Source: Methylotenera sp. (GTDB lineage Bacteria > Pseudomonadota > Gammaproteobacteria > Burkholderiales > Methylophilaceae). Taken from it: a stretch of DNA of 64,000 nt. The position numbers and the translations under genes were made by a program. The notes beneath the pieces were generated by a model, which was not told the origin of the DNA, did no database searches, and was given only the letters and a program-made list of their open reading frames with translations. Shown here piece by piece: positions 1-64,000 of this stretch (its first letter is position 1; every line of letters starts with the position of its first letter). Location: the NCBI GenBank assembly GCA_021732365.1, contig JAKFVD010000012.1:1-64000 (forward strand). The letters run 5' to 3'.

Positions 1-154
1 TTGCGATTTCCCCTTAAAATTAAAATAAAACGAGTAATGTGTAGCAAAAGTAATATAGGGCTTAGCTTAAGCTGTTGTCAACGTTTTGTCATGGAATGCT
101 ATAAATAATTGTAAATTGATTACAATGTACTATTCACATGATTAATCCATCTCA
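1..154. other. Leader region upstream of lnt
   Basis: No coding region was recognised in this AT-rich stretch at the window edge; the 3' end of a preceding gene may lie just outside. A 7-bp perfect inverted repeat (ATTGTAA at 108-114, TTACAAT at 120-126, 5-base loop) sits about 30 bases before the lnt start. It has no T-run, so it looks more like an operator-type site than a terminator. Its function is unknown. Confidence 0.4.
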
Positions 155-1651
155 ATGATGCAATTTTTTATTCGATTCGGTTTCGCTTTTCCTTACTTGT
201 TAGGCGCTTTTGCTGTTTTAGCATTTGCACCTTTTTACATCTTCCCTGCCGCGATATTGTCACTGGTTGGTATTATTTATTTATGGCTGAAAACAGATTC
301 TGCCAAAGCTGCTTTCAAATTAGGCTTTCAATTTGGATTAGGTTTGTATGTTGTCGGCATTTACTGGATTTACATCAGCCTGCATGACTTTGGCGGCATG
401 CCTTGGTGGTTTGCAGGCTTTGCTACCTTTTGCCTATGTGCGTTTATGGCGCTATTTGTGGGATTGGTTGGTTATTTCAGCAAACGATTTGGCTTTATAA
501 TCATCAGCGCGCCTGTTTTGTGGGGATTATCAGATTGGGTTCGCAGCTGGATTTTCACTGGTTTTCCATGGTTAACTTTGGGCTACAGTCAGGTTCCGCA
601 TAGCCCGCTGGCTGGTTACATGCCGATTGTTGGCGTTTATGGCGTATCCGTTATTACTGCTTTTGTGGCGGCAATAATTGCGTGTTGGCTGGCAACGGCT
701 AATCTTTCTAAGCTCTACAAGCGAAATGCAATTATCGCTTCAGTGTTGATTATAGTCGCAGGCAATTTATTAAAAGCGGTTGAATGGTCAACGCCTATCG
801 GCAAACCAATCAACGCTACGCTCATACAAGGCAATATTGCGCAAGATACAAAATGGTCACCAGATACGGCGCAAAAAACCATTAACACTTATATTAATTT
901 GGTCACGCAAAGCAACTCTCAATTAATCGTGCTGCCAGAAACCGCGTTGCCAGTGATTTCTAGCCAGATTGATACCAGCATTACAGATGCCTTAACCAAT
1001 CACGCAATACAAAATAAGGGCGATATGATTGTGGGATTGGTTGAGTTAAATGAAAAAAGTGGTGAATATTTCAATAGCGCTTTGAGCTTTGGCACAGCGC
1101 CCACCCAAAGCTATGCTAAAAATCATCTAGTGCCATTTGGTGAATTTATTCCATTAAAACAAGTGTTTGGCTGGATTTACCGTGATTGGCTCAATATGCC
1201 ACTCAGCGATTTATCTCGCGGCGGCACGTATCAAACGCCGATGCAATTGGGTAATCAAAAAGTGGCGGTGAATGTTTGTTATGAAGACGTTTTTGGTGAA
1301 GAGATTATTCAGCAATTACCTGCCGCTACACTATTAGTGAATATCAGCAATGACGCTTGGTATGGCAAATCGTACGCGGCCGATCAGCATATGCAATTTA
1401 GCCAAGCACGTGCATTAGAAACTGGGCGCATGATGCTACGCGCTACCAATACGGGCGCTACTGCGGCGATTGATACGCATGGTTATGTGATTGCCCATGC
1501 GCCGCACGATGTAAAAACGACGCTTAATGTGCAAGCGCAGGGCTACTCAGGCACCACACCTTATGTGCGTTGGGGTAACTGGCCGTTTATTGTGCTGAGT
1601 TTTGGGCTTTTGCTAGTGCTAGTTTGGCGAAAAAGAAGTTTTCTAAGGTAA
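155..1651 (+). CDS. lnt: Apolipoprotein N-acyltransferase
   Basis: Inner-membrane enzyme that adds the third acyl chain to the N-terminal cysteine of lipoproteins, the last step of Gram-negative lipoprotein maturation. The 498-residue protein has about six hydrophobic segments in residues 1-210, a periplasmic nitrilase-type domain at about 220-470, and a final membrane segment. Catalytic-triad contexts are visible: Glu in VLPETALP, Lys in YAKNHLVPFGEF and Cys in NVCYEDVFGE. Two ATG codons (155, 158) are possible starts. It lies 31 bases before glyQ, and lnt next to glyQS is a common betaproteobacterial order. Length is normal for the family. Confidence 0.95.
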   Translation: MMQFFIRFGFAFPYLLGAFAVLAFAPFYIFPAAILSLVGIIYLWLKTDSAKAAFKLGFQFGLGLYVVGIYWIYISLHDFGGMPWWFAGFATFCLCAFMALFVGLVGYFSKRFGFIIISAPVLWGLSDWVRSWIFTGFPWLTLGYSQVPHSPLAGYMPIVGVYGVSVITAFVAAIIACWLATANLSKLYKRNAIIASVLIIVAGNLLKAVEWSTPIGKPINATLIQGNIAQDTKWSPDTAQKTINTYINLVTQSNSQLIVLPETALPVISSQIDTSITDALTNHAIQNKGDMIVGLVELNEKSGEYFNSALSFGTAPTQSYAKNHLVPFGEFIPLKQVFGWIYRDWLNMPLSDLSRGGTYQTPMQLGNQKVAVNVCYEDVFGEEIIQQLPAATLLVNISNDAWYGKSYAADQHMQFSQARALETGRMMLRATNTGATAAIDTHGYVIAHAPHDVKTTLNVQAQGYSGTTPYVRWGNWPFIVLSFGLLLVLVWRKRSFLR

Positions 1652-1682
1652 AATTAGACTTTTCGTTTAAGCAATATTCATC

Positions 1683-2606
1683 ATGGTATTGACCTTTCAG
1701 CAAATCATTTTAACTTTACAGCAGTACTGGGATAAACAAGGCTGTGCTTTGTTGCAACCTTACGATATGGAAGTCGGTGCAGGCACTTCGCATACCGCTA
1801 CTTTTTTACGCGCATTGGGCCCAGAACCTTGGAAAGCTGCTTATGTACAACCTAGCCGCCGCCCAAAAGATGGCCGTTATGGCGAAAATCCAAACCGTTT
1901 GCAGCATTACTATCAGTACCAAGTGGTATTAAAACCCGCGCCATCTAATATTTTGGAGCTGTATCTAGGTTCGCTTGAGGCATTGGGTTTTGATTTAAAA
2001 CAAAACGATATCCGCTTTGTAGAAGACGACTGGGAAAACCCGACTTTGGGCGCATGGGGCTTGGGCTGGGAAGTCTGGCTCAATGGAATGGAAGTGACGC
2101 AGTTTACCTATTTTCAGCAAGTGGGTGGCATTAACTGTAAGCCAATTACGGGCGAAATCACCTATGGTTTAGAGCGTTTAGCCATGTATCTGCAAGGTGT
2201 GGATAGCGTCTATGATTTGCAATATTCTGAAAACGTGAAGTATGGCGATGTGTTCCACCAAAACGAGGTAGAACAATCAACCTATAACTTCGAACATTCT
2301 GATGTCGACTTTCTGTTTACCGCGTTTATTGCGCACGAAAAACAAGCACAAAACTTGGTTGAGCAAAAACTTGCCCTACCCGCTTATGAGCAAGTGTTAA
2401 AAGCCGCGCATACCTTTAACTTGCTGGATGCGCGCGGCGCGATCAGTGTGACCGAACGCGCTGCCTATATCGGAAAAATCCGCAATATCGCGCGTGCCGT
2501 GGCCGCCAGTTACCTTGATAGCCGCGCTAGACTTGGCTTCCCAATGGCGCCTAAGAATTGGGCCGATGAAGTATTAGCAGACATTGCAAAGAAAGCAGCA
2601 GCATAA
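1683..2606 (+). CDS. glyQ: Glycyl-tRNA synthetase alpha subunit
   Basis: Catalytic alpha subunit of the bacterial heterotetrameric glycyl-tRNA synthetase, which charges tRNA-Gly in the cytoplasm. The 307-residue protein opens with the family start pattern ([19 protein letters not shown]) and keeps the class II core with [19 protein letters not shown] and the [15 protein letters not shown] segment near residues 157-173. Length matches the family (about 300). It precedes glyS by two bases, so the subunits are surely co-translated. Unlike GlyS, it shows no unusual insert. Confidence 0.97.
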
Positions 2607-2608
2607 GC

Positions 2609-4858
2609 ATGGAAAAGAATCCGCATAACAAAAACCTATTGGTTGAATTATTTGTTGAAGAACTACCACCAAAAGCCTTGAATAAATTGGGTGAAGCGTT
2701 TTCAAGCGTGTTATTTGAATCGCTGAAATTGCAGGGTTTGACTTTAGAAAACGCCGTTGTTACCGCTTTTGCAACGCCGCGTCGTTTGGCGGCGCATATC
2801 AAATATGTAGCCGATAAAGCCGCTGATAAGCAGATATCGCAAAAGCTAATGCCAGCCAATGTGGGCTTGGATGCCAATGGTAACGCGACTCCTGCTTTGC
2901 TTAAAAAATTGCAAAGCTTGGGTGCAGACGCGTCTGCTGTTGCAAACCTTAAAAATGACAATAACACGCTGTTTTTAGATGTATTACAGGCGGGCGTGAC
3001 GCTTCAAGATGGTTTGCAAAAAGCATTAAACGAAGCCATTGCAAAGTTGCCGATTCCAAAAGTGATGACGTACCAATTGCATGAGAATACGCAAAATCCA
3101 GGTTGGGAAAGCGTTAATTTTGTGCGCCCCGCGCATGGTTTAGTGGCTATGCATGGCAGTAGCACCATAGCGGTAAACGCGCTGGGCTTAAACGCCAGCA
3201 ACATCACGCACGGCCATCGCTTTGAGGCAAAACAGCCTGTGATTACCATTAAGCATGCCGATAGCTATGAACAACAATTGCTAGATGAAGGCGCCGTGAT
3301 TGCCAGTTTTGCCAATAGAAAAGCGGAAATCGCAACCCAGTTAAATGCGGCCGCACAAAATGCTTCGACAGAGCTCAGCACAGGCCTAAAACCGATTGAA
3401 GATGACGCATTATTGGATGAAGTGACTGCATTGGTAGAACGCCCAAATGTGCTGCTTGGCCAGTTTGAAGAAGTGTATTTAGAAGTGCCGCAAGAGTGCT
3501 TGATTTTGACCATGAAGGCGAATCAAAAATATTTTCCGCTACTAGATGCGAATAATAAGCTGACTAACAAGTTTTTAATCGTTTCAAACATCAACCCAGC
3601 CGATCCAAGCGCTGTGATTGGCGGCAATGAGCGCGTGGTTCGCCCACGCTTGGCCGATGCGAAATTCTTCTTTGACCAAGACCGTAAAAAGACATTAGAA
3701 AGCCGCATTGCTGGCTTAGATAAAGTGGTTTATCACAACAAATTAGGCAGCCAAGGTGAGCGCACTCAACGCGTAAGAGCGATTGCCAAAGCCATTGGCC
3801 AGCAATTGGGTGGTGACAAATTAGCAGTGCTCGCTGACCAAGCAGCGCTACTAGCCAAAGCCGACTTAGTAACCGATATGGTAGGCGAATTTCCAGAACT
3901 ACAAGGCATTATGGGTCGCTATTATGCGCAACATGAAGGCTTGGATAATGACCTTGCTTTTGCAATTGAAGACCACTATAAACCACGTTTTGCAGGTGAT
4001 GAATTGCCGCGCAATCAGGTGGGTGTTTGTGTTGCGCTGGCAGATAAGCTAGAAACATTGGTTGGCTTATTTAGTATTGGCGAAAAACCGACTGGGGACA
4101 AAGACCCTTTTGGTTTACGTCGTCAAGCTTTGGGCATAATCAAAATGCTAATTGATTCAAATTTGACTTTGGAATTCAATGAGTTAATTAATCTGGCTAT
4201 TTTAGTTTTAGATAGTGATGAATTACAGAGAAATTGGTCCTTGAGAAATTTTGATACTAAACTAGCTGAGAAAGTGACTAAATCTCAAGGTGGTGATGTT
4301 ATGTACGCTACAGGGTATGTGAAAAGATTAATTGATCCAAATGCTCTCAAAAATGTACAAGATTTTATGTTTGATAGGCTTTCTAATAATCTTAAAGAAC
4401 AAGGAGCTAGTTCTCAAGAAGTAGATTCTGTACTTTCACTCAATCCACAACTTCTTCTTAAAGTGCCAAAACTTCTAGCTGCTGTGCATAGTTTCGCGAC
4501 TTTACCAGAAGCTCCTGCATTAGCTGCCGCTAACAAGCGCGTCAGCAATATTTTGAAAAAAGTAGAAGGTGAAGTAAAAGCGGAAGTCAATTCAAGTCTA
4601 TTACAAGAACCCGCAGAAATCGCCTTAAACACAGCGCTAAGCAAAGTAAAACCAGAAGCGGATAAGCTATTTGAAAGTGGCGATTACACTGGCTCGCTGA
4701 AAGCTTTGGCGGCATTAAAAGCACCTGTCGATGATTTCTTTGATAACGTGATGGTGAATGCAGATGACCCTGCGCTGAAGGCGAATCGCTTAGGCTTATT
4801 GGCGACATTGCATCAAACCATGAATCGCGTGGCGGATTTATCTAAGCTGGCAAGTTAA
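2609..4858 (+). CDS. glyS: Glycyl-tRNA synthetase beta subunit, with AT-rich extra segment
   Basis: Beta subunit of glycyl-tRNA synthetase, needed for tRNA-Gly recognition. At 749 residues it is about 60 longer than the E. coli protein (about 690). The N-terminal two thirds (LLVELFVEELPPKALNKL, KYFPLLD, HNKLGSQGER, GDKDPFGLRRQALGI) and the C-terminus (AAANKRVSNILKK, PVDDFFDNVMVNADD) are ordinary. Between them, residues about 511-610 (4141-4440) are divergent: hand-counted GC is near 32% against about 45% nearby, AGA codons appear, and relative to E. coli about 45-50 extra residues lie around 540-590. The frame is open throughout, so the protein is probably functional. Confidence 0.95.
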   Translation: MEKNPHNKNLLVELFVEELPPKALNKLGEAFSSVLFESLKLQGLTLENAVVTAFATPRRLAAHIKYVADKAADKQISQKLMPANVGLDANGNATPALLKKLQSLGADASAVANLKNDNNTLFLDVLQAGVTLQDGLQKALNEAIAKLPIPKVMTYQLHENTQNPGWESVNFVRPAHGLVAMHGSSTIAVNALGLNASNITHGHRFEAKQPVITIKHADSYEQQLLDEGAVIASFANRKAEIATQLNAAAQNASTELSTGLKPIEDDALLDEVTALVERPNVLLGQFEEVYLEVPQECLILTMKANQKYFPLLDANNKLTNKFLIVSNINPADPSAVIGGNERVVRPRLADAKFFFDQDRKKTLESRIAGLDKVVYHNKLGSQGERTQRVRAIAKAIGQQLGGDKLAVLADQAALLAKADLVTDMVGEFPELQGIMGRYYAQHEGLDNDLAFAIEDHYKPRFAGDELPRNQVGVCVALADKLETLVGLFSIGEKPTGDKDPFGLRRQALGIIKMLIDSNLTLEFNELINLAILVLDSDELQRNWSLRNFDTKLAEKVTKSQGGDVMYATGYVKRLIDPNALKNVQDFMFDRLSNNLKEQGASSQEVDSVLSLNPQLLLKVPKLLAAVHSFATLPEAPALAAANKRVSNILKKVEGEVKAEVNSSLLQEPAEIALNTALSKVKPEADKLFESGDYTGSLKALAALKAPVDDFFDNVMVNADDPALKANRLGLLATLHQTMNRVADLSKLAS
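4141..4440 (+). other. AT-rich divergent segment inside glyS
   Basis: In-frame segment of glyS with lower GC (about 32% by hand count) and codon choice unlike its flanks. It codes for residues starting near MLIDSNLTLEF and running past YVKRLIDPNALKNVQDF. Compared from memory with E. coli GlyS, the stretch between the LRR..ALG motif and the HFRTL-type motif is about 45-50 residues longer. No terminal repeats or target duplication were seen. It may be a lineage-specific insertion or a recombined allele segment. Confidence 0.6.
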
Positions 4859-4869
4859 GGCAAACCGAC

Positions 4870-5427
4870 ATGAAACTGGTTATTTTAGATAGAGACGGCG
4901 TTATCAATCAAGATTCTGCTAACTTTATCAAAAACCCAAATGAATGGATTCCGATTGCTGGCAGCCTTGAGGCGATTGCATTACTGAATCAATCAGGTTT
5001 TCGCGTCGCCTTGGCAACTAATCAAAGCGGCATTGCGCGCGGCTTGTTTGATATGGTGACGCTTAATGCCATTCACGACAAAATGCACCGCGCGTTGGCT
5101 TTGGTGGGCGGACGTATTGACGCGCTATTTTATTGCCCACACGCAGCGGACGACCATTGCAATTGCCGCAAACCAAAAACGGGCATGATAGAAGATATTG
5201 GCCGCCGATTTTCGGTAGAGCTTGACGAAGTGTATGGCGTTGGCGATGCACACCGTGACTTAGTCGCTTTTGCCGATGCAGGCTGTAAACCGATTTTAGT
5301 TAAAACGGGTAAAGGTGAAGAAACGCTGGCTGAAGCAAGCCACTCTGACAAAATCTTGCCAAAAAACACCTTAGTTTTTGCTGATTTGGCCGAAGCAGTG
5401 CAACATATTATTACTGAAGAGTACTAA
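4870..5427 (+). CDS. gmhB: D-glycero-beta-D-manno-heptose 1,7-bisphosphate 7-phosphatase
   Basis: HAD-family phosphatase that removes the C7 phosphate in ADP-heptose synthesis for the LPS inner core. The 185-residue protein begins with the HAD motif I ILDRDGVIN (nucleophile Asp), has motif II in LATNQSG, the zinc-binding Cys/His loop CPHAADDHCNCRKPKTG near residues 96-112, and motif IV in GVGDAHRDL. Length fits the family. It follows glyS by 11 bases and is followed by an acyltransferase gene, as in related betaproteobacteria. Confidence 0.92.
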   Translation: MKLVILDRDGVINQDSANFIKNPNEWIPIAGSLEAIALLNQSGFRVALATNQSGIARGLFDMVTLNAIHDKMHRALALVGGRIDALFYCPHAADDHCNCRKPKTGMIEDIGRRFSVELDEVYGVGDAHRDLVAFADAGCKPILVKTGKGEETLAEASHSDKILPKNTLVFADLAEAVQHIITEEY

Positions 5428-5476
5428 ATTAACACTTAAGTTAACACTTAAAAATAGTAAAAAACCGATTGATATA

Positions 5477-6184
5477 ATGCTACTTTTGCGCTCCGTACTC
5501 TTCTTTTTAGGCCAAGTGACTGCTGCGCCTATTTTTACTTTAGTGGCGTTTTTAGCACTGCCGCTTAATCCTATTACGCGCAATTACTTAATTTCTGGCT
5601 GGGCACGTAGTATGATTTGGTGGCTGCGTATCACTTGCAATATTACCCACAAAATCAGCGGCTTAGAACATCTGCCAAGCACGCCTAGTATTATTTTATC
5701 TAAACACCAATCTGCATGGGAAACACTCGCATTTCAAGCGATTTTTCCTGAACAGTCTTATGTGATGAAGCGCGAATTATTGTGGATTCCTATATTCGGC
5801 TGGGGCTTAGCGATGAGTTCGCCGATTGCCATTGACCGTAGCGCTGGCCGCGAGGCATTGAAAAAATTAGTTTCAAAAGGCAAAGATAGGCTCAGTAAGG
5901 GTTTATGGATAGTCATTTTTCCAGAGGGTACGCGCAAAGCGCCAGGTGAGCGCGGCAAATATCATATTGGCGGCGCATGGTTGGCCACACATACCAGCAC
6001 GCAAATTGTGCCTGTTGCGCATAACGCAGGTGAGTTTTGGGCTAAGAACAGCTTTATTAAAAAACCAGGCCTGATTCAGATGCATATTGGGCCAGCCATA
6101 CAAACAACCGGATTAAAAGCAGATGCTGCGAATCAATTAGTTGAAGCGTGGATTGAAGCAGAAATGCTGGTGCTGAACCAATAA
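5477..6184 (+). CDS. plsC: 1-acyl-sn-glycerol-3-phosphate acyltransferase (PlsC-type)
   Basis: Membrane acyltransferase that converts lysophosphatidate to phosphatidate in phospholipid synthesis. ATG 5477 gives 235 residues opening with a hydrophobic anchor (MLLLRSVLFFLGQVTAAPIF); a longer in-frame ORF begins at 5378 but overlaps gmhB and lacks family-like sequence. Motif I is SKHQSAWET, with Glu where the classic HX4D motif has Asp, a variant I associate with betaproteobacterial members. Motif III is FPEGTRKAPGE. The stop overlaps the next start (TAATG). The 49-base gap before it contains a tandem TTAACACTTAA repeat. Confidence 0.88.
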   Translation: MLLLRSVLFFLGQVTAAPIFTLVAFLALPLNPITRNYLISGWARSMIWWLRITCNITHKISGLEHLPSTPSIILSKHQSAWETLAFQAIFPEQSYVMKRELLWIPIFGWGLAMSSPIAIDRSAGREALKKLVSKGKDRLSKGLWIVIFPEGTRKAPGERGKYHIGGAWLATHTSTQIVPVAHNAGEFWAKNSFIKKPGLIQMHIGPAIQTTGLKADAANQLVEAWIEAEMLVLNQ

Positions 6185-6894
6185 TGGCGAATCAAATATT
6201 GACACTTGCCAATGGTGAAACGATTTCTTATTTGCTAGAACATCGGCCGCGCCGCACCGTTGGGCTAAAAATTACGGCTGATGGCTTGGTGGTTCATGCC
6301 CCAAAGCGCATTTTTGCTTTTCAGCTTAATCAAATTTTGCAAGAAAAATCGGGCTGGATACTAAACAAATTGCAAGCACGCGCAGCTAATCAGGTAGCCG
6401 CGATTGAATGGGTAGATGGTGAACATTTGCTGTATTTAAGCCAAGATATTCAGCTAACTATTGTAAAAAATTCCAGCAACAAAGCCTTAGTTTTAGATGC
6501 CAACACATTAATAATGGCAACCCCAACGCCAGATAATCATGCGCTGGTACACCGTAAAGTGGTGCATTGGTATCAAAAGCAAGCAATGGCAGATTTTGGC
6601 CGCCGATTAACTATTTTAGCGGCTAAATTGGGTGTGCCAACGCCACCGTTAACGCTTTCTAACGCAAAATCACGCTGGGGTAGTTGCAATAGCCGTGGTG
6701 AAGTGCGGCTGAACTGGCGCTTATTACAAGCGCCGCCGAACATTATTAATTATGTAATTTGCCACGAGTTAGCGCATTTAAAACAAATGAATCATTCCGC
6801 CAAGTTTTGGGCGGTGGTTGAAAGCTTGTTTCCCGATTACAAACAAGCCGAAAAAGCTTTGAAAGCGCTATCGCCGCAATTGCACCGCATGTAA
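6184..6894 (+). CDS. YgjP/DUF45-type zinc metallopeptidase
   Basis: Predicted cytoplasmic metal-dependent hydrolase of the DUF45 (WLM/SprT-like) group. The HExxH zinc motif is in VICHELAHLKQMNHSAKFW (about residues 190-208), where the later His is a plausible third ligand. SNAKSRWGSCNSRGEVRLNW just before it is the family signature. The N-terminal half carries ISYLLEHRPRRTVGLKI, also typical. Physiological substrate is unknown. It overlaps the acyltransferase stop by one base, so it is probably translated from the same mRNA, and a strong terminator follows at 6968. Confidence 0.88.
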   Translation: MANQILTLANGETISYLLEHRPRRTVGLKITADGLVVHAPKRIFAFQLNQILQEKSGWILNKLQARAANQVAAIEWVDGEHLLYLSQDIQLTIVKNSSNKALVLDANTLIMATPTPDNHALVHRKVVHWYQKQAMADFGRRLTILAAKLGVPTPPLTLSNAKSRWGSCNSRGEVRLNWRLLQAPPNIINYVICHELAHLKQMNHSAKFWAVVESLFPDYKQAEKALKALSPQLHRM

Positions 6895-6967
6895 ATTTAC
6901 ATTACCTGTAATTTCGCATAAGAATTTTCTGCTAGCTTGATAAAGCAATCATCGTTGGTCAACATAA

Positions 6968-6990
6968 AAAAGGGGCTCAAAGCCCCTTTT
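6968..6990. terminator. Bidirectional rho-independent terminator
   Basis: A 10-bp perfect stem (AAAAGGGGCT / AGCCCCTTTT) with a 3-base CAA loop lies between the convergent DUF45 and SCO genes. T-rich sequence follows on one strand and A-runs precede it, so it can act in both directions. Confidence 0.9.
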
Positions 6991-6999
6991 AATCTTTTA

Positions 7000-7605
7000 T
7001 TAATCTGTATTTTGCATTAATTTAGTCAGATCACTGGCAATATCAGCTGGTTTTTGACCATAATCCAAATAAAGTCTAATTTTTCCTTCTTTATCAAACA
7101 CATACATACCCGCGCTATGGTCTATTGTGTAGTCAGTTTTGGCTTTATTTTCTACTTTTGAGTAATAAATTTTAAAGTTGCCTAATGTTTCGGCAGTCTC
7201 TTGCAAGCTACCCCATAAGCCAATAAAACGTGGGTCAAATGATGGAACAAATTGCGCCAACACCTCTTGCGTATCGCGCTGCGGATCTACAGTGACGAAT
7301 ATCACCTGCACTTCATCGGCTTTATTTCCCAATAACTTCATGGTTTGTTTCAAATCAACCATCGTTGTTGGGCAAACGTCTGGGCAATGCGTATAGCCAA
7401 AAAATAGCGTCACTACCTTGCCTTTAAAATCACTCATGGTACGCATTTTGCCGTTGTGGTCTGTTAATGCTAATGGCTTAAGGAAATCTGCCCCTGTAAT
7501 ATCTGTGCCCACAAAGCTTGCAGCTTTACTATCTGCGCCTGACTGGGCATTTGGGTTACAAGCACTTAAAAACAATACCAAGCTTGCTAACAATATTTTT
7601 TTCAT
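7000..7605 (-). CDS. SCO1/SenC-type copper chaperone lipoprotein
   Basis: Periplasmic thioredoxin-fold protein that helps deliver copper to cytochrome c oxidase CuA or acts as a thiol reductant. The 201-residue protein starts with a lipoprotein signal (MKKILLASLVLFLSAC, Cys 16). Copper ligands are visible: CPDVCP within FFGYTHCPDVCPTTM and the distal His in DYTIDHSAGMYVFD. Length is typical. It is monocistronic, convergent with the DUF45 gene and divergent from ilvE. No oxidase genes lie nearby, so the target cannot be deduced. Confidence 0.92.
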   Translation of the reverse strand: MKKILLASLVLFLSACNPNAQSGADSKAASFVGTDITGADFLKPLALTDHNGKMRTMSDFKGKVVTLFFGYTHCPDVCPTTMVDLKQTMKLLGNKADEVQVIFVTVDPQRDTQEVLAQFVPSFDPRFIGLWGSLQETAETLGNFKIYYSKVENKAKTDYTIDHSAGMYVFDKEGKIRLYLDYGQKPADIASDLTKLMQNTD

Positions 7606-7725
7606 CGCTAAAACTCCTATTAAACACTGTATTTATTCAACATTTTGATTTTAACATGCATCAAGAAGTATGCCCTTTTAGTTTACAATAATGCTTTTGC
7701 AAAATTGATAGTTTTAAGGAACAGT

Positions 7726-8670
7726 ATGGCAAACCCAGCAGCAACTTCTGGCGGAATGGCAGACCGCGACGGCGTAATTTGGTATGACGGCAAAATGGTG
7801 AATTGGCGCGATGCCACTACCCACGTTTTAACACACACTTTGCATTATGGCATGGGCGTATTTGAAGGCGTGCGTGCGTACAAAACGGATAAAGGCACTG
7901 CGATTTTCCGCTTAAAAGAGCATACAGACCGTTTATTTAGAAGTGCGCATATTTTACAAATGAAAATGCCATTTACTAAAGAAGAAATGATGGAAGCGCA
8001 AAAAGCAGCGGTGCGCGAAAATAATTTGGAATCGGCTTATATGCGCCCAATGGCGTTTTATGGCGCTGAAGCGATGGGCATTTCGGCTAAAACATTGTCA
8101 ACGCATGTGATTGTTGCCGCTTGGAAATGGGGAGCTTATATGGGTCAAGAAGCACTGGATAACGGTATTCGCGTTAAAACTAGCTCATTCTCACGTCACC
8201 ATGTAAATATCACCATGTGTAAAGCCAAAGCCAATGGCAACTACATGAACTCTATCTTGGCGCATCAAGAAGCGGCCCAAGATGGTTACGATGAAGCACT
8301 ATTATTAGACGTTGACGGCTTTGTGGCTGAAGGTTCTGGCGAAAATATTTTTATTGTACGTAATGGCAAACTGTACACGCCCGATTTAACATCGGCCTTA
8401 GAAGGCATTACGCGCGACACTATCGTGCAATTAGCGGGCGAAATTGGTTTGCAAGTGATTGAAAAACGCATCACACGCGATGAAGTGTACTCTGCAGACG
8501 AAGCCTTTTTTACAGGCACTGCCGCCGAAGTAACGCCAATCCGTGAGCTAGATCGCCGCAATATCGGCACAGGTACCGCTGGCCCTGTTACCAAACAATT
8601 GCAAAAACTATTCTTTGATGTGGTTACTGGCAAATCTGCCAAGCATGCCGATTGGTTAACGCTAGTTTAA
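7726..8670 (+). CDS. ilvE: Branched-chain amino acid aminotransferase
   Basis: PLP enzyme catalysing the final transamination in leucine, isoleucine and valine synthesis. ATG 7726 is chosen over the 27-codon longer ORF start because it is preceded by AAGGAA and starts at the usual family N-terminus (MADRDGVIWYDGKMVNW a few residues in). The class IV signature GVFEGVRAYKT and the PLP lysine region CKAKANGNYMNS (about residues 164-175) are present, as is EGSGENIFIV. The 314-residue length is normal. The downstream zinc-finger gene is 22 bases away and probably co-transcribed. Confidence 0.95.
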   Translation: MANPAATSGGMADRDGVIWYDGKMVNWRDATTHVLTHTLHYGMGVFEGVRAYKTDKGTAIFRLKEHTDRLFRSAHILQMKMPFTKEEMMEAQKAAVRENNLESAYMRPMAFYGAEAMGISAKTLSTHVIVAAWKWGAYMGQEALDNGIRVKTSSFSRHHVNITMCKAKANGNYMNSILAHQEAAQDGYDEALLLDVDGFVAEGSGENIFIVRNGKLYTPDLTSALEGITRDTIVQLAGEIGLQVIEKRITRDEVYSADEAFFTGTAAEVTPIRELDRRNIGTGTAGPVTKQLQKLFFDVVTGKSAKHADWLTLV

Positions 8671-8692
8671 TGATTCGTTAATAGGAATTAAC

Positions 8693-8881
8693 ATGTCAGA
8701 TGTTAAAGAAATAGAAGTCACCGCAAAAGACCTGCCCTTGCACTGCCCCACCAAAGAGGTGGCACTTTGGGCTAGTCACCCGCGCGTATTTTTAGATGTA
8801 GCCGCAACAGGGCATGTTGCTTGCCCTTATTGCGGTACGAAATACCGATTAAAAGCGGGTGAAGTGATTTCGCATCACTAG
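8693..8881 (+). CDS. Zinc-finger CHCC-domain protein
   Basis: Small 62-residue protein of the zf-CHCC family (related to the mitochondrial complex I subunit NDUFS6). Zn ligands are visible: Cys in LHCPTKEVALW, His in TGHVACPYCGTKY and the CPYC pair. In many proteobacteria this gene neighbours ilvE or LPS genes; its molecular role is not well defined. It follows ilvE closely and is preceded by AGGAATT. Confident on family, not on role. Confidence 0.88.
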   Translation: MSDVKEIEVTAKDLPLHCPTKEVALWASHPRVFLDVAATGHVACPYCGTKYRLKAGEVISHH

Positions 8882-8905
8882 TTTTAACTATCACGCCCTT
8901 CTTTT

Positions 8906-10279
8906 GTGAATTCCAATTACCCGCAAGACGATACCTTAAGCCTGCTTAAAACAGGAAAGTTACAAGGCAGCACCCGCCTTAAACTGCAGTGTGGTTTGAC
9001 CGAGTTCCCAGCAGAAATTTTTTCGCTAGCCGATACATTAGAAATACTCGATTTATCTGGCAATGTACTTAGCGCATTACCAGACGATATTGATAAACTG
9101 CATAAGTTACGGATTTTATTCTGCTCATCTAATCAATTTACGCATTTACCAGAGGCATTGGGTAAGTGCCACAGCTTAAGCATGATTGGTTTCAAGGCTA
9201 ATCAAATCAGCCATATTGCTGAAAACGCAATCCCCACGCAGGCCTTGCGCTGGTTAATCTTAACGGATAACGCGCTCAGTAGATTGCCCGATGCTATTGG
9301 CGATTGCCAGCATATGCAAAAACTGATGTTGGCAGGCAACCGGTTAAAAGAGTTGCCAGAAACGCTAGCAAACTGCAAAAAACTTGAGTTACTGAGAATC
9401 TCCGCCAACCAGTTGCAATCCCTGCCTGAATGGCTATTTAGTTTGCCTAAATTGAGCTGGCTGGCTTATGCGGGCAACCCATTTAGCGATGTCATTGAAA
9501 ACAAACTAATCGCAAAACAGGCTATTACCCATATTGATTGGGCAAGCTTACAACTGCAGCGACAGCTTGGCGAAGGCGCTTCTGGTTTGATTTACAAGGC
9601 TCTTTGGCAAAAAGATGCACTTACAAACAAAGCGATTGCAGTCAAAATGTTTAAAGCCGATTTAACCAGTGATGGCCTACCGCGCTGCGAAGTACATGCT
9701 ACGGCTCTTGCTGGTCAGCACCCTAACTTGTTAGGCTTAAAAGGCGTTATCAGTCAGCATCCAGAAGATAAACAAGGCATGGTGATGCCCCTTATGGATG
9801 CTGATTTAACTGTGCTGGCAGACCCGCCCAGTTTTGAATCCTGTAGTCGCGATGTATATCCCGCAAGCGCCAAATTTGGCTTAAAAAATGTGTTAAGTAT
9901 TACGCACAGCATAGCTTCTGTGGTTTCTCACTTACATGCGCAAGGCATCACGCATGGCGATTTGTATGCGCATAATATACTCAGCAATAGCAATGATGAA
10001 GTCATATTAAGCGACTTTGGCGGAGCATCGTTTTTGCCTATAGATAATCTTGCTCAATCGCTTAGCCTGCAAGCTATTGAATCGCATGCTTTTGGGTGTT
10101 TGTTAGAAGAGTTATTAACGCGTTGTGATGCTGACAATATGACAACTCAGGCATTATGGGCAATTCAGGCAGAATGCGTGCAGGCAAATTATGCTAAAAG
10201 ACCTTTATTTAATGCAATTGAAGACAAATTAAATAGGCTAAAACAAGCATACTCTGCGCAAAGTACTATAAGCGTTTAA
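8906..10279 (+). CDS. Leucine-rich-repeat protein kinase
   Basis: Fusion of leucine-rich repeats (about residues 20-205, eight or so units of the LxxLxLxxNxLxxLP type) with a Hanks-type kinase domain (about 213-450). Kinase elements are intact: glycine loop GEGASGLIYKA, Lys in AIAVKMFKA, catalytic loop HGDLYAHN and SDFGG for the metal-binding motif. No signal peptide or membrane segment, so it is probably cytoplasmic. The start is GTG at 8906, 24 bases after the zinc-finger gene. Its 3' end overlaps convergent murI by 14 bases. The substrate is unknown; intact catalytic residues suggest real kinase activity, perhaps triggered by binding through the repeats. Confidence 0.9.
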   Translation: MNSNYPQDDTLSLLKTGKLQGSTRLKLQCGLTEFPAEIFSLADTLEILDLSGNVLSALPDDIDKLHKLRILFCSSNQFTHLPEALGKCHSLSMIGFKANQISHIAENAIPTQALRWLILTDNALSRLPDAIGDCQHMQKLMLAGNRLKELPETLANCKKLELLRISANQLQSLPEWLFSLPKLSWLAYAGNPFSDVIENKLIAKQAITHIDWASLQLQRQLGEGASGLIYKALWQKDALTNKAIAVKMFKADLTSDGLPRCEVHATALAGQHPNLLGLKGVISQHPEDKQGMVMPLMDADLTVLADPPSFESCSRDVYPASAKFGLKNVLSITHSIASVVSHLHAQGITHGDLYAHNILSNSNDEVILSDFGGASFLPIDNLAQSLSLQAIESHAFGCLLEELLTRCDADNMTTQALWAIQAECVQANYAKRPLFNAIEDKLNRLKQAYSAQSTISV

Positions 10280-11087
10280 CTTCGGCGGACTGACCCCACA
10301 ATTGGCTAATCACCTGCTTTGCATTTTCTGCATCACTATTCGTATAAAAAACAACTTCTGCTGCCTTTTTAGCTTTAGACAACAAACCCAGCTCTTGCAA
10401 GCGCTTTTGCAAATACTTAGCCACCGCCGCACCAGTATCAATCAGCGCAACTTCTTTACCCACTGCCTGCTCAATCAAAGGGCGCACGAATGGGTAATGC
10501 GTACAGCCTAAAACGATTGTATCTGCGCCTTCATTTAATAGCGGTTTGCAGTACTGTTGAATCAATTCAAGCGTACTTGAGTTACTTAATTCGCCTCGCT
10601 CAACGCACTCTACCAAGCCTACGCAGGCTTGCGTCACTACTTCTACATTACGACCATATGTTTCCAACAAAGCAGCGAACTGTGCACTTTTAAGCGTACC
10701 AACTGTTGCCAGCACACCGATAATGCCGTTTTTAGTAGCGGCGGCGGCAGGCTTAACCGCTGGTTCCATTCCAATAATAGGTAAATCATATTTTGCACGC
10801 ATGGCATCAATCGCCGCTGCGGTGGCCGTGTTACAAGCCACCACTAAGGCCTTGGCGTTTTTTTTAATCAAGAAATCAGCAATCTCAAAACAGCGTGCGG
10901 TGATTTCGGCTGGGGTTCTGCCACCATAAGGCGCGTATTTGCTATCAGCCACATAAAGCAAATTTTCATGTGGCAATAGTGTATGGATGTGCTTTAGCAC
11001 GCTAATGCCGCCAACGCCAGAATCAAAGACGCCGATGGGGCTATTGCGACTTAAAATTGACTGCTTATTCAATGAAAGTGAAGTCAT
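10266..11087 (-). CDS. murI: Glutamate racemase
   Basis: Makes D-glutamate for peptidoglycan from L-glutamate without a cofactor. Catalytic cysteines are in VVACNTATAAA and LGCTHYPFVRPL, and the N-terminus has the family pattern PIGVFDSGVGGISVL. The 273-residue length is normal. It lies alone on the minus strand between two plus-strand genes, overlapping the LRR-kinase 3' end by 14 bases, and is divergent from the adenosyltransferase gene with 49 bases between. Confidence 0.96.
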   Translation of the reverse strand: MTSLSLNKQSILSRNSPIGVFDSGVGGISVLKHIHTLLPHENLLYVADSKYAPYGGRTPAEITARCFEIADFLIKKNAKALVVACNTATAAAIDAMRAKYDLPIIGMEPAVKPAAAATKNGIIGVLATVGTLKSAQFAALLETYGRNVEVVTQACVGLVECVERGELSNSSTLELIQQYCKPLLNEGADTIVLGCTHYPFVRPLIEQAVGKEVALIDTGAAVAKYLQKRLQELGLLSKAKKAAEVVFYTNSDAENAKQVISQLWGQSAEVKRL

Positions 11088-11136
11088 CGAAATAGGTTTG
11101 GATGATTTATAATGCTTGAATTATATAGGATTTTAA

Positions 11137-11688
11137 ATGGCAAATAGGCTTAGCAAAATTTACACACGCACAGGCGATATGGGTACTACAGGCTTGGGCG
11201 ATGGCACACGCGTAGCAAAAGATAGTTTGCGTGTCGTAGCGATGGGCGATGTAGATGAGCTAAATTCTGTGCTTGGTTTATTATTGACAGAACCTGTATC
11301 TGCCAAAATTCGCGATTGCTTAACGCGTGTGCAGCATGATTTGTTTGATATGGGCGGCGAAATTTGCATGCCGGGCTATGACTTAATTAAGCCTGAACGT
11401 GTGACAGCCTTAGAAACAATTTTAGATGAGTGGAATGATAATTTACCACCATTAAAAGAGTTTATTTTGCCAGGTGGTAGCCGTGCTGCGGCTTATTGCC
11501 ATTTAGCTAGAACCGTTTGCAGGCGTGCTGAGCGGCAAATGCATACCTTGAACGCACAAGAAAAAATCACTGAAATATCTTTACAATATATTAATCGGCT
11601 ATCCGATTTATTATTTGTGTTGTGCCGCGTTTTAAATGTAGAAGCTGGCATGCCTGATGTGCTGTGGAAAAATGAGTTTAAGAAATAA
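11137..11688 (+). CDS. PduO-type cob(I)alamin adenosyltransferase
   Basis: Transfers adenosyl from ATP to cob(I)alamin to make adenosylcobalamin. The 183-residue protein has the PduO/ATR signature KIYTRTGDMGTTGLGDGTRV at the N-terminus, and the helical-core motifs FILPGGSRAAAYCHLARTVCRRAER and YINRLSDLLFVLCR. Length matches the family. It leads a run of same-strand genes (pcnB, folK, dNK) with a 5-base gap to pcnB. No B12 riboswitch was seen in the 49-base leader. Confidence 0.93.
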   Translation: MANRLSKIYTRTGDMGTTGLGDGTRVAKDSLRVVAMGDVDELNSVLGLLLTEPVSAKIRDCLTRVQHDLFDMGGEICMPGYDLIKPERVTALETILDEWNDNLPPLKEFILPGGSRAAAYCHLARTVCRRAERQMHTLNAQEKITEISLQYINRLSDLLFVLCRVLNVEAGMPDVLWKNEFKK

Positions 11689-11693
11689 TCAAT

Positions 11694-13109
11694 ATGATTA
11701 AAAGATTCCTGCAAAAAGTTTTTAGCAAAAGAACCAAAGCCACGGTTTCCATCAACCAAGCCGACAGCATTGATACCAGCATGGCTAAAAAAATCTTGGC
11801 CAAAACGCATAAAATTGATAAAAGCTTAATCAGCCAAGCGGCGCTAAAAACTTGCGATGGCTTGCAAAAAGCAGGATTTGAAGCCTTTATTGTAGGTGGT
11901 GCAGTGCGCGATTTACTGCTGAATTACAAGCCGAAAGATTTTGATATTGCGACCAATGCCACACCAGAAGAAGTCAACCGCGTATTCCGTCGTTCACGTA
12001 TTATTGGCCGCCGTTTTCGTTTGGTGCATGTGTTATGGGGGCAAGAGACGATTGAGGTATCGACATTCCGCGGCCATCATGACGCTGTTTCTTTAGCTTC
12101 TGGCGGTGCTCAAGCCGCCAGGGAAGGTGATGCCAAAACCAACGACAGCGGCCGCATTATCCGCGACAATATTTTTGGTAGCGTTGAAGAAGATGCCGCG
12201 CGCCGCGACTTTACAGCTAATGCTTTGTATTACAACCCTGCCAATGAAGGTGTCTTGGATTTTCACAACGGCGTAGCCGATATTAAAGCCAATCTGTTGC
12301 GCATGATTGGCGACCCGCTGACGCGCTACCAAGAAGACCCTGTACGCATGTTGCGTGCTGTACGCTTATCGGCAAAATTGGGCTTAAAAATCGATGCAGC
12401 CACTCAAGCGCCTATCGCCAAGAACGCAGATTTGCTACAAGACGTGCCGCCTAGCCGTTTATTTGATGAGATGCTAAAGCTGTTTTTGTCAGGCCACGCT
12501 ATTGAAAGTATCAATGTTTTACGCGCGCAGCATTTGCATCATGGCTTGTTGCCGATGCTGGATGTAGTGCTAGAGCAGCCAATGGGCGAACGTTTTGTGA
12601 TGCTGGCCCTTAAAAATACTGATGACCGCATTCTGGCTGGAAAATCGGCTAATCCTAGCTTTTTATTCGCTTGCCTGCTATGGCATGAGGTATTAACCGC
12701 TTGGAAAAACTATCAAGACAAAGGTGAAAGTTTCATCCCTGCATTGCATATAGCGATGAACGAAGTGATTGCTACACAAGCCGAAAAATTGGCGATTCAT
12801 AATCGGCATACCGCAACAATGAAAGAGATTTGGGGCTTGCAGCCACGCTTTGAGCAGCGCGCTGGCAAACGCCCTTATGGTATTTTAGAGCATCCACGTT
12901 ATCGTGCTGGCTATGACTTTTTGCTACTGCGCTGTGATTCTGGCGAAATGGATGCTGAGCTAGGCAAATGGTGGACCGCGTTTGCAGAGGCCAAGCCAGA
13001 AGAGCGTACCAATATACTGCTGCCAGACACCACACCTAAAAAGCGCCGCAAACGTAGCCGCAAAAAACCATTGGCTAGTGATAAAGCAATATTGGGATCC
13101 ATTGAATAA
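11694..13109 (+). CDS. pcnB: Poly(A) polymerase I
   Basis: Adds 3' poly(A) tails to RNA, promoting decay. The 471-residue class II nucleotidyltransferase has VGGAVRDLLL and the catalytic DxD context KDFDIATNATPEEV (about residues 67-95), RRDFTANALYYNP, and a strongly basic C-terminus (KKRRKRSRKKP) typical of PcnB rather than CCA-adding enzymes. The first 40 residues are a basic low-conservation leader. The stop overlaps folK (TAATG), so the pair is translationally coupled. Confidence 0.92.
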   Translation: MIKRFLQKVFSKRTKATVSINQADSIDTSMAKKILAKTHKIDKSLISQAALKTCDGLQKAGFEAFIVGGAVRDLLLNYKPKDFDIATNATPEEVNRVFRRSRIIGRRFRLVHVLWGQETIEVSTFRGHHDAVSLASGGAQAAREGDAKTNDSGRIIRDNIFGSVEEDAARRDFTANALYYNPANEGVLDFHNGVADIKANLLRMIGDPLTRYQEDPVRMLRAVRLSAKLGLKIDAATQAPIAKNADLLQDVPPSRLFDEMLKLFLSGHAIESINVLRAQHLHHGLLPMLDVVLEQPMGERFVMLALKNTDDRILAGKSANPSFLFACLLWHEVLTAWKNYQDKGESFIPALHIAMNEVIATQAEKLAIHNRHTATMKEIWGLQPRFEQRAGKRPYGILEHPRYRAGYDFLLLRCDSGEMDAELGKWWTAFAEAKPEERTNILLPDTTPKKRRKRSRKKPLASDKAILGSIE

Positions 13110-13636
13110 TGCCAGCAATGTACGAACACACTGCCTACATTGCACTGGGCAGCAATTTGCAAGACCCTGTTTTACAAGTAAATAATGCATTTGATCGCTT
13201 AGATAAGCTACCTAAAACCAATGTAATCAAAACTTCTAGCTTATATTTAACAGAGCCTTTGGGTTATGACCCTGAGCAATTAAAGTCGATACCTGAATTT
13301 ATTAATGCAGTCGCTGAGGTGAGTACTGATTTAAGTCCAACAGAATTGTTAGATGCCATATTGGGCATTGAAAATGAAGCCGGACGCGAACGCCCCTATG
13401 CTAATGCGCCACGCGTGTTAGATTGCGATTTATTGCTTTATGATGATGTTGTGATGCGTACCGAAAAACTAATTCTGCCGCACCCACGCATGCATTTGCG
13501 CAGTTTTGTATTACTGCCCTTGGCTGAAATTGCACCCAAATTAACGCTACCAAGCCTAACACTTCCCGATGGTGGCAATATTGTAGAATTAGTCCAAACT
13601 TACTTAAATCAAGGCATTAAGAAATTAGACATCTAG
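13109..13636 (+). CDS. folK: 6-hydroxymethyl-7,8-dihydropterin pyrophosphokinase
   Basis: Pyrophosphorylates the pterin ring in folate synthesis. HPPK motifs are clear: YIALGSNLQDP, SSLYLTEPLGY, ENEAGRERPYANAPRVLDCDLLLY and LPHPRMHLRSFVLLPLAEI. The 175-residue length is normal. ATG 13109 overlaps the pcnB stop; a second ATG four codons in is an alternative. It directly abuts the following kinase gene (stop TAG, then ATG at 13637). Confidence 0.95.
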   Translation: MPAMYEHTAYIALGSNLQDPVLQVNNAFDRLDKLPKTNVIKTSSLYLTEPLGYDPEQLKSIPEFINAVAEVSTDLSPTELLDAILGIENEAGRERPYANAPRVLDCDLLLYDDVVMRTEKLILPHPRMHLRSFVLLPLAEIAPKLTLPSLTLPDGGNIVELVQTYLNQGIKKLDI

Positions 13637-14284
13637 ATGAGTATCTTTAATAAATATCCATATATAGTCGTTGAAGGCCCAATTGGCAGTGGGAAAACCA
13701 CACTAGCCAGATTATTAGCAGACAAATTTTCGGTGCAATTACTCAGTGAAAAGGCTGAAGCAAACCCGTTTTTACCGCGTTTTTATCAGGATGCGCAGCG
13801 TTACGCATTGCCAACTCAGCTTTTTTTCCTGTTTCAACGCTCGCGCCAGATTGCGGATATGACGCAGCGCGATTTATTTTCCGCGCCCACTGTGGCAGAT
13901 TTTTTCTTGGAAAAAGATCCGCTATTTGCAAGGCTGAATTTGGATGATGAAGAGTATGCTTTGTATCACCAAATTTACACGCACTTGCAATTAAAATCGC
14001 CAAAGCCAGATTTGGTGATTTACCTGCAAACCCCAATTGACGAGCTTGCAGAGCGGATTGAAGAACGCAATATCAGCTATGAGCAAGAAATTCCGCGTGA
14101 GTATATTGAACGCTTAGCTGATGCTTACAGCGAGTTTTTTCACACTTATGATGCGTCACCTGTTTTGATAGTCAATAACGAAAAACTCAATATAATCAAA
14201 GATGAAAGTGCACTTAATTTGCTGGTAGACAGGATCTTGCAAATCAAAAGTAGCCGCGAATATTTCAATCCCAACTTTGATTAA
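13637..14284 (+). CDS. Deoxynucleoside kinase
   Basis: Deoxynucleoside kinase family (deoxyadenosine/deoxyguanosine kinase type), salvaging deoxynucleosides to dNMPs. The P-loop is VEGPIGSGKTTLARLL (residues 13-28); QLFFLFQRSRQ and VADFFLEKDPLFA correspond to the family DRS/ERS substrate region; YLQTPIDELAERIEERNISYE is the lid. 215 residues. The folK-dNK-panB-panC order is common in betaproteobacteria, but here a surface-protein gene lies between this gene and panB. Confidence 0.9.
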   Translation: MSIFNKYPYIVVEGPIGSGKTTLARLLADKFSVQLLSEKAEANPFLPRFYQDAQRYALPTQLFFLFQRSRQIADMTQRDLFSAPTVADFFLEKDPLFARLNLDDEEYALYHQIYTHLQLKSPKPDLVIYLQTPIDELAERIEERNISYEQEIPREYIERLADAYSEFFHTYDASPVLIVNNEKLNIIKDESALNLLVDRILQIKSSREYFNPNFD

Positions 14285-14389
14285 GCTACTATCGCTTTAA
14301 AGCAAGGCCCATATGGGCTATTGTTTCATGCTGGTGTAAGGTGGATTATCAATTGTCTGCTATTTTATAGCCAATCATTAGGTAGCAAG

Positions 14390-14902
14390 TTGAAACAATT
14401 CGTCATTACTGTGAGTTTATTTTTGGTGTCGAACTTGGCTACCGCTAATCTCTTGCAACATAGCATTTCGCATGCTGTTGAACACAAAAGCATCGTTGCT
14501 ACTACACTTAAGCATGTTAACCCCCAAACAGTTAGCAACTTGGCAGATTTACATCTTGACAATGAAAAGCTGTCTAAAATTGAAGTGGTGTATTCAAAAC
14601 TATTTGAGTATTCATCACATATTAACCAAACAAGTGATCACGATGGGTTAAGGATATTTTGGAATCATGCGCTGATTAGCACGGCAATTGATGCAGCTAC
14701 ATCTCAAAAAGATTGGGCTAGCGCACACCTTGACAGCCATCACGACATCTTGAAATTTGTGGCCAATAGCTTTAATGACAATTATGTTAGCGATGTAGAT
14801 AATACAGATAAACATATTAATGAAGTGCCGTTACCCGCCGCTATTTGGTTGTTTTCATCTGCCTTGATGTTATTCGCCTTTGCGCGCCGCAGCTCCATTT
14901 AA
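14390..14902 (+). CDS. Putative VPLPA-CTERM surface protein
   Basis: Secreted protein of unknown function with a C-terminal sorting signal. The predicted start is TTG 14390, which puts a signal peptide at the N-terminus (KQFVITVSLFLVSNLATA); the open frame extends to 14321. The last 25 residues read VPLPAAIWLFSSALMLFAF then RR, matching the VPLPA-CTERM variant of PEP-CTERM signals recognised by exosortase/archaeosortase-type enzymes. The 125-residue middle is polar and His-rich and matches nothing I know. No exosortase is in the window. Its position between dNK and panB looks like an insertion into a conserved operon. Confidence 0.7.
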   Translation: MKQFVITVSLFLVSNLATANLLQHSISHAVEHKSIVATTLKHVNPQTVSNLADLHLDNEKLSKIEVVYSKLFEYSSHINQTSDHDGLRIFWNHALISTAIDAATSQKDWASAHLDSHHDILKFVANSFNDNYVSDVDNTDKHINEVPLPAAIWLFSSALMLFAFARRSSI

Positions 14903-15017
14903 AATTCAACGTATTTGCAACTCCCCTTTGTTGGCACTTGTGTTTAGCAAGTGACGCACACTCCCCATTTTTAGGATTGGTGACAATATTAAAACCTTTT
15001 CATTGTAAAATGTTGAT

Positions 15018-15830
15018 ATGTTGCTATCTCAATTAAATCAAAAAGTAAAAACAGGCGAAAAACTCGCCATGCTAACCTGTTATGACGCCACTTTTGCCAA
15101 ACTTATGGAAGAAGCAAGAGTCGATATTTTATTAGTCGGTGATTCTTTAGGCATGGTGCTGCATGGCGCTGAAAATACGCTTAACGTCAGTATGCATCAT
15201 ATGACTTACCACACCAAAAGCGTGGCTGCAGGTGCGCCAAATACCTTTATTATTGCCGATATGCCGCTGGGTAGTTATGAGCATGACGCAGAAGCCGCTT
15301 ACAAAAATGCAGAGTGGCTAATCAAATCGGGCGCGCACATGGTGAAGTTTGAGGGCGGTGGCGATAAAGCCAACACTGCTCAATATTTAGTTGAGCGGGG
15401 CATTCCTGTTTGCGCGCATTTGGGCTTTACGCCGCAATCAGTTAACCAGCTTGGCGGTTATAAAATTCAGGGTAAAACCGCTGAAGGTGCGGCAAAAATC
15501 ATGCAAGATGCCAAAGCAATGGCAAACGCTGGTGTCAGCTTTATCTTGCTAGAAATGGTGCCAGCCAGCTTAGCTAAAAGCATTACTGAAAATATCAATG
15601 TGCCCACGATTGGCATTGGTGCTGGCGTGGATTGCAGTGGGCAAGTACTTGTTCTGCAAGATTTGTTAGGCATTTACACTGGGCCCAGCACTAAAAAACC
15701 TGCCGAATTCAAATCACCACGTTTTGTGCGTAATTTTTTAAAAGATACCAATAGCGTGCAAAATGCAGTCGCTGCTTATGTTATTGCCGTTAAAAACAAA
15801 ACGTTTCCAGCCTTAGAGCATAGTTATTAA
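15018..15830 (+). CDS. panB: 3-methyl-2-oxobutanoate hydroxymethyltransferase
   Basis: First committed step of pantothenate synthesis, adding a hydroxymethyl group from 5,10-methylene-THF to ketoisovalerate. Motifs: MLTCYDATFAKLMEEA, LLVGDSLGMVLHG, VKFEGGG, HLGFTPQSVNQLGGYKIQG and IGIGAG. The 270-residue length is normal. It has a 115-base leader after the CTERM gene, so it may have its own promoter, and lies 16 bases before panC. Confidence 0.96.
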   Translation: MLLSQLNQKVKTGEKLAMLTCYDATFAKLMEEARVDILLVGDSLGMVLHGAENTLNVSMHHMTYHTKSVAAGAPNTFIIADMPLGSYEHDAEAAYKNAEWLIKSGAHMVKFEGGGDKANTAQYLVERGIPVCAHLGFTPQSVNQLGGYKIQGKTAEGAAKIMQDAKAMANAGVSFILLEMVPASLAKSITENINVPTIGIGAGVDCSGQVLVLQDLLGIYTGPSTKKPAEFKSPRFVRNFLKDTNSVQNAVAAYVIAVKNKTFPALEHSY

Positions 15831-15846
15831 CGCTCTATAATCTCGA

Positions 15847-16710
15847 ATGATGCAAACAATTAGTACTGTTGCCGAATTAAGACTAGCGCTTAATAATAAG
15901 CCCAATATAGGCTTTGTGCCCACTATGGGCAATCTGCATGCGGGGCATATTCATTTGGTAAACCTTGCTAAACAACAGTGCGATTACGTAGTAGTGAGTA
16001 TTTTTGTCAATCCCCTACAGTTTGGCGCGAATGAAGATTTGGCCAATTATCCGCGTACCTTAGAAGCTGATTGTGAAAAACTGAAAGCGGCAGGTTGCGA
16101 TATTGTATTTACGCCGACTGTGCGTGAGATGTATCCACAAATAACGCAAAGTGCCGCAGGTATTCAACTTAACCAAAGCATGACGATTCAACCGCCTGCT
16201 ATTGCCAATGATTTATGTGGCGCCAGCCGCCCTGGCCATTTTGCAGGTGTGGCTACGGTGGTGGCTAAACTCTTTAATATTGTGCAGCCTCAAACGGCTT
16301 TTTTTGGTAAAAAAGATTTTCAGCAATTGTTTATTATTCGCGAATTAGTTAAACAGCTGAACTACCCTATTCAAATCATAGCAGGCGAAACTGTGCGCGA
16401 AGCAAGCGGTTTAGCATTAAGCTCGCGTAACGGTTACTTATCGGCCGCTCAAAAACAAGAGGCGGCGGTACTTAATCAAGCTTTGCAAAGTATTGCATCT
16501 GCGATTCAATCGCAAAATACTCAATTTGAATCGCTAGAAAATGCTGCCAAAATTAGACTTAATGCAACTGGATGGCTGGTAGATTATGTCACTGTACGCT
16601 CTGCACTCACCTTATTGCCTGCATCTCAAACAGATAAACATTTGGTGATATTGGCAGCAGCGAAAATCGGCAATACGCGTTTAATCGATAATATTGAGTT
16701 AACACTATAA
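15847..16710 (+). CDS. panC: Pantothenate synthetase
   Basis: ATP-dependent ligase joining pantoate and beta-alanine. It has the nucleotidyltransferase HIGH-like motif in PTMGNLHAGH, VVVSIFVNPLQFG, the pantoate-binding segment CGASRPGHFAGVATVVAKLFNIV (in parts) and ALSSRNGYLS. 287 residues, typical. Probably co-transcribed with panB; panD follows after 81 bases with its own promoter-like sequence. Confidence 0.96.
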   Translation: MMQTISTVAELRLALNNKPNIGFVPTMGNLHAGHIHLVNLAKQQCDYVVVSIFVNPLQFGANEDLANYPRTLEADCEKLKAAGCDIVFTPTVREMYPQITQSAAGIQLNQSMTIQPPAIANDLCGASRPGHFAGVATVVAKLFNIVQPQTAFFGKKDFQQLFIIRELVKQLNYPIQIIAGETVREASGLALSSRNGYLSAAQKQEAAVLNQALQSIASAIQSQNTQFESLENAAKIRLNATGWLVDYVTVRSALTLLPASQTDKHLVILAAAKIGNTRLIDNIELTL

Positions 16711-16734
16711 CTTTAGCCAAAAGCACAAAGATTT

Positions 16735-16763
16735 TTGCGATAAGTATTTGAAAAGACTATAAT
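16735..16763 (+). promoter_or_regulatory. Sigma-70-type promoter of panD
   Basis: A perfect -10 TATAAT (16758-16763) lies 17 bases after a -35-like TTGCGA (16735-16740), 28 bases before panD. This suggests panD, rsfS and rlmH can be transcribed apart from panBC. Confidence 0.75.
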
Positions 16764-16791
16764 ACGCGTCCTTTTGGAGAAACACACATCC

Positions 16792-17172
16792 ATGCAAAGA
16801 ACCATGCTTAAATCAAAACTGCATCGCGTGCATGTGACTCATAGCGAGTTGCATTATGAAGGCAGTTGTGCGATTGATGAGGCGCTGTTGGAAGCCGCCG
16901 ATATAAAAGAATACGAACAAATCAATATTTATAACGTCACCAATGGCGAACGCTTTAGCACCTATGCGATTCGTGCCCAGCGCCATTCTGGCATTATTTC
17001 TGTTAATGGCGCGGCTGCGCACAAAGCGTACCCCAAAGATATTATTATTATTGCCAGTTATGCGCACTACACGGTGGCAGAGTTGCAGCACTATGCGCCG
17101 CAACTGGTGTATGTGGATACCAATAATCACATTTCAAATCAATCAAACGCAATTCCAGCACAGGCGGCATAA
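16792..17172 (+). CDS. panD: Aspartate 1-decarboxylase
   Basis: Pyruvoyl enzyme making beta-alanine for pantothenate. Self-cleavage occurs in the Gly-Ser of [11 protein letters not shown] (Gly24-Ser25). ATG 16792 with upstream TTGGAG is preferred to the TTG at 16774. 126 residues; [13 protein letters not shown] and [20 protein letters not shown] are family segments. Its stop overlaps the rsfS start (TAATG). Confidence 0.96.
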
Positions 17173-17546
17173 TGACAGTACAAACAGAAGCAAATTACCT
17201 AGACGCGATGAAACTGGCGGTGATTGATGCGCTTGAAGATATTAAGGGCTTTGATATTGCGGTGATGGATGTACGTAAACTCACCAATATGACCAGCTAT
17301 ATGATTGTTGCCAGCGCAACTTCAAGCCGCCAAGCAAAAGCCATGGGCGATAATGTACGCGAAAAACTCAAAGAAAAAGGCTATTCAATCCGAGGTACTG
17401 AAGGCGAAAAAGATGGCGAATGGGTATTGGTCGATTTGAATGATATTGTTGTGCATATTATGATTCCAGCTACGCGCGCTTATTATAATTTAGAGCAGCT
17501 TTGGGGCGATGCAGAAGCACGCCGTGGACATATCAAAACCGCTTAA
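17172..17546 (+). CDS. rsfS: Ribosomal silencing factor
   Basis: Binds ribosomal protein uL14 and blocks subunit joining when nutrients are short. The 124-residue protein has the RsfS/Iojap core: DALEDIKGFDIAVMDV, SYMIVASATSSRQAKAM, GTEGEKDGEWVLVDLNDIVVHI (in parts) and YYNLEQLWGDA. It overlaps the panD stop by one base. rsfS before rlmH is a widely conserved pair. Confidence 0.95.
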   Translation: MTVQTEANYLDAMKLAVIDALEDIKGFDIAVMDVRKLTNMTSYMIVASATSSRQAKAMGDNVREKLKEKGYSIRGTEGEKDGEWVLVDLNDIVVHIMIPATRAYYNLEQLWGDAEARRGHIKTA

Positions 17547-17586
17547 ATGCCTATTTTAACCGTTAAAAACTGGTTAAGTTAACACC

Positions 17587-18066
17587 TTGAAACTGCGCAT
17601 TATTTCAGTTGGTCACAAAATGCCTGGCTGGGTAGAAACCGCCTGCAACGAATACACTAAGCGCATGCCGCGCGAAGCAGTTGTTGAGATTGTCGAAATC
17701 AAACCCGAAAAGCGAGCATCTGGTAACAGCACCGAAAACATCCAATTAATTGAAGCCAAACGCATCTTAGACGCTGTTGGCCGTGATTATTTGATTGCTT
17801 TAGATGAACGTGGCAGCGAAGTCACTACTTTACAGCTCGCTGAGCGATTTTCATCTTGGTTGGCTGGTAGCACAACAAATGGTAGAGATGTTGCGCTTGT
17901 TATTGGCGGCGCAGATGGTTTGCATAATTCGGTTAAACAAAAAGCAGATTGGCTATGCAGCCTATCTAAACTCACCTTACCACATGCAATGGTGCGCATC
18001 CTGCTGACGGAGCAGTTGTATCGCGCCTATTCTGTCACACAAAATCACCCTTACCACCGCGAATAA
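17587..18066 (+). CDS. rlmH: 23S rRNA pseudouridine-1915 N3-methyltransferase
   Basis: SPOUT methyltransferase acting on pseudouridine 1915 of 23S rRNA in assembled ribosomes. The start is TTG 17587, giving the standard N-terminus KLRIISVGHKMPGWV. SAM-binding knot segments are LIALDERG and VALVIGGADGL; the C-terminus HPYHRE is the family signature. 159 residues. A short inverted repeat (TAACC/GGTTA) lies in the 40-base gap after rsfS. Confidence 0.95.
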   Translation: MKLRIISVGHKMPGWVETACNEYTKRMPREAVVEIVEIKPEKRASGNSTENIQLIEAKRILDAVGRDYLIALDERGSEVTTLQLAERFSSWLAGSTTNGRDVALVIGGADGLHNSVKQKADWLCSLSKLTLPHAMVRILLTEQLYRAYSVTQNHPYHRE

Positions 18067-18081
18067 TCGTTCATTAATGAT

Positions 18082-18097
18082 TGGCACGCTATATGCT
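18082..18097 (+). promoter_or_regulatory. Candidate sigma-54 promoter
   Basis: TGGCACGCTATATGCT matches the RpoN consensus TGGCACG-N4-TTGCW at all positions but the first T of TTGC, with the essential GG and GC 10 bases apart. It lies about 117 bases before the small gene at 18214. No activator-binding site was identified. Confidence 0.55.
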
Positions 18098-18213
18098 TCA
18101 TATGTCAATAAAGCATATAGAAATGCATTTTTATTGCTAAAACGCCCTAAAAAGGTGAATAGTAACTGTTTTAGCATCTTTTTGAATCAGCATGAATGGT
18201 TGAGGATTTTACG

Positions 18214-18501
18214 ATGGATAACAATGGCTTGGTCTTATTATCTAAATTTTCAGTATCTGCAAGAAAAATTATTGGCTCGGTTAACCCAGCCAAGCTCATT
18301 AAAGACAGTGAATATAGCGCAGAAATTTTTCAAAAAGTGTTTGAATTGGGTGATGAAGAACTGATTATGCTATCGCTAGAAGTGCAGGCAATGCTAGGGT
18401 TAATCACTGCCACCACACCCGTAGCAAGCACAACAAAAGTTACCCCTATTAAACCTGTAGAAGTTGAAGAGAAAAAATATATGTATGGCGCAAGAAGTTA
18501 A
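18214..18501 (+). CDS. Hypothetical 95-residue protein
   Basis: I do not recognise this protein. It has no signal peptide or membrane segment. Residues 1-70 look helical and amphipathic (SKFSVSARKIIGSVNPAKL, then FQKVFELGDEELIMLSLEVQ), followed by a Thr/Val/Pro-rich linker and a charged tail. ATG 18214 is chosen for the TGAGG eight bases upstream; an earlier in-frame ATG (18196) exists. It stands alone between rlmH and phr and follows the candidate sigma-54 promoter. Confidence 0.6.
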   Translation: MDNNGLVLLSKFSVSARKIIGSVNPAKLIKDSEYSAEIFQKVFELGDEELIMLSLEVQAMLGLITATTPVASTTKVTPIKPVEVEEKKYMYGARS

Positions 18502-18604
18502 GGATTTTTAAAGATGAATTCTTGCCCCAATTTATATTTTCACACCCCATCATAAACATTAAGGTTTTGTTAAACTAGACAGCTCATTTCTGGTCTGTCG
18601 TAGC

Positions 18605-20086
18605 ATGACTTATACAAAATCTTTAGATAACCAATCTTCAAACAGCAAATCGCTAGTTTGGTTTAGACGCGACTTACGCGACTTTGACCACGCTGCGCTG
18701 TACCATGCGCTTAAATCATCTCAACAAGTATTTTGTGCATTTATATTTGATACCGAAATTCTAGATTTGCTACCCAACAAAGCTGATAGGCGCGTTGAGT
18801 TTATTTGGGAAAGCATCAAAGAATTAAAAGCTGCATTTCAAAAAAATGGTGGTGATTTAATCGTTAAGTATGGTGTTGCGCGTGAAATTATCCCGAATCT
18901 TGCCGCAGAATTACAAATAAACGCCGTTTTTAGCAATCGTGACTATGAGCCCAACGCGGTCAATCGTGATAAATATGTTGCTGCTACCTTAGCAAAAAGT
19001 GATATTGCGTTTCATCAATTTAAAGACCAGGTTATTTTTGAAAAAGATGAAGTATTAAGCCTTAGCAATAAGCCCTATTCTGTATTTTCGCCGTATCGCA
19101 ATGCCTCATTAAAAAAGCTAAACGACTTTTATTTAAAGCCCTATCCCGTTGATGCTTATATTCAGCACTTAGCGAAATTGCCTGTCAGTGAATTGATTAG
19201 CCTGGAAGCAATGGGCTTTAAACGCACCAATTTAAGTGAGATGCGCTTACCAATGGGCATGAGCGGCGGCGCAACGCTATTTGAAGACTTTGAAAACCGC
19301 ATGCATCAATACAAAGATGCGCGCAACTTCCCTGCCGTTAAAGGCGTTTCTTATCTTTCGGTGCATCTGCGTTTTGGCACTGTATCTATTCGCCACTTGG
19401 CTCGCAGAGCTAAGAACATGGCTAATGCAGGTGCAGATAGCTGGCTTAATGAGCTAATTTGGCGCGATTTTTACTTTCAGATTTTGTACCACAATCCACA
19501 AGTAGCTTCCGGGAAATCGTTTAAACCAGATTTTGAAAATTTACCTTTTCCAAATGATGAACGTTTATTTAAAGCATGGTGCGAAGGTAAAACAGGCTAT
19601 CCATTAGTTGACGCAGCCATGCGCCAAATCAATACCACTGGCTTTATGCACAACCGTTTGCGCATGGTGGCAGCTAGCTTTTTAGTGAAAGATTTACTCA
19701 TTGACTGGCGCTGGGGCGAGCGCTACTTTGCTGAGCATTTAATTGATTTTGATTTTTCTGCCAACAATGGTGGCTGGCAATGGGCGGCCAGCACGGGTTG
19801 TGATGCACAGCCATGGTTTCGTATTTTCAATCCCATCACCCAAAGTGAAAAGTTTGATGCTACTGGAAAATTCATCCGCAAATATGTGACAGAATTGAGT
19901 CAGTGTAGTGACAAAGAAATACATGCGCCCTGGCTCATTCCACCCATCAGGCAAAAATCTATCCATGTTGTGATCGGTAAGGATTACCCCGCACCTGTTG
20001 TTGACCATGCCACACAACGAGCACTGGCCTTGAGTTTGTACAAATCCTGCATACCAAGCAAGGAAGAAATTGATTCTGAGGCATAG
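18605..20086 (+). CDS. phr: Deoxyribodipyrimidine photo-lyase
   Basis: Blue-light FAD enzyme that splits cyclobutane pyrimidine dimers. The N-terminal photolyase domain starts SLVWFRRDLRDFDHAAL; the C-terminal FAD-binding half has GVSYLSVHLRFGTVSIR, LIWRDFYFQIL, MHNRLRMVAASFLVKDL, DFSANNGGWQWAASTGCDAQPWFR (in parts) and RIFNPITQSEKFD. 493 residues, typical of class I CPD photolyases. Monocistronic. Confidence 0.93.
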   Translation: MTYTKSLDNQSSNSKSLVWFRRDLRDFDHAALYHALKSSQQVFCAFIFDTEILDLLPNKADRRVEFIWESIKELKAAFQKNGGDLIVKYGVAREIIPNLAAELQINAVFSNRDYEPNAVNRDKYVAATLAKSDIAFHQFKDQVIFEKDEVLSLSNKPYSVFSPYRNASLKKLNDFYLKPYPVDAYIQHLAKLPVSELISLEAMGFKRTNLSEMRLPMGMSGGATLFEDFENRMHQYKDARNFPAVKGVSYLSVHLRFGTVSIRHLARRAKNMANAGADSWLNELIWRDFYFQILYHNPQVASGKSFKPDFENLPFPNDERLFKAWCEGKTGYPLVDAAMRQINTTGFMHNRLRMVAASFLVKDLLIDWRWGERYFAEHLIDFDFSANNGGWQWAASTGCDAQPWFRIFNPITQSEKFDATGKFIRKYVTELSQCSDKEIHAPWLIPPIRQKSIHVVIGKDYPAPVVDHATQRALALSLYKSCIPSKEEIDSEA

Positions 20087-20300
20087 TTATTGCTTTTAGC
20101 TGTATGGCAATAAATTGCAGTGTGAATATTTCGCGTTAAATAACGTTGCTTTTACACCACTTTTTACGGTAATAAAAATGGGCATCCATTTTATATATAG
20201 ACAATACAAGCGGTGTCCGCCATAATACGTTGTAATATTTGGTAAAAGTATGTTTCAAAAATAACGAATAAAGCCAATATAACTTTAAGTGAAGATAACA

Positions 20301-21038
20301 ATGCATTCAAAATTAATTACATTATTTACGAGCTGCTTGCTAGCAATATTAGCAACTGGTTGCGCTACCACTAACAAAGATCCGATTGAAAGCGTGAATC
20401 GTGGTGTGTATAAATTTAATGACGTTACCGATAAAGTGATATTAAAGCCTGTAGCAACCGCATACAAAACAGTAACGCCAACACCAATCCGCAAAGGCTT
20501 CAACAATTTCTTCAATAACTTAGGCTCTATTACAACCGTTCTTAACGACCTATTGCAGTTCAAATTTGCAGATGCTTTTACTGATGCTGGCCGTTTTGTG
20601 ATTAACTCAACCTTTGGCTTGGCTGGTTTTATTGATGTGGCTAGCATGGATAAAATACCCAATCACAAGGAAGATTTTGGTCAAACCTTAGGTTATTGGG
20701 GTGTTGGAAATGGTGCTTACTTAGTGATTCCACTGTTAGGCCCAAGCACGCTGCGTGATGCTACGGGTTTTGTGATTGATAGAGTAACATCAGACCCAAT
20801 TACGTATACGCACAATATTGGTGAAGTGCGCTTGCACAATCAATTACGTACCGCGCAATTGGTTGATGCTAGAACGCAACTACTAGATGCTGGCGATCTT
20901 GTGGATAATGCCTCACTTGACCCGTATTCATTTATGCGCGACGCTTATTTACAAAGCCGTGCAAATTTAGTGGCTGATGGCGTAGCGACCAACAAAACAA
21001 ATGATGATGGCTTTGAGCCAGCAGATGAAGATAAATAA
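20301..21038 (+). CDS. mlaA: MlaA/VacJ outer-membrane lipoprotein
   Basis: Outer-membrane part of the Mla system, which removes misplaced phospholipids from the outer leaflet. The lipoprotein signal ends in LLAILATGC; then DPIESVNRGVYKFNDVTDKV and GRFVINSTFGLAGFIDVAS, GQTLGYWGVGNGAYLVIPLLGPST are family-specific. ATG 20301 gives 245 residues; a GTG at 20289 is an alternative. The inner-membrane MlaFEDCB genes are not in the window. A strong terminator follows. Confidence 0.93.
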   Translation: MHSKLITLFTSCLLAILATGCATTNKDPIESVNRGVYKFNDVTDKVILKPVATAYKTVTPTPIRKGFNNFFNNLGSITTVLNDLLQFKFADAFTDAGRFVINSTFGLAGFIDVASMDKIPNHKEDFGQTLGYWGVGNGAYLVIPLLGPSTLRDATGFVIDRVTSDPITYTHNIGEVRLHNQLRTAQLVDARTQLLDAGDLVDNASLDPYSFMRDAYLQSRANLVADGVATNKTNDDGFEPADEDK

Positions 21039-21064
21039 TCTGTAGTATCACTTACACCTTTAAT

Positions 21065-21095
21065 AAAAAAGCCTTTCTAGATGAAAGGCTTTTTT
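21065..21095. terminator. Bidirectional terminator after mlaA and pmbA
   Basis: A 13-bp perfect stem (AAAAAAGCCTTTC / GAAAGGCTTTTTT) with a 5-base loop TAGAT lies between convergent mlaA and pmbA. Confidence 0.95.
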
Positions 21096-21132
21096 TATTG
21101 GTTAATGACAGTACAAATATTAAGCACTAACA

Positions 21133-22479
21133 CTAATCGCTGGCAGATCCAGTAGCCACAGTCATCTGCTCTATCAAAATAGAGCCTGTCAGTTTTGAGC
21201 TATTCTTAATCACATCGTTACCAACAGCAATAATTTGATTGAACATGTTTTTCATATTGCCCGCAATCGTAATTTCCTCAACTGGATAAGCAATCACGCC
21301 ATTTTCTACCCAAAACCCAGCAGCACCGCGCGAATAATCGCCTGTTACCATATTTAAGCCATGTCCCAACACTTCAGTTACCAGCAAACCTGTGCCCATT
21401 AATTGCAACAACTCAGCAAAATTTTGCCCTGTGGATTGCACAATCAAATTGTGGCTACCACCTGCATTACCTGTGCTTTGCATGCGCAGCTTGCGTGCTG
21501 AATAGCTAGACAACATATAGCCTTGCAATATGCCGTTTTCAAGCAATTGGCGGGCATGCGTAGCCACACCCTCACTATCAAATGGGCTACTGGCAACGCC
21601 CTTTTTAATATGCGGATCTTCGGTGATATTCAAAACGCTTGAAGCTACTTTTTTACCCAAACTATCCAGCAAAAAAGAGGATTTTCGATATAAACTGCCG
21701 CCAGAAATCGCGCCAATTAAAGATGAAATCAAACCAGAAGCTAATGGCGCTTCAAACAAAACGGGATATTGCCCGGTTTGAATCGTGCGCGCGCCTAAGC
21801 GTCTGATAGTGCGCTGGCCAGCCACATTACCGACATAGCTGGCGGAATCCATGTCTTTAAAATCGCGTGCATTGGTGTACCAATAATCGCGCTGCATATT
21901 GCCGTTATCTTCAGCAATAACCGAGCAGCTGATACTTTGACGCGAACTGGCGTAGCCACCCACAAAGCCATGACTATTGGCATAAGCAAAGATGCTTTCA
22001 GAGTTCGATACGCCTGCGCCTTCCGAATTGGTAATACGTGTTTTATCCACATCAATCGCAGCAGCTTCACAAGCTTTTGCAATCTCAACCGCTTCATCTA
22101 CACTTAATTGCCAAGGATGATATAAATCCAAATCGGGCAATTCTGTTGCCATTAACTTGGCATCTGCCAAACCGCAGAAAGGGTCTTTTGCGGTGTACTT
22201 GGCAATATTACAAGCCGCCTCAACCGTGTCTTTTAGCGCTTGCGGGCTTAAATCAGAGCTGCTGGCATGACCTTTTTGCTGGTCAAAATAAACGGTAACC
22301 GAAATGCCTTTATCACGGTTATATTCGATATTTTCAGTTTCACCCAAGCGCACCGATACGTTTTGACCTGTGCCAAAGCTCACTTCGGTTTCAGCAGAAG
22401 ACGCGCCAGCAAGCTTTGCGGTTTTAAGCACTTCTTGCGTGATTTGTTGTAATTGTTCTAGATTAATTGAAGCGTCCAT
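21133..22479 (-). CDS. pmbA: PmbA/TldE metalloprotease-like protein
   Basis: Partner subunit of the TldD/TldE protease, known in E. coli for maturing microcin B17 and degrading CcdA. The 448-residue protein has family segments: NIEYNRDKGISVTVYFDQ, ITNSEGAGVSNSES, GLISSLIGAISGGSLYRKSSFL (in parts) and NLIVQSTGQNF. TldE lacks the HExxxH motif of TldD, consistent with what is seen. Divergent from darP, the usual neighbour. Confidence 0.93.
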   Translation of the reverse strand: MDASINLEQLQQITQEVLKTAKLAGASSAETEVSFGTGQNVSVRLGETENIEYNRDKGISVTVYFDQQKGHASSSDLSPQALKDTVEAACNIAKYTAKDPFCGLADAKLMATELPDLDLYHPWQLSVDEAVEIAKACEAAAIDVDKTRITNSEGAGVSNSESIFAYANSHGFVGGYASSRQSISCSVIAEDNGNMQRDYWYTNARDFKDMDSASYVGNVAGQRTIRRLGARTIQTGQYPVLFEAPLASGLISSLIGAISGGSLYRKSSFLLDSLGKKVASSVLNITEDPHIKKGVASSPFDSEGVATHARQLLENGILQGYMLSSYSARKLRMQSTGNAGGSHNLIVQSTGQNFAELLQLMGTGLLVTEVLGHGLNMVTGDYSRGAAGFWVENGVIAYPVEEITIAGNMKNMFNQIIAVGNDVIKNSSKLTGSILIEQMTVATGSASD

Positions 22480-22559
22480 TGTGGGGTTTGATTAATTCAA
22501 ATGACTAAAACTGTTATCATACCGTAGCCAACATCAAAGCCACTAGAAACCACACAATC

Positions 22560-23102
22560 GTGACCGAAAAAAACTACTCAATAGAACCAGATGCTGATTT
22601 ACCTATCAGCAAAACTAAGCTAAAAGCCGAGGCAGACGCACAACAGGCCATTGGCAAAAAGTTAATTGATTTATCCAAAGAAAAATTAATTAAACTTAAT
22701 TTGCCAGAAACCTTATTTGAGGCGGTGATAGAGGCAAAACGCTTAACCGCAAACGGCGCTGTACGCAGACAATTGCAATATCTTGGCCGTTTGATGCGTG
22801 ACGTGGATAGCGCGCCGATTGTTGAGCAATTGCAAGCTTGGGAAGGCAAAAATACGCAAGAAAACGCGCGCTTTCATACCATGGAACGCTGGCGTAGCCG
22901 CTTGATTGCAGAGCCAAATGCTTTGCAAGAGTTTTACAGCCAATTTCCTACCGCCGATATTCAACAATTGCGCACTTTAATCAGAAATGCGCAACGTGAA
23001 GAAGCGGCGCAAAAACCACCTAAAAGTAGTCGCGAATTGTTTAAGTTGATTCGCGAATTAAGTGAGTCTGCCAATTCTGAAATTGTGAATGATGATGAAT
23101 AA
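22560..23102 (+). CDS. darP: DarP/YjgA ribosome-associated protein
   Basis: Late 50S-assembly factor (DUF615), binds near the peptidyltransferase centre. GTG start at 22560; 180 highly charged residues with SKTKLKAEADAQQAIGKKL, LPETLFEAVIEAKRL, RRQLQYLGRLMRDVD and ELFKLIRELSE. Divergent from pmbA with 80 bases between, the same pairing as in E. coli. Its 3' end overlaps nhaD by 14 bases. Confidence 0.9.
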   Translation: MTEKNYSIEPDADLPISKTKLKAEADAQQAIGKKLIDLSKEKLIKLNLPETLFEAVIEAKRLTANGAVRRQLQYLGRLMRDVDSAPIVEQLQAWEGKNTQENARFHTMERWRSRLIAEPNALQEFYSQFPTADIQQLRTLIRNAQREEAAQKPPKSSRELFKLIRELSESANSEIVNDDE

Positions 23103-24531
23103 ACGCTTACTTAACACTATTTTTATCTCGATTTTTTTGGGACTATTTCAGGCGTCAGCAATTGCTGCTAGCGGTGATTTAGACACAACACGTTTTGATT
23201 TAACCAATCATTGGATAGGTTTTGCCGCGATTGCGATTTTTGTAATCGCCTATATTGCCGTGATTGCAGAAGAGTTTATTCATCTTCCTAAATCAAAACC
23301 AGTGATGCTGGCTGCTGGTATCATTTGGTCGGGCATTGCTTGGTATTACCAAGCGCATGGCGTGCCGCATGCAGCTGAAGTGGCTTTGCGTCACAACTTA
23401 TTAGAATATGCCGAGCTGATGCTGTTTTTAATTGTCGCCATGACCTTTATTAATGCACTGGATGAGCGCCATGTATTTGAAGCTTTGCGCACTTGGCTGA
23501 TCCGCAAAGGTCTTAGCTACCGCGCGCTATTTTGGGTAACTGGCGGCTTGGCGTTTATTATTTCACCTATTGCAGATAACCTCACCACGGTATTGCTAAT
23601 GTCATCTGTTGTGCTGGCGGTGGGTGGCAGTAATAAAGCTTTTGTGTTGCTGGCGTGCATTAACTTAGTGGTAGCCGCCAATGCTGGCGGTTCATTCAGC
23701 CCATTTGGTGACATTACCACATTAATGGTATGGCAAAAAAACATTCATACTTTTAATGGCACTGTTAATTTCTGGTCATTTTTTAGTTTGTTTTTGCCAG
23801 CTCTAGTCAATTGGATGATTCCAGCAGCACTCATGCATTTTTCTGTGCCGCAAGAAAAACCCAAAGGCGTCAGCAATCAACTACCCATGAAACGCGGCGC
23901 ATTATCCATGATTGCACTTTTTGTCATCACCATTACCATGGCGGTTGCATTCCACCAATTTTTACATTTGCCACCTGTGATGGGCATGCTCACTGGTTTA
24001 AGTTTGCTCATGTTTTATAGCTACTATTTAAAAATGACGGGTGAACACACTAAATTTAATGATGATATGGAAGACATCAACAATCCTGTGCCATTTGATA
24101 TTTTTAGAAAAATCGCCAGAACTGAATGGGATACACTATTTTTCTTTTACGGTGTGATTTTATGCGTGGGCGGTTTGGGTTTTATTGGCTACTTAACCGT
24201 ATTATCACAAGCCATGTATATTGGCTTGGGCGCCACCACAACCAATATCGCCATTGGCGCTATCTCTGCGTTAATCGACAATATCCCTGTAATGTTTGCC
24301 GTATTAAGCATGATGCCGGATATGTCAGTTGGGCAATGGTTACTAGTGACATTAACGGCAGGCGTTGGTGGCTCATTATTGTCTATTGGCTCGGCAGCTG
24401 GTGTTGCGTTAATGGGCCAAGCCAAAGGTGCTTATACATTTTTCGGCCACTTAAAATGGTTACCCGCAATTGCAATTGGCTATGCTGCTAGTATTGCAAC
24501 GCATTTATATTTTAATAGCCATTTATTTTAG
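23089..24531 (+). CDS. nhaD: NhaD-type sodium/proton antiporter
   Basis: Inner-membrane Na+/H+ antiporter of the ion-transporter superfamily. A signal-like hydrophobic start is followed by about 12 membrane segments. Conserved-looking features include SPIADNLTTVLLMSSVVL, NAGGSFSPFGDITTLMVW and IDNIPVMFAVL. 480 residues. Three ATG codons (23089, 23092, 23095) are possible starts. Overlap with darP suggests coupled translation, though the functions are unrelated. Confidence 0.9.
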   Translation: MMMNKRLLNTIFISIFLGLFQASAIAASGDLDTTRFDLTNHWIGFAAIAIFVIAYIAVIAEEFIHLPKSKPVMLAAGIIWSGIAWYYQAHGVPHAAEVALRHNLLEYAELMLFLIVAMTFINALDERHVFEALRTWLIRKGLSYRALFWVTGGLAFIISPIADNLTTVLLMSSVVLAVGGSNKAFVLLACINLVVAANAGGSFSPFGDITTLMVWQKNIHTFNGTVNFWSFFSLFLPALVNWMIPAALMHFSVPQEKPKGVSNQLPMKRGALSMIALFVITITMAVAFHQFLHLPPVMGMLTGLSLLMFYSYYLKMTGEHTKFNDDMEDINNPVPFDIFRKIARTEWDTLFFFYGVILCVGGLGFIGYLTVLSQAMYIGLGATTTNIAIGAISALIDNIPVMFAVLSMMPDMSVGQWLLVTLTAGVGGSLLSIGSAAGVALMGQAKGAYTFFGHLKWLPAIAIGYAASIATHLYFNSHLF

Positions 24532-24541
24532 GCAAAAAAAA

Positions 24542-24564
24542 GCGTTAAGTCGATAACTTAACGC
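24542..24564. terminator. Terminator between nhaD and the PDZ gene
   Basis: 9-bp perfect stem GCGTTAAGT / ACTTAACGC with a 5-base loop. The A-run just upstream becomes a U-run on the minus strand, so it best serves the minus-strand PDZ gene. Confidence 0.8.
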
Positions 24565-24597
24565 ATTGAATTTAGATGATTTAACGGATTTTAAAGC

Positions 24598-25449
24598 TTA
24601 ATTTCTGCGATTAATTTGCGCCTTGGCCATATTTTTTTCACCATTGCGCTCATATTCCACTGCCACCTCTTTACCTTGATGTTGGCGCACGATTGCAGAC
24701 AGCTCTTCTGGTTTATTTAATGCACTGTCTGCCAGTTTAATTAATGTATCGCCACGCATTAAGCCTGCCTTAGCGGCGGGCGAATCTTTTATTACTGCAA
24801 TCACTTTTAAGCCGTCAAATTCAGTTGCTTTTTCTGCCTCATCTGATTCTTTTTTAGCTAATTTAATCACATGCACACCCAACAATGGTGCTGGTAATTT
24901 AGCCCAGTAGCTTGCGTAATATTTATAATTGGTTGGCTCCTCAGCTAAATCTTCTTCGCTCAGCTCTTTGCCTGCTTTCGCCGCTTCTTTAATCAACTGT
25001 ATTTTGCTAGCACCTGTTTTGGCTGATCCATACTTGCTATACACCAGCACAGTATCTGCTTTTAAAGTTTTGGCATGCTGCAAAGCCAGCTCTGCTGACA
25101 CATCGCCTGCCGTAAAACCAGATGTACCCATCATATCGTAACCATTTTCCAGCATGCTAATATCATCCTCTTCTTTATGATTGCTCACATACATCTTGGT
25201 ATCAGGACTAGCTTGCATCGATTTCAAATCGCCGCTATTTTGTGGCTTGTAGTTTTTTTCATACCAGTTTTCAGCCGCACTTAATTGCATGGCCGCAAAT
25301 AAAATACTTGCAGCAAACAACCCAAGCAACATCATTTTTGGTTTGAGTATTTTATTTTCTGTGGCGATTGCCTGCTTAGCACTTAAACGAGCCAGCACTT
25401 TTGCATCTGTTGCTGTTTTTATCATTGAACGATTGGTTAAACCCGCCAT
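24598..25449 (-). CDS. PDZ-domain membrane protein of unknown function
   Basis: One N-terminal membrane anchor (MMLLGLFAASILFAAMQL, about residues 38-56) is followed by a region with KADTVLVYSKYG and a C-terminal PDZ domain (about 190-275; KDSPAAKAGLMRGDTLIKLAD). No protease Ser-His-Asp motif was seen, so this is not an HtrA protease but perhaps a periplasmic scaffold. ATG 25449 (MAGLTNRS), preceded by AAAGGA, is chosen over a longer ORF that overlaps mog. 283 residues. Confidence 0.75.
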   Translation of the reverse strand: MAGLTNRSMIKTATDAKVLARLSAKQAIATENKILKPKMMLLGLFAASILFAAMQLSAAENWYEKNYKPQNSGDLKSMQASPDTKMYVSNHKEEDDISMLENGYDMMGTSGFTAGDVSAELALQHAKTLKADTVLVYSKYGSAKTGASKIQLIKEAAKAGKELSEEDLAEEPTNYKYYASYWAKLPAPLLGVHVIKLAKKESDEAEKATEFDGLKVIAVIKDSPAAKAGLMRGDTLIKLADSALNKPEELSAIVRQHQGKEVAVEYERNGEKNMAKAQINRRN

Positions 25450-25530
25450 GAAATAATCCTTTACGATTGAAAATGCTATTATTAGCGTTATTCGCGCTTT
25501 TATTTTACACGCATTATTAAAGACAAACAG

Positions 25531-26133
25531 ATGGCAAAACAATTCATTAAAATTGGTCTAATTTCCTCTAGTGACAGAGCATCAAGCGGCATTTATGCCG
25601 ATAAAGGCATCCCCAGCTTGCAAGAATGGCTAGATAAAGCGGTGATTACACCAATTGAATATCAAACACGCTTAGTGGCAGATGAACAAGAAGACATTGA
25701 ACAAATGCTGATTGATTTGGTGGACTACCAAGGTTGCCACTTAATTTTAACCACAGGCGGCACTGGCCCAGCCGCGCGCGATGTAACGCCTGATGCCACA
25801 TTAAATATAGCAGATAAGTTAATGCCTGGATTTGGCGAACAAATGCGCCAAATCAGCCTACATTTTGTGCCAACTGCAATTTTATCTAGGCAAGTTGCGG
25901 TGATTCGCAAGCAATGCTTAATCATTAATTTGCCTGGCCAGCCCAAAGCCATTGCGCAAACCTTAGAAGGTTTAAAAGATGATAGCGGCAATGTAAAAGT
26001 ACATGGTATATTTGCCGCAGTACCTTATTGCTTAGATTTATTGGCAACAGATGAGTCACCCATGCCTTACCTTGAAACCCATCAACATATTGTCAACGCT
26101 TTCCGACCCGCATCCGCTATTAAACGAACTTAA
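25531..26133 (+). CDS. mog: Molybdopterin adenylyltransferase
   Basis: Activates molybdopterin by adenylylation before molybdenum insertion. MoaB/Mog motifs: IGLISSSDRASSGIYADKG, LILTTGGTGPAARDVTPDAT and LIINLPGQPKAI. 200 residues, close to E. coli MogA (195). Divergent from the PDZ gene across about 80 bases and 16 bases ahead of the VanZ-like gene. Confidence 0.92.
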   Translation: MAKQFIKIGLISSSDRASSGIYADKGIPSLQEWLDKAVITPIEYQTRLVADEQEDIEQMLIDLVDYQGCHLILTTGGTGPAARDVTPDATLNIADKLMPGFGEQMRQISLHFVPTAILSRQVAVIRKQCLIINLPGQPKAIAQTLEGLKDDSGNVKVHGIFAAVPYCLDLLATDESPMPYLETHQHIVNAFRPASAIKRT

Positions 26134-26149
26134 TTAATTTAGAGTCTTC

Positions 26150-26551
26150 ATGCATCACTTTTATCATCGCTTAAATTCAAACACTGTGGCTAAAAAATGG
26201 GCTTTAATTATTTTTTGGCTGGCATTTGTCACAACCTGCATTTTAATGTTTATCCCCGGTGAGCCGCCCAAACAAACTGGCTTTAAACATTGGGATAAAA
26301 TTCAACATGCAATTGCATTTATGCTACTCATAAAACTTGCTTGGTCTGCTTACCCCAGAAAAAAATATACGGCTGTTATCGCACTTGTTTTATTTGGTGC
26401 TGCAGTAGAAGTACTACAGTCCACGCTAACTACAACCCGAACAGGAACAACTGGTGATTGGGTTGCAGACATGGTCGGCATTATGATTGGCATGAGTGTT
26501 TGTGCATTTATGCTTCAAAAAAATAGGCAACTCAAACCAATTCGCCGATGA
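26150..26551 (+). CDS. VanZ-like membrane protein
   Basis: 133 residues with about four membrane segments. IPGEPPKQTGFKHWDKIQHAIAF is the VanZ-like family pattern (the DK..H.. motif), and LQSTLTTTRTGTTGDWVADMVG the second conserved part. Role unknown; VanZ family members modify teicoplanin resistance in Gram-positives, which need not apply here. Its stop overlaps the thiL start (ATGA). Confidence 0.82.
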   Translation: MHHFYHRLNSNTVAKKWALIIFWLAFVTTCILMFIPGEPPKQTGFKHWDKIQHAIAFMLLIKLAWSAYPRKKYTAVIALVLFGAAVEVLQSTLTTTRTGTTGDWVADMVGIMIGMSVCAFMLQKNRQLKPIRR

Positions 26552-27510
26552 CGCCTGAATTTAATCTGATTCACCAATTTTTTACGCGCCCTACTGCGCA
26601 AACCGATTTGAGCATAGGTGATGATGCTGCTTTAATTTCAGTCGCTAACGGTATGCAATTGGCTATCTCAGCCGATATGCTGGTAGCAGGCAGCCACTTT
26701 TTTGCCGATTGTGACCCTTATCAATTGGGCTGGAAATCACTGGCCGTGAACATATCCGATATGGCCGCAATGGGCGCGCAACCTAAATGGGCAACTTTAG
26801 CCATTGCATTACCAAATATTGATGCTAACTGGTTAAGCCAATTCAGCGATGGTTTTTTTGCATGCGCCAGCCAGCACGATGTGGATTTAATCGGTGGCGA
26901 TACCACACGCGGGCATCTGGTAATTAGTATACAAATCATGGGCGAAGTGCCGATTGGCGCAGCAATCAAACGCAGTGGCGCACAACTAAACGATGATATT
27001 TGGGTGAGCGGTAAGCTTGGTAGCGCTGCACTTGGGCTGGCTTACCTGCAAAACACTTTAGCTCACAACCTTTTAAACGCCGATGATTTAGCGCTGTGTT
27101 TACAAGCCTTGCATGCACCAACACCCCGCTCGGCGCTGGGTTTAAGCTTGCGCGGCATTGCAACTAGCTGCATTGATATCTCAGATGGCTTACTAGCCGA
27201 TTTAGGTCATATTTTAAATGCATCTAACTGTGGTGCAACGCTGGATTTAGCGGCGATTCCATGCATAGGCTTATTAAAAGCATCTCTAGAAAACCCAGCC
27301 ATGCAAAGCTATATACTGGCTGGTGGTGATGATTACGAATTGTGCTTTACTGCGCCAAAATCTGCGCGCGAAAATCTTACAAAAATCAGTGCTCAGCTTA
27401 ACTGCCCGTTAACCCTGATTGGTGAAATCCATGCTGAAAAAGGCCTAAATGTGACATATCAGAACAAAAAAGTATATTTATCTAAAAATGGTTTTGATCA
27501 TTTTGGCTGA
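26548..27510 (+). CDS. thiL: Thiamine-monophosphate kinase
   Basis: Phosphorylates thiamine monophosphate to the active diphosphate. Motifs: SIGDDAALIS, LAISADMLVAGSHFF, SLAVNISDMAAMGAQPKWA, DLIGGDTTRG, CIDISDGLLADLGHIL and LAGGDDYELCFT. 320 residues. It overlaps both the VanZ-like gene (4 bases) and pgpA (23 bases), forming a tight unit; thiL-pgpA is a widespread pair. Confidence 0.96.
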   Translation: MTPEFNLIHQFFTRPTAQTDLSIGDDAALISVANGMQLAISADMLVAGSHFFADCDPYQLGWKSLAVNISDMAAMGAQPKWATLAIALPNIDANWLSQFSDGFFACASQHDVDLIGGDTTRGHLVISIQIMGEVPIGAAIKRSGAQLNDDIWVSGKLGSAALGLAYLQNTLAHNLLNADDLALCLQALHAPTPRSALGLSLRGIATSCIDISDGLLADLGHILNASNCGATLDLAAIPCIGLLKASLENPAMQSYILAGGDDYELCFTAPKSARENLTKISAQLNCPLTLIGEIHAEKGLNVTYQNKKVYLSKNGFDHFG

Positions 27511-27997
27511 CTCAACTCAGCCTAATTTCAAACTATTAATCGCGCATCCAACCCATTTTTTTGCATTGGGTTTTGGTAGCGGCTTAGCACCTAAAGCACC
27601 TGGCACATTTGGTACGCTTGTAGGTTTGCCGCTGTTCTGGTTGATGATAGATTTAACATTCGCCACACAGTTAACCATTATTTTGTCGCTATTTTTGCTA
27701 GGTATTTATTGTTGCGACAAAACTGGTAAAGCACTTGGCGTAAGCGATCATGGCGGCATTGTATGGGATGAGATTGTCGCCATAATGTTAGTGCTTACTT
27801 TCACACCTAATCAATGGCTATGGTGGTTAATAGCGTTTCTACTATTCAGATTATTTGATATCTGGAAACCGTATCCGATTCGTCAATTTGACGCAAAACT
27901 TAAAAATGGCTTTGGCGTGATGTTTGACGATTTATTAGCGGCCATTTACGCGATTGTGAGTTTAAAACTACTGTTATGGACAAACTTCATACTTTAG
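27488..27997 (+). CDS. pgpA: Phosphatidylglycerophosphatase A
   Basis: Membrane phosphatase making phosphatidylglycerol. Family motifs: LGFGSGLAPKAPGTFGTLVGLP, CDKTGKALGVSDHGGIVWDEIVA (in parts) and FRLFDIWKPYPI. 169 residues, about four hydrophobic segments. It overlaps thiL by 23 and pncC by 22 bases. Confidence 0.94.
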   Translation: MVLIILADSTQPNFKLLIAHPTHFFALGFGSGLAPKAPGTFGTLVGLPLFWLMIDLTFATQLTIILSLFLLGIYCCDKTGKALGVSDHGGIVWDEIVAIMLVLTFTPNQWLWWLIAFLLFRLFDIWKPYPIRQFDAKLKNGFGVMFDDLLAAIYAIVSLKLLLWTNFIL

Positions 27998-28500
27998 CCG
28001 AAACACTGGGCGCAGCACTTAAAGCGCGCGGCTACGTGCTTATTTTGGCAGAATCTTGCACAGGCGGCATGCTGGCAGAAGCCGTTACCAGTGTTGCTGG
28101 TAGTTCCGCGTGGTTTGATAGGGCTTATATCACTTATAGCAATCAATCTAAAATTGATTTGCTAAATGTGTTAAGTGAAACACTTAATCACTACGGTGCA
28201 GTGAGTGAGCAAACGGCAATAGAAATGGCTCTAGGTTGTATAAATAAAGTCTGTTTAAATAAAGCTAGGGTTATTCATGGCAAAAATTTAATTGCTGGCA
28301 GCATTACTGGCATCGCAGGGCCAGATGGCGGAACGGCACAAAAGCCAGTTGGTACCGTCTGTTTTGCATGGGCAAGTTCAGAAGCGCCAGTTCAAACTCA
28401 AACAAAAGTGTTCAGCGGTAATCGCCAACAAATTCGCCAACAAGCAACCGTTTTTATGCTGGAAAATCTTATCCAAAGATTAATATCTGCCAACACTTAA
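27976..28500 (+). CDS. pncC: Nicotinamide-nucleotide amidase (CinA C-terminal domain)
   Basis: Deamidates NMN to NaMN in the pyridine nucleotide cycle. It is a stand-alone CinA C-terminal domain of 174 residues: ILAESCTGGMLAEAVTSVAGSS, YITYSNQSK, GAVSEQTA and SITGIAGPDGGTAQKPVGTVCFA (in parts). In many proteobacteria pncC lies near recA; here a small divergent gene and a 195-base leader separate them. Confidence 0.93.
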   Translation: MDKLHTLAETLGAALKARGYVLILAESCTGGMLAEAVTSVAGSSAWFDRAYITYSNQSKIDLLNVLSETLNHYGAVSEQTAIEMALGCINKVCLNKARVIHGKNLIAGSITGIAGPDGGTAQKPVGTVCFAWASSEAPVQTQTKVFSGNRQQIRQQATVFMLENLIQRLISANT

Positions 28501-28528
28501 CAGTTGCTTTAGGTGAATTTTTTAATCA

Positions 28529-28849
28529 TTAGCGATGGCCATGACCGCGATGACCTCTGTGTCCGCCGTTATTCCAACCATGGCGATTACCCTGATAATT
28601 GCGATAGCCAAATGATGCACGCGGCGCATAATAGTGTGGGTTACTGTAAATTACTCTTGGCGCACCATAGTAAGCATGTGGGTAATAGACTACAGGCGGT
28701 GCAGAATAGTATCTAACGGGTGGTGCGTAATATCCATGACCATAACCACCAACATTAATGCCGACACTAAATGAATCACCAGCAGTTGCAGTTGAAACTG
28801 CCGCCGTGCTTATTGCTAAAACGACCAATAACGAACTTAATGTTTTCAT
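28529..28849 (-). CDS. Small secreted Gly/Tyr/His-rich protein
   Basis: 106 residues with a signal peptide (MKTLSSLLVVLAISTAAVSTATA) and a low-complexity mature part rich in Tyr, Pro, Gly, Asn and His, with repeats such as YYAPPVRYYSAPPVVYY and HRGHRGHGHR at the end. Similar proteins are common in proteobacteria as envelope-associated, sometimes metal-binding, proteins of unknown role. ATG 28849, preceded by TTGGAGGAAAT, is chosen over the longer ORF starting at 28885. Confidence 0.72.
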   Translation of the reverse strand: MKTLSSLLVVLAISTAAVSTATAGDSFSVGINVGGYGHGYYAPPVRYYSAPPVVYYPHAYYGAPRVIYSNPHYYAPRASFGYRNYQGNRHGWNNGGHRGHRGHGHR

Positions 28850-29044
28850 ATTTCCTCCAATTAAAACAACACTCCCTACACTCAAAACGCATTCACATTT
28901 AAAAAGTTGACTACAGGTATCAACAATTATTATTTTTTCACTCCTAAATACCTTAGCAATAAGGAGCAGTTAAGCTTACGTTTAAGCGCAAAATATGGAA
29001 TAATTAGCAGTTAATTAAGTCCCTCAAAATAAAGGCAAAACCAC

Positions 29045-30073
29045 ATGGATGACAACAAAAGCAAAGCACTTGCCGCCGCCCTTTCACAAATTGAAAAACA
29101 GTTTGGTAAAGGCTCAATTATGCGTATGGGCGACGCCGATATTGGCGAAGATATTCAAGCCGTCTCAACTGGCTCGCTAGGTTTAGATATCGCTTTAGGC
29201 ATAGGCGGATTACCGCGTGGCCGTGTGATTGAAATTTACGGCCCAGAATCTTCAGGCAAAACCACGCTAACATTATCGGTGATTGCCGAAATGCAAAAAG
29301 TCGGTGGCGTTGCCGCGTTTATTGATGCGGAACACGCGCTTGACCCACAATATGCTGCTAAATTAGGTGTTAATGTACCAGAGCTATTGATTTCTCAGCC
29401 TGATACAGGCGAACAAGCGCTTGAAATCGTGGATATGTTAGTGCGCTCAGGCTCTGTGGATATTGTGGTAGTCGACTCAGTTGCCGCTTTAACACCACGC
29501 GCCGAGATTGAAGGCGAAATGGGCGATTCGCACATGGGCTTGCAAGCACGTTTAATGTCACAAGCTTTGCGTAAACTCACAGGCAATATTAAACGCACCA
29601 ATACAATGGTGATTTTTATTAACCAGATCCGCATGAAAATCGGTGTGATGTTTGGCAACCCAGAAACCACTACTGGCGGTAACGCGCTTAAATTCTACGC
29701 TTCTGTGCGATTGGATATTCGCCGCACTGGTGCGATTAAGAAAGGTGACGAAGTCACGGGTTCTGAGACGCGCGTAAAAGTGATTAAAAATAAAGTGGCG
29801 CCGCCGTTTAAACAAGCAGAATTCGACATCATGTACGGCGAAGGCATTTCACGTTTGGGTGAAGTGATTGAGCTGGGTTCTAACCTAAAATTTGTGGAAA
29901 AAGCGGGCGCTTGGTACAGCTACAATGGCGAAAAAATTGGCCAAGGTAAAGAAAACGCCAAAGAATATCTGCGCGAACACCCAGAAATGGCGGCCGAAAT
30001 CGAAGCTAAAATCCGCGCTAATGCAAAAAAATTAGCTGATGCAATGCCATCTGCGCGCACTGAGGATGACTAA
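29045..30073 (+). CDS. recA: Recombinase RecA
   Basis: ATP-dependent strand-exchange protein and SOS co-protease. Walker A is [10 protein letters not shown] (about residues 68-77); also [34 protein letters not shown] and [19 protein letters not shown] (in parts). 342 residues, normal, with an acidic tail. I could not see a CTGT-N8-ACAG LexA box in the about 190-base leader. recX follows by 21 bases. Confidence 0.98.
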
Positions 30074-30094
30074 CTTTAGTTATTGAGATTTTAA

Positions 30095-30583
30095 TTGTTT
30101 AATAAAAAATCTCAGCCTGAAAAATCGCTGCGTCAGCGCGCACTAGAATATTTAGGCAAGCGCGAATATTCATACAAGGAGTTGGGGCAAAAGTTAAAGC
30201 CTTACCTTGATGAAAATGATGATGCAGATAGTATTACTGCGATTTTGGATGACTTTAAAACGCGTGGCTGGTTAAGTGATGCGCGCTTTACTGAGCAAAT
30301 GGTCCATGCGCGCAGGGCAAAATTCGGTAGCAGCAAGATCATTCACGAACTGCGCGAAAAAGGTGTTGAAAGCAGTTTAATTGAAGGTGCGGTTGAGCAA
30401 TTAAAAGAAACGGAACTGGCAAGCGCCAAAGAGATTTGGCAAAAGAAATACAAAAATGCGCCTGCCAATCGGGATGAATGGGCTAAACAAGCCCGTTTTT
30501 TACAAAGTCGTGGTTTTGGCTTTGACACCATTAAAAAAGTACTAAGTAAAAAAGAATTAAGCACACAAACAGATGACGATTAA
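30095..30583 (+). CDS. recX: Regulatory protein RecX
   Basis: Modulates RecA filaments. 162 residues of three-helix RecX repeats: [54 protein letters not shown] and [16 protein letters not shown]. The start is TTG 30095; no ATG is available near the family N-terminus. Its end overlaps alaS by 11 bases, matching the common recA-recX-alaS order. Confidence 0.92.
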
Positions 30584-33545
30584 ATTAAGCAACCCTATCC
30601 CTGGCAAAGCGCCTAGCTCAAACGAAATCCGCCAAGCATTCTTAGATTTCTTTGCTTCCAAAGGCCACGAAATCGTTGCTTCCAGCTCACTGGTGCCGCA
30701 TGGCGACCCTACCCTGCTATTTACCAATGCGGGCATGAATCAATTTAAAGACGTATTTTTAGGCTTTGATAAACGCAACTATACGCGCGCGACTTCTAGC
30801 CAAAAATGTGTACGCGCTGGCGGCAAACATAATGATTTGGAAAACGTGGGCTACACAGCGCGTCATCATACTTTCTTTGAAATGTTGGGCAATTTTAGCT
30901 TTGGCGATTATTTCAAAGTTGAAGCGATTAGCTATGCGTGGGAATTGCTAACCGAAGTCTTTAAACTACCAAAAGACAAACTCACTGTTACCGTTTATGC
31001 GGATGACGATGAAGCATACGACATTTGGCATAACACCATTGGCGTACCTGAAGAACGCATTATCCGCATTGGCGATAACAAAGGCGGACGTTACGCATCA
31101 GACAACTTCTGGATGATGGGCGACACTGGCCCCTGCGGCCCTTGCACAGAGATTTTTTATGATCATGGCGACCACCATTTTGGCGGCCCACCAGGCAGTC
31201 CAGATGAAGACGGCGACCGTTTTATTGAAATCTGGAATAACGTATTTATGCAATTTAACCGCGATGAAGCGGGCGTGATGCATAAATTACCTAAGCCAAG
31301 CGTAGATACTGGCATGGGCTTAGAGCGCATTTCTGCAGTATTGCAACATGTGCATGCCAACTACGAAATTGACTTATTTACCACGCTAATCAATGCCGCC
31401 GCGCGCGAAACGCACACGACTGATTTAAGCAGCCCAAGCCTAAAAGTATTAGCTGACCATATTCGCGCCTGCTCATTCTTAATCGCCGATGGCGTAATTC
31501 CTGGCAACGAAGGCCGTGGCTATGTGTTGCGCCGCATTATCCGCCGCGCGATTCGGCATGGTTACAAACTAGGTGCGCGTAAAGCGTTTTTCCATAAAAT
31601 GGTGGCCGATTTAGTAGCTGAAATGGGCTTTGCCTATCCTGAATTAAATGCCAATCAAGCGCGTATTACCGATATGCTAAAGCTTGAAGAAGACCGTTTC
31701 TTTGAGACTATCAGTAGTGGAATGGAATTTCTAGAAGTTGAATTGCAGCCTGAAATGCGCGCACTTAGAGCTTTCGTAGAAAATATTAATGATGCTAAAG
31801 AGTTACGCTTTATTGGTGAATATTCTGACCAAGAAGGTTGGGGTGGATTCGCTTTGATTGAAACACCAAAAGAGCTAATGTTTATAAAGTCAAGAAGTTG
31901 GTTCTTCTCAACGAAAGAGGTTATTGAAGGCTTAATAGAATTCAAAAAATCGCAACCATCGAACCAAAAAAAGCCTTTAAATCTGTATTTTGTAGTATCA
32001 GATGACAAGAACTCAGTATCTAAAAACTTACCTATTGTGAGCGATGAAATTAAATTGGTAAGATGTGTTGGAGAAAATTGCTTGGTTTCTGGCAAAGCAG
32101 CATTTTACCTACATGACACTTATGGATTCCCAGTTGACTTAACGGCTGATATTTGCCGCGAACGCAACGTAAGAGTGGATACAGCCGCGTTTGATACCGC
32201 TATGGCGCGCCAAAAAGAGCAGGCGCGCTCGGCGGGTAAATTCAAAATGGCGACTAATCTGGACTATTCAGGCAATAGCACCGATTTTAAAGGCTACGAC
32301 TCATTAGATACGAGCGCCACTGTTTTAGCACTTTATAAAGACAGCATTGCGGTAGCGTGTTTAAACGAAGGTGAGCAAGGCATTGTAGTATTAGATAGCA
32401 CACCGTTTTACGCCGAATCTGGCGGCCAAATTGGTGACAACGGTATATTGAAATCGGAAAATGGTATTTTTGCTGTTGAAGACACGCAAAAAATTCAAGC
32501 CGCTGTATTTGGGCATCATGGTGTATTAAAAACAGGCTCGCTTAAAGTTGGCGACACGGTAAAAGCCAATGTCGATATTGCATCGCGCAATGACACCATG
32601 CGTAACCACTCGGCCACGCATTTGATGCACAAAGCTTTGCGCGAAGTTTTGGGCGAGCATGTGCAACAAAAAGGTAGCTTGGTCGATAGCGATAAAACGC
32701 GTTTTGACTTTGTGCACAACGCACCGATGACCGATGCCGAAATCGCCAAAGTAGAAGCGATTGTGAATGCTGAAATTTTAAGCAATGCTGCCACTCAAGC
32801 ACGAGTAATGGATATTGAATCGGCACAAAAAACCGGTGCCATGATGCTGTTTGGCGAAAAATATGGCGATGAAGTGCGCGTGTTAGATATCGGCTCAAGC
32901 CGCGAATTGTGCGGTGGTACGCATGTAAAAAGAACAGGCGATATTGGATTATTTAAGATTATCGGTGAAAGCGGAGTTGCCGCTGGCGTACGCCGTGTTG
33001 AGGCGACAACTGGCAACGGTGCGTTGAAATTAATTAATGCGCAACAAGCCTTAATTACGCAATTAGCCAGCGATTTAAAAGCACCTGCAGCTGAAGTGGT
33101 CAATAAAGTGGCGCAATTATCTGACCACGCCAAAGCGTTAGAAAAAGAATTAACGCGTTTGAAATCAAAATTAGCTTCAAGCCAAGGTGATGATTTGGTG
33201 AGCCAAGCGATTGATATTGCAGGAGTTAAAGTGTTAGCCGCCACATTAGAAGGCGCTGATACAAACGCTTTGCGCGAAACCATGGATAAGCTAAAAGATA
33301 AACTTAAATCGGCTGCGATTGTTTTAGCCAGTGTAAATGAAGGTAAAGTAAGCGTAGCAGCAGGCATTACACCTGATTTAATCAGTAAAATGAAAGCGGG
33401 CGATTTGGTGAACTTTGTGGCTAGCCAAGTGGGTGGCAAAGGCGGCGGCAAGCCAGATATGGCAATGGCGGGCGGTACGGATGCCAACCAATTACCAAAA
33501 GCACTCACCAGCGTACAAGACTGGGTAAGCAACAAATTATCATAA
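30573..33545 (+). CDS. alaS: Alanyl-tRNA synthetase with extra internal domain
   Basis: Charges tRNA-Ala. The class II catalytic core ([21 protein letters not shown], in parts), tRNA-recognition helices, editing domain zinc motifs ([10 protein letters not shown] and [13 protein letters not shown]) and C-Ala domain are all intact. At 990 residues it is about 112 longer than the usual 875-880. The extra stretch, residues about 392-503, lies between [17 protein letters not shown] and [19 protein letters not shown], where E. coli has only a short loop. It is more AT-rich than its flanks. The frame is open, so this must be the working enzyme unless a second alaS exists outside the window. Confidence 0.96.
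31746..32081 (+). other. AT-rich 112-residue insertion inside alaS
   Basis: In-frame insert, about 35% GC by hand count against 43-52% in flanking lines. It codes a mixed alpha/beta-looking segment including [37 protein letters not shown] and [16 protein letters not shown], ending [10 protein letters not shown]. No inteins motifs, transposon ends or direct repeats were seen. I do not recognise the fold. It falls between the tRNA-recognition helices and the insertion before the editing domain. Confidence 0.7.
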
Positions 33546-33573
33546 AAACTTAACAATATTTTAGAGCTAAAAA

Positions 33574-34809
33574 ATGGCATTAATTGTACAAAAATATGGC
33601 GGAACATCCGTCGCGAATCCTGAACGTATTCGTAATGTGGCTAGGCGCGTTGCGCGCTACAAGGCGATGGGGCATCAGATTGTCGTTGTGGTTTCGGCGA
33701 TGTCTGGTGAAACCAATAAGCTAATTGCGCTAGCAAAAGAAGTGATGGCAGAGCCAGACCCGCGCGAATTAGACGTGATGATTTCGACTGGCGAGCAAGT
33801 GACTATTGGCATGACGGCACTCGCTTTAATGGAGCTAGGCATAAAAGCTAAAAGTTATACGGGCACGCAGGTCAAAATCTTAACCGATGATTCGCATACT
33901 AAAGCGCGTATTTTAGATATTGATGAATATAATCTCAAACAAGACCTGAATGATGGCTATGTATGCGTGGTTGCTGGCTTTCAAGGGGTAGATGAGTTTG
34001 GCAATATTACAACGTTAGGCCGTGGTGGCTCTGATACCACTGGTGTTGCACTGGCAGCGGCTTTAAAAGCGGATGAATGTCAGATCTACACTGATGTAGA
34101 TGGCGTTTATACGACTGACCCACGCGTGGTGCCTGAGGCGCGCCGGTTGGATAAAATCACCTTTGAAGAGATGCTGGAGCTTGCCTCACAGGGCAGCAAA
34201 GTATTGCAAATACGCTCAGTTGAATTTGCGGGTAAATATAAAGTGAAGTTACGTGTGCTTTCAAGTTTTGAAGATGAAGGCGACGGCACTTTGATCACAT
34301 TTGAGGAAGATAGTAAGGAAAACGACATGGAAGACCCAATCATCTCTGGCATTGCTTTTAATCGCGATGAAGCCAAAATTATCGTACTCGGCGTGCCAGA
34401 TAAGCCTGGTATCGCATACCAAATCTTAGGCCCAATCGCTGACGCGAATATTGATGTGGATATGATTATCCAAAATACAGGTGCAGACGGCACAACCGAC
34501 TTCACCTTTACTGTGCATAAAAATGAAATGGGCAAAGCCCTAGCAGTGTTGCGTGATAAAGTCCAAGGCCACATCAATGCGCGCGAAATCAGTGGCGACG
34601 ATAAAATCGCCAAAGTTTCTGTAGTCGGTATCGGCATGCGTTCACACGTAGGCATCGCCAGCCAGATGTTCCGTACGCTGGCCGAAGAAGGCATCAATAT
34701 TCAAATGATTTCAACATCAGAAATCAAAATCGCTGTAGTCATCGATGAAAAATATATGGAACTTGCCGTGCGCGTGTTGCACAAAGCATTTGAGCTAGAA
34801 GAAGCTTAA
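33574..34809 (+). CDS. lysC: Aspartate kinase
   Basis: First step of lysine, threonine and methionine synthesis. Kinase motif ALIVQKYGGTSVANPERIRNV (in parts), VVVSAMSGETN, TLGRGGSDTTGVALAAAL, and two C-terminal ACT domains (about residues 265-411; GVPDKPGIAYQILGPIADAN and VSVVGIGMRSHVGIA) for feedback control. 411 residues. A weak internal ATG could give a beta-type regulatory subunit; this is not shown. Lies 28 bases after alaS. Confidence 0.96.
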   Translation: MALIVQKYGGTSVANPERIRNVARRVARYKAMGHQIVVVVSAMSGETNKLIALAKEVMAEPDPRELDVMISTGEQVTIGMTALALMELGIKAKSYTGTQVKILTDDSHTKARILDIDEYNLKQDLNDGYVCVVAGFQGVDEFGNITTLGRGGSDTTGVALAAALKADECQIYTDVDGVYTTDPRVVPEARRLDKITFEEMLELASQGSKVLQIRSVEFAGKYKVKLRVLSSFEDEGDGTLITFEEDSKENDMEDPIISGIAFNRDEAKIIVLGVPDKPGIAYQILGPIADANIDVDMIIQNTGADGTTDFTFTVHKNEMGKALAVLRDKVQGHINAREISGDDKIAKVSVVGIGMRSHVGIASQMFRTLAEEGINIQMISTSEIKIAVVIDEKYMELAVRVLHKAFELEEA

Positions 34810-34839
34810 TAAAGATAAATCTATTAATTGACTCAATTA

Positions 34840-34863
34840 GGCTTAGCATAAGCCGACTTTTAA
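34840..34863 (+). terminator. Weak terminator after lysC
   Basis: 6-bp stem GGCTTA / TAAGCC with a 3-base loop (34840-34854), then a T-rich tail. It probably separates lysC from the tRNA genes. Confidence 0.55.
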
Positions 34864-34940
34864 TTGATTTTTGAGGCAATTTCCAGTAACATCGCGCCCT
34901 TAATTCAGTAAGATGAATTGATAGCGTAAAGTCATAAAAC

Positions 34941-35034
34941 GGAGAGCTGGCCGAGTGGTCGAAGGCACTTCCCTGCTAAGGAAGCATACGGGCTTAAATC
35001 TGTATCGAGGGTTCGAATCCCTCGCTCTCCGCCA
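34941..35034 (+). tRNA. tRNA-Ser (anticodon GCT)
   Basis: Acceptor arms GGAGAGC and GCTCTCC pair fully; the T-loop TTCGAATCC and encoded CCA are present; a long variable arm fits tRNA-Ser. The anticodon GCT is at 34975-34977, reading AGC/AGT codons. 94 bases including discriminator G and CCA. Confidence 0.97.
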
Positions 35035-35101
35035 GTTTTATCCTTAAGAATGGCGTTTAGTTCTTTTAGAAACAAGCGGTTTAGACTATAATGTCGCGCA
35101 T

Positions 35102-35178
35102 GCGCCCGTAGCTCAGCTGGATAGAGTACTTGGCTACGAACCAAGGGGTCAGGAGTTCGAATCTCTTCGGGCGCACCA
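35102..35178 (+). tRNA. tRNA-Arg (anticodon ACG)
   Basis: Acceptor arms GCGCCCG and CGGGCGC pair; D-arm AGCTCAGCTGGA, T-loop TTCGAATC and encoded CCA are seen. Anticodon ACG at 35136-35138, expected to be edited to ICG and to read CGT, CGC and CGA. 77 bases. Confidence 0.97.
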
Positions 35179-35186
35179 TCTAAAAC

Positions 35187-35222
35187 AAAGGCTTATAGTT
35201 TAACGACTGTAAGCCTTTTGTA
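35187..35222 (+). terminator. Terminator after tRNA-Arg
   Basis: 12-bp stem AAAGGCTTATAG / CTGTAAGCCTTT with one G-T pair and an 8-base loop, followed by a short T-run, nine bases after the tRNA. Confidence 0.85.
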
Positions 35223-35335
35223 TTTACAGTACTCATGCGCCACATTTCAAGGCACTTATTAAATACCTGTAATTCCAAATTGCTTAATCTCCTTAAATTC
35301 AATACTATCGTTATCCAATAACTTGGATAATTCAG

Positions 35336-36814
35336 ATGGTAAATGTTAAAAAATTAGATATTCAATATGGCTTTAATTTTGATAATAGCTATTTAAAATT
35401 ACCGCCTATTTTCCATCAAAAACAAAAGCCTACAACGGTAAGTAACCCCAATATTGTACTTTTTAACGATGTATTTGCAGCATCACTTGGTTTAAATACT
35501 GATGTTGTTAAAAAACAGGGTGGTCAATTTTTGACGGGAAATTTGCTAATGAATGGCAGTGAGCCTATCGCACAGGCTTATGCTGGACATCAATTTGGCC
35601 ATTTCAATATATTAGGTGATGGGCGCGCAATATTGTTGGGTGAGCACATCACACCAAACAAACAGCGTGTTGATATTCAACTGAAAGGCGCTGGCAGAAC
35701 ACCTTACTCACGCTCAGGCGATGGGCGGGCAGCGCTAGGGCCAATGTTGCGCGAATATATAATGAGTGAAGCAATGCATGCGCTGGGCATTGCCACCACA
35801 CGAAGCCTGGCAGTAGCAACAACTGGTGAACCAGTTTACCGCGAAGCCCCATACCCAGGCGCTGTGCTCACCCGTATAGCGGCAAGCCATATTCGTGTGG
35901 GTACATTCCAATTTGCAGCGGCGACTCAAAATCAGCAACAACTTCAGGCGCTGACTGACTACACTATTCATAGACATTTTCCCGAAGTTGCCAATACAGA
36001 CAATCCGCCACTTGAGCTATTAAAACGAGTGATTGATTTGCAAGCATTACTGATTGCCAAATGGATGCATGTGGGTTTTATTCATGGCGTGATGAATACT
36101 GACAACATGAGCATCTGCGGCGAAACCATCGATTATGGCCCATGCGCGTTTATGAACAGCTATCATCCTGAAACTGTGTTTAGCTCTATAGACACCAATG
36201 GCCGCTATTCATTTGGCAATCAGCCTAATATTGCGCACTGGAATTTGATTAGACTTGCTGAAAGCTTATTGCCGCTGATTCATGAATCTGAAGAGCAATC
36301 GATAGCAATGGTGACAGCGTGTTTGCAAGAATTCCCGAATCAATTTTTTGCATACTGGCTAGCGGATATGCGAAAAAAACTAGGGATTTTTAATCAGGAA
36401 GACGAAGATATTAAGCTTGCAGAAGATTTATTGATGCATATGCAAAAAAATAAGTCTGACTTCACCAATACGTTCAGGGCTTTGGCACAAAAGAGTGCTG
36501 AGAGCACAGCGCTATATCAAGATGCTGGATTTAAAAACTGGCTAACATTGTGGAAGGCCAGATTATCAAGACAAAACGAAACGTTTGCTGACAGCATTGT
36601 GCTGATGCAGTCAGTTAACCCAGCAGTGATTCCCAGAAACCATCTGGTTGAAGAAGCGCTTGATGCTGCGGTGAGTAACAATGACATGAGCCCGCTGCAT
36701 AAGCTTTTATCAGTTTTGTCGAATCCGTATGCGGCCTTAGACCATTCCTCCAAGTACACACAGCCGCCTGCGCTTTTATTTGATGAACAATATAAAACCT
36801 TTTGTGGTACTTAA
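35336..36814 (+). CDS. selO: SelO/YdiU protein AMPylase
   Basis: Pseudokinase-fold enzyme that AMPylates proteins, linked to redox homeostasis. Family motifs: AQAYAGHQFGHFNILGDGRA (first 20), DIQLKGAGRTPYSRSGDGRA (first 20), LREYIMSEAMHALGI, and IHGVMNTDNMSICGETIDYGPC. 492 residues, normal. The C-terminus FCGT has Cys at the redox site that is selenocysteine in animal SelO. Alone on its strand between the tRNAs and a lipoprotein gene. Confidence 0.93.
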   Translation: MVNVKKLDIQYGFNFDNSYLKLPPIFHQKQKPTTVSNPNIVLFNDVFAASLGLNTDVVKKQGGQFLTGNLLMNGSEPIAQAYAGHQFGHFNILGDGRAILLGEHITPNKQRVDIQLKGAGRTPYSRSGDGRAALGPMLREYIMSEAMHALGIATTRSLAVATTGEPVYREAPYPGAVLTRIAASHIRVGTFQFAAATQNQQQLQALTDYTIHRHFPEVANTDNPPLELLKRVIDLQALLIAKWMHVGFIHGVMNTDNMSICGETIDYGPCAFMNSYHPETVFSSIDTNGRYSFGNQPNIAHWNLIRLAESLLPLIHESEEQSIAMVTACLQEFPNQFFAYWLADMRKKLGIFNQEDEDIKLAEDLLMHMQKNKSDFTNTFRALAQKSAESTALYQDAGFKNWLTLWKARLSRQNETFADSIVLMQSVNPAVIPRNHLVEEALDAAVSNNDMSPLHKLLSVLSNPYAALDHSSKYTQPPALLFDEQYKTFCGT

Positions 36815-36898
36815 TCGTTCAAAAGTAGGTTTTTCTGATTTTTCGGGCAGTTTATAGGGTTAAGTCAAACTATTTACAACACTGTTGGTCATGCATAC

Positions 36899-37762
36899 AT
36901 GCGCGTCATTCAATGTATTTTTATTCTGTTATTAGCAGGTTTAATCAGCAACTGTGGATTTGTTCAAACTGCCTACAATAACGCGCCACAAGCGCTAAGC
37001 TGGTGGTTAGATGATTACTTCGATTTTACCCAATCACAACAGTCTGCTTTAAACCCTGCGCTAAATCGGCTCCATAATTGGCACCGCCAGAATCAATTAC
37101 CGCTCTATATTGCCACACTGAAGGATTTGCAAACTAGTATTGCTAAAACACAAATAAGCACTAGCGAGGTGTGTGAAAAAACAGAAAATATTAAGTCGCT
37201 TTTTGGCGAACTCCAATTAGAGTCTATTCCAATTATTGTGGATATCGCCCCATTTTTAAGCGATAAGCAAATGCAGTATTTCCAAACAAAGCTGGATAAA
37301 CGCGCGCAAAAATGGAAATCGGAGTGGTGGCAAGATACACCAGAGGCGCAAATTGAGATGCGATTAGAGAAAATTGAAAGCTTTTCTGAAAAACTCTATG
37401 GCGACTTATCTGAATCACAACAGACACTGTTAAAACAAAATCTTACAAAAACACCCATTAATCCCGCGCTTAGCTATGCCGAAATTCTCAGGCGCAATAC
37501 AGATGCTTATGACATTGTTTATGCATTAAACAAACAAGCAATCAGCCCAGAAAGCAAAGAAAAGCTGGTTAAAGCAGGTTTTGAACGATTGAAAAACAGT
37601 CCAAATCCAGAGTATCAAGCCTATGCAAATCAAATCAAACAGCGCACCTGCGAGATTATTGCCGACTTACATAACAGCACCAACGCCAAACAAAAACAAC
37701 ATGCTAACGACTGGCTTGAAGGCTACATCACAGAATTTACTCGCTTATCTACCGTTAAGTAA
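36899..37762 (+). CDS. DUF6279 lipoprotein
   Basis: 287-residue predicted lipoprotein: signal MRVIQCIFILLLAGLISNC with Cys 19, then the family motif AYNNAPQALSWWLDDYFDF. The rest is helical and Trp-rich (WKSEWWQDTPEAQIEMRLEK). The function is unknown. A T-rich gap of about 200 bases follows, ahead of the sulfate operon. Confidence 0.82.
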   Translation: MRVIQCIFILLLAGLISNCGFVQTAYNNAPQALSWWLDDYFDFTQSQQSALNPALNRLHNWHRQNQLPLYIATLKDLQTSIAKTQISTSEVCEKTENIKSLFGELQLESIPIIVDIAPFLSDKQMQYFQTKLDKRAQKWKSEWWQDTPEAQIEMRLEKIESFSEKLYGDLSESQQTLLKQNLTKTPINPALSYAEILRRNTDAYDIVYALNKQAISPESKEKLVKAGFERLKNSPNPEYQAYANQIKQRTCEIIADLHNSTNAKQKQHANDWLEGYITEFTRLSTVK

Positions 37763-37840
37763 ACCGCACAATATCTAAAGTAAACCCGCTTTAGCACTCT
37801 GCTTCTAACAAATGTTTTAATCCGCATTTAACTCACCCTA

Positions 37841-37912
37841 TCTTGTTATTTTTATATTCTTTTTAGTTATAACAATATAAAAACAAATTCTTTTTAATTC
37901 TTTAAGCACCAC
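37841..37912 (+). promoter_or_regulatory. AT-rich leader of the sulfate operon, candidate CysB region
   Basis: Very A/T-rich stretch with a repeated ATTCTTTTTA (near 37857 and 37889) and a TTATA/TATAA arrangement around 37870. In proteobacteria CysB binds such AT-rich sites upstream of sulfate genes. The site assignment is inference. Confidence 0.35.
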
Positions 37913-37964
37913 TTTATAGTGAGCGCATTCGCATTTAAACGGTGTGGCATTAAAGACTTAAACA

Positions 37965-38165
37965 ATGACTTCTTTACAAACAAATCAAGCAACATCACAA
38001 ACTAACCAACAGGTTTTGGATGCTATTTTGCGCGCTGTGCAAGAGTTGAAAAATGGCTCTGGTTTTGGGTCGATAGAGATTGTCATACATGAAGGCCGTG
38101 TAACGCAAATTGAAAAACGTGAAAAATTGCGCTTACAGCAAGCCATCACAAGTTTAAGAAAATAA
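37965..38165 (+). CDS. YezD-family (DUF2292) small protein
   Basis: 66 residues; the second half reads LRAVQELKNGSGFGSIEIVIHEG then QIEKREKLR, the DUF2292 pattern. Such proteins often sit beside sulfate assimilation genes, which fits its place as the first gene before the porin and Sbp. The biochemical role is not known. The N-terminal 20 residues (Thr/Gln-rich) are not conserved. Confidence 0.82.
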   Translation: MTSLQTNQATSQTNQQVLDAILRAVQELKNGSGFGSIEIVIHEGRVTQIEKREKLRLQQAITSLRK

Positions 38166-38300
38166 TCATTTTCAATTAATCGCTACTTAACTGAAATAGA
38201 CCATTTTATGATGATCTTTTGACAGTTGAGCGCTCATCAATTTAAAGCAAAAGCTGTTTTGGACAACCAAGTTGCAGTTTAACTAAATAGGGAAAAAAAG

Positions 38301-40010
38301 ATGCAACATAAGAAACAATTGATTAAAAAAAGGTTAGTTCAAACATTGCTGGCTAATGGTATTTTACTAGCCACCCAATCGGCATTTGCTGAAGATGCTG
38401 TGCATTATGAAATTGACAAAGTGCCAGCTAAATTAACGCAACCACAAGTTACCGCTGAAGACGCTGAACAGGCAGAAAAAATTAAAGCACGTTTAGCTGA
38501 AATTGAGGCAGAAGCAAAAGCCGCTGCAGTGGCTGCAAATATAGCAAAAAATGGTTATTACGTTGAACGCAGAAGCTATGGTACTGGCCGCGAAACTGAG
38601 CCGCCACGCTATGTTAAGCAATTAAATAAAACTTGGCTGGGCGAATATGACGCTTTTGCTGATGTTGACTGGCTGGACGTAGGGTTAGAGCATCGCTTTC
38701 GCTACGAATATAGAGACAATGATTTTAGGCGCTCGCGTGACACCTTAGATGAGCCGTTTCTACATCGCACACGCGCCTATGTGGCCGTTAAAAATATCTT
38801 AGATCCGCTGCGCTTTACAGTGGAAATATCAGATGCAAGGCGTAATCATAGCCAATTTACCCGTGATTTCGATACGCGAGACATTGATTATGCTGAACCA
38901 CTTCAAGCTTATTTAGAACTGTATTTCAAAGAAACGCCTTTGGGAAAAGATGATTTGGGCAATGAAAGGCCGATTAGCATTAAGGCTGGTCGTATGGCGT
39001 TTGAACAGATTGATCGCCGTTTGATTGCACGCAATGAATGGCGCAACTCTACCAATACGTTTCAAGGTTTTCGTGCCAATATTGGCCAGCAAAAAAACGA
39101 TTGGTCTTTAGAATTGTTAGCGCTTAAACCTGTGCAGCGTTTTACAAACGAGCTGAATGAAGTGGATCACTCACAAGATTTTTATGGTGCGATTGGTGAT
39201 TGGAGGCGTTGGTCAGAATATGTAACGCTATCGCCCTATTATTTAGCCTTAAAGCAAGATGGCGATAAAGTAGAGTTTGACGCCAACGGCAGGCCCGCTT
39301 TAGCAAACACAAGAATTGATCGCCATATCCATACTGCTGGCCTTCGTGCTTATGGCGTAGTGGGAAAATCTGGCTGGGATTACGACGTTAACTATGCCAA
39401 ACAATGGGGTGAGCAAGATCGCCGCGCCAATAACGGTAATTTTATTGCAGAACTTGACCATGACGCTTACGCCTATAACTTAGAAGCTGGGTATACATTT
39501 TCGCACGCATGGAAACCACGTTTAAGCGCTAGCTACGGTTTTGCTAGCGGCGATAAAAACCAAACCGACACGGGCAATGAACGCTTTGAGCGCTTGTTTG
39601 GTTTTGCACGCCCTTGGTCTAATAATGATTATTTTCAGATGGAAAACATCAGCGCGCCAAAAGTCCGCGCAGAGTTTGAGCCGCAACTTTCATGGCTGCC
39701 AGGCTTAAAAGTAGATGCTGGCTACAGCTGGTACCGTTTAGATAGCGCGCGTGACCGCTGGAATAATGCAGGGCTTCGCGATACCACAGGCCGTAGCGGT
39801 AAAGATGTGGGGGAAGAAGTTGACGTGCGTGTGCGATTTCCCATCAACAAATATTCCTCAGTCAACTTAGGTTATGCCTATTTTTGGGCGGGTGACTTTA
39901 CCAAAAACACCACGCGCAATGTCACTCCTGGCGGCTTAACGGTGGCTGATCCAACCCGCCGCGATAACTCAGAATTTTTGTACGCCGAATTTACCGTGGG
40001 CGCTTTTTAA
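38301..40010 (+). CDS. Alginate-export-type outer-membrane porin
   Basis: 569-residue predicted beta-barrel. A signal peptide (about residues 1-30, ending ATQSAFAE) is followed by a short Ala/Glu-rich helix (about 50-75), then alternating strands to a C-terminal Phe (FTVGAF), the usual outer-membrane signature. LEHRFRYEYRDNDFRR, SIKAGRMAFEQIDRRLIAR and NTFQGFRANI resemble the alginate-export porin family. Between YezD and Sbp in the sulfate operon it probably passes sulfate or organosulfur anions; this is inferred from context. Confidence 0.82.
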   Translation: MQHKKQLIKKRLVQTLLANGILLATQSAFAEDAVHYEIDKVPAKLTQPQVTAEDAEQAEKIKARLAEIEAEAKAAAVAANIAKNGYYVERRSYGTGRETEPPRYVKQLNKTWLGEYDAFADVDWLDVGLEHRFRYEYRDNDFRRSRDTLDEPFLHRTRAYVAVKNILDPLRFTVEISDARRNHSQFTRDFDTRDIDYAEPLQAYLELYFKETPLGKDDLGNERPISIKAGRMAFEQIDRRLIARNEWRNSTNTFQGFRANIGQQKNDWSLELLALKPVQRFTNELNEVDHSQDFYGAIGDWRRWSEYVTLSPYYLALKQDGDKVEFDANGRPALANTRIDRHIHTAGLRAYGVVGKSGWDYDVNYAKQWGEQDRRANNGNFIAELDHDAYAYNLEAGYTFSHAWKPRLSASYGFASGDKNQTDTGNERFERLFGFARPWSNNDYFQMENISAPKVRAEFEPQLSWLPGLKVDAGYSWYRLDSARDRWNNAGLRDTTGRSGKDVGEEVDVRVRFPINKYSSVNLGYAYFWAGDFTKNTTRNVTPGGLTVADPTRRDNSEFLYAEFTVGAF

Positions 40011-40051
40011 GCGATCACACTGATTAAGTAAACAATATAAAAGGAATATAA

Positions 40052-41065
40052 ATGAATAATTTCACCAAAATAATTGCCGCTTTGGCATTAGCTTTACCCT
40101 TAGCTGCAATTTCAAATACAAGTGCAGCAGATATTACCTTGCTGAACGTTTCATACGACCCAACACGGGAGCTTTACCAAGATTTTAACGCCGCATTTAG
40201 CAGACACTGGCTAGAAAAAACAGGCGATAAAGTCACTGTTAAAACTTCGCACGGCGGCTCTGGCAAACAAGCCCGTGCGATTATTGATGGCTTGGATGCA
40301 GATGTAGCGACGCTGGCATTGGCTTATGACGTTGATCAACTTGCCGAAAAAGCGAAGTTAATCCCCAAAGATTGGCAAAAACGCTTACCGCACAATAGTT
40401 CGCCTTACACATCGACGATTGTATTGCTGGTGCGCAAAGGTAATCCTAAAAATATCAAGGATTGGGATGATTTAGTCAAACCCGGCGTTTCTGTGATTAC
40501 GCCTAACCCAAAAACTTCAGGCGGCGCACGTTGGAATTACCTAGCAGCTTGGGCATTTGCACAGAAAAAATATGGCAACGATGAAGCAAAAACCAAAGAG
40601 TTTGTCAGCAAACTACTTAAAAACGTACCAGTTTTAGATACTGGCGCACGTGGCTCAACCACTACTTTTGTGGAGCGCGGCATTGGCGATGTATTGCTGG
40701 CTTGGGAAAATGAAGCATTTTTAGCGCAAAAAGAGTTGGGTGTTGGCAGGTTTGAAATTGTTGTGCCATCACTTTCCATTCTGGCAGAGCCACCAGTCAC
40801 AGTTGTGGATAAATTTGCTAAAAAACATGGCAATGAAAAAGTCGCCAAAGCGTATTTGGATTATTTATACACAGAAGAAGGCCAGGAAATTGCCGCAAAA
40901 AATTACTACCGCCCTACTTTACAATCGGTGGCGAGTAAGTATGAGTCGCAATTCCCCAAAGTAAAGTTAGTGACCATTGACGAAGCGTTTGGCGGCTGGG
41001 CAAAAGCACAGAAAGTACACTTTTCAGATGGCGGCACTTTTGACAGAGTTTATCAAAATAAATAG
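40052..41065 (+). CDS. sbp: Sulfate/thiosulfate-binding periplasmic protein
   Basis: ABC transporter substrate-binding protein for sulfate. Signal peptide [19 protein letters not shown]...; mature part with [59 protein letters not shown] and [16 protein letters not shown]. 337 residues. Strong ribosome site AAAGGAATAT. Followed by the broken molbindin and a hairpin before cysT. Confidence 0.95.
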
Positions 41066-41161
41066 GTAACCATTATGAATAAAGCAATTTCGACCATTCA
41101 ATACCCCACAAATACCCAATTACTGGGCTTAAGCACAAACAATATTAAAGGAGAAAAAGTC

Positions 41162-41380
41162 ATGGCACTAATCGCAATCAATGTACGCAATCAGTTGCGT
41201 GGCAACATCAAAGCAATCGTTTGGGGAGATGTTGTCTCAGAAATCGAAGTAGAAACAGCGGCAGGCAACGTCACTTCGGTGATTACAACTCGCTCAATAT
41301 AAGAGTTAAAACTAGAAATTGGCACAGAAGTTTTAGCACTGGTAAAAGCAACCGATGTATCGATTGCAAAATTAAATTAG
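41162..41380 (+). pseudogene. Molbindin (Mop/TOBE) small protein interrupted by a stop
   Basis: Starts at ATG 41162 behind AAAGGAGAAAA and codes MALIAINVRNQLRGNIKAIV..., a molbindin/TOBE domain that binds molybdate or related oxyanions. At 41300-41302 a TAA stops translation after 46 residues. The same frame continues as ELKLEIGTEVLALVKATDV and stops at TAG 41378, giving a family-typical 72 codons. A single G-to-T change (GAA to TAA) would explain it. It may be a recent pseudogene, a sequencing error or a readthrough site. A longer ORF from 41075 adds 29 unsupported residues. Confidence 0.75.
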
Positions 41381-41405
41381 CTTATTAACCTGACCAATTA
41401 AAAAA

Positions 41406-41433
41406 TCAGGCAGCTTGCTTTAGTGCTGCCTGA
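41406..41433 (+). promoter_or_regulatory. Intra-operon hairpin before cysT
   Basis: 9-bp perfect stem TCAGGCAGC / GCTGCCTGA with a 10-base loop, no T-run. Position between the abundant-binding-protein genes and the permease genes suggests mRNA stabilisation or partial termination that lowers cysT output relative to sbp. Confidence 0.7.
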
Positions 41434-41453
41434 GCGATACTTAAGTAAACAAT

Positions 41454-42302
41454 ATGCACAAAAAATACAGTAAAAACGCAAAGCAAAACATACTTCCTGG
41501 CTTTAATTTATCGCTTGGATTTACTATTTTCTATCTCAGTTTGATTGTGCTGATTCCGCTATCGGCCGCGTTTATCAAAACCACCGAATTAAGTTTCAAT
41601 GAGTTTTGGGCGGTGGTGAGCGCGCCAAGAGTGGTCGCGTCTTATCAGTTAACGTTTGGCGCATCGTTAATTGGCGCACTCATCAACGCAGTATTTGGCC
41701 TACTCACTGCATGGGTTTTGGTGCGCTACAAGTTTCCAGGCAAAAAGATAATTGATGCGCTGGTGGATTTGCCTTTTGCGTTGCCAACTGCGGTGGCGGG
41801 TATTGCTTTAACCGCTGTGTATGCTGGAAATGGCTGGATTGGTCAGTGGATAGAACCGCTCGGCATTAAGATCGCGTTCACGCCCATCGGCGTGATTGTT
41901 GCGCTGACTTTTATTGGCTTACCGTTTGTAGTGCGCACCGTACAACCTGTGCTGGAAAATTTGGAAGCTGAAACCGAAGAAGCGGCGGCCAGCTTGGGCG
42001 CTAATCGTTGGCAAACATTTACAAAAATTATTTTCCCTGCGATTTGGCCAGCGTTATTGACAGGTTTTGCTTTAGCTTTTGCCAGGGCGATTGGTGAATA
42101 TGGTTCAGTCATTTTTATTGCGGGCAATGTGCCATTTGTATCTGAAATTACGCCGCTGATTATTATTACCAAGCTTGAGCAATACGAATATGCCAGCGCA
42201 ACGGCGGTTGCGGTGGTGATGCTAGTGATTTCATTTTTGCTGTTATTCGCGATTAATGGCTTGCAGTGGTGGGTGAATCGCCGCGCCAGCGCGCTTAGTT
42301 AA
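41454..42302 (+). CDS. cysT: Sulfate ABC transporter permease CysT
   Basis: Inner-membrane permease subunit, 282 residues with about six membrane helices. It has the ABC permease EAA loop (ETEEAAASLGANRWQTFTKIIFPAI, in parts) and the family segment FARAIGEYGSVIFIAGN. Pairs with CysW and the ATPase CysA downstream to import sulfate or thiosulfate. Short basic N-terminal tail (HKKYSKNAKQN). Confidence 0.94.
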   Translation: MHKKYSKNAKQNILPGFNLSLGFTIFYLSLIVLIPLSAAFIKTTELSFNEFWAVVSAPRVVASYQLTFGASLIGALINAVFGLLTAWVLVRYKFPGKKIIDALVDLPFALPTAVAGIALTAVYAGNGWIGQWIEPLGIKIAFTPIGVIVALTFIGLPFVVRTVQPVLENLEAETEEAAASLGANRWQTFTKIIFPAIWPALLTGFALAFARAIGEYGSVIFIAGNVPFVSEITPLIIITKLEQYEYASATAVAVVMLVISFLLLFAINGLQWWVNRRASALS

Positions 42303-42338
42303 CACATGAATCGTATGCAAAAACAAAAGGAATAATTG

Positions 42339-43238
42339 ATGTCAATTTCAACCACATTACCCGCATCGCAATACAGCAACTACCAAAACAAAGTCGCTCG
42401 AAGTCGCGCCACATCTGAGCCAGTTTGGGCGCGCTGGACTTTGATTGCCATTGTATTGTTGTTTTTAACCTTGTTTTTAATCGTGCCGTTGGCGGCGGTT
42501 TTTACCGAAGCTTTACGCAAAGGTTTTGACACTTACATCACCGCATTAACCGACCCAGATGCGCTGTCATCTATCAAACTCACCTTAATCGCAGCCGCGA
42601 TTGCGGTGCCGCTTAATTTGGTGTTTGGGGTTGCAGCGGCGTGGGCAATCGCTAAATTTGAGTTTCGTGGCAAAAGCATACTCATCACGTTAATCGATTT
42701 ACCTTTCGCGGTTTCGCCTGTGATTGCAGGTTTGATTTACGTGTTAATTTTCGGACTGCAAGGCTGGTTTGGATCAACCTTGTTGGATCACGATATTAAG
42801 GTGGTTTTCGCGATTCCTGGCATTGTGTTGGCGACCATTTTTGTCACCTTTCCGTTTGTCGCGCGCGAGCTGATTCCTTTAATGCAAGCGCAAGGCAAAG
42901 AGGAAGAAGAAGCCGGTTTAGTGCTAGGCGCATCAGGCTGGCAGATTCTGTGGCGCATCACGCTGCCGAATGTGAAATGGGGCTTGTTATATGGCGTAAT
43001 TTTAACCAATGCGCGCGCTATGGGCGAGTTCGGCGCGGTATCAGTGGTTTCTGGGCATATTCGCGGGTTAACTAACACACTGCCTTTGCATGTTGAAATT
43101 TTATATAACGAATACAACTACGCAGCCGCTTTTGCGGTTGCTTCATTACTCGCCATATTAGCGCTGGTGACGCTGCTGCTGAAAAGCTTTGTGGAATGGA
43201 AAGTAGCTAGAGATGCCCAAATTGATGAAAAGTCTTGA
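42339..43238 (+). CDS. cysW: Sulfate ABC transporter permease CysW
   Basis: Second permease subunit, 299 residues from ATG 42339 (ribosome site AAAAGG); a TTG one codon upstream is the alternative. About six membrane segments; the EAA loop reads EEEEAGLVLGASGWQILWRITLP (in parts), then NARAMGEFGAVSVVSGHIRG. Lies 36 bases after cysT. Confidence 0.94.
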   Translation: MSISTTLPASQYSNYQNKVARSRATSEPVWARWTLIAIVLLFLTLFLIVPLAAVFTEALRKGFDTYITALTDPDALSSIKLTLIAAAIAVPLNLVFGVAAAWAIAKFEFRGKSILITLIDLPFAVSPVIAGLIYVLIFGLQGWFGSTLLDHDIKVVFAIPGIVLATIFVTFPFVARELIPLMQAQGKEEEEAGLVLGASGWQILWRITLPNVKWGLLYGVILTNARAMGEFGAVSVVSGHIRGLTNTLPLHVEILYNEYNYAAAFAVASLLAILALVTLLLKSFVEWKVARDAQIDEKS

Positions 43239-43303
43239 TAGTTAATACTAAGTTAAAAATACTTAACCATTAAAAATGATGAAAAAATGAAACTGGATTA
43301 AAC

Positions 43304-44389
43304 ATGAGCATTGAAATTAAAAATATCAGAAAAAACTTTGGTAGCTTTAGTGCGCTGAACGATGTGAGTTTAGATGTACCTAGCGGTGAGTTAGTCGCTT
43401 TGCTTGGCCCATCGGGTTGCGGCAAAACAACTTTGCTGCGCATTATTGCTGGCCTGGAAACGCCAGATTCAGGCAGCATTCATTTTCATGGTGCCGATGC
43501 GACTGTGCAAAAAGTGCGTGAGCGCGAAGTAGGCTTTGTGTTTCAACATTACGCTTTGTTTCGCCATATGACTGTGTTTGAAAATGTCGCATTTGGCTTG
43601 CGCGTGCGTCCCAAAGAAACACGCCCAACGGACGCTGAAATTAAAAGACGTGTGCATGAATTGTTAGAATTGGTGCAACTGGATTGGTTGGCAGACCGCT
43701 ACCCACCGCAATTATCAGGCGGCCAGCGCCAGCGTATTGCCTTGGCACGCGCATTGGCAGTTGAGCCAAAAGTGTTATTGCTGGATGAGCCGTTTGGTGC
43801 GCTGGATGCCAAAGTGCGCAAAGAATTGCGCCGTTGGTTACGCCGCTTGCATGATGAGTTACACATTACTAGTATTTTTGTGACGCACGACCAAGAAGAA
43901 GCGCTAGAAGTATCTGACCGCGTGGTAGTAATCAACAAAGGCCAAATTGAGCAAATCGGATCACCGCAAGAAGTTTACGATCATCCTGTGTCGCCATTTG
44001 TTTATCAATTCCTAGGCAATGTGAATCAATTTCAAAGTCAAATTCATCAGGGCGAAGCCAATATTGGCGGCATCGGCTTAAAAATTAACGCGCATCACGA
44101 TACCAAACACAGTGCAGGTTTGGCCTATGTGCGCCCACATGATATTGAAATCCATAAAGTGCGCAATGGCGAAGCGCCTGCTTTTGAAGCGGTTATTCAT
44201 TATATTCATGCGATTGGCCCGCTGGTGAGGTTGGAATTGCAACGTGCCGACCAATCTGGATTGATTGAAGCTGAACTGACGCAAGAACGCTTTCGCGAAT
44301 TGGATTTAAGCCAAGGTGAAAACGTATTTGTTTACCCCAGAAACGTGCGGGTATTTTTAAATCAGGCGATACCTCGCGATATCGCCTGA
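43304..44389 (+). CDS. cysA: Sulfate/thiosulfate import ATPase CysA
   Basis: ATPase of the sulfate importer. Walker [18 protein letters not shown]-loop VFQHYALF, signature [15 protein letters not shown], Walker [13 protein letters not shown], and H-loop [10 protein letters not shown]. The C-terminal third (residues about 240-361) is a TOBE-like regulatory region. 361 residues. Last gene of the operon; a hairpin overlaps its stop. Confidence 0.96.
44362..44389. terminator. Hairpin overlapping the cysA stop
   Basis: 10-bp perfect stem TCAGGCGATA / TATCGCCTGA with an 8-base loop; the stop TGA is inside the right arm. The T-run after it is weak (CTTAATTT). It may terminate cysA and, on the other strand, katG, whose end is 39 bases away. 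Confidence 0.6.
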
Positions 44390-44427
44390 CTTAATTTCGA
44401 TACTATTTTAGTGTTAAGTATCTGCGA

Positions 44428-46653
<2,226 letters not shown>

Positions 46654-46707
46654 TTAAAAAACCAAACGCATGCTGAATATGTGCTGTGATATTTCGATGG
46701 CGCTGGC

Positions 46708-46736
46708 AATCACAGTGATTTATTCAACTGAGTTGA
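46708..46736. promoter_or_regulatory. Two tandem 13-bp palindromes upstream of katG
   Basis: AATCACAGTGATT (46708-46720) and TCAACTGAGTTGA (46724-46736) are perfect palindromes about one and a half helical turns apart, 80-107 bases before katG. They are candidate operators; neither matches the OxyR spacing pattern I know. Confidence 0.5.
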
Positions 46737-46886
46737 TTCTTAAATGGTTATCCTCATTTTGTGTATTTTTAGTCCGCAAAAAAAATTGTGAACCTAATCA
46801 GTTTAACCATTGAGATTTAAATAAGCGTAAGCAATAGCGCTTGCTAAACTTGGACATATACATGATTCAGCACATGAAAAAACCAT

Positions 46887-46921
46887 GAGTCAGAAATAAG
46901 CAAATTGCTTACTGCTGGCTC
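46887..46921. ncRNA. Long hairpin in the katG gap, possible small RNA
   Basis: Outer stem GAGTCAG / CTGGCTC (one G-U), a 3x3 internal loop, then TAAGCAA / TTGCTTA closing on one base. No promoter could be assigned. It could equally be a terminator or protein-binding site. Confidence 0.25.
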
Positions 46922-47080
46922 ATTAGCTAATTGGCCAAGTTGGCGTTTTTACAGATTTGATGGAATGCTTTTAATTGAACTTGCGCATCGCTAACTTAAG
47001 CTTAGCTGCGTTTTTTTAGGGGAATTAGCTTGGTTGATATTGACTTACTGTAGATGAATAATTGCTTTATTCAATCAGAC

Positions 47081-49882
47081 TTAACACATTTTTGAGTGCC
47101 AAAACTGCTCAAACTCTTGTGGGGCAATTGGTTTTGAAAATAAATATCCTTGCGCGTAATCGCAGCCAGCACCTGCCAACAAGTCATATTGCTCTTGGGT
47201 TTCCACACCCTCTGCAATCACTCGCATGCCCAGCTTATGTGCCATCAATATAATCGCTTCACACAAGCCCATGTCACTAGAATCAGCGGTCATGTTTTTA
47301 ACAAAAGACTGATCAATTTTAATGTAATCAATATCATATTTTTTTAAATAAGATAGCGATGAATAGCCAGTGCCAAAATCGTCAATCGCCACCTGAATGC
47401 CTGCATCTCTGAATTTAAGTAGCTTATTCGCAACGGTATCGCTTACATCAAGCAAAGAGCCTTCAGTAATTTCAACCACAATACTACCGCCTGGCAGGCC
47501 GAATTTTTCTAAATTATCAATCCAAGTAAGGCTAGGATTTTTAAATTGAACGGGGGATTTATTAATACTGATTTGAAAATCTGGGTGTAGCGCAACACGC
47601 CACTTTTGCACTTGTTGTATTGCTTCGCGAAACACCCACTCGCCCAACTCATAAATGAGGCCAGTATCTTCTGCAATTGGAATAAATTGGCCTGGGCTAA
47701 TCAAACCTAATTGCGGATGATGCCAGCGAATTAAGGCTTCTGCCTTGAGTATTTTCTCTGTTTTTATTTCAATAATAGGCTGATAAACCAGCCTAAACTC
47801 TTCTCTTTTAGCTGCATGTCTAAGGTCATTCGCCAAACGCATTCTAGATTGAGCTGCCGCTTGCATAGACGGCGTAAAATAACTGTAACGATTACGGCCT
47901 GCCGCTTTGGCAACATACATGGCTTGATCAGCATTTTTTAATAGATTATCAAAGTCGATGGCGTCAGTTGGGTATAAAGTAATCCCAATACTGGCTGACA
48001 TATAAATGGGCTCTGCGCCTAGCTCAAATGGTCTGATTAATTGAACTAGGATGTTTTCGGCAATCCGTTCAGAGTTGCTTAAGTCATCCATTTCACTCAA
48101 TAAAATGACAAACTCATCACCACCCAAACGCGCTACTGTATCTGTTTCGCGCACACAGCCTTTTAGTCTTAAAGCAACGGCCTTTAACAAGTCGTCACCT
48201 CGGTCATGGCCCATGGTGTCGTTCACTTCTTTAAAGTGGTCAAGGTCTAAAAACATTACGGCCAGTGACAATCCTGTGCGCTCTAATTTTCTGATTTCTT
48301 GCTCTAAACGATCTCTAAACATACGGCGATTGGGCAAACCAGTCAATGCATCAAAATTAGCTTGATGCCAGATTAAATCTTCTGCTTCTTTTTGCTTGCT
48401 AATGTCGCGCACAATTCCCAGCACACTGCGCTTGCCACGAAACTCTACGCGCGAGGCATGCAAATCCATCCAGATAGACTGCTGACCACCTTTCATCAGA
48501 AACTCAGCCTGATAATGTTTCACTGGCTCTTTATCGTTTGCCACTCGCAAGGCAAATCGTTGATTCCATAACTCTAAATACGCAGGTGCCACCACTTTAT
48601 CAAACGGTAATCCTATAAACTCTTCGTATTCGTAACCCAGCATTTTTGGCAATATAGGGTTACAAAAGATAAAACGGTAATCTTGCGCAACAAAAACACC
48701 GTCTACCATTGCTTCTAACAAAGCGCGCTGATTCGAATCACTCTCTCTTAAAGCTGCCTCAATTTTCTTAAATTCATCAATATCGGCATGTGTGCCAACT
48801 ACGCGCTCAGAGCGGCCTTTGTCATTAAAGCTCACCACTTTGCCACGGCTTAGCACCCATTTATAATCCCCATTTTTACACTTAACACGATGCTCAATGG
48901 CGTATCTGTCGGCTTTACCAAGCGCATAAGCTTGCAAGGCCTCTAGCACTCTGGGTAAGTCTTCTGGGTGTACCAATCGCTCACACTCCATTACGGTAGT
49001 GACATGATCGTCATCGCTGTAACCTAACATTTCGTTCCACTGACTTGAGTATTTCACCTCATTGGTAATCACATTCCAATCCCAAACACCGTCACGCGCG
49101 CCGTCAAGGGCAAATTTCCAGCGCTCCTCATTCATTCGGATAGCATCTAATAGCTTTAAATCTTTCACTACAATTCGCCGCGTTAAAAAAACACCTATTG
49201 CCATCAATACAACAGTAAAAATAATCATAAAAGTCACAATCAACGCCTGTGCTTTTCGAGATGCTTCGCCCAACGCGTTTGAAAATGCGTCTTCAATAGG
49301 GGTTAATTGAAAATTGAGTTGATTTACTTGCGCGATAAGCTGATTGACCTTTTCTTGATTCACATCACCATCAGCAATATGGCGGTGCATTTGTTCCGCC
49401 AGCTTAACAATCTGCTCTATCATCTGGTCGCCCTGCTCCCAGTAGTCAATTGATGGCTGCATTAAACTAGTATGTTGAAAGTTGAGAAACAACGTCACCA
49501 TGCCTGAAACGTCATCAGGGTTGTTCTTGGCTTTAATAAATGCATTCGTTGCTTGCATAATATTAGGCTTAGATTTTTGCAAGGCCAAACGCGCAACTTT
49601 GTCTTGCAGAGGTACTTCTATCTCAAGTAAAAATTGCTGATAATCTAATTCAGCATGCGTTTCAGCATATCGGTTTAAATGATAGATAGATTCTTTTTGT
49701 GATTTTGACCAAAGGCTTTCACCACTCACATAAGCCCTCACTGCAGACAGCGCGCTCATGCTAACAACGCCAAGAAACAGTAAAAGCGCCACAATAAAAC
49801 AAAATGGCCAGATAGTTTGTATCAGCTGCTTACTCACCGCAGTGGTATTAAATAGTTGAATAAGTGATTTTTTAATATTCAT
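47081..49882 (-). CDS. Membrane PAS-PAS-GGDEF-EAL cyclic-di-GMP enzyme
   Basis: 933 residues: membrane segment about 25-47, a roughly 160-residue periplasmic helical sensor, a second segment about 212-235, PAS domains about 250-375 and 380-500, GGDEF about 520-680 and EAL about 695-930. The synthase motif is RLGGDEF; the phosphodiesterase motif is EALIRW, followed by DDFGTGYSSL. Both catalytic motifs look intact, so it may make or break c-di-GMP. Ligand unknown. It stands alone beside recQ. Confidence 0.92.
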   Translation of the reverse strand: MNIKKSLIQLFNTTAVSKQLIQTIWPFCFIVALLLFLGVVSMSALSAVRAYVSGESLWSKSQKESIYHLNRYAETHAELDYQQFLLEIEVPLQDKVARLALQKSKPNIMQATNAFIKAKNNPDDVSGMVTLFLNFQHTSLMQPSIDYWEQGDQMIEQIVKLAEQMHRHIADGDVNQEKVNQLIAQVNQLNFQLTPIEDAFSNALGEASRKAQALIVTFMIIFTVVLMAIGVFLTRRIVVKDLKLLDAIRMNEERWKFALDGARDGVWDWNVITNEVKYSSQWNEMLGYSDDDHVTTVMECERLVHPEDLPRVLEALQAYALGKADRYAIEHRVKCKNGDYKWVLSRGKVVSFNDKGRSERVVGTHADIDEFKKIEAALRESDSNQRALLEAMVDGVFVAQDYRFIFCNPILPKMLGYEYEEFIGLPFDKVVAPAYLELWNQRFALRVANDKEPVKHYQAEFLMKGGQQSIWMDLHASRVEFRGKRSVLGIVRDISKQKEAEDLIWHQANFDALTGLPNRRMFRDRLEQEIRKLERTGLSLAVMFLDLDHFKEVNDTMGHDRGDDLLKAVALRLKGCVRETDTVARLGGDEFVILLSEMDDLSNSERIAENILVQLIRPFELGAEPIYMSASIGITLYPTDAIDFDNLLKNADQAMYVAKAAGRNRYSYFTPSMQAAAQSRMRLANDLRHAAKREEFRLVYQPIIEIKTEKILKAEALIRWHHPQLGLISPGQFIPIAEDTGLIYELGEWVFREAIQQVQKWRVALHPDFQISINKSPVQFKNPSLTWIDNLEKFGLPGGSIVVEITEGSLLDVSDTVANKLLKFRDAGIQVAIDDFGTGYSSLSYLKKYDIDYIKIDQSFVKNMTADSSDMGLCEAIILMAHKLGMRVIAEGVETQEQYDLLAGAGCDYAQGYLFSKPIAPQEFEQFWHSKMC

Positions 49883-49981
49883 CGAATTAAAAAATTATTT
49901 TGTTGTAGTTATTTAATTATTATCCGCCATCAAATTTAACACAATATTCCATTTAGTATCAATTAGTTGAGCGCCTCATCA

Positions 49982-51829
49982 TCAATCCACCTCTAACACC
50001 TGCAAAAACTCATCCCCATAACGTTCTAATTTAGCGCGGCCCACGCCAGTAATCTGGCTCATCGCTGTTAAATTTTGTGGGCGCTGGTTTAAAATTTCCA
50101 GCAGCGTACTGTCATGAAAAATCACATAAGGCGGCACGCCCTGTTCGCGCGCTAACTCTAACCTTTTTGCCTTAAGTGCTTGCCATAGTGGGTCATCGCT
50201 CAAACCATCATAAGCGGCCTTGGCACTCGAGCTGCGTTGCGCTTTGCTTAAACTGGCCTTGGCTTTTCCTGCCACCTCAATATCGCGCCTTAACCATATT
50301 TCTGCCTCACCTTTTAATACTGGTCGCGCCGCTTCAGTCAGCTTTAAGCCGCCATAAGATTGAATATCCGCCTCTAAATAGCCACCCGCCACTAGCTGCC
50401 TGAATACGCTACTCCATTGTGTTTGAGCAAGGTTTTTACCCACGCCAAATACACTTAAGGCTTGATGATTAAACTGTAGTGTTTTAGCGTTGGATTTCCC
50501 CATTAACACATCCATTAAATGCACCACGCCAAAACGCTGCCCTGTGCGATACACCGCAGATAAGGCCATTTGCGCCGCTTGTGTCGCATCCCAAGTGTCG
50601 ACTGGATTTAAGCAGTTATCACATTGACTACAATTGCCTGCGTGCTGTTCACCAAAATAGCGCAACAGTGTTTGATGGCGACAGTCTGTAGACTCACAAA
50701 AGCCCAGCAGCGCATCCAATTTTTGCCGCTCCACCTGCTTACGCTCTTCTGGCGCATCACCAGAATCCAACATTTGCCGCATGCTCACTACATCACCTAA
50801 GCCATAAGCCATCCAAGCGTTTGCTGGCAAGCCGTCACGCCCTGCACGGCCCGTTTCTTGATAATAACTTTCCATGCTTTTGGGTAAATCTAAATGCGCC
50901 ACAAAACGCACATTCGGCTTATCAATACCCATACCAAACGCAATGGTCGCCACAATAATCACGCCTTCTTCACGCAAGAATCGGCGTTGATTTTGAGTGC
51001 GAACACTGACATCTAAACCAGCATGATAAGGCAGCGCATCCCAGCCGCGCTCTTTTAGCCAGCTAGCAGTTTCTTCTACTTTTTTGCGTGATAAGCAATA
51101 CACAATGCCTGCATCATTGGCATGTTCAGCTTCTAGAAACGCCTCTAACTGCTCACGCGCTTTTAATTTATGCGTCACGCGATAACGAATATTGGGCCTG
51201 TCAAAACTGGCCACAAATTGGCGCGCATTTTCAAGTGATAAACGCTCTACAATTTCAGCGCGCGTGGGTGCATCGGCGGTGGCGGTAAGCGCAATGCGCG
51301 GCACGTTAGGAAATTGCGTGTGTAAAGCGGTTAACTTGCGATATTCAGGCCTGAAATCATGCCCCCATTCCGATACGCAATGTGCCTCATCAATGGCGAA
51401 AAGCGCGATGCCAGTATGCATTTCAATTTGTTCTAACTGCGCTAAAAAACCGCTTAATAATAAACGCTCTGGCGCCACATACAAGATTTCCAAATCACCT
51501 TGAATAAGCTGAGCAGTCACATGCCGCGATTGTTCTGCATCTAAACTAGAGTTTAAAAACGCGGCTTTTACACCCAATTGCTGCAAAGCTTCTACTTGGT
51601 TTTGCATCAAGGCAATCAGCGGTGAAACCACAATCGTCACACCGCTACGCAACAAGGCAGGCAATTGATAACACAGTGATTTTCCGCCACCCGTTGGCAT
51701 TAAAACCAGCGCATCGCCACCTGCTGTTACATGCTCAATAATGGCTTGCTGCTCACCGCGAAATGTTGAATAACCGAATACTTGGTGCAAGCGTTGCTGG
51801 GCGAGGCTGGTGAAAGTGGTTTTTAACAT
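49982..51829 (-). CDS. recQ: ATP-dependent DNA helicase RecQ
   Basis: 3'-5' helicase in recombination repair. Walker [22 protein letters not shown] box [27 protein letters not shown] motif VI, zinc-binding Cys set (FCESTDC, CSQCDNC), RQC winged helix and a C-terminal HRDC domain ([16 protein letters not shown]). 615 residues, typical. Monocistronic, minus strand. Confidence 0.96.
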
Positions 51830-51949
51830 TGCCAGTATTCTACACTGCGTGTAGATTCTGCCATTAAACTAGCGTAAAAAAACCTTGCATCCATTCACTA
51901 GAATCGTCAAAAAGAGAGTAATCTAAATAATTATTGTGGGAGTAAATAG

Positions 51950-52171
51950 ATGAAAAAACCCTATTACATTGATTATCGTCAAGTGCCATTTGAAGGGCAT
52001 GCGCATCGCTATCTTTGTGCCGAATGCAAAGTAGAAACCACTACCATTAATGGCCAATTGAGTGGGCATTTAGCCACTTGTGCCTACAGGCTTGCCTTAG
52101 AAAAAGCAGGCTACGAATCATCTGGGGCATGTCAAACGCCTGCCTCGTTAGATGCAGATGATGTTGACTAG
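51950..52171 (+). CDS. Hypothetical 73-residue protein with a Cys pair
   Basis: Unrecognised. YLCAECKVET and the later HLATCAYR could hold a zinc ion (C-x2-C, then H/C). The C-terminus is acidic (ASLDADDVD). Good ribosome site GGGAG before ATG 51950. Alone between recQ and the exonuclease gene. Confidence 0.6.
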   Translation: MKKPYYIDYRQVPFEGHAHRYLCAECKVETTTINGQLSGHLATCAYRLALEKAGYESSGACQTPASLDADDVD

Positions 52172-52221
52172 CTAAAAGCAGTAATTAATACAATATGATG
52201 CTGTAAATTATTCACACAACT

Positions 52222-53613
52222 TTAGAGCATCATCAGCTGAGTTTTGGGGTTATTGATGACTTTAAGTAATAATTTATAGGTGTCTAAATCAAACTTAAGC
52301 TGCGCGTTTTCTTGTAGTTTTTCTGCCAAATCGACATCATTTTCAACCATTCCTAGATACGTCCAATACTCAAAAATATGTAGCTGGGTTTTATCGTTTT
52401 CGCCATTATGTTCGCGGATGCCGATTTTGCCAGGGTAAGGCCAATTTTTTAATCGGTGCGCAATTAAGGCTTGTTGCAAGCGCAAATAATGCATTTCCGG
52501 TGATTCTTTGCCGCAACATACACCTTTGCATCGTTTGATTTGGCTAGAAAAACAAGCGCCACTGCCTGCGGCTTCTAAACCTAAATAGCGCGGGCATAAC
52601 TGGTGTGCCTCGGCAATGCTGCGCAAACTTTCTACAGCTTGGTGTTTGCTTTTAAACGTGCCAAATAATTGGCCTAATTCAACTGGATTAATATCGCTTT
52701 CACGCACTAATTCCAATAGATTTTTTGCCTCAAAATTAGTGTTAAGTTTCCAGCTACACAGCTGGCGCTCGTTGCGTAACTGGCGGTTGTAAATGGGTTG
52801 ACGTTCTTTTACCAGTTTTGATTCTAACAATAGCGCGCTGAAATCGCCTGCTGTCGTTATCCATTCAACTCGTTTAATCTCTTGCGTAATACGCATTTCT
52901 TTGGTGCTTGCGTGGTCGCTACTAAAATGGCTGAGTACGCGCGCGCGGATATTCACACTTTTGCCAATATATAAGGGCAATTCATTATCGCCATAAAACA
53001 AGTAAACGCCTGGCGTTTCAGGCATATCGTCTAACAAGTTAGCATCTAAGTGCGATGGCAAACTGGGCGCGCTCATCAGCTTGGCGGCGGCATTTTTAAT
53101 GGCCGCATCGCCTAGCTCTAATTGGGCGGATTCAATAAAGCCCAACATCACGTCTACATCGCCCATGGCGCGGTGGCGCGCAATAGTGGTGAGATTATGG
53201 CGTTGCATAATGGCATCTAAGCCATGGCTTTTATGTTGCGGATACAGCAGGCGTGAAAGCTTGACCGTACAAATCACCTTTTGACGCAGTGTAATGCCAA
53301 TGCGCTTAAATTCCGATTTTAAAAAACCATGATCAAAACGCACGTTATGTGCAGCCAATACGCTACCTTCTAAAAAAGCCAGTAGCGTGTCAGCGACCTC
53401 TTTAAACAACGGTGCATTGGCGACCATTTCATTGTTAATGGTAGTCAATTGTTGAATAAACGCAGGAATCGGCTGTTCTGGGTTCACTAAGGTTTGCCAG
53501 CGCGCAGTTTCAATGCCGTTATCAAATCGCACCAGAGCAATTTCGGTAATACGGTCGCGTAGCGGCGTGGCGCCTGTGGTTTCTAAATCTAAAAAAGTAA
53601 CGGATGGTAGCAA
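52222..53613 (-). CDS. DnaQ-type exonuclease fused to a GIY-YIG nuclease
   Basis: 463 residues in two parts. Residues 1-170: DEDDh 3'-5' exonuclease (FLDLETTGATP, LAAHNVRFDHGFL, HRAMGDVDV). Residues 190-460: UvrC-like GIY-YIG nuclease (PGVYLFYGDNELPLYIGKS) plus the UvrC-type segment SSQIKRCKGVCCG. Such fusions occur in other bacteria and resemble DnaQ plus Cho; a role in nucleotide excision repair is inferred. Both active sites look intact. Confidence 0.88.
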   Translation of the reverse strand: MLPSVTFLDLETTGATPLRDRITEIALVRFDNGIETARWQTLVNPEQPIPAFIQQLTTINNEMVANAPLFKEVADTLLAFLEGSVLAAHNVRFDHGFLKSEFKRIGITLRQKVICTVKLSRLLYPQHKSHGLDAIMQRHNLTTIARHRAMGDVDVMLGFIESAQLELGDAAIKNAAAKLMSAPSLPSHLDANLLDDMPETPGVYLFYGDNELPLYIGKSVNIRARVLSHFSSDHASTKEMRITQEIKRVEWITTAGDFSALLLESKLVKERQPIYNRQLRNERQLCSWKLNTNFEAKNLLELVRESDINPVELGQLFGTFKSKHQAVESLRSIAEAHQLCPRYLGLEAAGSGACFSSQIKRCKGVCCGKESPEMHYLRLQQALIAHRLKNWPYPGKIGIREHNGENDKTQLHIFEYWTYLGMVENDVDLAEKLQENAQLKFDLDTYKLLLKVINNPKTQLMML

Positions 53614-53670
53614 GAGTTAAACCACAAAGTATGAATAGGTAAAAGTGTAGCTTGAATTGAGGAAATACGT

Positions 53671-53793
53671 AATAAGTGTCTGCGCGAGCGAATTACGGCG
53701 TTGCGCGGTGCTCGCAGCCTCACCGTACTTAGTGTACTGTCTCGGCTTTTGCGCTCCGTGCGTCTTGTACTTCATCTCGCTCAACGACTTATT
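53671..53793. repeat. 123-bp hairpin-like intergenic repeat element
   Basis: Bounded by AATAAGT (53671-53677) and ACTTATT (53787-53793), with an inner GAGCGA / TCGCTC pair, and a small palindrome GTAC-TTAGT-GTAC (53725-53737) almost exactly at its centre. It is clearly GC-richer than its surroundings. It resembles the MITE- or REP-like intergenic elements seen in betaproteobacteria. No second copy was seen in the window. Confidence 0.65.
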
Positions 53794-53803
53794 CTGCCTC
53801 TCC

Positions 53804-53959
53804 TTAACGTAAAAACATGAAATAAATCATTAACCCAAAATATAAAAACGCAAAAAATCCCACAATCCAAAATACGTTTAACAGATTTTTATTGATGATT
53901 TTTAGCTGGTTTTCAATTGCCAATAGTTGCGCATCTTTTTCTTTGCTGTCAGTTTGCAT
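53804..53959 (-). CDS. Small single-span membrane protein
   Basis: 51 residues from ATG 53959 (ribosome site GAGG eight bases upstream). A charged coiled-coil-like start (KEKDAQLLAIENQLKIINKN) precedes one membrane helix (VFWIVGFFAFLYFGLMIYFMF). Unknown function. A longer in-frame start at 54001 overlaps the promoter of the MOSC gene and is not preferred. Confidence 0.6.
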   Translation of the reverse strand: MQTDSKEKDAQLLAIENQLKIINKNLLNVFWIVGFFAFLYFGLMIYFMFLR

Positions 53960-53967
53960 GGTGCTTT

Positions 53968-53996
53968 CCTCTGTAAAATGGTGGCCTCTGTAAAAT
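53968..53996. repeat. Tandem 12-bp direct repeat between divergent genes
   Basis: CCTCTGTAAAAT occurs at 53968-53979 and 53985-53996, a 17-base period, in the 47-base divergent gap before the MOSC gene. It may be an operator or a slipped duplication. Confidence 0.5.
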
Positions 53997-54006
53997 AGCA
54001 TTCATC

Positions 54007-54576
54007 ATGACCACGCCCCCAGCAACAAATTCAGACTTACGCACGCTGACCACGCAATTTACGCAAAATGGTCGGCTAGATGCGATTTATTTACGCCCTG
54101 CGCGTAATGTGCCCTGTGTGCAAACCACTCACGCAATGGCAATTGCGGGCCAAGGATTAATCGGTGACAGAACACTTAAAACACCTTCACGCAATCCACT
54201 GGGCTCAAATAGGCAAGTGACATTGATACAAGCAGAGCATATTGCGGTAATCGCTGCTTTTTTAAATAAACCGATAGATGCCGCTTGGTTAAGGCGTAAT
54301 TTAGTGGTTTCTGGCATTAACTTACTGGCAGCCAAAAGCTTATTTAAAGACCAGCCTATACAATTATGTATTGGCGAAGTGGTTTTAGAAATGACTGGCC
54401 CTTGCGAACCTTGCAGCAAAATGGAAGCGGCTTTAGGCAAAGGCGCTTATAACGCCATGCGCGGTCACGGCGGTGTGAATGCAAAGGTAATTGTAGGTGG
54501 CGAATTAAAGTTGGGTGATAGTGTGCAATGCAAAGTAGGTATCAATAATGCTAGCTTGCAAACTGCATTATTTTAA
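54007..54576 (+). CDS. MOSC-domain protein
   Basis: 189 residues, MOSC (molybdenum cofactor sulfurase C-terminal) fold. ARNVPCVQTTHAMAIAGQGLIGDR, DRTLKTPSRNPLGSNRQVTLIQ, LRRNLVVSGINLLAAK and LEMTGPCEPCSKMEAALG are family-like; the Cys in CEPCSKM is the sulfur or ligand Cys. Such proteins handle molybdenum cofactor or sulfur. Substrate unknown. Confidence 0.87.
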   Translation: MTTPPATNSDLRTLTTQFTQNGRLDAIYLRPARNVPCVQTTHAMAIAGQGLIGDRTLKTPSRNPLGSNRQVTLIQAEHIAVIAAFLNKPIDAAWLRRNLVVSGINLLAAKSLFKDQPIQLCIGEVVLEMTGPCEPCSKMEAALGKGAYNAMRGHGGVNAKVIVGGELKLGDSVQCKVGINNASLQTALF

Positions 54577-54600
54577 TTATTAACGTAAGCATTAACATGC

Positions 54601-54789
54601 TTAGACATTAAAATTAACCCGCGCCTGCATAGCTTCTGCATACAGATTGCGATGTTTTAAACAATCTGCGCTCGTTTTATCATGGCAATGTGTGCGCAAT
54701 TTACATGCACAACTTTCTGCAACTAACTGCTCTAATTTCTGCAACATGGTGTTGCCAGTTTGTACTGAATTTTTTTCTATTTCCGACAT
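54601..54789 (-). CDS. Hypothetical Cys/His-containing small protein
   Basis: 62 residues; ESCACKLRTHCHDKTSADCLKH (first 20 matter) carries four Cys and three His that could bind metal. Ribosome site AAGGATG before ATG. No membrane segment. Unrecognised. Convergent with the MOSC gene; divergent from the gene at 54965. Confidence 0.55.
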   Translation of the reverse strand: MSEIEKNSVQTGNTMLQKLEQLVAESCACKLRTHCHDKTSADCLKHRNLYAEAMQARVNFNV

Positions 54790-54877
54790 TTTGCATCCTT
54801 AATTAATTGCGCGCATCAGTTTTAAGCTATTCCAACTTTATACAGCATATTAGTGTGCTATATCTGGTTTAAATTGC

Positions 54878-54917
54878 ATCAAATTGACATATTAATACAA
54901 TCAAATTGACACATTAA
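54878..54917. repeat. Tandem 18-bp direct repeats before the acidic small protein
   Basis: ATCAAATTGACATATTAA (54878) and the same with one change (54900), a 22-base period, two helical turns. Each contains TTGACA, so they may be a -35 element or paired activator sites. A weak ATAATAC-like -10 follows at 54924. Confidence 0.5.
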
Positions 54918-54964
54918 AAAACGATAATACATTTTTAAGTCAGCAATGTTTAAGGAGTTTAAAA

Positions 54965-55192
54965 ATGAAATTATTGAATCGATTACGCGAGTTGCGCGAA
55001 GAGCAAGTTTTACAACAAAATGATGATGAATATGCGCCTGATGAGCACAGCTTCTATGCCTTTGAAAATGCTGAAGAGCCTGAGGATGATTACTTGGACA
55101 CGATGGGCGTGGGCACTACAACGGTTGACGATATTATTCGCTTAAACGTTGAGCACCGCAATTTGCAAATAAGCCTTTACGCAACGGCTTAA
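54965..55192 (+). CDS. Small acidic protein of unknown function
   Basis: 75 residues, strongly acidic middle (EYAPDEHSFYAFENAEEPEDDYLDT), N-terminal basic helix (KLLNRLRELREEQVLQ). Excellent ribosome site AAGGAG. No membrane segment. Unrecognised. It converges on galE with a nine-base gap. Confidence 0.65.
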   Translation: MKLLNRLRELREEQVLQQNDDEYAPDEHSFYAFENAEEPEDDYLDTMGVGTTTVDDIIRLNVEHRNLQISLYATA

Positions 55193-55201
55193 ACGTTTTT
55201 A

Positions 55202-56218
55202 TTACTTGTTAGCAAACCCATTGGGGTTGCTAGATTGCCAGTGCCAAGTATCGCGGCACATCTCTTCTAAATTACGGCTTGCTTGCCAGCCTAATACCGT
55301 TTTAGCCACTGTTGCATCTGCGTAATTAATCGCCACATCGCCTAAACGTCTGGGTAAAATTTCATATGGAATAGTTTTTGCACTGTTTTTAGCAAAAGCA
55401 TTCACTACGTCTAACACGCTGTAACCAATACCAGTGCCTAAGTTAACGGTAATCATGGCTTGATTTTTAGCCAGATATTCCAGCGCAGCTACATGGCCAT
55501 CGGCCAAGTCCATCACATGAATATAATCGCGCACACCTGTGCCATCGTGTGTGGCGTAATCGTTACCAAACACGCGTAATTTTGCCAAACGCCCTACCGC
55601 GACTTGCGCCACATAAGGTAATAGATTATTGGGGATTCCATTTGGATCTTCGCCGATTAACCCAGAATCATGAGCGCCAATCGGGTTAAAGTAGCGCAAC
55701 AAAGCAATGCGCCAAGTGTTATCGGCTTTGTGCAAATCACGCAGAATATCTTCAATCATTAATTTACTGCGGCCGTAGGGATTGGTGGCGCTTAGGGGGA
55801 AATCTTCTTTAATCGGCACACTAGCTGGGTCGCCATATACAGTAGCAGATGAGCTGAACACGATATTTTTAACGCCAAATTCGACCATGACTTCAAATAG
55901 ATTCAGACTGCCCACCACATTATTATCGTAATAAAGCTGTGGTTTTTCGGTTGATTCACCTACCGCTTTTAAGCCTGCAAAATGTACAACAGCGCTAATA
56001 TTGTGCGCTGTAAAAATGGCGCGCATCGCGGCTTTGTCGCGAATATCGGCTTGAACAAACGTAAATGTTTTGCCAGAAATTTGGGTAACGCGTTTTAAAG
56101 ATTCTGGCGAGCTGTTAGATAAATTATCAACGACTATAATCTCATGCCCTGCCGCCAGCATTTGTACGCACGTGTGCGAACCAATATATCCTGCGCCACC
56201 TGTAACTAATATTGCCAT
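55202..56218 (-). CDS. galE: UDP-glucose 4-epimerase
   Basis: Interconverts UDP-glucose and UDP-galactose for surface polysaccharide. Rossmann loop VTGGAGYIGSHT, catalytic SSSATVYG and YGRSKLMIED (Tyr-x3-Lys), ALLRYFNPIGAH and GVRDYIHVMDLADGHV. 338 residues, typical. Not clustered with other sugar genes here. Confidence 0.94.
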   Translation of the reverse strand: MAILVTGGAGYIGSHTCVQMLAAGHEIIVVDNLSNSSPESLKRVTQISGKTFTFVQADIRDKAAMRAIFTAHNISAVVHFAGLKAVGESTEKPQLYYDNNVVGSLNLFEVMVEFGVKNIVFSSSATVYGDPASVPIKEDFPLSATNPYGRSKLMIEDILRDLHKADNTWRIALLRYFNPIGAHDSGLIGEDPNGIPNNLLPYVAQVAVGRLAKLRVFGNDYATHDGTGVRDYIHVMDLADGHVAALEYLAKNQAMITVNLGTGIGYSVLDVVNAFAKNSAKTIPYEILPRRLGDVAINYADATVAKTVLGWQASRNLEEMCRDTWHWQSSNPNGFANK

Positions 56219-56348
56219 TTTTGATGCTTTTTTAAAATACGTAAAGCAGCATCATACTGCATAAATCACGTCTTTTTATGGCAAAAAAATGACGCATCCC
56301 GAAAAGTTAACTCAAAAAATGGGTTAAGTTTTTGGGTTAAGTAAGCAA

Positions 56349-57089
56349 TTAAGCATTAAATTTCATATTCTGTAAGCGCACTTGCTCATTTTTTGCAGTG
56401 GCATAGCATTCGCAACTGCGGTCTTCTAAAGCTTGGCGATTTAGCACGGTGATTAAGCCGCGTTTATAGCTAATCACGCCAGCATCTTGCAGTTTTACAG
56501 CAGCGTCTGTCACGCTTTCGCGTCTGACGCCAAGCATGTTAGAGAGCATTTCTTGTGTCATTACAATTTGGTTAGAACTTAATCTATCCAAACTGAGTAA
56601 TAAGCGGCGGCATAGTTGCTGGTCAATAGAATGATGACGATTGCACACAGCAGTTTGCGTCATTTGCGTAATCATTGCCTGTGAATAGCGCAATAGAATA
56701 TTCAGCATTGCGCCGTCACGATTAATGGCGTTTTTGGCGGCTTGCGCGCGCATTCTGTAACCTTTTCCCGCGCTTTGTACCAAAGCTTGGTTAGGGCTAT
56801 TGCTGCCGGATAATAATAACGAAAGGCCCACAACGCCATCGTTACCTACAACAGCCACTTCTGATGAAGAGCCATTTTTGGTCATATAAAGAAGCGATAC
56901 GATAGCCGTAGTGGGAAAGTACATATAAGCTGGCGTTATGCCTGATTCATATAGCACTTGATTAAGCGAAAAATCCACTGGTTCCATATCTGGTTCCCAC
57001 TGGTGCCATTCATTTTCTGACATGGCTGCCAACAGGTGATTTTGTTGAGGTAAAGACGCTGGATTGAATGATTGCGCTACGATACTCAT
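56349..57089 (-). CDS. Crp/Fnr-family transcriptional regulator
   Basis: 246 residues from ATG 57089 (ribosome site AAGGGGAAATATC); the ORF extends to 57116. The N-terminal beta-roll (about 30-150) lacks FNR-type iron-sulfur Cys; the C-terminal HTH (about 165-225) includes TQEMLSNMLGVRRESVTDAAVKL (first 20). It resembles the CRP-like family found near stress genes in Burkholderiales and Rhizobiales. A TGTRCG-N4-CGYACA motif lies upstream at 57201, so it may regulate itself and the cluster at 59-64 kb. Confidence 0.88.
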   Translation of the reverse strand: MSIVAQSFNPASLPQQNHLLAAMSENEWHQWEPDMEPVDFSLNQVLYESGITPAYMYFPTTAIVSLLYMTKNGSSSEVAVVGNDGVVGLSLLLSGSNSPNQALVQSAGKGYRMRAQAAKNAINRDGAMLNILLRYSQAMITQMTQTAVCNRHHSIDQQLCRRLLLSLDRLSSNQIVMTQEMLSNMLGVRRESVTDAAVKLQDAGVISYKRGLITVLNRQALEDRSCECYATAKNEQVRLQNMKFNA

Positions 57090-57200
57090 GATATTTCCCC
57101 TTTTTGAGGATTTCATGATGCGATTATGTAGTCCACTAAATTATCAGACACAATCGGATTATGATGTAAGCCATATCCTACGTATTATATGTAAACTGTC

Positions 57201-57216
57201 TGTGCGGTAGCGTACG
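57201..57216. promoter_or_regulatory. Candidate operator upstream of the Crp/Fnr gene
   Basis: TGTGCG-GTAG-CGTACG is a near-palindrome with the same layout as the two arms of the 61628-61684 inverted repeat. It lies 112 bases before the predicted start of the regulator gene and 99 bases before the divergent EEP gene. Confidence 0.5.
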
Positions 57217-57314
57217 CTTAACTTAACCTTATTTTGCATACAATTATTTCAGCAATTTTAAATTCTTTTTAAAATTTTATTGTCAGCCATTTACCACAAT
57301 TAACAGAGCCTAAT

Positions 57315-58076
57315 TTGCCAAATACCATACGCATCGCCACTTTTAATATTCATAAAGGCTTTAGCCATTTTAATGCGCGCTTTTCCTTGCATCAGCAACG
57401 CGAATTACTACGCAACCTGCATGCCGATGTGCTTTTTTTGCAAGAAGTACAAGACGCGCATATTCATCATAGCAAACGCTTTGCTGGCTGGCCCATGGCA
57501 GGGCAGGTAGAGTTTTTAGCAGATAGTATTTGGCCGCAATTTGCCTATGGCAAAAATTCGGCCTATCCCGCTGGGCATCATGGCAACGCCTTGCTATCAA
57601 AGTTTAATATTGTTAAAACCACGAATATTGATATTTCAGCACACCCAACAGAACAACGCGGCATGCTGCACTGCACCATTGAAGTACCTGATTGGGATGC
57701 GCCTTTGCATGCCATTTGCGTGCACTTAGGTTTGTTTGCACACTGGCGGCGCCAACAACTAGGGCGAGTTGCAGATTATATTGAACAGCATGTGCCAGCC
57801 AACGCACCATTGATTATTGCGGGTGATTTTAATGATTGGAGCGCACGCGCAGGCAAAGTTTTTGCCTCGCGCTTACAGTTAAAAGAAGTGTTTGAGCAGC
57901 ATGCAGGCAAAGCTGCGCGTAGTTTTCCATCATGGCTGCCCCTGTTAAGGCTAGACCGCATTTATGTGCGCGGTTTTGATATTCAGCAGGTTAAAGTGCA
58001 TGCAGGCGCGCATTTTGTTACAGTGTCTGATCACGCCATATTAACGGCAACACTTTTAAAAACAGCGCATACATGA
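57315..58076 (+). CDS. Endonuclease/exonuclease/phosphatase-family hydrolase
   Basis: 253 residues of the EEP superfamily: RIATFNIHKGFSHFN, DVLFLQEVQDAH, PAGHHGNALLSK, AICVHLGLFAHWRRQQL, IIAGDFNDWS and SDHAILTATL give the metal and catalytic residues. TTG start at 57315. It overlaps the next gene (ATGA). In many betaproteobacteria an EEP gene precedes a cardiolipin-synthase-like gene, suggesting lipid or phosphodiester work rather than DNA repair. Confidence 0.85.
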   Translation: MPNTIRIATFNIHKGFSHFNARFSLHQQRELLRNLHADVLFLQEVQDAHIHHSKRFAGWPMAGQVEFLADSIWPQFAYGKNSAYPAGHHGNALLSKFNIVKTTNIDISAHPTEQRGMLHCTIEVPDWDAPLHAICVHLGLFAHWRRQQLGRVADYIEQHVPANAPLIIAGDFNDWSARAGKVFASRLQLKEVFEQHAGKAARSFPSWLPLLRLDRIYVRGFDIQQVKVHAGAHFVTVSDHAILTATLLKTAHT

Positions 58077-59230
58077 CCCAATTTATTGCGGGCAACCACA
58101 TTCAATTATTACGCAATGGCACAGAGTATTTTCCTGCGCTAGTCACTGCTATTGCGCAGGCAAAGCAGACGATTTATCTGCAAACCTATATTTTTGAAGT
58201 GGATGCTGCAGGCATTCAAATAGCGGATGCACTAAAAGTAGCAGCGCAACGCGACGTAACGGTGCGCGTATTGCTGGATGGATTTGGCTGTAAAGATATG
58301 CCTGCTGATTTTGTAAAAGCATTAAAAAAAGCAGGGGTGCAAATCCTGTTTTATCGACCGAAAATATCGCCTTGGACGTTCAAAAAAAATCGCTTGCGCC
58401 GCTTGCATCGCAAAGTAGTGGTGATTGATGAACAAATTGGCTTTGTGGGTGGCATTAATATTATTGATGACAATAATGTACCCAATGACATGCCACCACG
58501 CTTAGATTATGCCGTGCGCGTAGAGGGCGCGTTACTACCCAGCATGCTGGCAAGTGTACAAAAACTGTGGCGTAGAATTAAATTAACCCATTTACAAGCG
58601 TTAAGTAATGACGCAAAACCAACCATAAATGCCAAAAGTAGTATTAAAAAAGGCGTTAATGCTGCTTTTGTACTGCGCGATAATTTACTACATAGGCGCG
58701 ATATTGAAAACGCTTACTTAAGCGCTATTAATGCAGCAAAATCTGAAATTATGATTGCCAATGCGTATTTTGTGCCAGGTAGGCGCTTTAGGCAGGCCTT
58801 ATTAAAAGCAGCAAAGCGTGGCGTAAAAATCGAGCTGGTGCTGCAAGGCCGTATGGAATATTTTTTGATGTTTGCCACGCACGCTTTTTATAGCGTGTTT
58901 TTAAAAAGCGGCATTGCTATTTTTGAGTATCGCAAAAGCTATATGCATTGCAAAGTAGCGGTGATTGACAACAGCTGGGCCACTGTTGGCTCTTCTAACA
59001 TTGACCCTTTTAGCATGTTGCTGGCACGCGAAGCCAATATTGTGGTGCAAGACACGGTTTTTGCCAGCGAATTACGCACGGAAATTAGGCAATCCATTCA
59101 ACAAGAAGCGATTCAAATAGATGCACAAGAGTGGCTACAAAGTCATACTTTTAAACGCTTTTTATCGTGGCTAGTATATGGCGCAGTGAGAGGTTTTTTA
59201 GGCTTAATTGGCTATTCAAAAGAACATTAA
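58073..59230 (+). CDS. clsB: ClsB-type cardiolipin synthase
   Basis: 385-residue phospholipase D-superfamily protein with two HKD motifs: LHRKVVVIDEQIGFVGGIN (HxK, Asp) and MHCKVAVIDNSWATVGSSNID. No N-terminal membrane segments, as in E. coli ClsB. Makes cardiolipin or transfers phosphatidyl groups. It overlaps the EEP gene by four bases, so the two are co-translated, as in other genomes. Confidence 0.9.
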   Translation: MTQFIAGNHIQLLRNGTEYFPALVTAIAQAKQTIYLQTYIFEVDAAGIQIADALKVAAQRDVTVRVLLDGFGCKDMPADFVKALKKAGVQILFYRPKISPWTFKKNRLRRLHRKVVVIDEQIGFVGGINIIDDNNVPNDMPPRLDYAVRVEGALLPSMLASVQKLWRRIKLTHLQALSNDAKPTINAKSSIKKGVNAAFVLRDNLLHRRDIENAYLSAINAAKSEIMIANAYFVPGRRFRQALLKAAKRGVKIELVLQGRMEYFLMFATHAFYSVFLKSGIAIFEYRKSYMHCKVAVIDNSWATVGSSNIDPFSMLLAREANIVVQDTVFASELRTEIRQSIQQEAIQIDAQEWLQSHTFKRFLSWLVYGAVRGFLGLIGYSKEH

Positions 59231-59238
59231 GTGCTTAT

Positions 59239-59649
59239 TTAGTCAATCCGATTCATGCGATTAAATACCCATTTTCCAACAGAAGCACTCACGCCACTTA
59301 ACAGCGTGCCCCATGTAATATCAATCAGCGACAAACTGAGCGGCCAATCTTTTAATAAGGCTAAATTGGTTAAATCGTAGCTGGCATATACAAAAAACCC
59401 AAAAGTAGCGGCTGCCACAAAGGTGTTTTTAAGCCCTTTATGATGTCGATTAGGCATAAGCGCAAACCACATTAAGCCAGATACATACACGAGATAAAAC
59501 AAGCCTGCAAACAATAAATTTGGCTTAGCAGCCATTAAATGACCTATACCTTGTTGGTAAATTGGCTGCGCAATCATGCTTAACCAAATAATATCTAATA
59601 CAAACATCACAACGATGATGGTGAGATAGGCAGGTAAAAATTTTAACAA
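59239..59649 (-). CDS. DUF2177 membrane protein
   Basis: 136 residues, four membrane segments. VMFVLDIIWLSMIAQPIYQQGIGHL and FGFFVYASYDLTNLALLKDWPLSLSLIDITWG (in parts) are the DUF2177 pattern. Function unknown. Found with CsbD and DUF3309 genes in other genomes as far as I recall. Convergent with clsB. Confidence 0.85.
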   Translation of the reverse strand: MLKFLPAYLTIIVVMFVLDIIWLSMIAQPIYQQGIGHLMAAKPNLLFAGLFYLVYVSGLMWFALMPNRHHKGLKNTFVAAATFGFFVYASYDLTNLALLKDWPLSLSLIDITWGTLLSGVSASVGKWVFNRMNRID

Positions 59650-59742
59650 GATGAAATTTCCTATATCAATAAGGCGTAAGCATTAAAAAGATGCCATGCT
59701 TAATAGCGCATGTAGTTTAACCTAGTTAAAGTAGCTTAACTA

Positions 59743-61101
59743 TCACGGTGTGCTGGCTGTTACGCGCCAAATGGTATTGCCTACATCATCTGCCACAAGC
59801 AATGCGCCACTTTTGTCTAACGCCACGCCTACTGGCCGGCCGTATGCATCACCTTGTGCACTCAAAAAACCAGTTAACACATCAATAGGCAACCCTGTTG
59901 GTTTGCCATTCAAAAAAGGTACAAAAATCACTTTATAGCCACTGCGCGGCTTACGGTTCCATGAGCCGTGCTGACCAATAAACATACCGTTAGCAAACGT
60001 ATCGGGCAAAGTTGTGCCTTGCGATGCTGCCAAGCCCAGCGATGCCGTATGCGAACCTAGCGCATAATCTGGCGCTATTGCTTTAGCCACCAAATCAGGT
60101 TGTGGTGGTTGCACACGCTCATCCACATGCTGGCCATAATAGCTATAAGGCCAGCCATAAAAAGCGCCATCTTGCACAGAAGTTAAATAATCAGGCACCA
60201 AATCACCGCCAATTTCATCACGTTCATTCACCACGGTAAATAAAGTATTGCTCATTGGCTCCCAAGCCATGCCATTGGGGTTACGCAAACCAGAGGCAAA
60301 AATACGGTAGGTGCTAGTTTTAATATCAACTTCTAATATGGCCGCGCGTTCAAATTCGGCTTGCATGCCGTTTTCTGCTACGTTGCTGTTAGAGCCTACA
60401 GTGACGTAAAGCTTGCTGCCATCTGCATTCGCAATAATATTTTTAGTCCAGTGATGATTAATGCCGCTAGGCAAGTCAATTATTTTTTCGCCAGGGTCTG
60501 CAATTTTTTTATCGCCCTCTGTGTAGTTGAATCGCACAATCGCATTTGCATTAGCAACATATAAATGGTTGCCCACTAATGCCATACCAAAGGGTGAGTA
60601 CAAGCCCTCTAAAAACGCTAAGCGCATGTCAGAAACGCCATCTCCGTCTACATCGCGCAGCAAAGTAATGCGGTTTGCACTTGGCACTCCAGCGCCAGCG
60701 CGCTTCATCACCATGCCCATTACCCAGCCTCTAATACCGCCGCCATCTGCCTTGGGTGGCGCATTGGTTTCTGCCACCAACACATCGCCATTAGGTAAAA
60801 CAGTCATCCAGCGCGGATGCTCTAGGCCGCTTGCAAAAGCGGCAACGCGGGTGCCAGCGGCTGGAATAGGCATTGTTGTATTTGGCCAGCCTTGTGCCGG
60901 CGCAATGTTAACAGTTGGTATCAGGCTTTTATTTGGCGCAGGTAATGTGGGGTTTGCACCCACGCCTGCAGAAACTGGCAAACTAGCCACTTCGCCACAG
61001 GCTGTTAAAAACAAGGCACTTAGAAATAAGGCAAATATGCCTAATGTCGATTTAAACCCAGCGTTAAATTGACTGAAACCGACATTATTTTTTATCATCA
61101 T
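59743..61101 (-). CDS. PQQ-type sugar/sorbosone dehydrogenase lipoprotein
   Basis: 452 residues with a lipoprotein signal ([13 protein letters not shown]), then a six-bladed beta-propeller: [55 protein letters not shown] and [16 protein letters not shown] are of the L-sorbosone/glucose dehydrogenase (GDH) type. Natural substrate unknown. Start ATG 61101 overlaps the DUF3309 stop (ATGA), so it is probably coupled to that gene. Confidence 0.87.
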
Positions 61102-61256
61102 ATACGCCCCATTAACACCAAAACAATTAAGATAATGACCACTAAACCTAAACCACCACTTGGGCCATAACCCCAGCTTTTACTGTGCGACCAGCCTGGA
61201 AATGCGCCAATCAGCATTAAAATTAAAACGATTAATAATATGGTACCTAAGCTCAT
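61098..61256 (-). CDS. DUF3309 two-segment membrane peptide
   Basis: 52 residues; [20 protein letters not shown], the turn [17 protein letters not shown], then [15 protein letters not shown]: two hydrophobic helices with the family PSGG loop. Function unknown. The stop overlaps the start of the dehydrogenase gene. Upstream sequence AGGGGATTAT is a plausible ribosome site. Not in many gene calls because it is short. Confidence 0.85.
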
Positions 61257-61297
61257 GATAATCCCCTTTTGAAAATTAAGTTAGTACGTGAAAATAC

Positions 61298-61567
61298 CTA
61301 TTCTGCAAGTGGCTCTGGCGCTGCTTCAACTTCTGGCGGCGTAATAATAATGGTTGTATCGCCGCTTGCCTCACCTGTTTCACCTTGTATACCCGCATCG
61401 CCAGTTTCTCCCGTTGCACCTGTTTGACCTGATTCTCCTGCAGGGCCTGCTGGGCCTGGAACTGGCACTATAATGGTTTCAGCTGGCACGTTGACTACGG
61501 TTGGTTTATCGCATGCAGTTAAGCTTAATAAGCCAATAATTGAAGCAGTTAATATGAAATGGTTCAT
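61298..61567 (-). CDS. Collagen-like lipoprotein
   Basis: 89 residues: lipoprotein signal IGLLSLTACDK (Cys 19), then a short extended stretch and about nine Gly-X-Y triplets (GPAGPAGESGQTGATGET, then GDAGIQGETGEASGD), then an acidic Pro-rich end. A surface or periplasmic triple-helical spacer is likely, role unknown. Start ATG 61567, ribosome site AAGGATTATTC. Next to DUF3309 with a 41-base gap. Confidence 0.8.
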   Translation of the reverse strand: MNHFILTASIIGLLSLTACDKPTVVNVPAETIIVPVPGPAGPAGESGQTGATGETGDAGIQGETGEASGDTTIIITPPEVEAAPEPLAE

Positions 61568-61627
61568 GAATAATCCTTATAAATGTGGTGAGTGCGCATA
61601 GTGTAGGCTTTAAACAATCGCACTTCG

Positions 61628-61684
61628 GTGCGCTGTCGTACATAGGCATTCATATCATCACACTAGCAATGTACGACAGCGCAC
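61628..61684. promoter_or_regulatory. 16-bp perfect inverted repeat, candidate Crp-type operator pair
   Basis: GTGCGCTGTCGTACAT (61628-61643) and ATGTACGACAGCGCAC (61669-61684), 25 bases apart. Each arm is itself a near-palindrome of the form TGTRCG-N4-CGYACA, 41 bases centre to centre. It lies between the divergent collagen-like lipoprotein and the Cys-rich small gene. It could be a hairpin on RNA or a paired operator on DNA. Confidence 0.7.
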
Positions 61685-61746
61685 AGACCCGTTTGAAGAT
61701 AAAATCTATTGTGTACTAACTAATGAGTTTAAATTGGGACGCAATC

Positions 61747-61902
61747 ATGATGAAATCTACTTGTAACTGTCCACTTTGTGCTGGCTATGCGGTGCGTATT
61801 CATCGCCGTTTGGCAGATAGAGTAATTAGTTGGTTTAAGCCTGTTTATCGTTATGAGTGCCAAGATTACCATTGCCAATGGCAAGGTAACATTCGTTGCT
61901 AA
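61747..61902 (+). CDS. 51-residue Cys-rich protein
   Basis: Starts MMKSTCNCPLCAGYAVRI (first Cys set C-x-C-x2-C) and ends YECQDYHCQWQGNIRC, six Cys and several His/Trp, zinc-ribbon-like. Basic middle RIHRRLADR. No ribosome site stands out. Unrecognised. It ends 12 bases before the start of the PAS/GGDEF/EAL gene, so both may be one transcript under the operator pair. Confidence 0.6.
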   Translation: MMKSTCNCPLCAGYAVRIHRRLADRVISWFKPVYRYECQDYHCQWQGNIRC

Positions 61903-61914
61903 ATCTGTTTATAT

Positions 61915-63714
61915 TTGGTTAGCCATATTTATCGCAGATTCATTTCAGCAGGATTCATTATAAAAAACCCTATTATTCAAAATCTTAATGTTGAAAATCC
62001 TACTATTTTTAACGACGCACTATATAAAGATAAAATTAGGGCTGAAATTGCACTTAACTCAATTAGCGATGCAGTCATTTGCACCGATATTCGTGGCAAT
62101 ATCGATTACTTAAATATTGCGGCTGAAAAAATAACAGGTTGGTCGCGCGAAGAAGCCGCTGGACATCCATTCAGCCATGTGTTTCAGATTATTGATGGCG
62201 CCACCCGCCAGCCTATCATTAACCCTGTCGATTTAGTCTTGCAATCGAACAAAGCGATGGGCTTAGCCGAAGATACGGTATTGGTTAGACGTGATGGCAG
62301 CGAAATTGAAATTGCAGATTCCGCTTCGCCTATTCATGATTGGGATAGTAAACTGACTGGCGTGGTAGTGGTGTTTCATGATGTAAGCGTGGCAAAAGCC
62401 ATGAGCATGAAAATGACGCATTTGGCGCAACATGATTTTTTAACCAATCTACCTAACCGTGTACTGTTAAATGATCGCATTGCGCAGGCGATTGCGTCAG
62501 CTAATCGTTATGGCACGCAAGTGGCGCTACTTTTTTTGGATTTAGATAATTTTAAGCATATTAATGATTCATTAGGCCATGCGACTGGCGATAAATTATT
62601 GCAATCGGTCACCAAGCGCCTCAGTTCCAGTGTGCGCAATACGGACACGGTTAGCCGGCAAGGTGGCGATGAATTTATTATTTTATTAGAAGACAGCAAA
62701 ACAGGTAAAACAGCCGCCTTAACTGCCGAAAAGATTTTAGAAGAGCTCACCTTGCCACATATCATTGGCAAATGTCAGTTGCATATCACCACTAGCATCG
62801 GCATCAGCGTTTACCCACAAAATGGCTCAGATGCCGAAGAATTGCTTAAGAATGCAGATACTGCCATGTATCACGCCAAAGAAAATGGGCGCAATAACTA
62901 CCAGTTTTTTGAAAACGAGATGAACACGCGCGCTGTGCAGCGACTACAGATTGAAGCGGATTTGCGTGTTGCATTAGAAAAGAAACAGTTTGTATTGCAC
63001 TATCAGCCTAAAATTAATTTAGATAATAACCAAATAACAGGCGTGGAATGCTTGTTGCGCTGGCAACATGATGAGCGGGGCGAAATGCTGCCAGAACAAT
63101 TTGTCGCCATTGCCGAAGAATCGGGATTAATCGTGCCAATTGGCCGCTGGGTATTGCGTGAGGCCTGTAAACAAGCCAAAAAATGGTTGGATGAAAGTAA
63201 GCCAATTATCATTATCGCGGTCAATATTTCAGCAAAAGAGTTCTTGCATAAAGACTTTGTAGAAAATGTGCGCGCGATTTTAATTGAGTCGCAATTGCCT
63301 TCATCTCACTTAGAGCTAGAAATTACCGAAAGCGTACTCATGCGCGACGCACAATCCAGCACTGCAATCTTGCATCAATTAAAGCAAATAGGCATTCAAT
63401 TAACGGTTGATGATTTTGGCACAGGCTATTCCAGCCTAAGTTATTTGCAACAGTTTCCAATTGATGTGCTTAAAATTGATCAGTCTTTTGTACATCAAGT
63501 TGCGTCTGCCTCTGATGAGGGCGTGATTGTGAGCGCCATTATTAGTATGGGCAATAGCCTTAAACTAAGGGTGATTGCAGAAGGCATTGAAAATAAAATG
63601 CAGCTGGATTTTTTAAAAAGCCGTCATTGTACAGAGGGTCAGGGCTATTTTTTTAGCCCTGCATTGATAGCCACGGCGTTTGCGGCAACTTACCTAAAAA
63701 CCAATATTAGCTAA
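61915..63714 (+). CDS. PAS-GGDEF-EAL cyclic-di-GMP enzyme
   Basis: 599 residues, no membrane segment. PAS about 45-160 (AVICTDIRGNIDYLNIAAEKI), GGDEF about 170-335 with RQGGDEFIILL, EAL about 340-595 with ECLLRW in place of EALLRW, then NISAKEF, ELEITESVLM and DDFGTGYSSL. The ECL variant is common in active enzymes, so the direction is not certain. The start is TTG 61915; no ATG is near. Confidence 0.9.
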   Translation: MVSHIYRRFISAGFIIKNPIIQNLNVENPTIFNDALYKDKIRAEIALNSISDAVICTDIRGNIDYLNIAAEKITGWSREEAAGHPFSHVFQIIDGATRQPIINPVDLVLQSNKAMGLAEDTVLVRRDGSEIEIADSASPIHDWDSKLTGVVVVFHDVSVAKAMSMKMTHLAQHDFLTNLPNRVLLNDRIAQAIASANRYGTQVALLFLDLDNFKHINDSLGHATGDKLLQSVTKRLSSSVRNTDTVSRQGGDEFIILLEDSKTGKTAALTAEKILEELTLPHIIGKCQLHITTSIGISVYPQNGSDAEELLKNADTAMYHAKENGRNNYQFFENEMNTRAVQRLQIEADLRVALEKKQFVLHYQPKINLDNNQITGVECLLRWQHDERGEMLPEQFVAIAEESGLIVPIGRWVLREACKQAKKWLDESKPIIIIAVNISAKEFLHKDFVENVRAILIESQLPSSHLELEITESVLMRDAQSSTAILHQLKQIGIQLTVDDFGTGYSSLSYLQQFPIDVLKIDQSFVHQVASASDEGVIVSAIISMGNSLKLRVIAEGIENKMQLDFLKSRHCTEGQGYFFSPALIATAFAATYLKTNIS

Positions 63715-63752
63715 TACCTGCAAGACTAGGTTTATCTGCGTAGATATTACTT

Positions 63753-64000
63753 TTATTTACCCATATGTTCACTGAGTAAAAACGGTTTCGATTGATAAAA
63801 GTGGCCATCAATATTAATTTGGTTTTCTTGCCATTCAGTCAATTGCGCATCTACTTGAGCCTGACTTAACCCATAAATAAACTGAATTTTGCGTACTAAA
63901 TAACTGCGTCTACCTGCAATTTCATCTAAGTGCGCATCGGTTAGTTTGTCCCAATCGTGCTTGATAACGCTTTTAAATAACTCCCAATTACTTTCAATTT
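63753..64000 (-). CDS. CsbD-like protein, 5' end outside the window
   Basis: Partial, at least 81 residues read from the minus strand. IESNWELFKSVIKHDWDKLT, DEIAGRRSYLVRKIQFIYGL and EEWQENQ-like AQLTEWQENQ match the CsbD family helices (a general stress protein family). The tail FLLSEHMGK is extra. The start lies beyond 64000. It fits a stress cluster with DUF3309 and DUF2177. Confidence 0.8.
   Translation of the reverse strand, partial: IESNWELFKSVIKHDWDKLTDAHLDEIAGRRSYLVRKIQFIYGLSQAQVDAQLTEWQENQINIDGHFYQSKPFLLSEHMGK

Follow-up and report, generated by a model that had tools for sequence, protein, structure and literature searches.

Predicted back-to-back operators of a Crp/Fnr-family protein within an inverted repeat of Methylotenera sp.

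Results

The inverted repeat and its surroundings

The window analysed here, a stretch of 64,000 nucleotides from a Methylotenera sp. contig, contains an inverted repeat at 61625–61687 (no strand assigned), whose 19-bp arms (61625–61643 and 61669–61687) are complementary at 18 of 19 bases (95%) and enclose a loop of 25 nt. A sequence-only reading of this DNA had described a perfect 16-bp inverted repeat here, and the cores of the arms, 61628–61643 and 61669–61684, are indeed perfectly complementary. It had also assigned the form TGTRCG-N4-CGYACA to each arm, which is exact for the right arm (61670–61685, plus strand, TGTACGACAGCGCACA) but not for the left (61627–61642, minus strand, GGTGCGCTGTCGTACA), which has one mismatch. 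The dyad centres of these two predicted operators, 61634.5 and 61677.5, are 43 bp apart; the 41 bases given earlier is the distance between the trimmed arms.

To the left of the repeat, on the minus strand, lie a gene for a collagen-like lipoprotein of 89 aa (61298–61567; 22.8 bits to Pfam Collagen, whose curated cut-off is 27.2), a gene for a DUF3309 small membrane protein of 52 aa (61098–61256; E 6e-23) and a gene for a glucose/sorbosone-dehydrogenase-like (GSDH) lipoprotein (59743–61101), which may well be transcribed together. To the right, on the plus strand, a small cysteine-rich ORF of 51 aa (61747–61902; 59 aa if the start is at 61723) with no Pfam match is followed, probably on the same transcript, by a gene for a PAS-GGDEF-EAL protein (61915–63714). 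The small ORF contains the motifs CPLC...CQDYHC, judged zinc-ribbon-like by eye, and was encountered near sites only here and in a near-identical strain.

A further copy had been noticed before a Crp/Fnr-family regulator gene (56349–57116, minus strand), and we confirm it at 57201–57216 (minus strand), again with one mismatch to TGTRCG-N4-CGYACA. This predicted operator separates the regulator gene from a divergent gene of the endonuclease/exonuclease/phosphatase family (57315–58076, plus strand), itself a possible target, which is followed by an ORF at 58073–59230 named PLD-like by eye from its HKD-type motifs. No other intergenic copy had been noticed in the window, and a weight matrix derived later (see below) finds only the sites at 57201, 61627 and 61670, with scores of 16.5, 19.9 and 24.5, respectively. 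The loose pattern is not over-represented in the window (9 matches with up to two mismatches, 8.3 expected), and the genome-wide search for TGTRCG-N4-CGYACA that the sequence-only reading had proposed gave no excess in the 2.5-Mb genome (18 matches with at most one mismatch versus 19 for a reversed-pattern control). The significance of the motif comes from the comparative evidence and not from this window alone.

Other predicted sites were seen in the same genome. A second pair, 64103–64118 and 64194–64209, lies just outside the window on the same contig, between a CsbD-like gene (minus strand) and a cardiolipin-synthase/phospholipase D-like gene (plus strand). On contig C10 a site at 15365–15380 (score 21.0, with TATGAT at 29.5 bp) is found about 190 bp before an ORF resembling a molybdenum hydroxylase Fe-S subunit.

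The regulator

The product of 56349–57116 has a C-terminal Crp-type helix-turn-helix (HTH_Crp_2, E 3e-13; PF13545, 49.9 bits with a cut-off of 27). A possible N-terminal beta barrel of the cNMP-binding type scores 26.8 bits with PF00027, for which the cut-off is 27.5. Its recognition helix, GVRRE-x-VT, is invariant among 23 orthologues. A structure model predicted from the single sequence was too poor for use (pLDDT 39.5), and a single-sequence structure search returned no solved structure of the subfamily at E 1e-3. The closest named relative, from a Methylotenera MAG, has a protein that is 97% identical, and a related-locus search of genome contigs gave only four close Methylotenera loci. 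In the open-licence literature, whose silence is weak evidence, we found no paper on this subfamily or tying the regulator to the motif or to the genes discussed below; the subfamily is apparently both widespread and uncharacterised.

At locus L062 (G068:C14:22029-22778) the orthologue, 84% identical to that of the window, is broken by two stop codons, and a second relative is encoded about 6 kb away on that contig. Genome G139 (L121-L123, L145) has seven matches to the regulator, one of them with a stop codon, and polysaccharide-type genes (undecaprenyl-phosphate sugar transferase, galE) adjoin its sites.

The motif recovered from related genomes

Sixty regions around orthologues of the Crp/Fnr gene were taken from Methylophilaceae, of which 59 (747 kb) were counted after exclusion of the near-identical strain, and all 6-mer palindromes with spacers of 0-12 were enumerated without use of the motif proposed before. 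TGTnCG-N4-CGnACA ranks first in this enumeration, with 58 copies in 37 loci, followed by shifted forms of itself (22) and by unrelated palindromes (17). The weight matrix revealed bases that had not been imposed (T/A flanks at 85%, A/C beside the flanks and an nTAn centre), giving a refined 20-bp consensus of T-M-TGTDCG-nTAn-CGHACA-K-A, and its matches scoring 12 or more number 175 versus 1 in Markov-shuffled sequence. In these neighbourhoods a gene start lies within 300 bp of 167 of the 184 sites. The motif has the 16-bp two-fold symmetry with TGT/ACA ends of operators in the Crp/Fnr superfamily, for whose proteins both this palindrome and a position at -41.5 are typical. We regard the sites as a conserved set of predicted operators, most likely for the adjoining Crp/Fnr protein.

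Co-occurrence of motif and orthologue

If the Crp/Fnr protein reads the motif, do the two occur together? Within 150 Methylophilaceae genomes the exact motif was found 89 times in the 49 that have the orthologue (31 for the reversed-pattern control) and 19 times in the 101 that do not (control, 43). The association extends to the Burkholderiales, where the refined motif is present in 42 of the 75 genomes that have the orthologue versus 8 of the 175 that do not (p=3e-19), and to the Pseudomonadota, where the corresponding figures are 12 of 26 and 15 of 253 (p=2e-7). Genomes and sites are related by descent, so that the counts do not come from independent samples. In the order the reversed pattern occurs in 7 of the 75 genomes with an orthologue and 8 of the 175 without, and since the latter rate equals that of the motif itself, we treat the motif's occurrence in genomes of the order lacking the orthologue as chance; genome G021 of the family (see Discussion) is not so treated. 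Many orthologues also have a site in front of them: the 230 bp before the gene contain one in 15 of 29 loci from the family and in 25 of 36 from the order or phylum, compared with none in control windows inside the gene; a class II -10 element (see below) accompanies 13 and 12 of these sites, respectively. The earlier suggestion of one regulator is supported, and that regulator is most likely the protein encoded at 56349–57116, in view of the unsupervised motif discovery, the co-occurrence and the sites in the promoters of many orthologues.

Promoter geometry

In class II activation by CRP, which is well established, the operator is centred at -41.5. Of 160 oriented sites in the relatives, 36 have a -10-like TAnnnT that begins 29.5 bp downstream of the centre, versus about 2 at other offsets, and offsets of 28.5–30.5 combined account for 55 of the 160 (control windows: mean 6.4, maximum 14). 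This is the spacing of a class II activator promoter, and it suggests that the bound protein would act as an activator. At the inverted repeat each site has its own -10 candidate at 29.5, facing outward: TACACT (61600–61605, minus strand) for the 61627 site, and TATTGT (61707–61712, plus strand) for the 61670 site. The pair beyond the window end has the same arrangement, with TAATCT between 64103 and the CsbD-like gene and TATTAT between 64194 and the phospholipase D gene, so that all four promoters of the two pairs have a -10 at exactly 29.5. The same is true relative to a site in all 11 members of the collagen-like lipoprotein cluster. For BON targets it is true of only 5 of 21, and not every site is therefore expected to act as class II.

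The site at 57201 is less clear-cut. The Crp/Fnr gene has a possible class II -10 at 28.5 (TAGGAT, 57175–57180, minus strand) and a better one, TATAAT, at 19.5 (57184–57189, minus strand), with which the operator would overlap the -35 region, an arrangement that would suit repression; for the divergent gene, TACAAT at 30.5 (57239–57244, plus strand) is a possible class II element.

Genes beside the sites

Clustering of the 184 site-proximal genes, called in relatives with a simple ORF finder, gave the regulator itself (32), BON lipoproteins (21), collagen-like lipoproteins (11), CsbD-like proteins (11), a cluster with a PEP-CTERM member (8), PAS-GGDEF-EAL proteins (7, in as many loci), EF-hand proteins (7) and phospholipase D (7), then glycine-zipper, PRC and DUF883 proteins, and finally single DUF3309 and other genes. 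Similar genes are found beside sites located far from the regulator as well. The targets are likely to be envelope and stress genes, and judged by this content the regulon would be a stress regulon resembling general stress regulons.

Discussion

Computation yielded the motif, the association between motif and regulator, the phasing of the -10 elements and the target list. From them we think it probable that the two arms of the inverted repeat are two separate, back-to-back class II operators of the Crp/Fnr-family protein encoded at 56349–57116, or of a paralogue that shares its recognition helix. A dimer of this protein would bind the 20-bp site and would activate from a centre at -41.5, where it would replace the -35 element; the -10 would begin 29.5 bp away from that centre. 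The 61627 site would drive the leftward lipoprotein, DUF3309 and GSDH genes and the 61670 site, to the right, the small ORF and the PAS-GGDEF-EAL gene, and the protein would also control its own promoter and scattered envelope and stress genes. On this model the sites are inverted because the two promoters point in opposite directions.

Could the same protein instead use these sites as repressor operators, blocking RNA polymerase? At the Crp/Fnr promoter the consensus TATAAT is 19.5 bp from the site centre, so that the operator would lie over the -35 region, which would suit such a mechanism. As an account of the sites generally we regard it as unlikely, in that the -10 elements of the relatives are concentrated at 29.5–30.5 rather than at positions that a site overlaps, and that the lipoprotein cluster has its -10 at 29.5 without exception.

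A second question is whether a different regulator reads the motif, the Crp/Fnr gene being merely one of its targets. Genome G021, a member of the family, would be the case in point, as it retains five exact copies of the motif beside target genes of the usual kinds, several with class II -10s, yet no Crp/Fnr orthologue was found in it at E 1e-3 and its Crp-type helix-turn-helix proteins do not have the GVRRE helix. Against this single genome stand the excess of the motif, which tracks the presence of the orthologue in family, order and phylum and falls to the control level in order genomes that do not have it, and the 16-bp palindrome and -41.5 position themselves, which are those of Crp/Fnr proteins; a different regulator is in our judgement quite improbable.

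The sequence-only reading had favoured cooperative binding with looping, and two dimers of one regulator might indeed bind the arms cooperatively, looping the DNA or jointly activating a single promoter. The two good sites are 43 bp (about 4.1 turns) apart, the more distant site would be centred at -84.5 relative to each promoter, from where tandem (class III) activation of the kind known for CRP is conceivable, and paired sites are found elsewhere too. However, each arm has an outward-facing -10 of its own, a single site is present in 35 of 44 divergent regions of relatives, and 8 of the 11 genes of the lipoprotein cluster have a single site, not two, within 260 bp. The spacings between neighbouring sites range from 29 to 131 bp, and helical phasing of them is not supported (resultant 0.28 at 10.5 bp, n=34; Rayleigh p of about 0.07, calculated by hand). 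With most divergent regions having one site and the spacings showing no clear phasing, cooperative binding and looping are not supported and joint action of the arms seems to us improbable. Finally, a transcribed hairpin (a terminator or another element of the RNA) or a mobile palindrome of the REP type, to which the 19-bp complementary arms and 25-nt loop might point, is scarcely credible and the hairpin was rejected, because the arms would lie outside both transcripts (starts expected near 61593 and 61719), no U-run follows them, and the copies are few, precede genes and are in phase with a -10.

The preferred reading, that of separate class II operators, raises a broader possibility, which we would place somewhat short of probable: that a Crp/Fnr subfamily not described before, which occurs in many Burkholderiales, in other Gammaproteobacteria and in one or more further classes of Pseudomonadota, activates a regulon of envelope and general-stress-like genes (BON, CsbD-like, DUF3309, PRC and DUF883 proteins, collagen-like lipoproteins, phospholipase D and c-di-GMP enzymes), and partly fills the role that EcfG or RpoS has elsewhere. 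What is gained is a candidate DNA-binding motif, mode of action and target list for a common regulator family, and a motif with which regulons can be read from sequence alone. Across Proteobacteria, one activator would link many small genes whose function is unknown (DUF3309, CsbD-like, BON, DUF883 and collagen-like lipoproteins).

How does the predicted system compare with known ones? With CRP (catabolite activator protein) of E. coli it shares the Crp-type helix-turn-helix, the 16-bp palindrome with outer TGT/ACA and the class II position of -41.5, and the equivalents of CRP Arg180 and Glu181 are conserved in the orthologues (R198 and E199); the CRP sequence used for this comparison agrees with PDB 1g6n along its full length. 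The half-site differs, being TGTnCG (TGTDCG in the matrix) rather than the TGTGA of CRP, and the position of Arg185 is occupied by D, E, A or Q, which would fit the free fourth base of the half-site. Arg82 and Ser83, which in CRP bind the phosphate of cAMP, are not kept (mostly T/S and P in the 23 orthologues, in a part where the alignment is weak). The oxygen and NO sensors FNR and DNR belong to the same superfamily, DNR (3dkw) being a weak profile match at 1e-5. The N-terminal Fe-S cysteine cluster of FNR is absent from the window protein, whose first cysteine is C157 in the numbering of the orthologue alignment, and the operator is unlike the FNR consensus, TTGAT-N4-ATCAA. The nearest structures by profile, 3dv8, 4cyd and 4byy (E 2e-9 to 2e-8), have the DNA-binding domain in common with it.

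In function, the closest parallel may be the EcfG general stress response of Alphaproteobacteria. CsbD-like genes are among the predicted targets here, and csbD is a direct EcfG target in Sphingopyxis (PMC7083833). The EcfG response is driven by a sigma factor, whereas here a Crp/Fnr site would replace the -35 element before a sigma-70-like -10.
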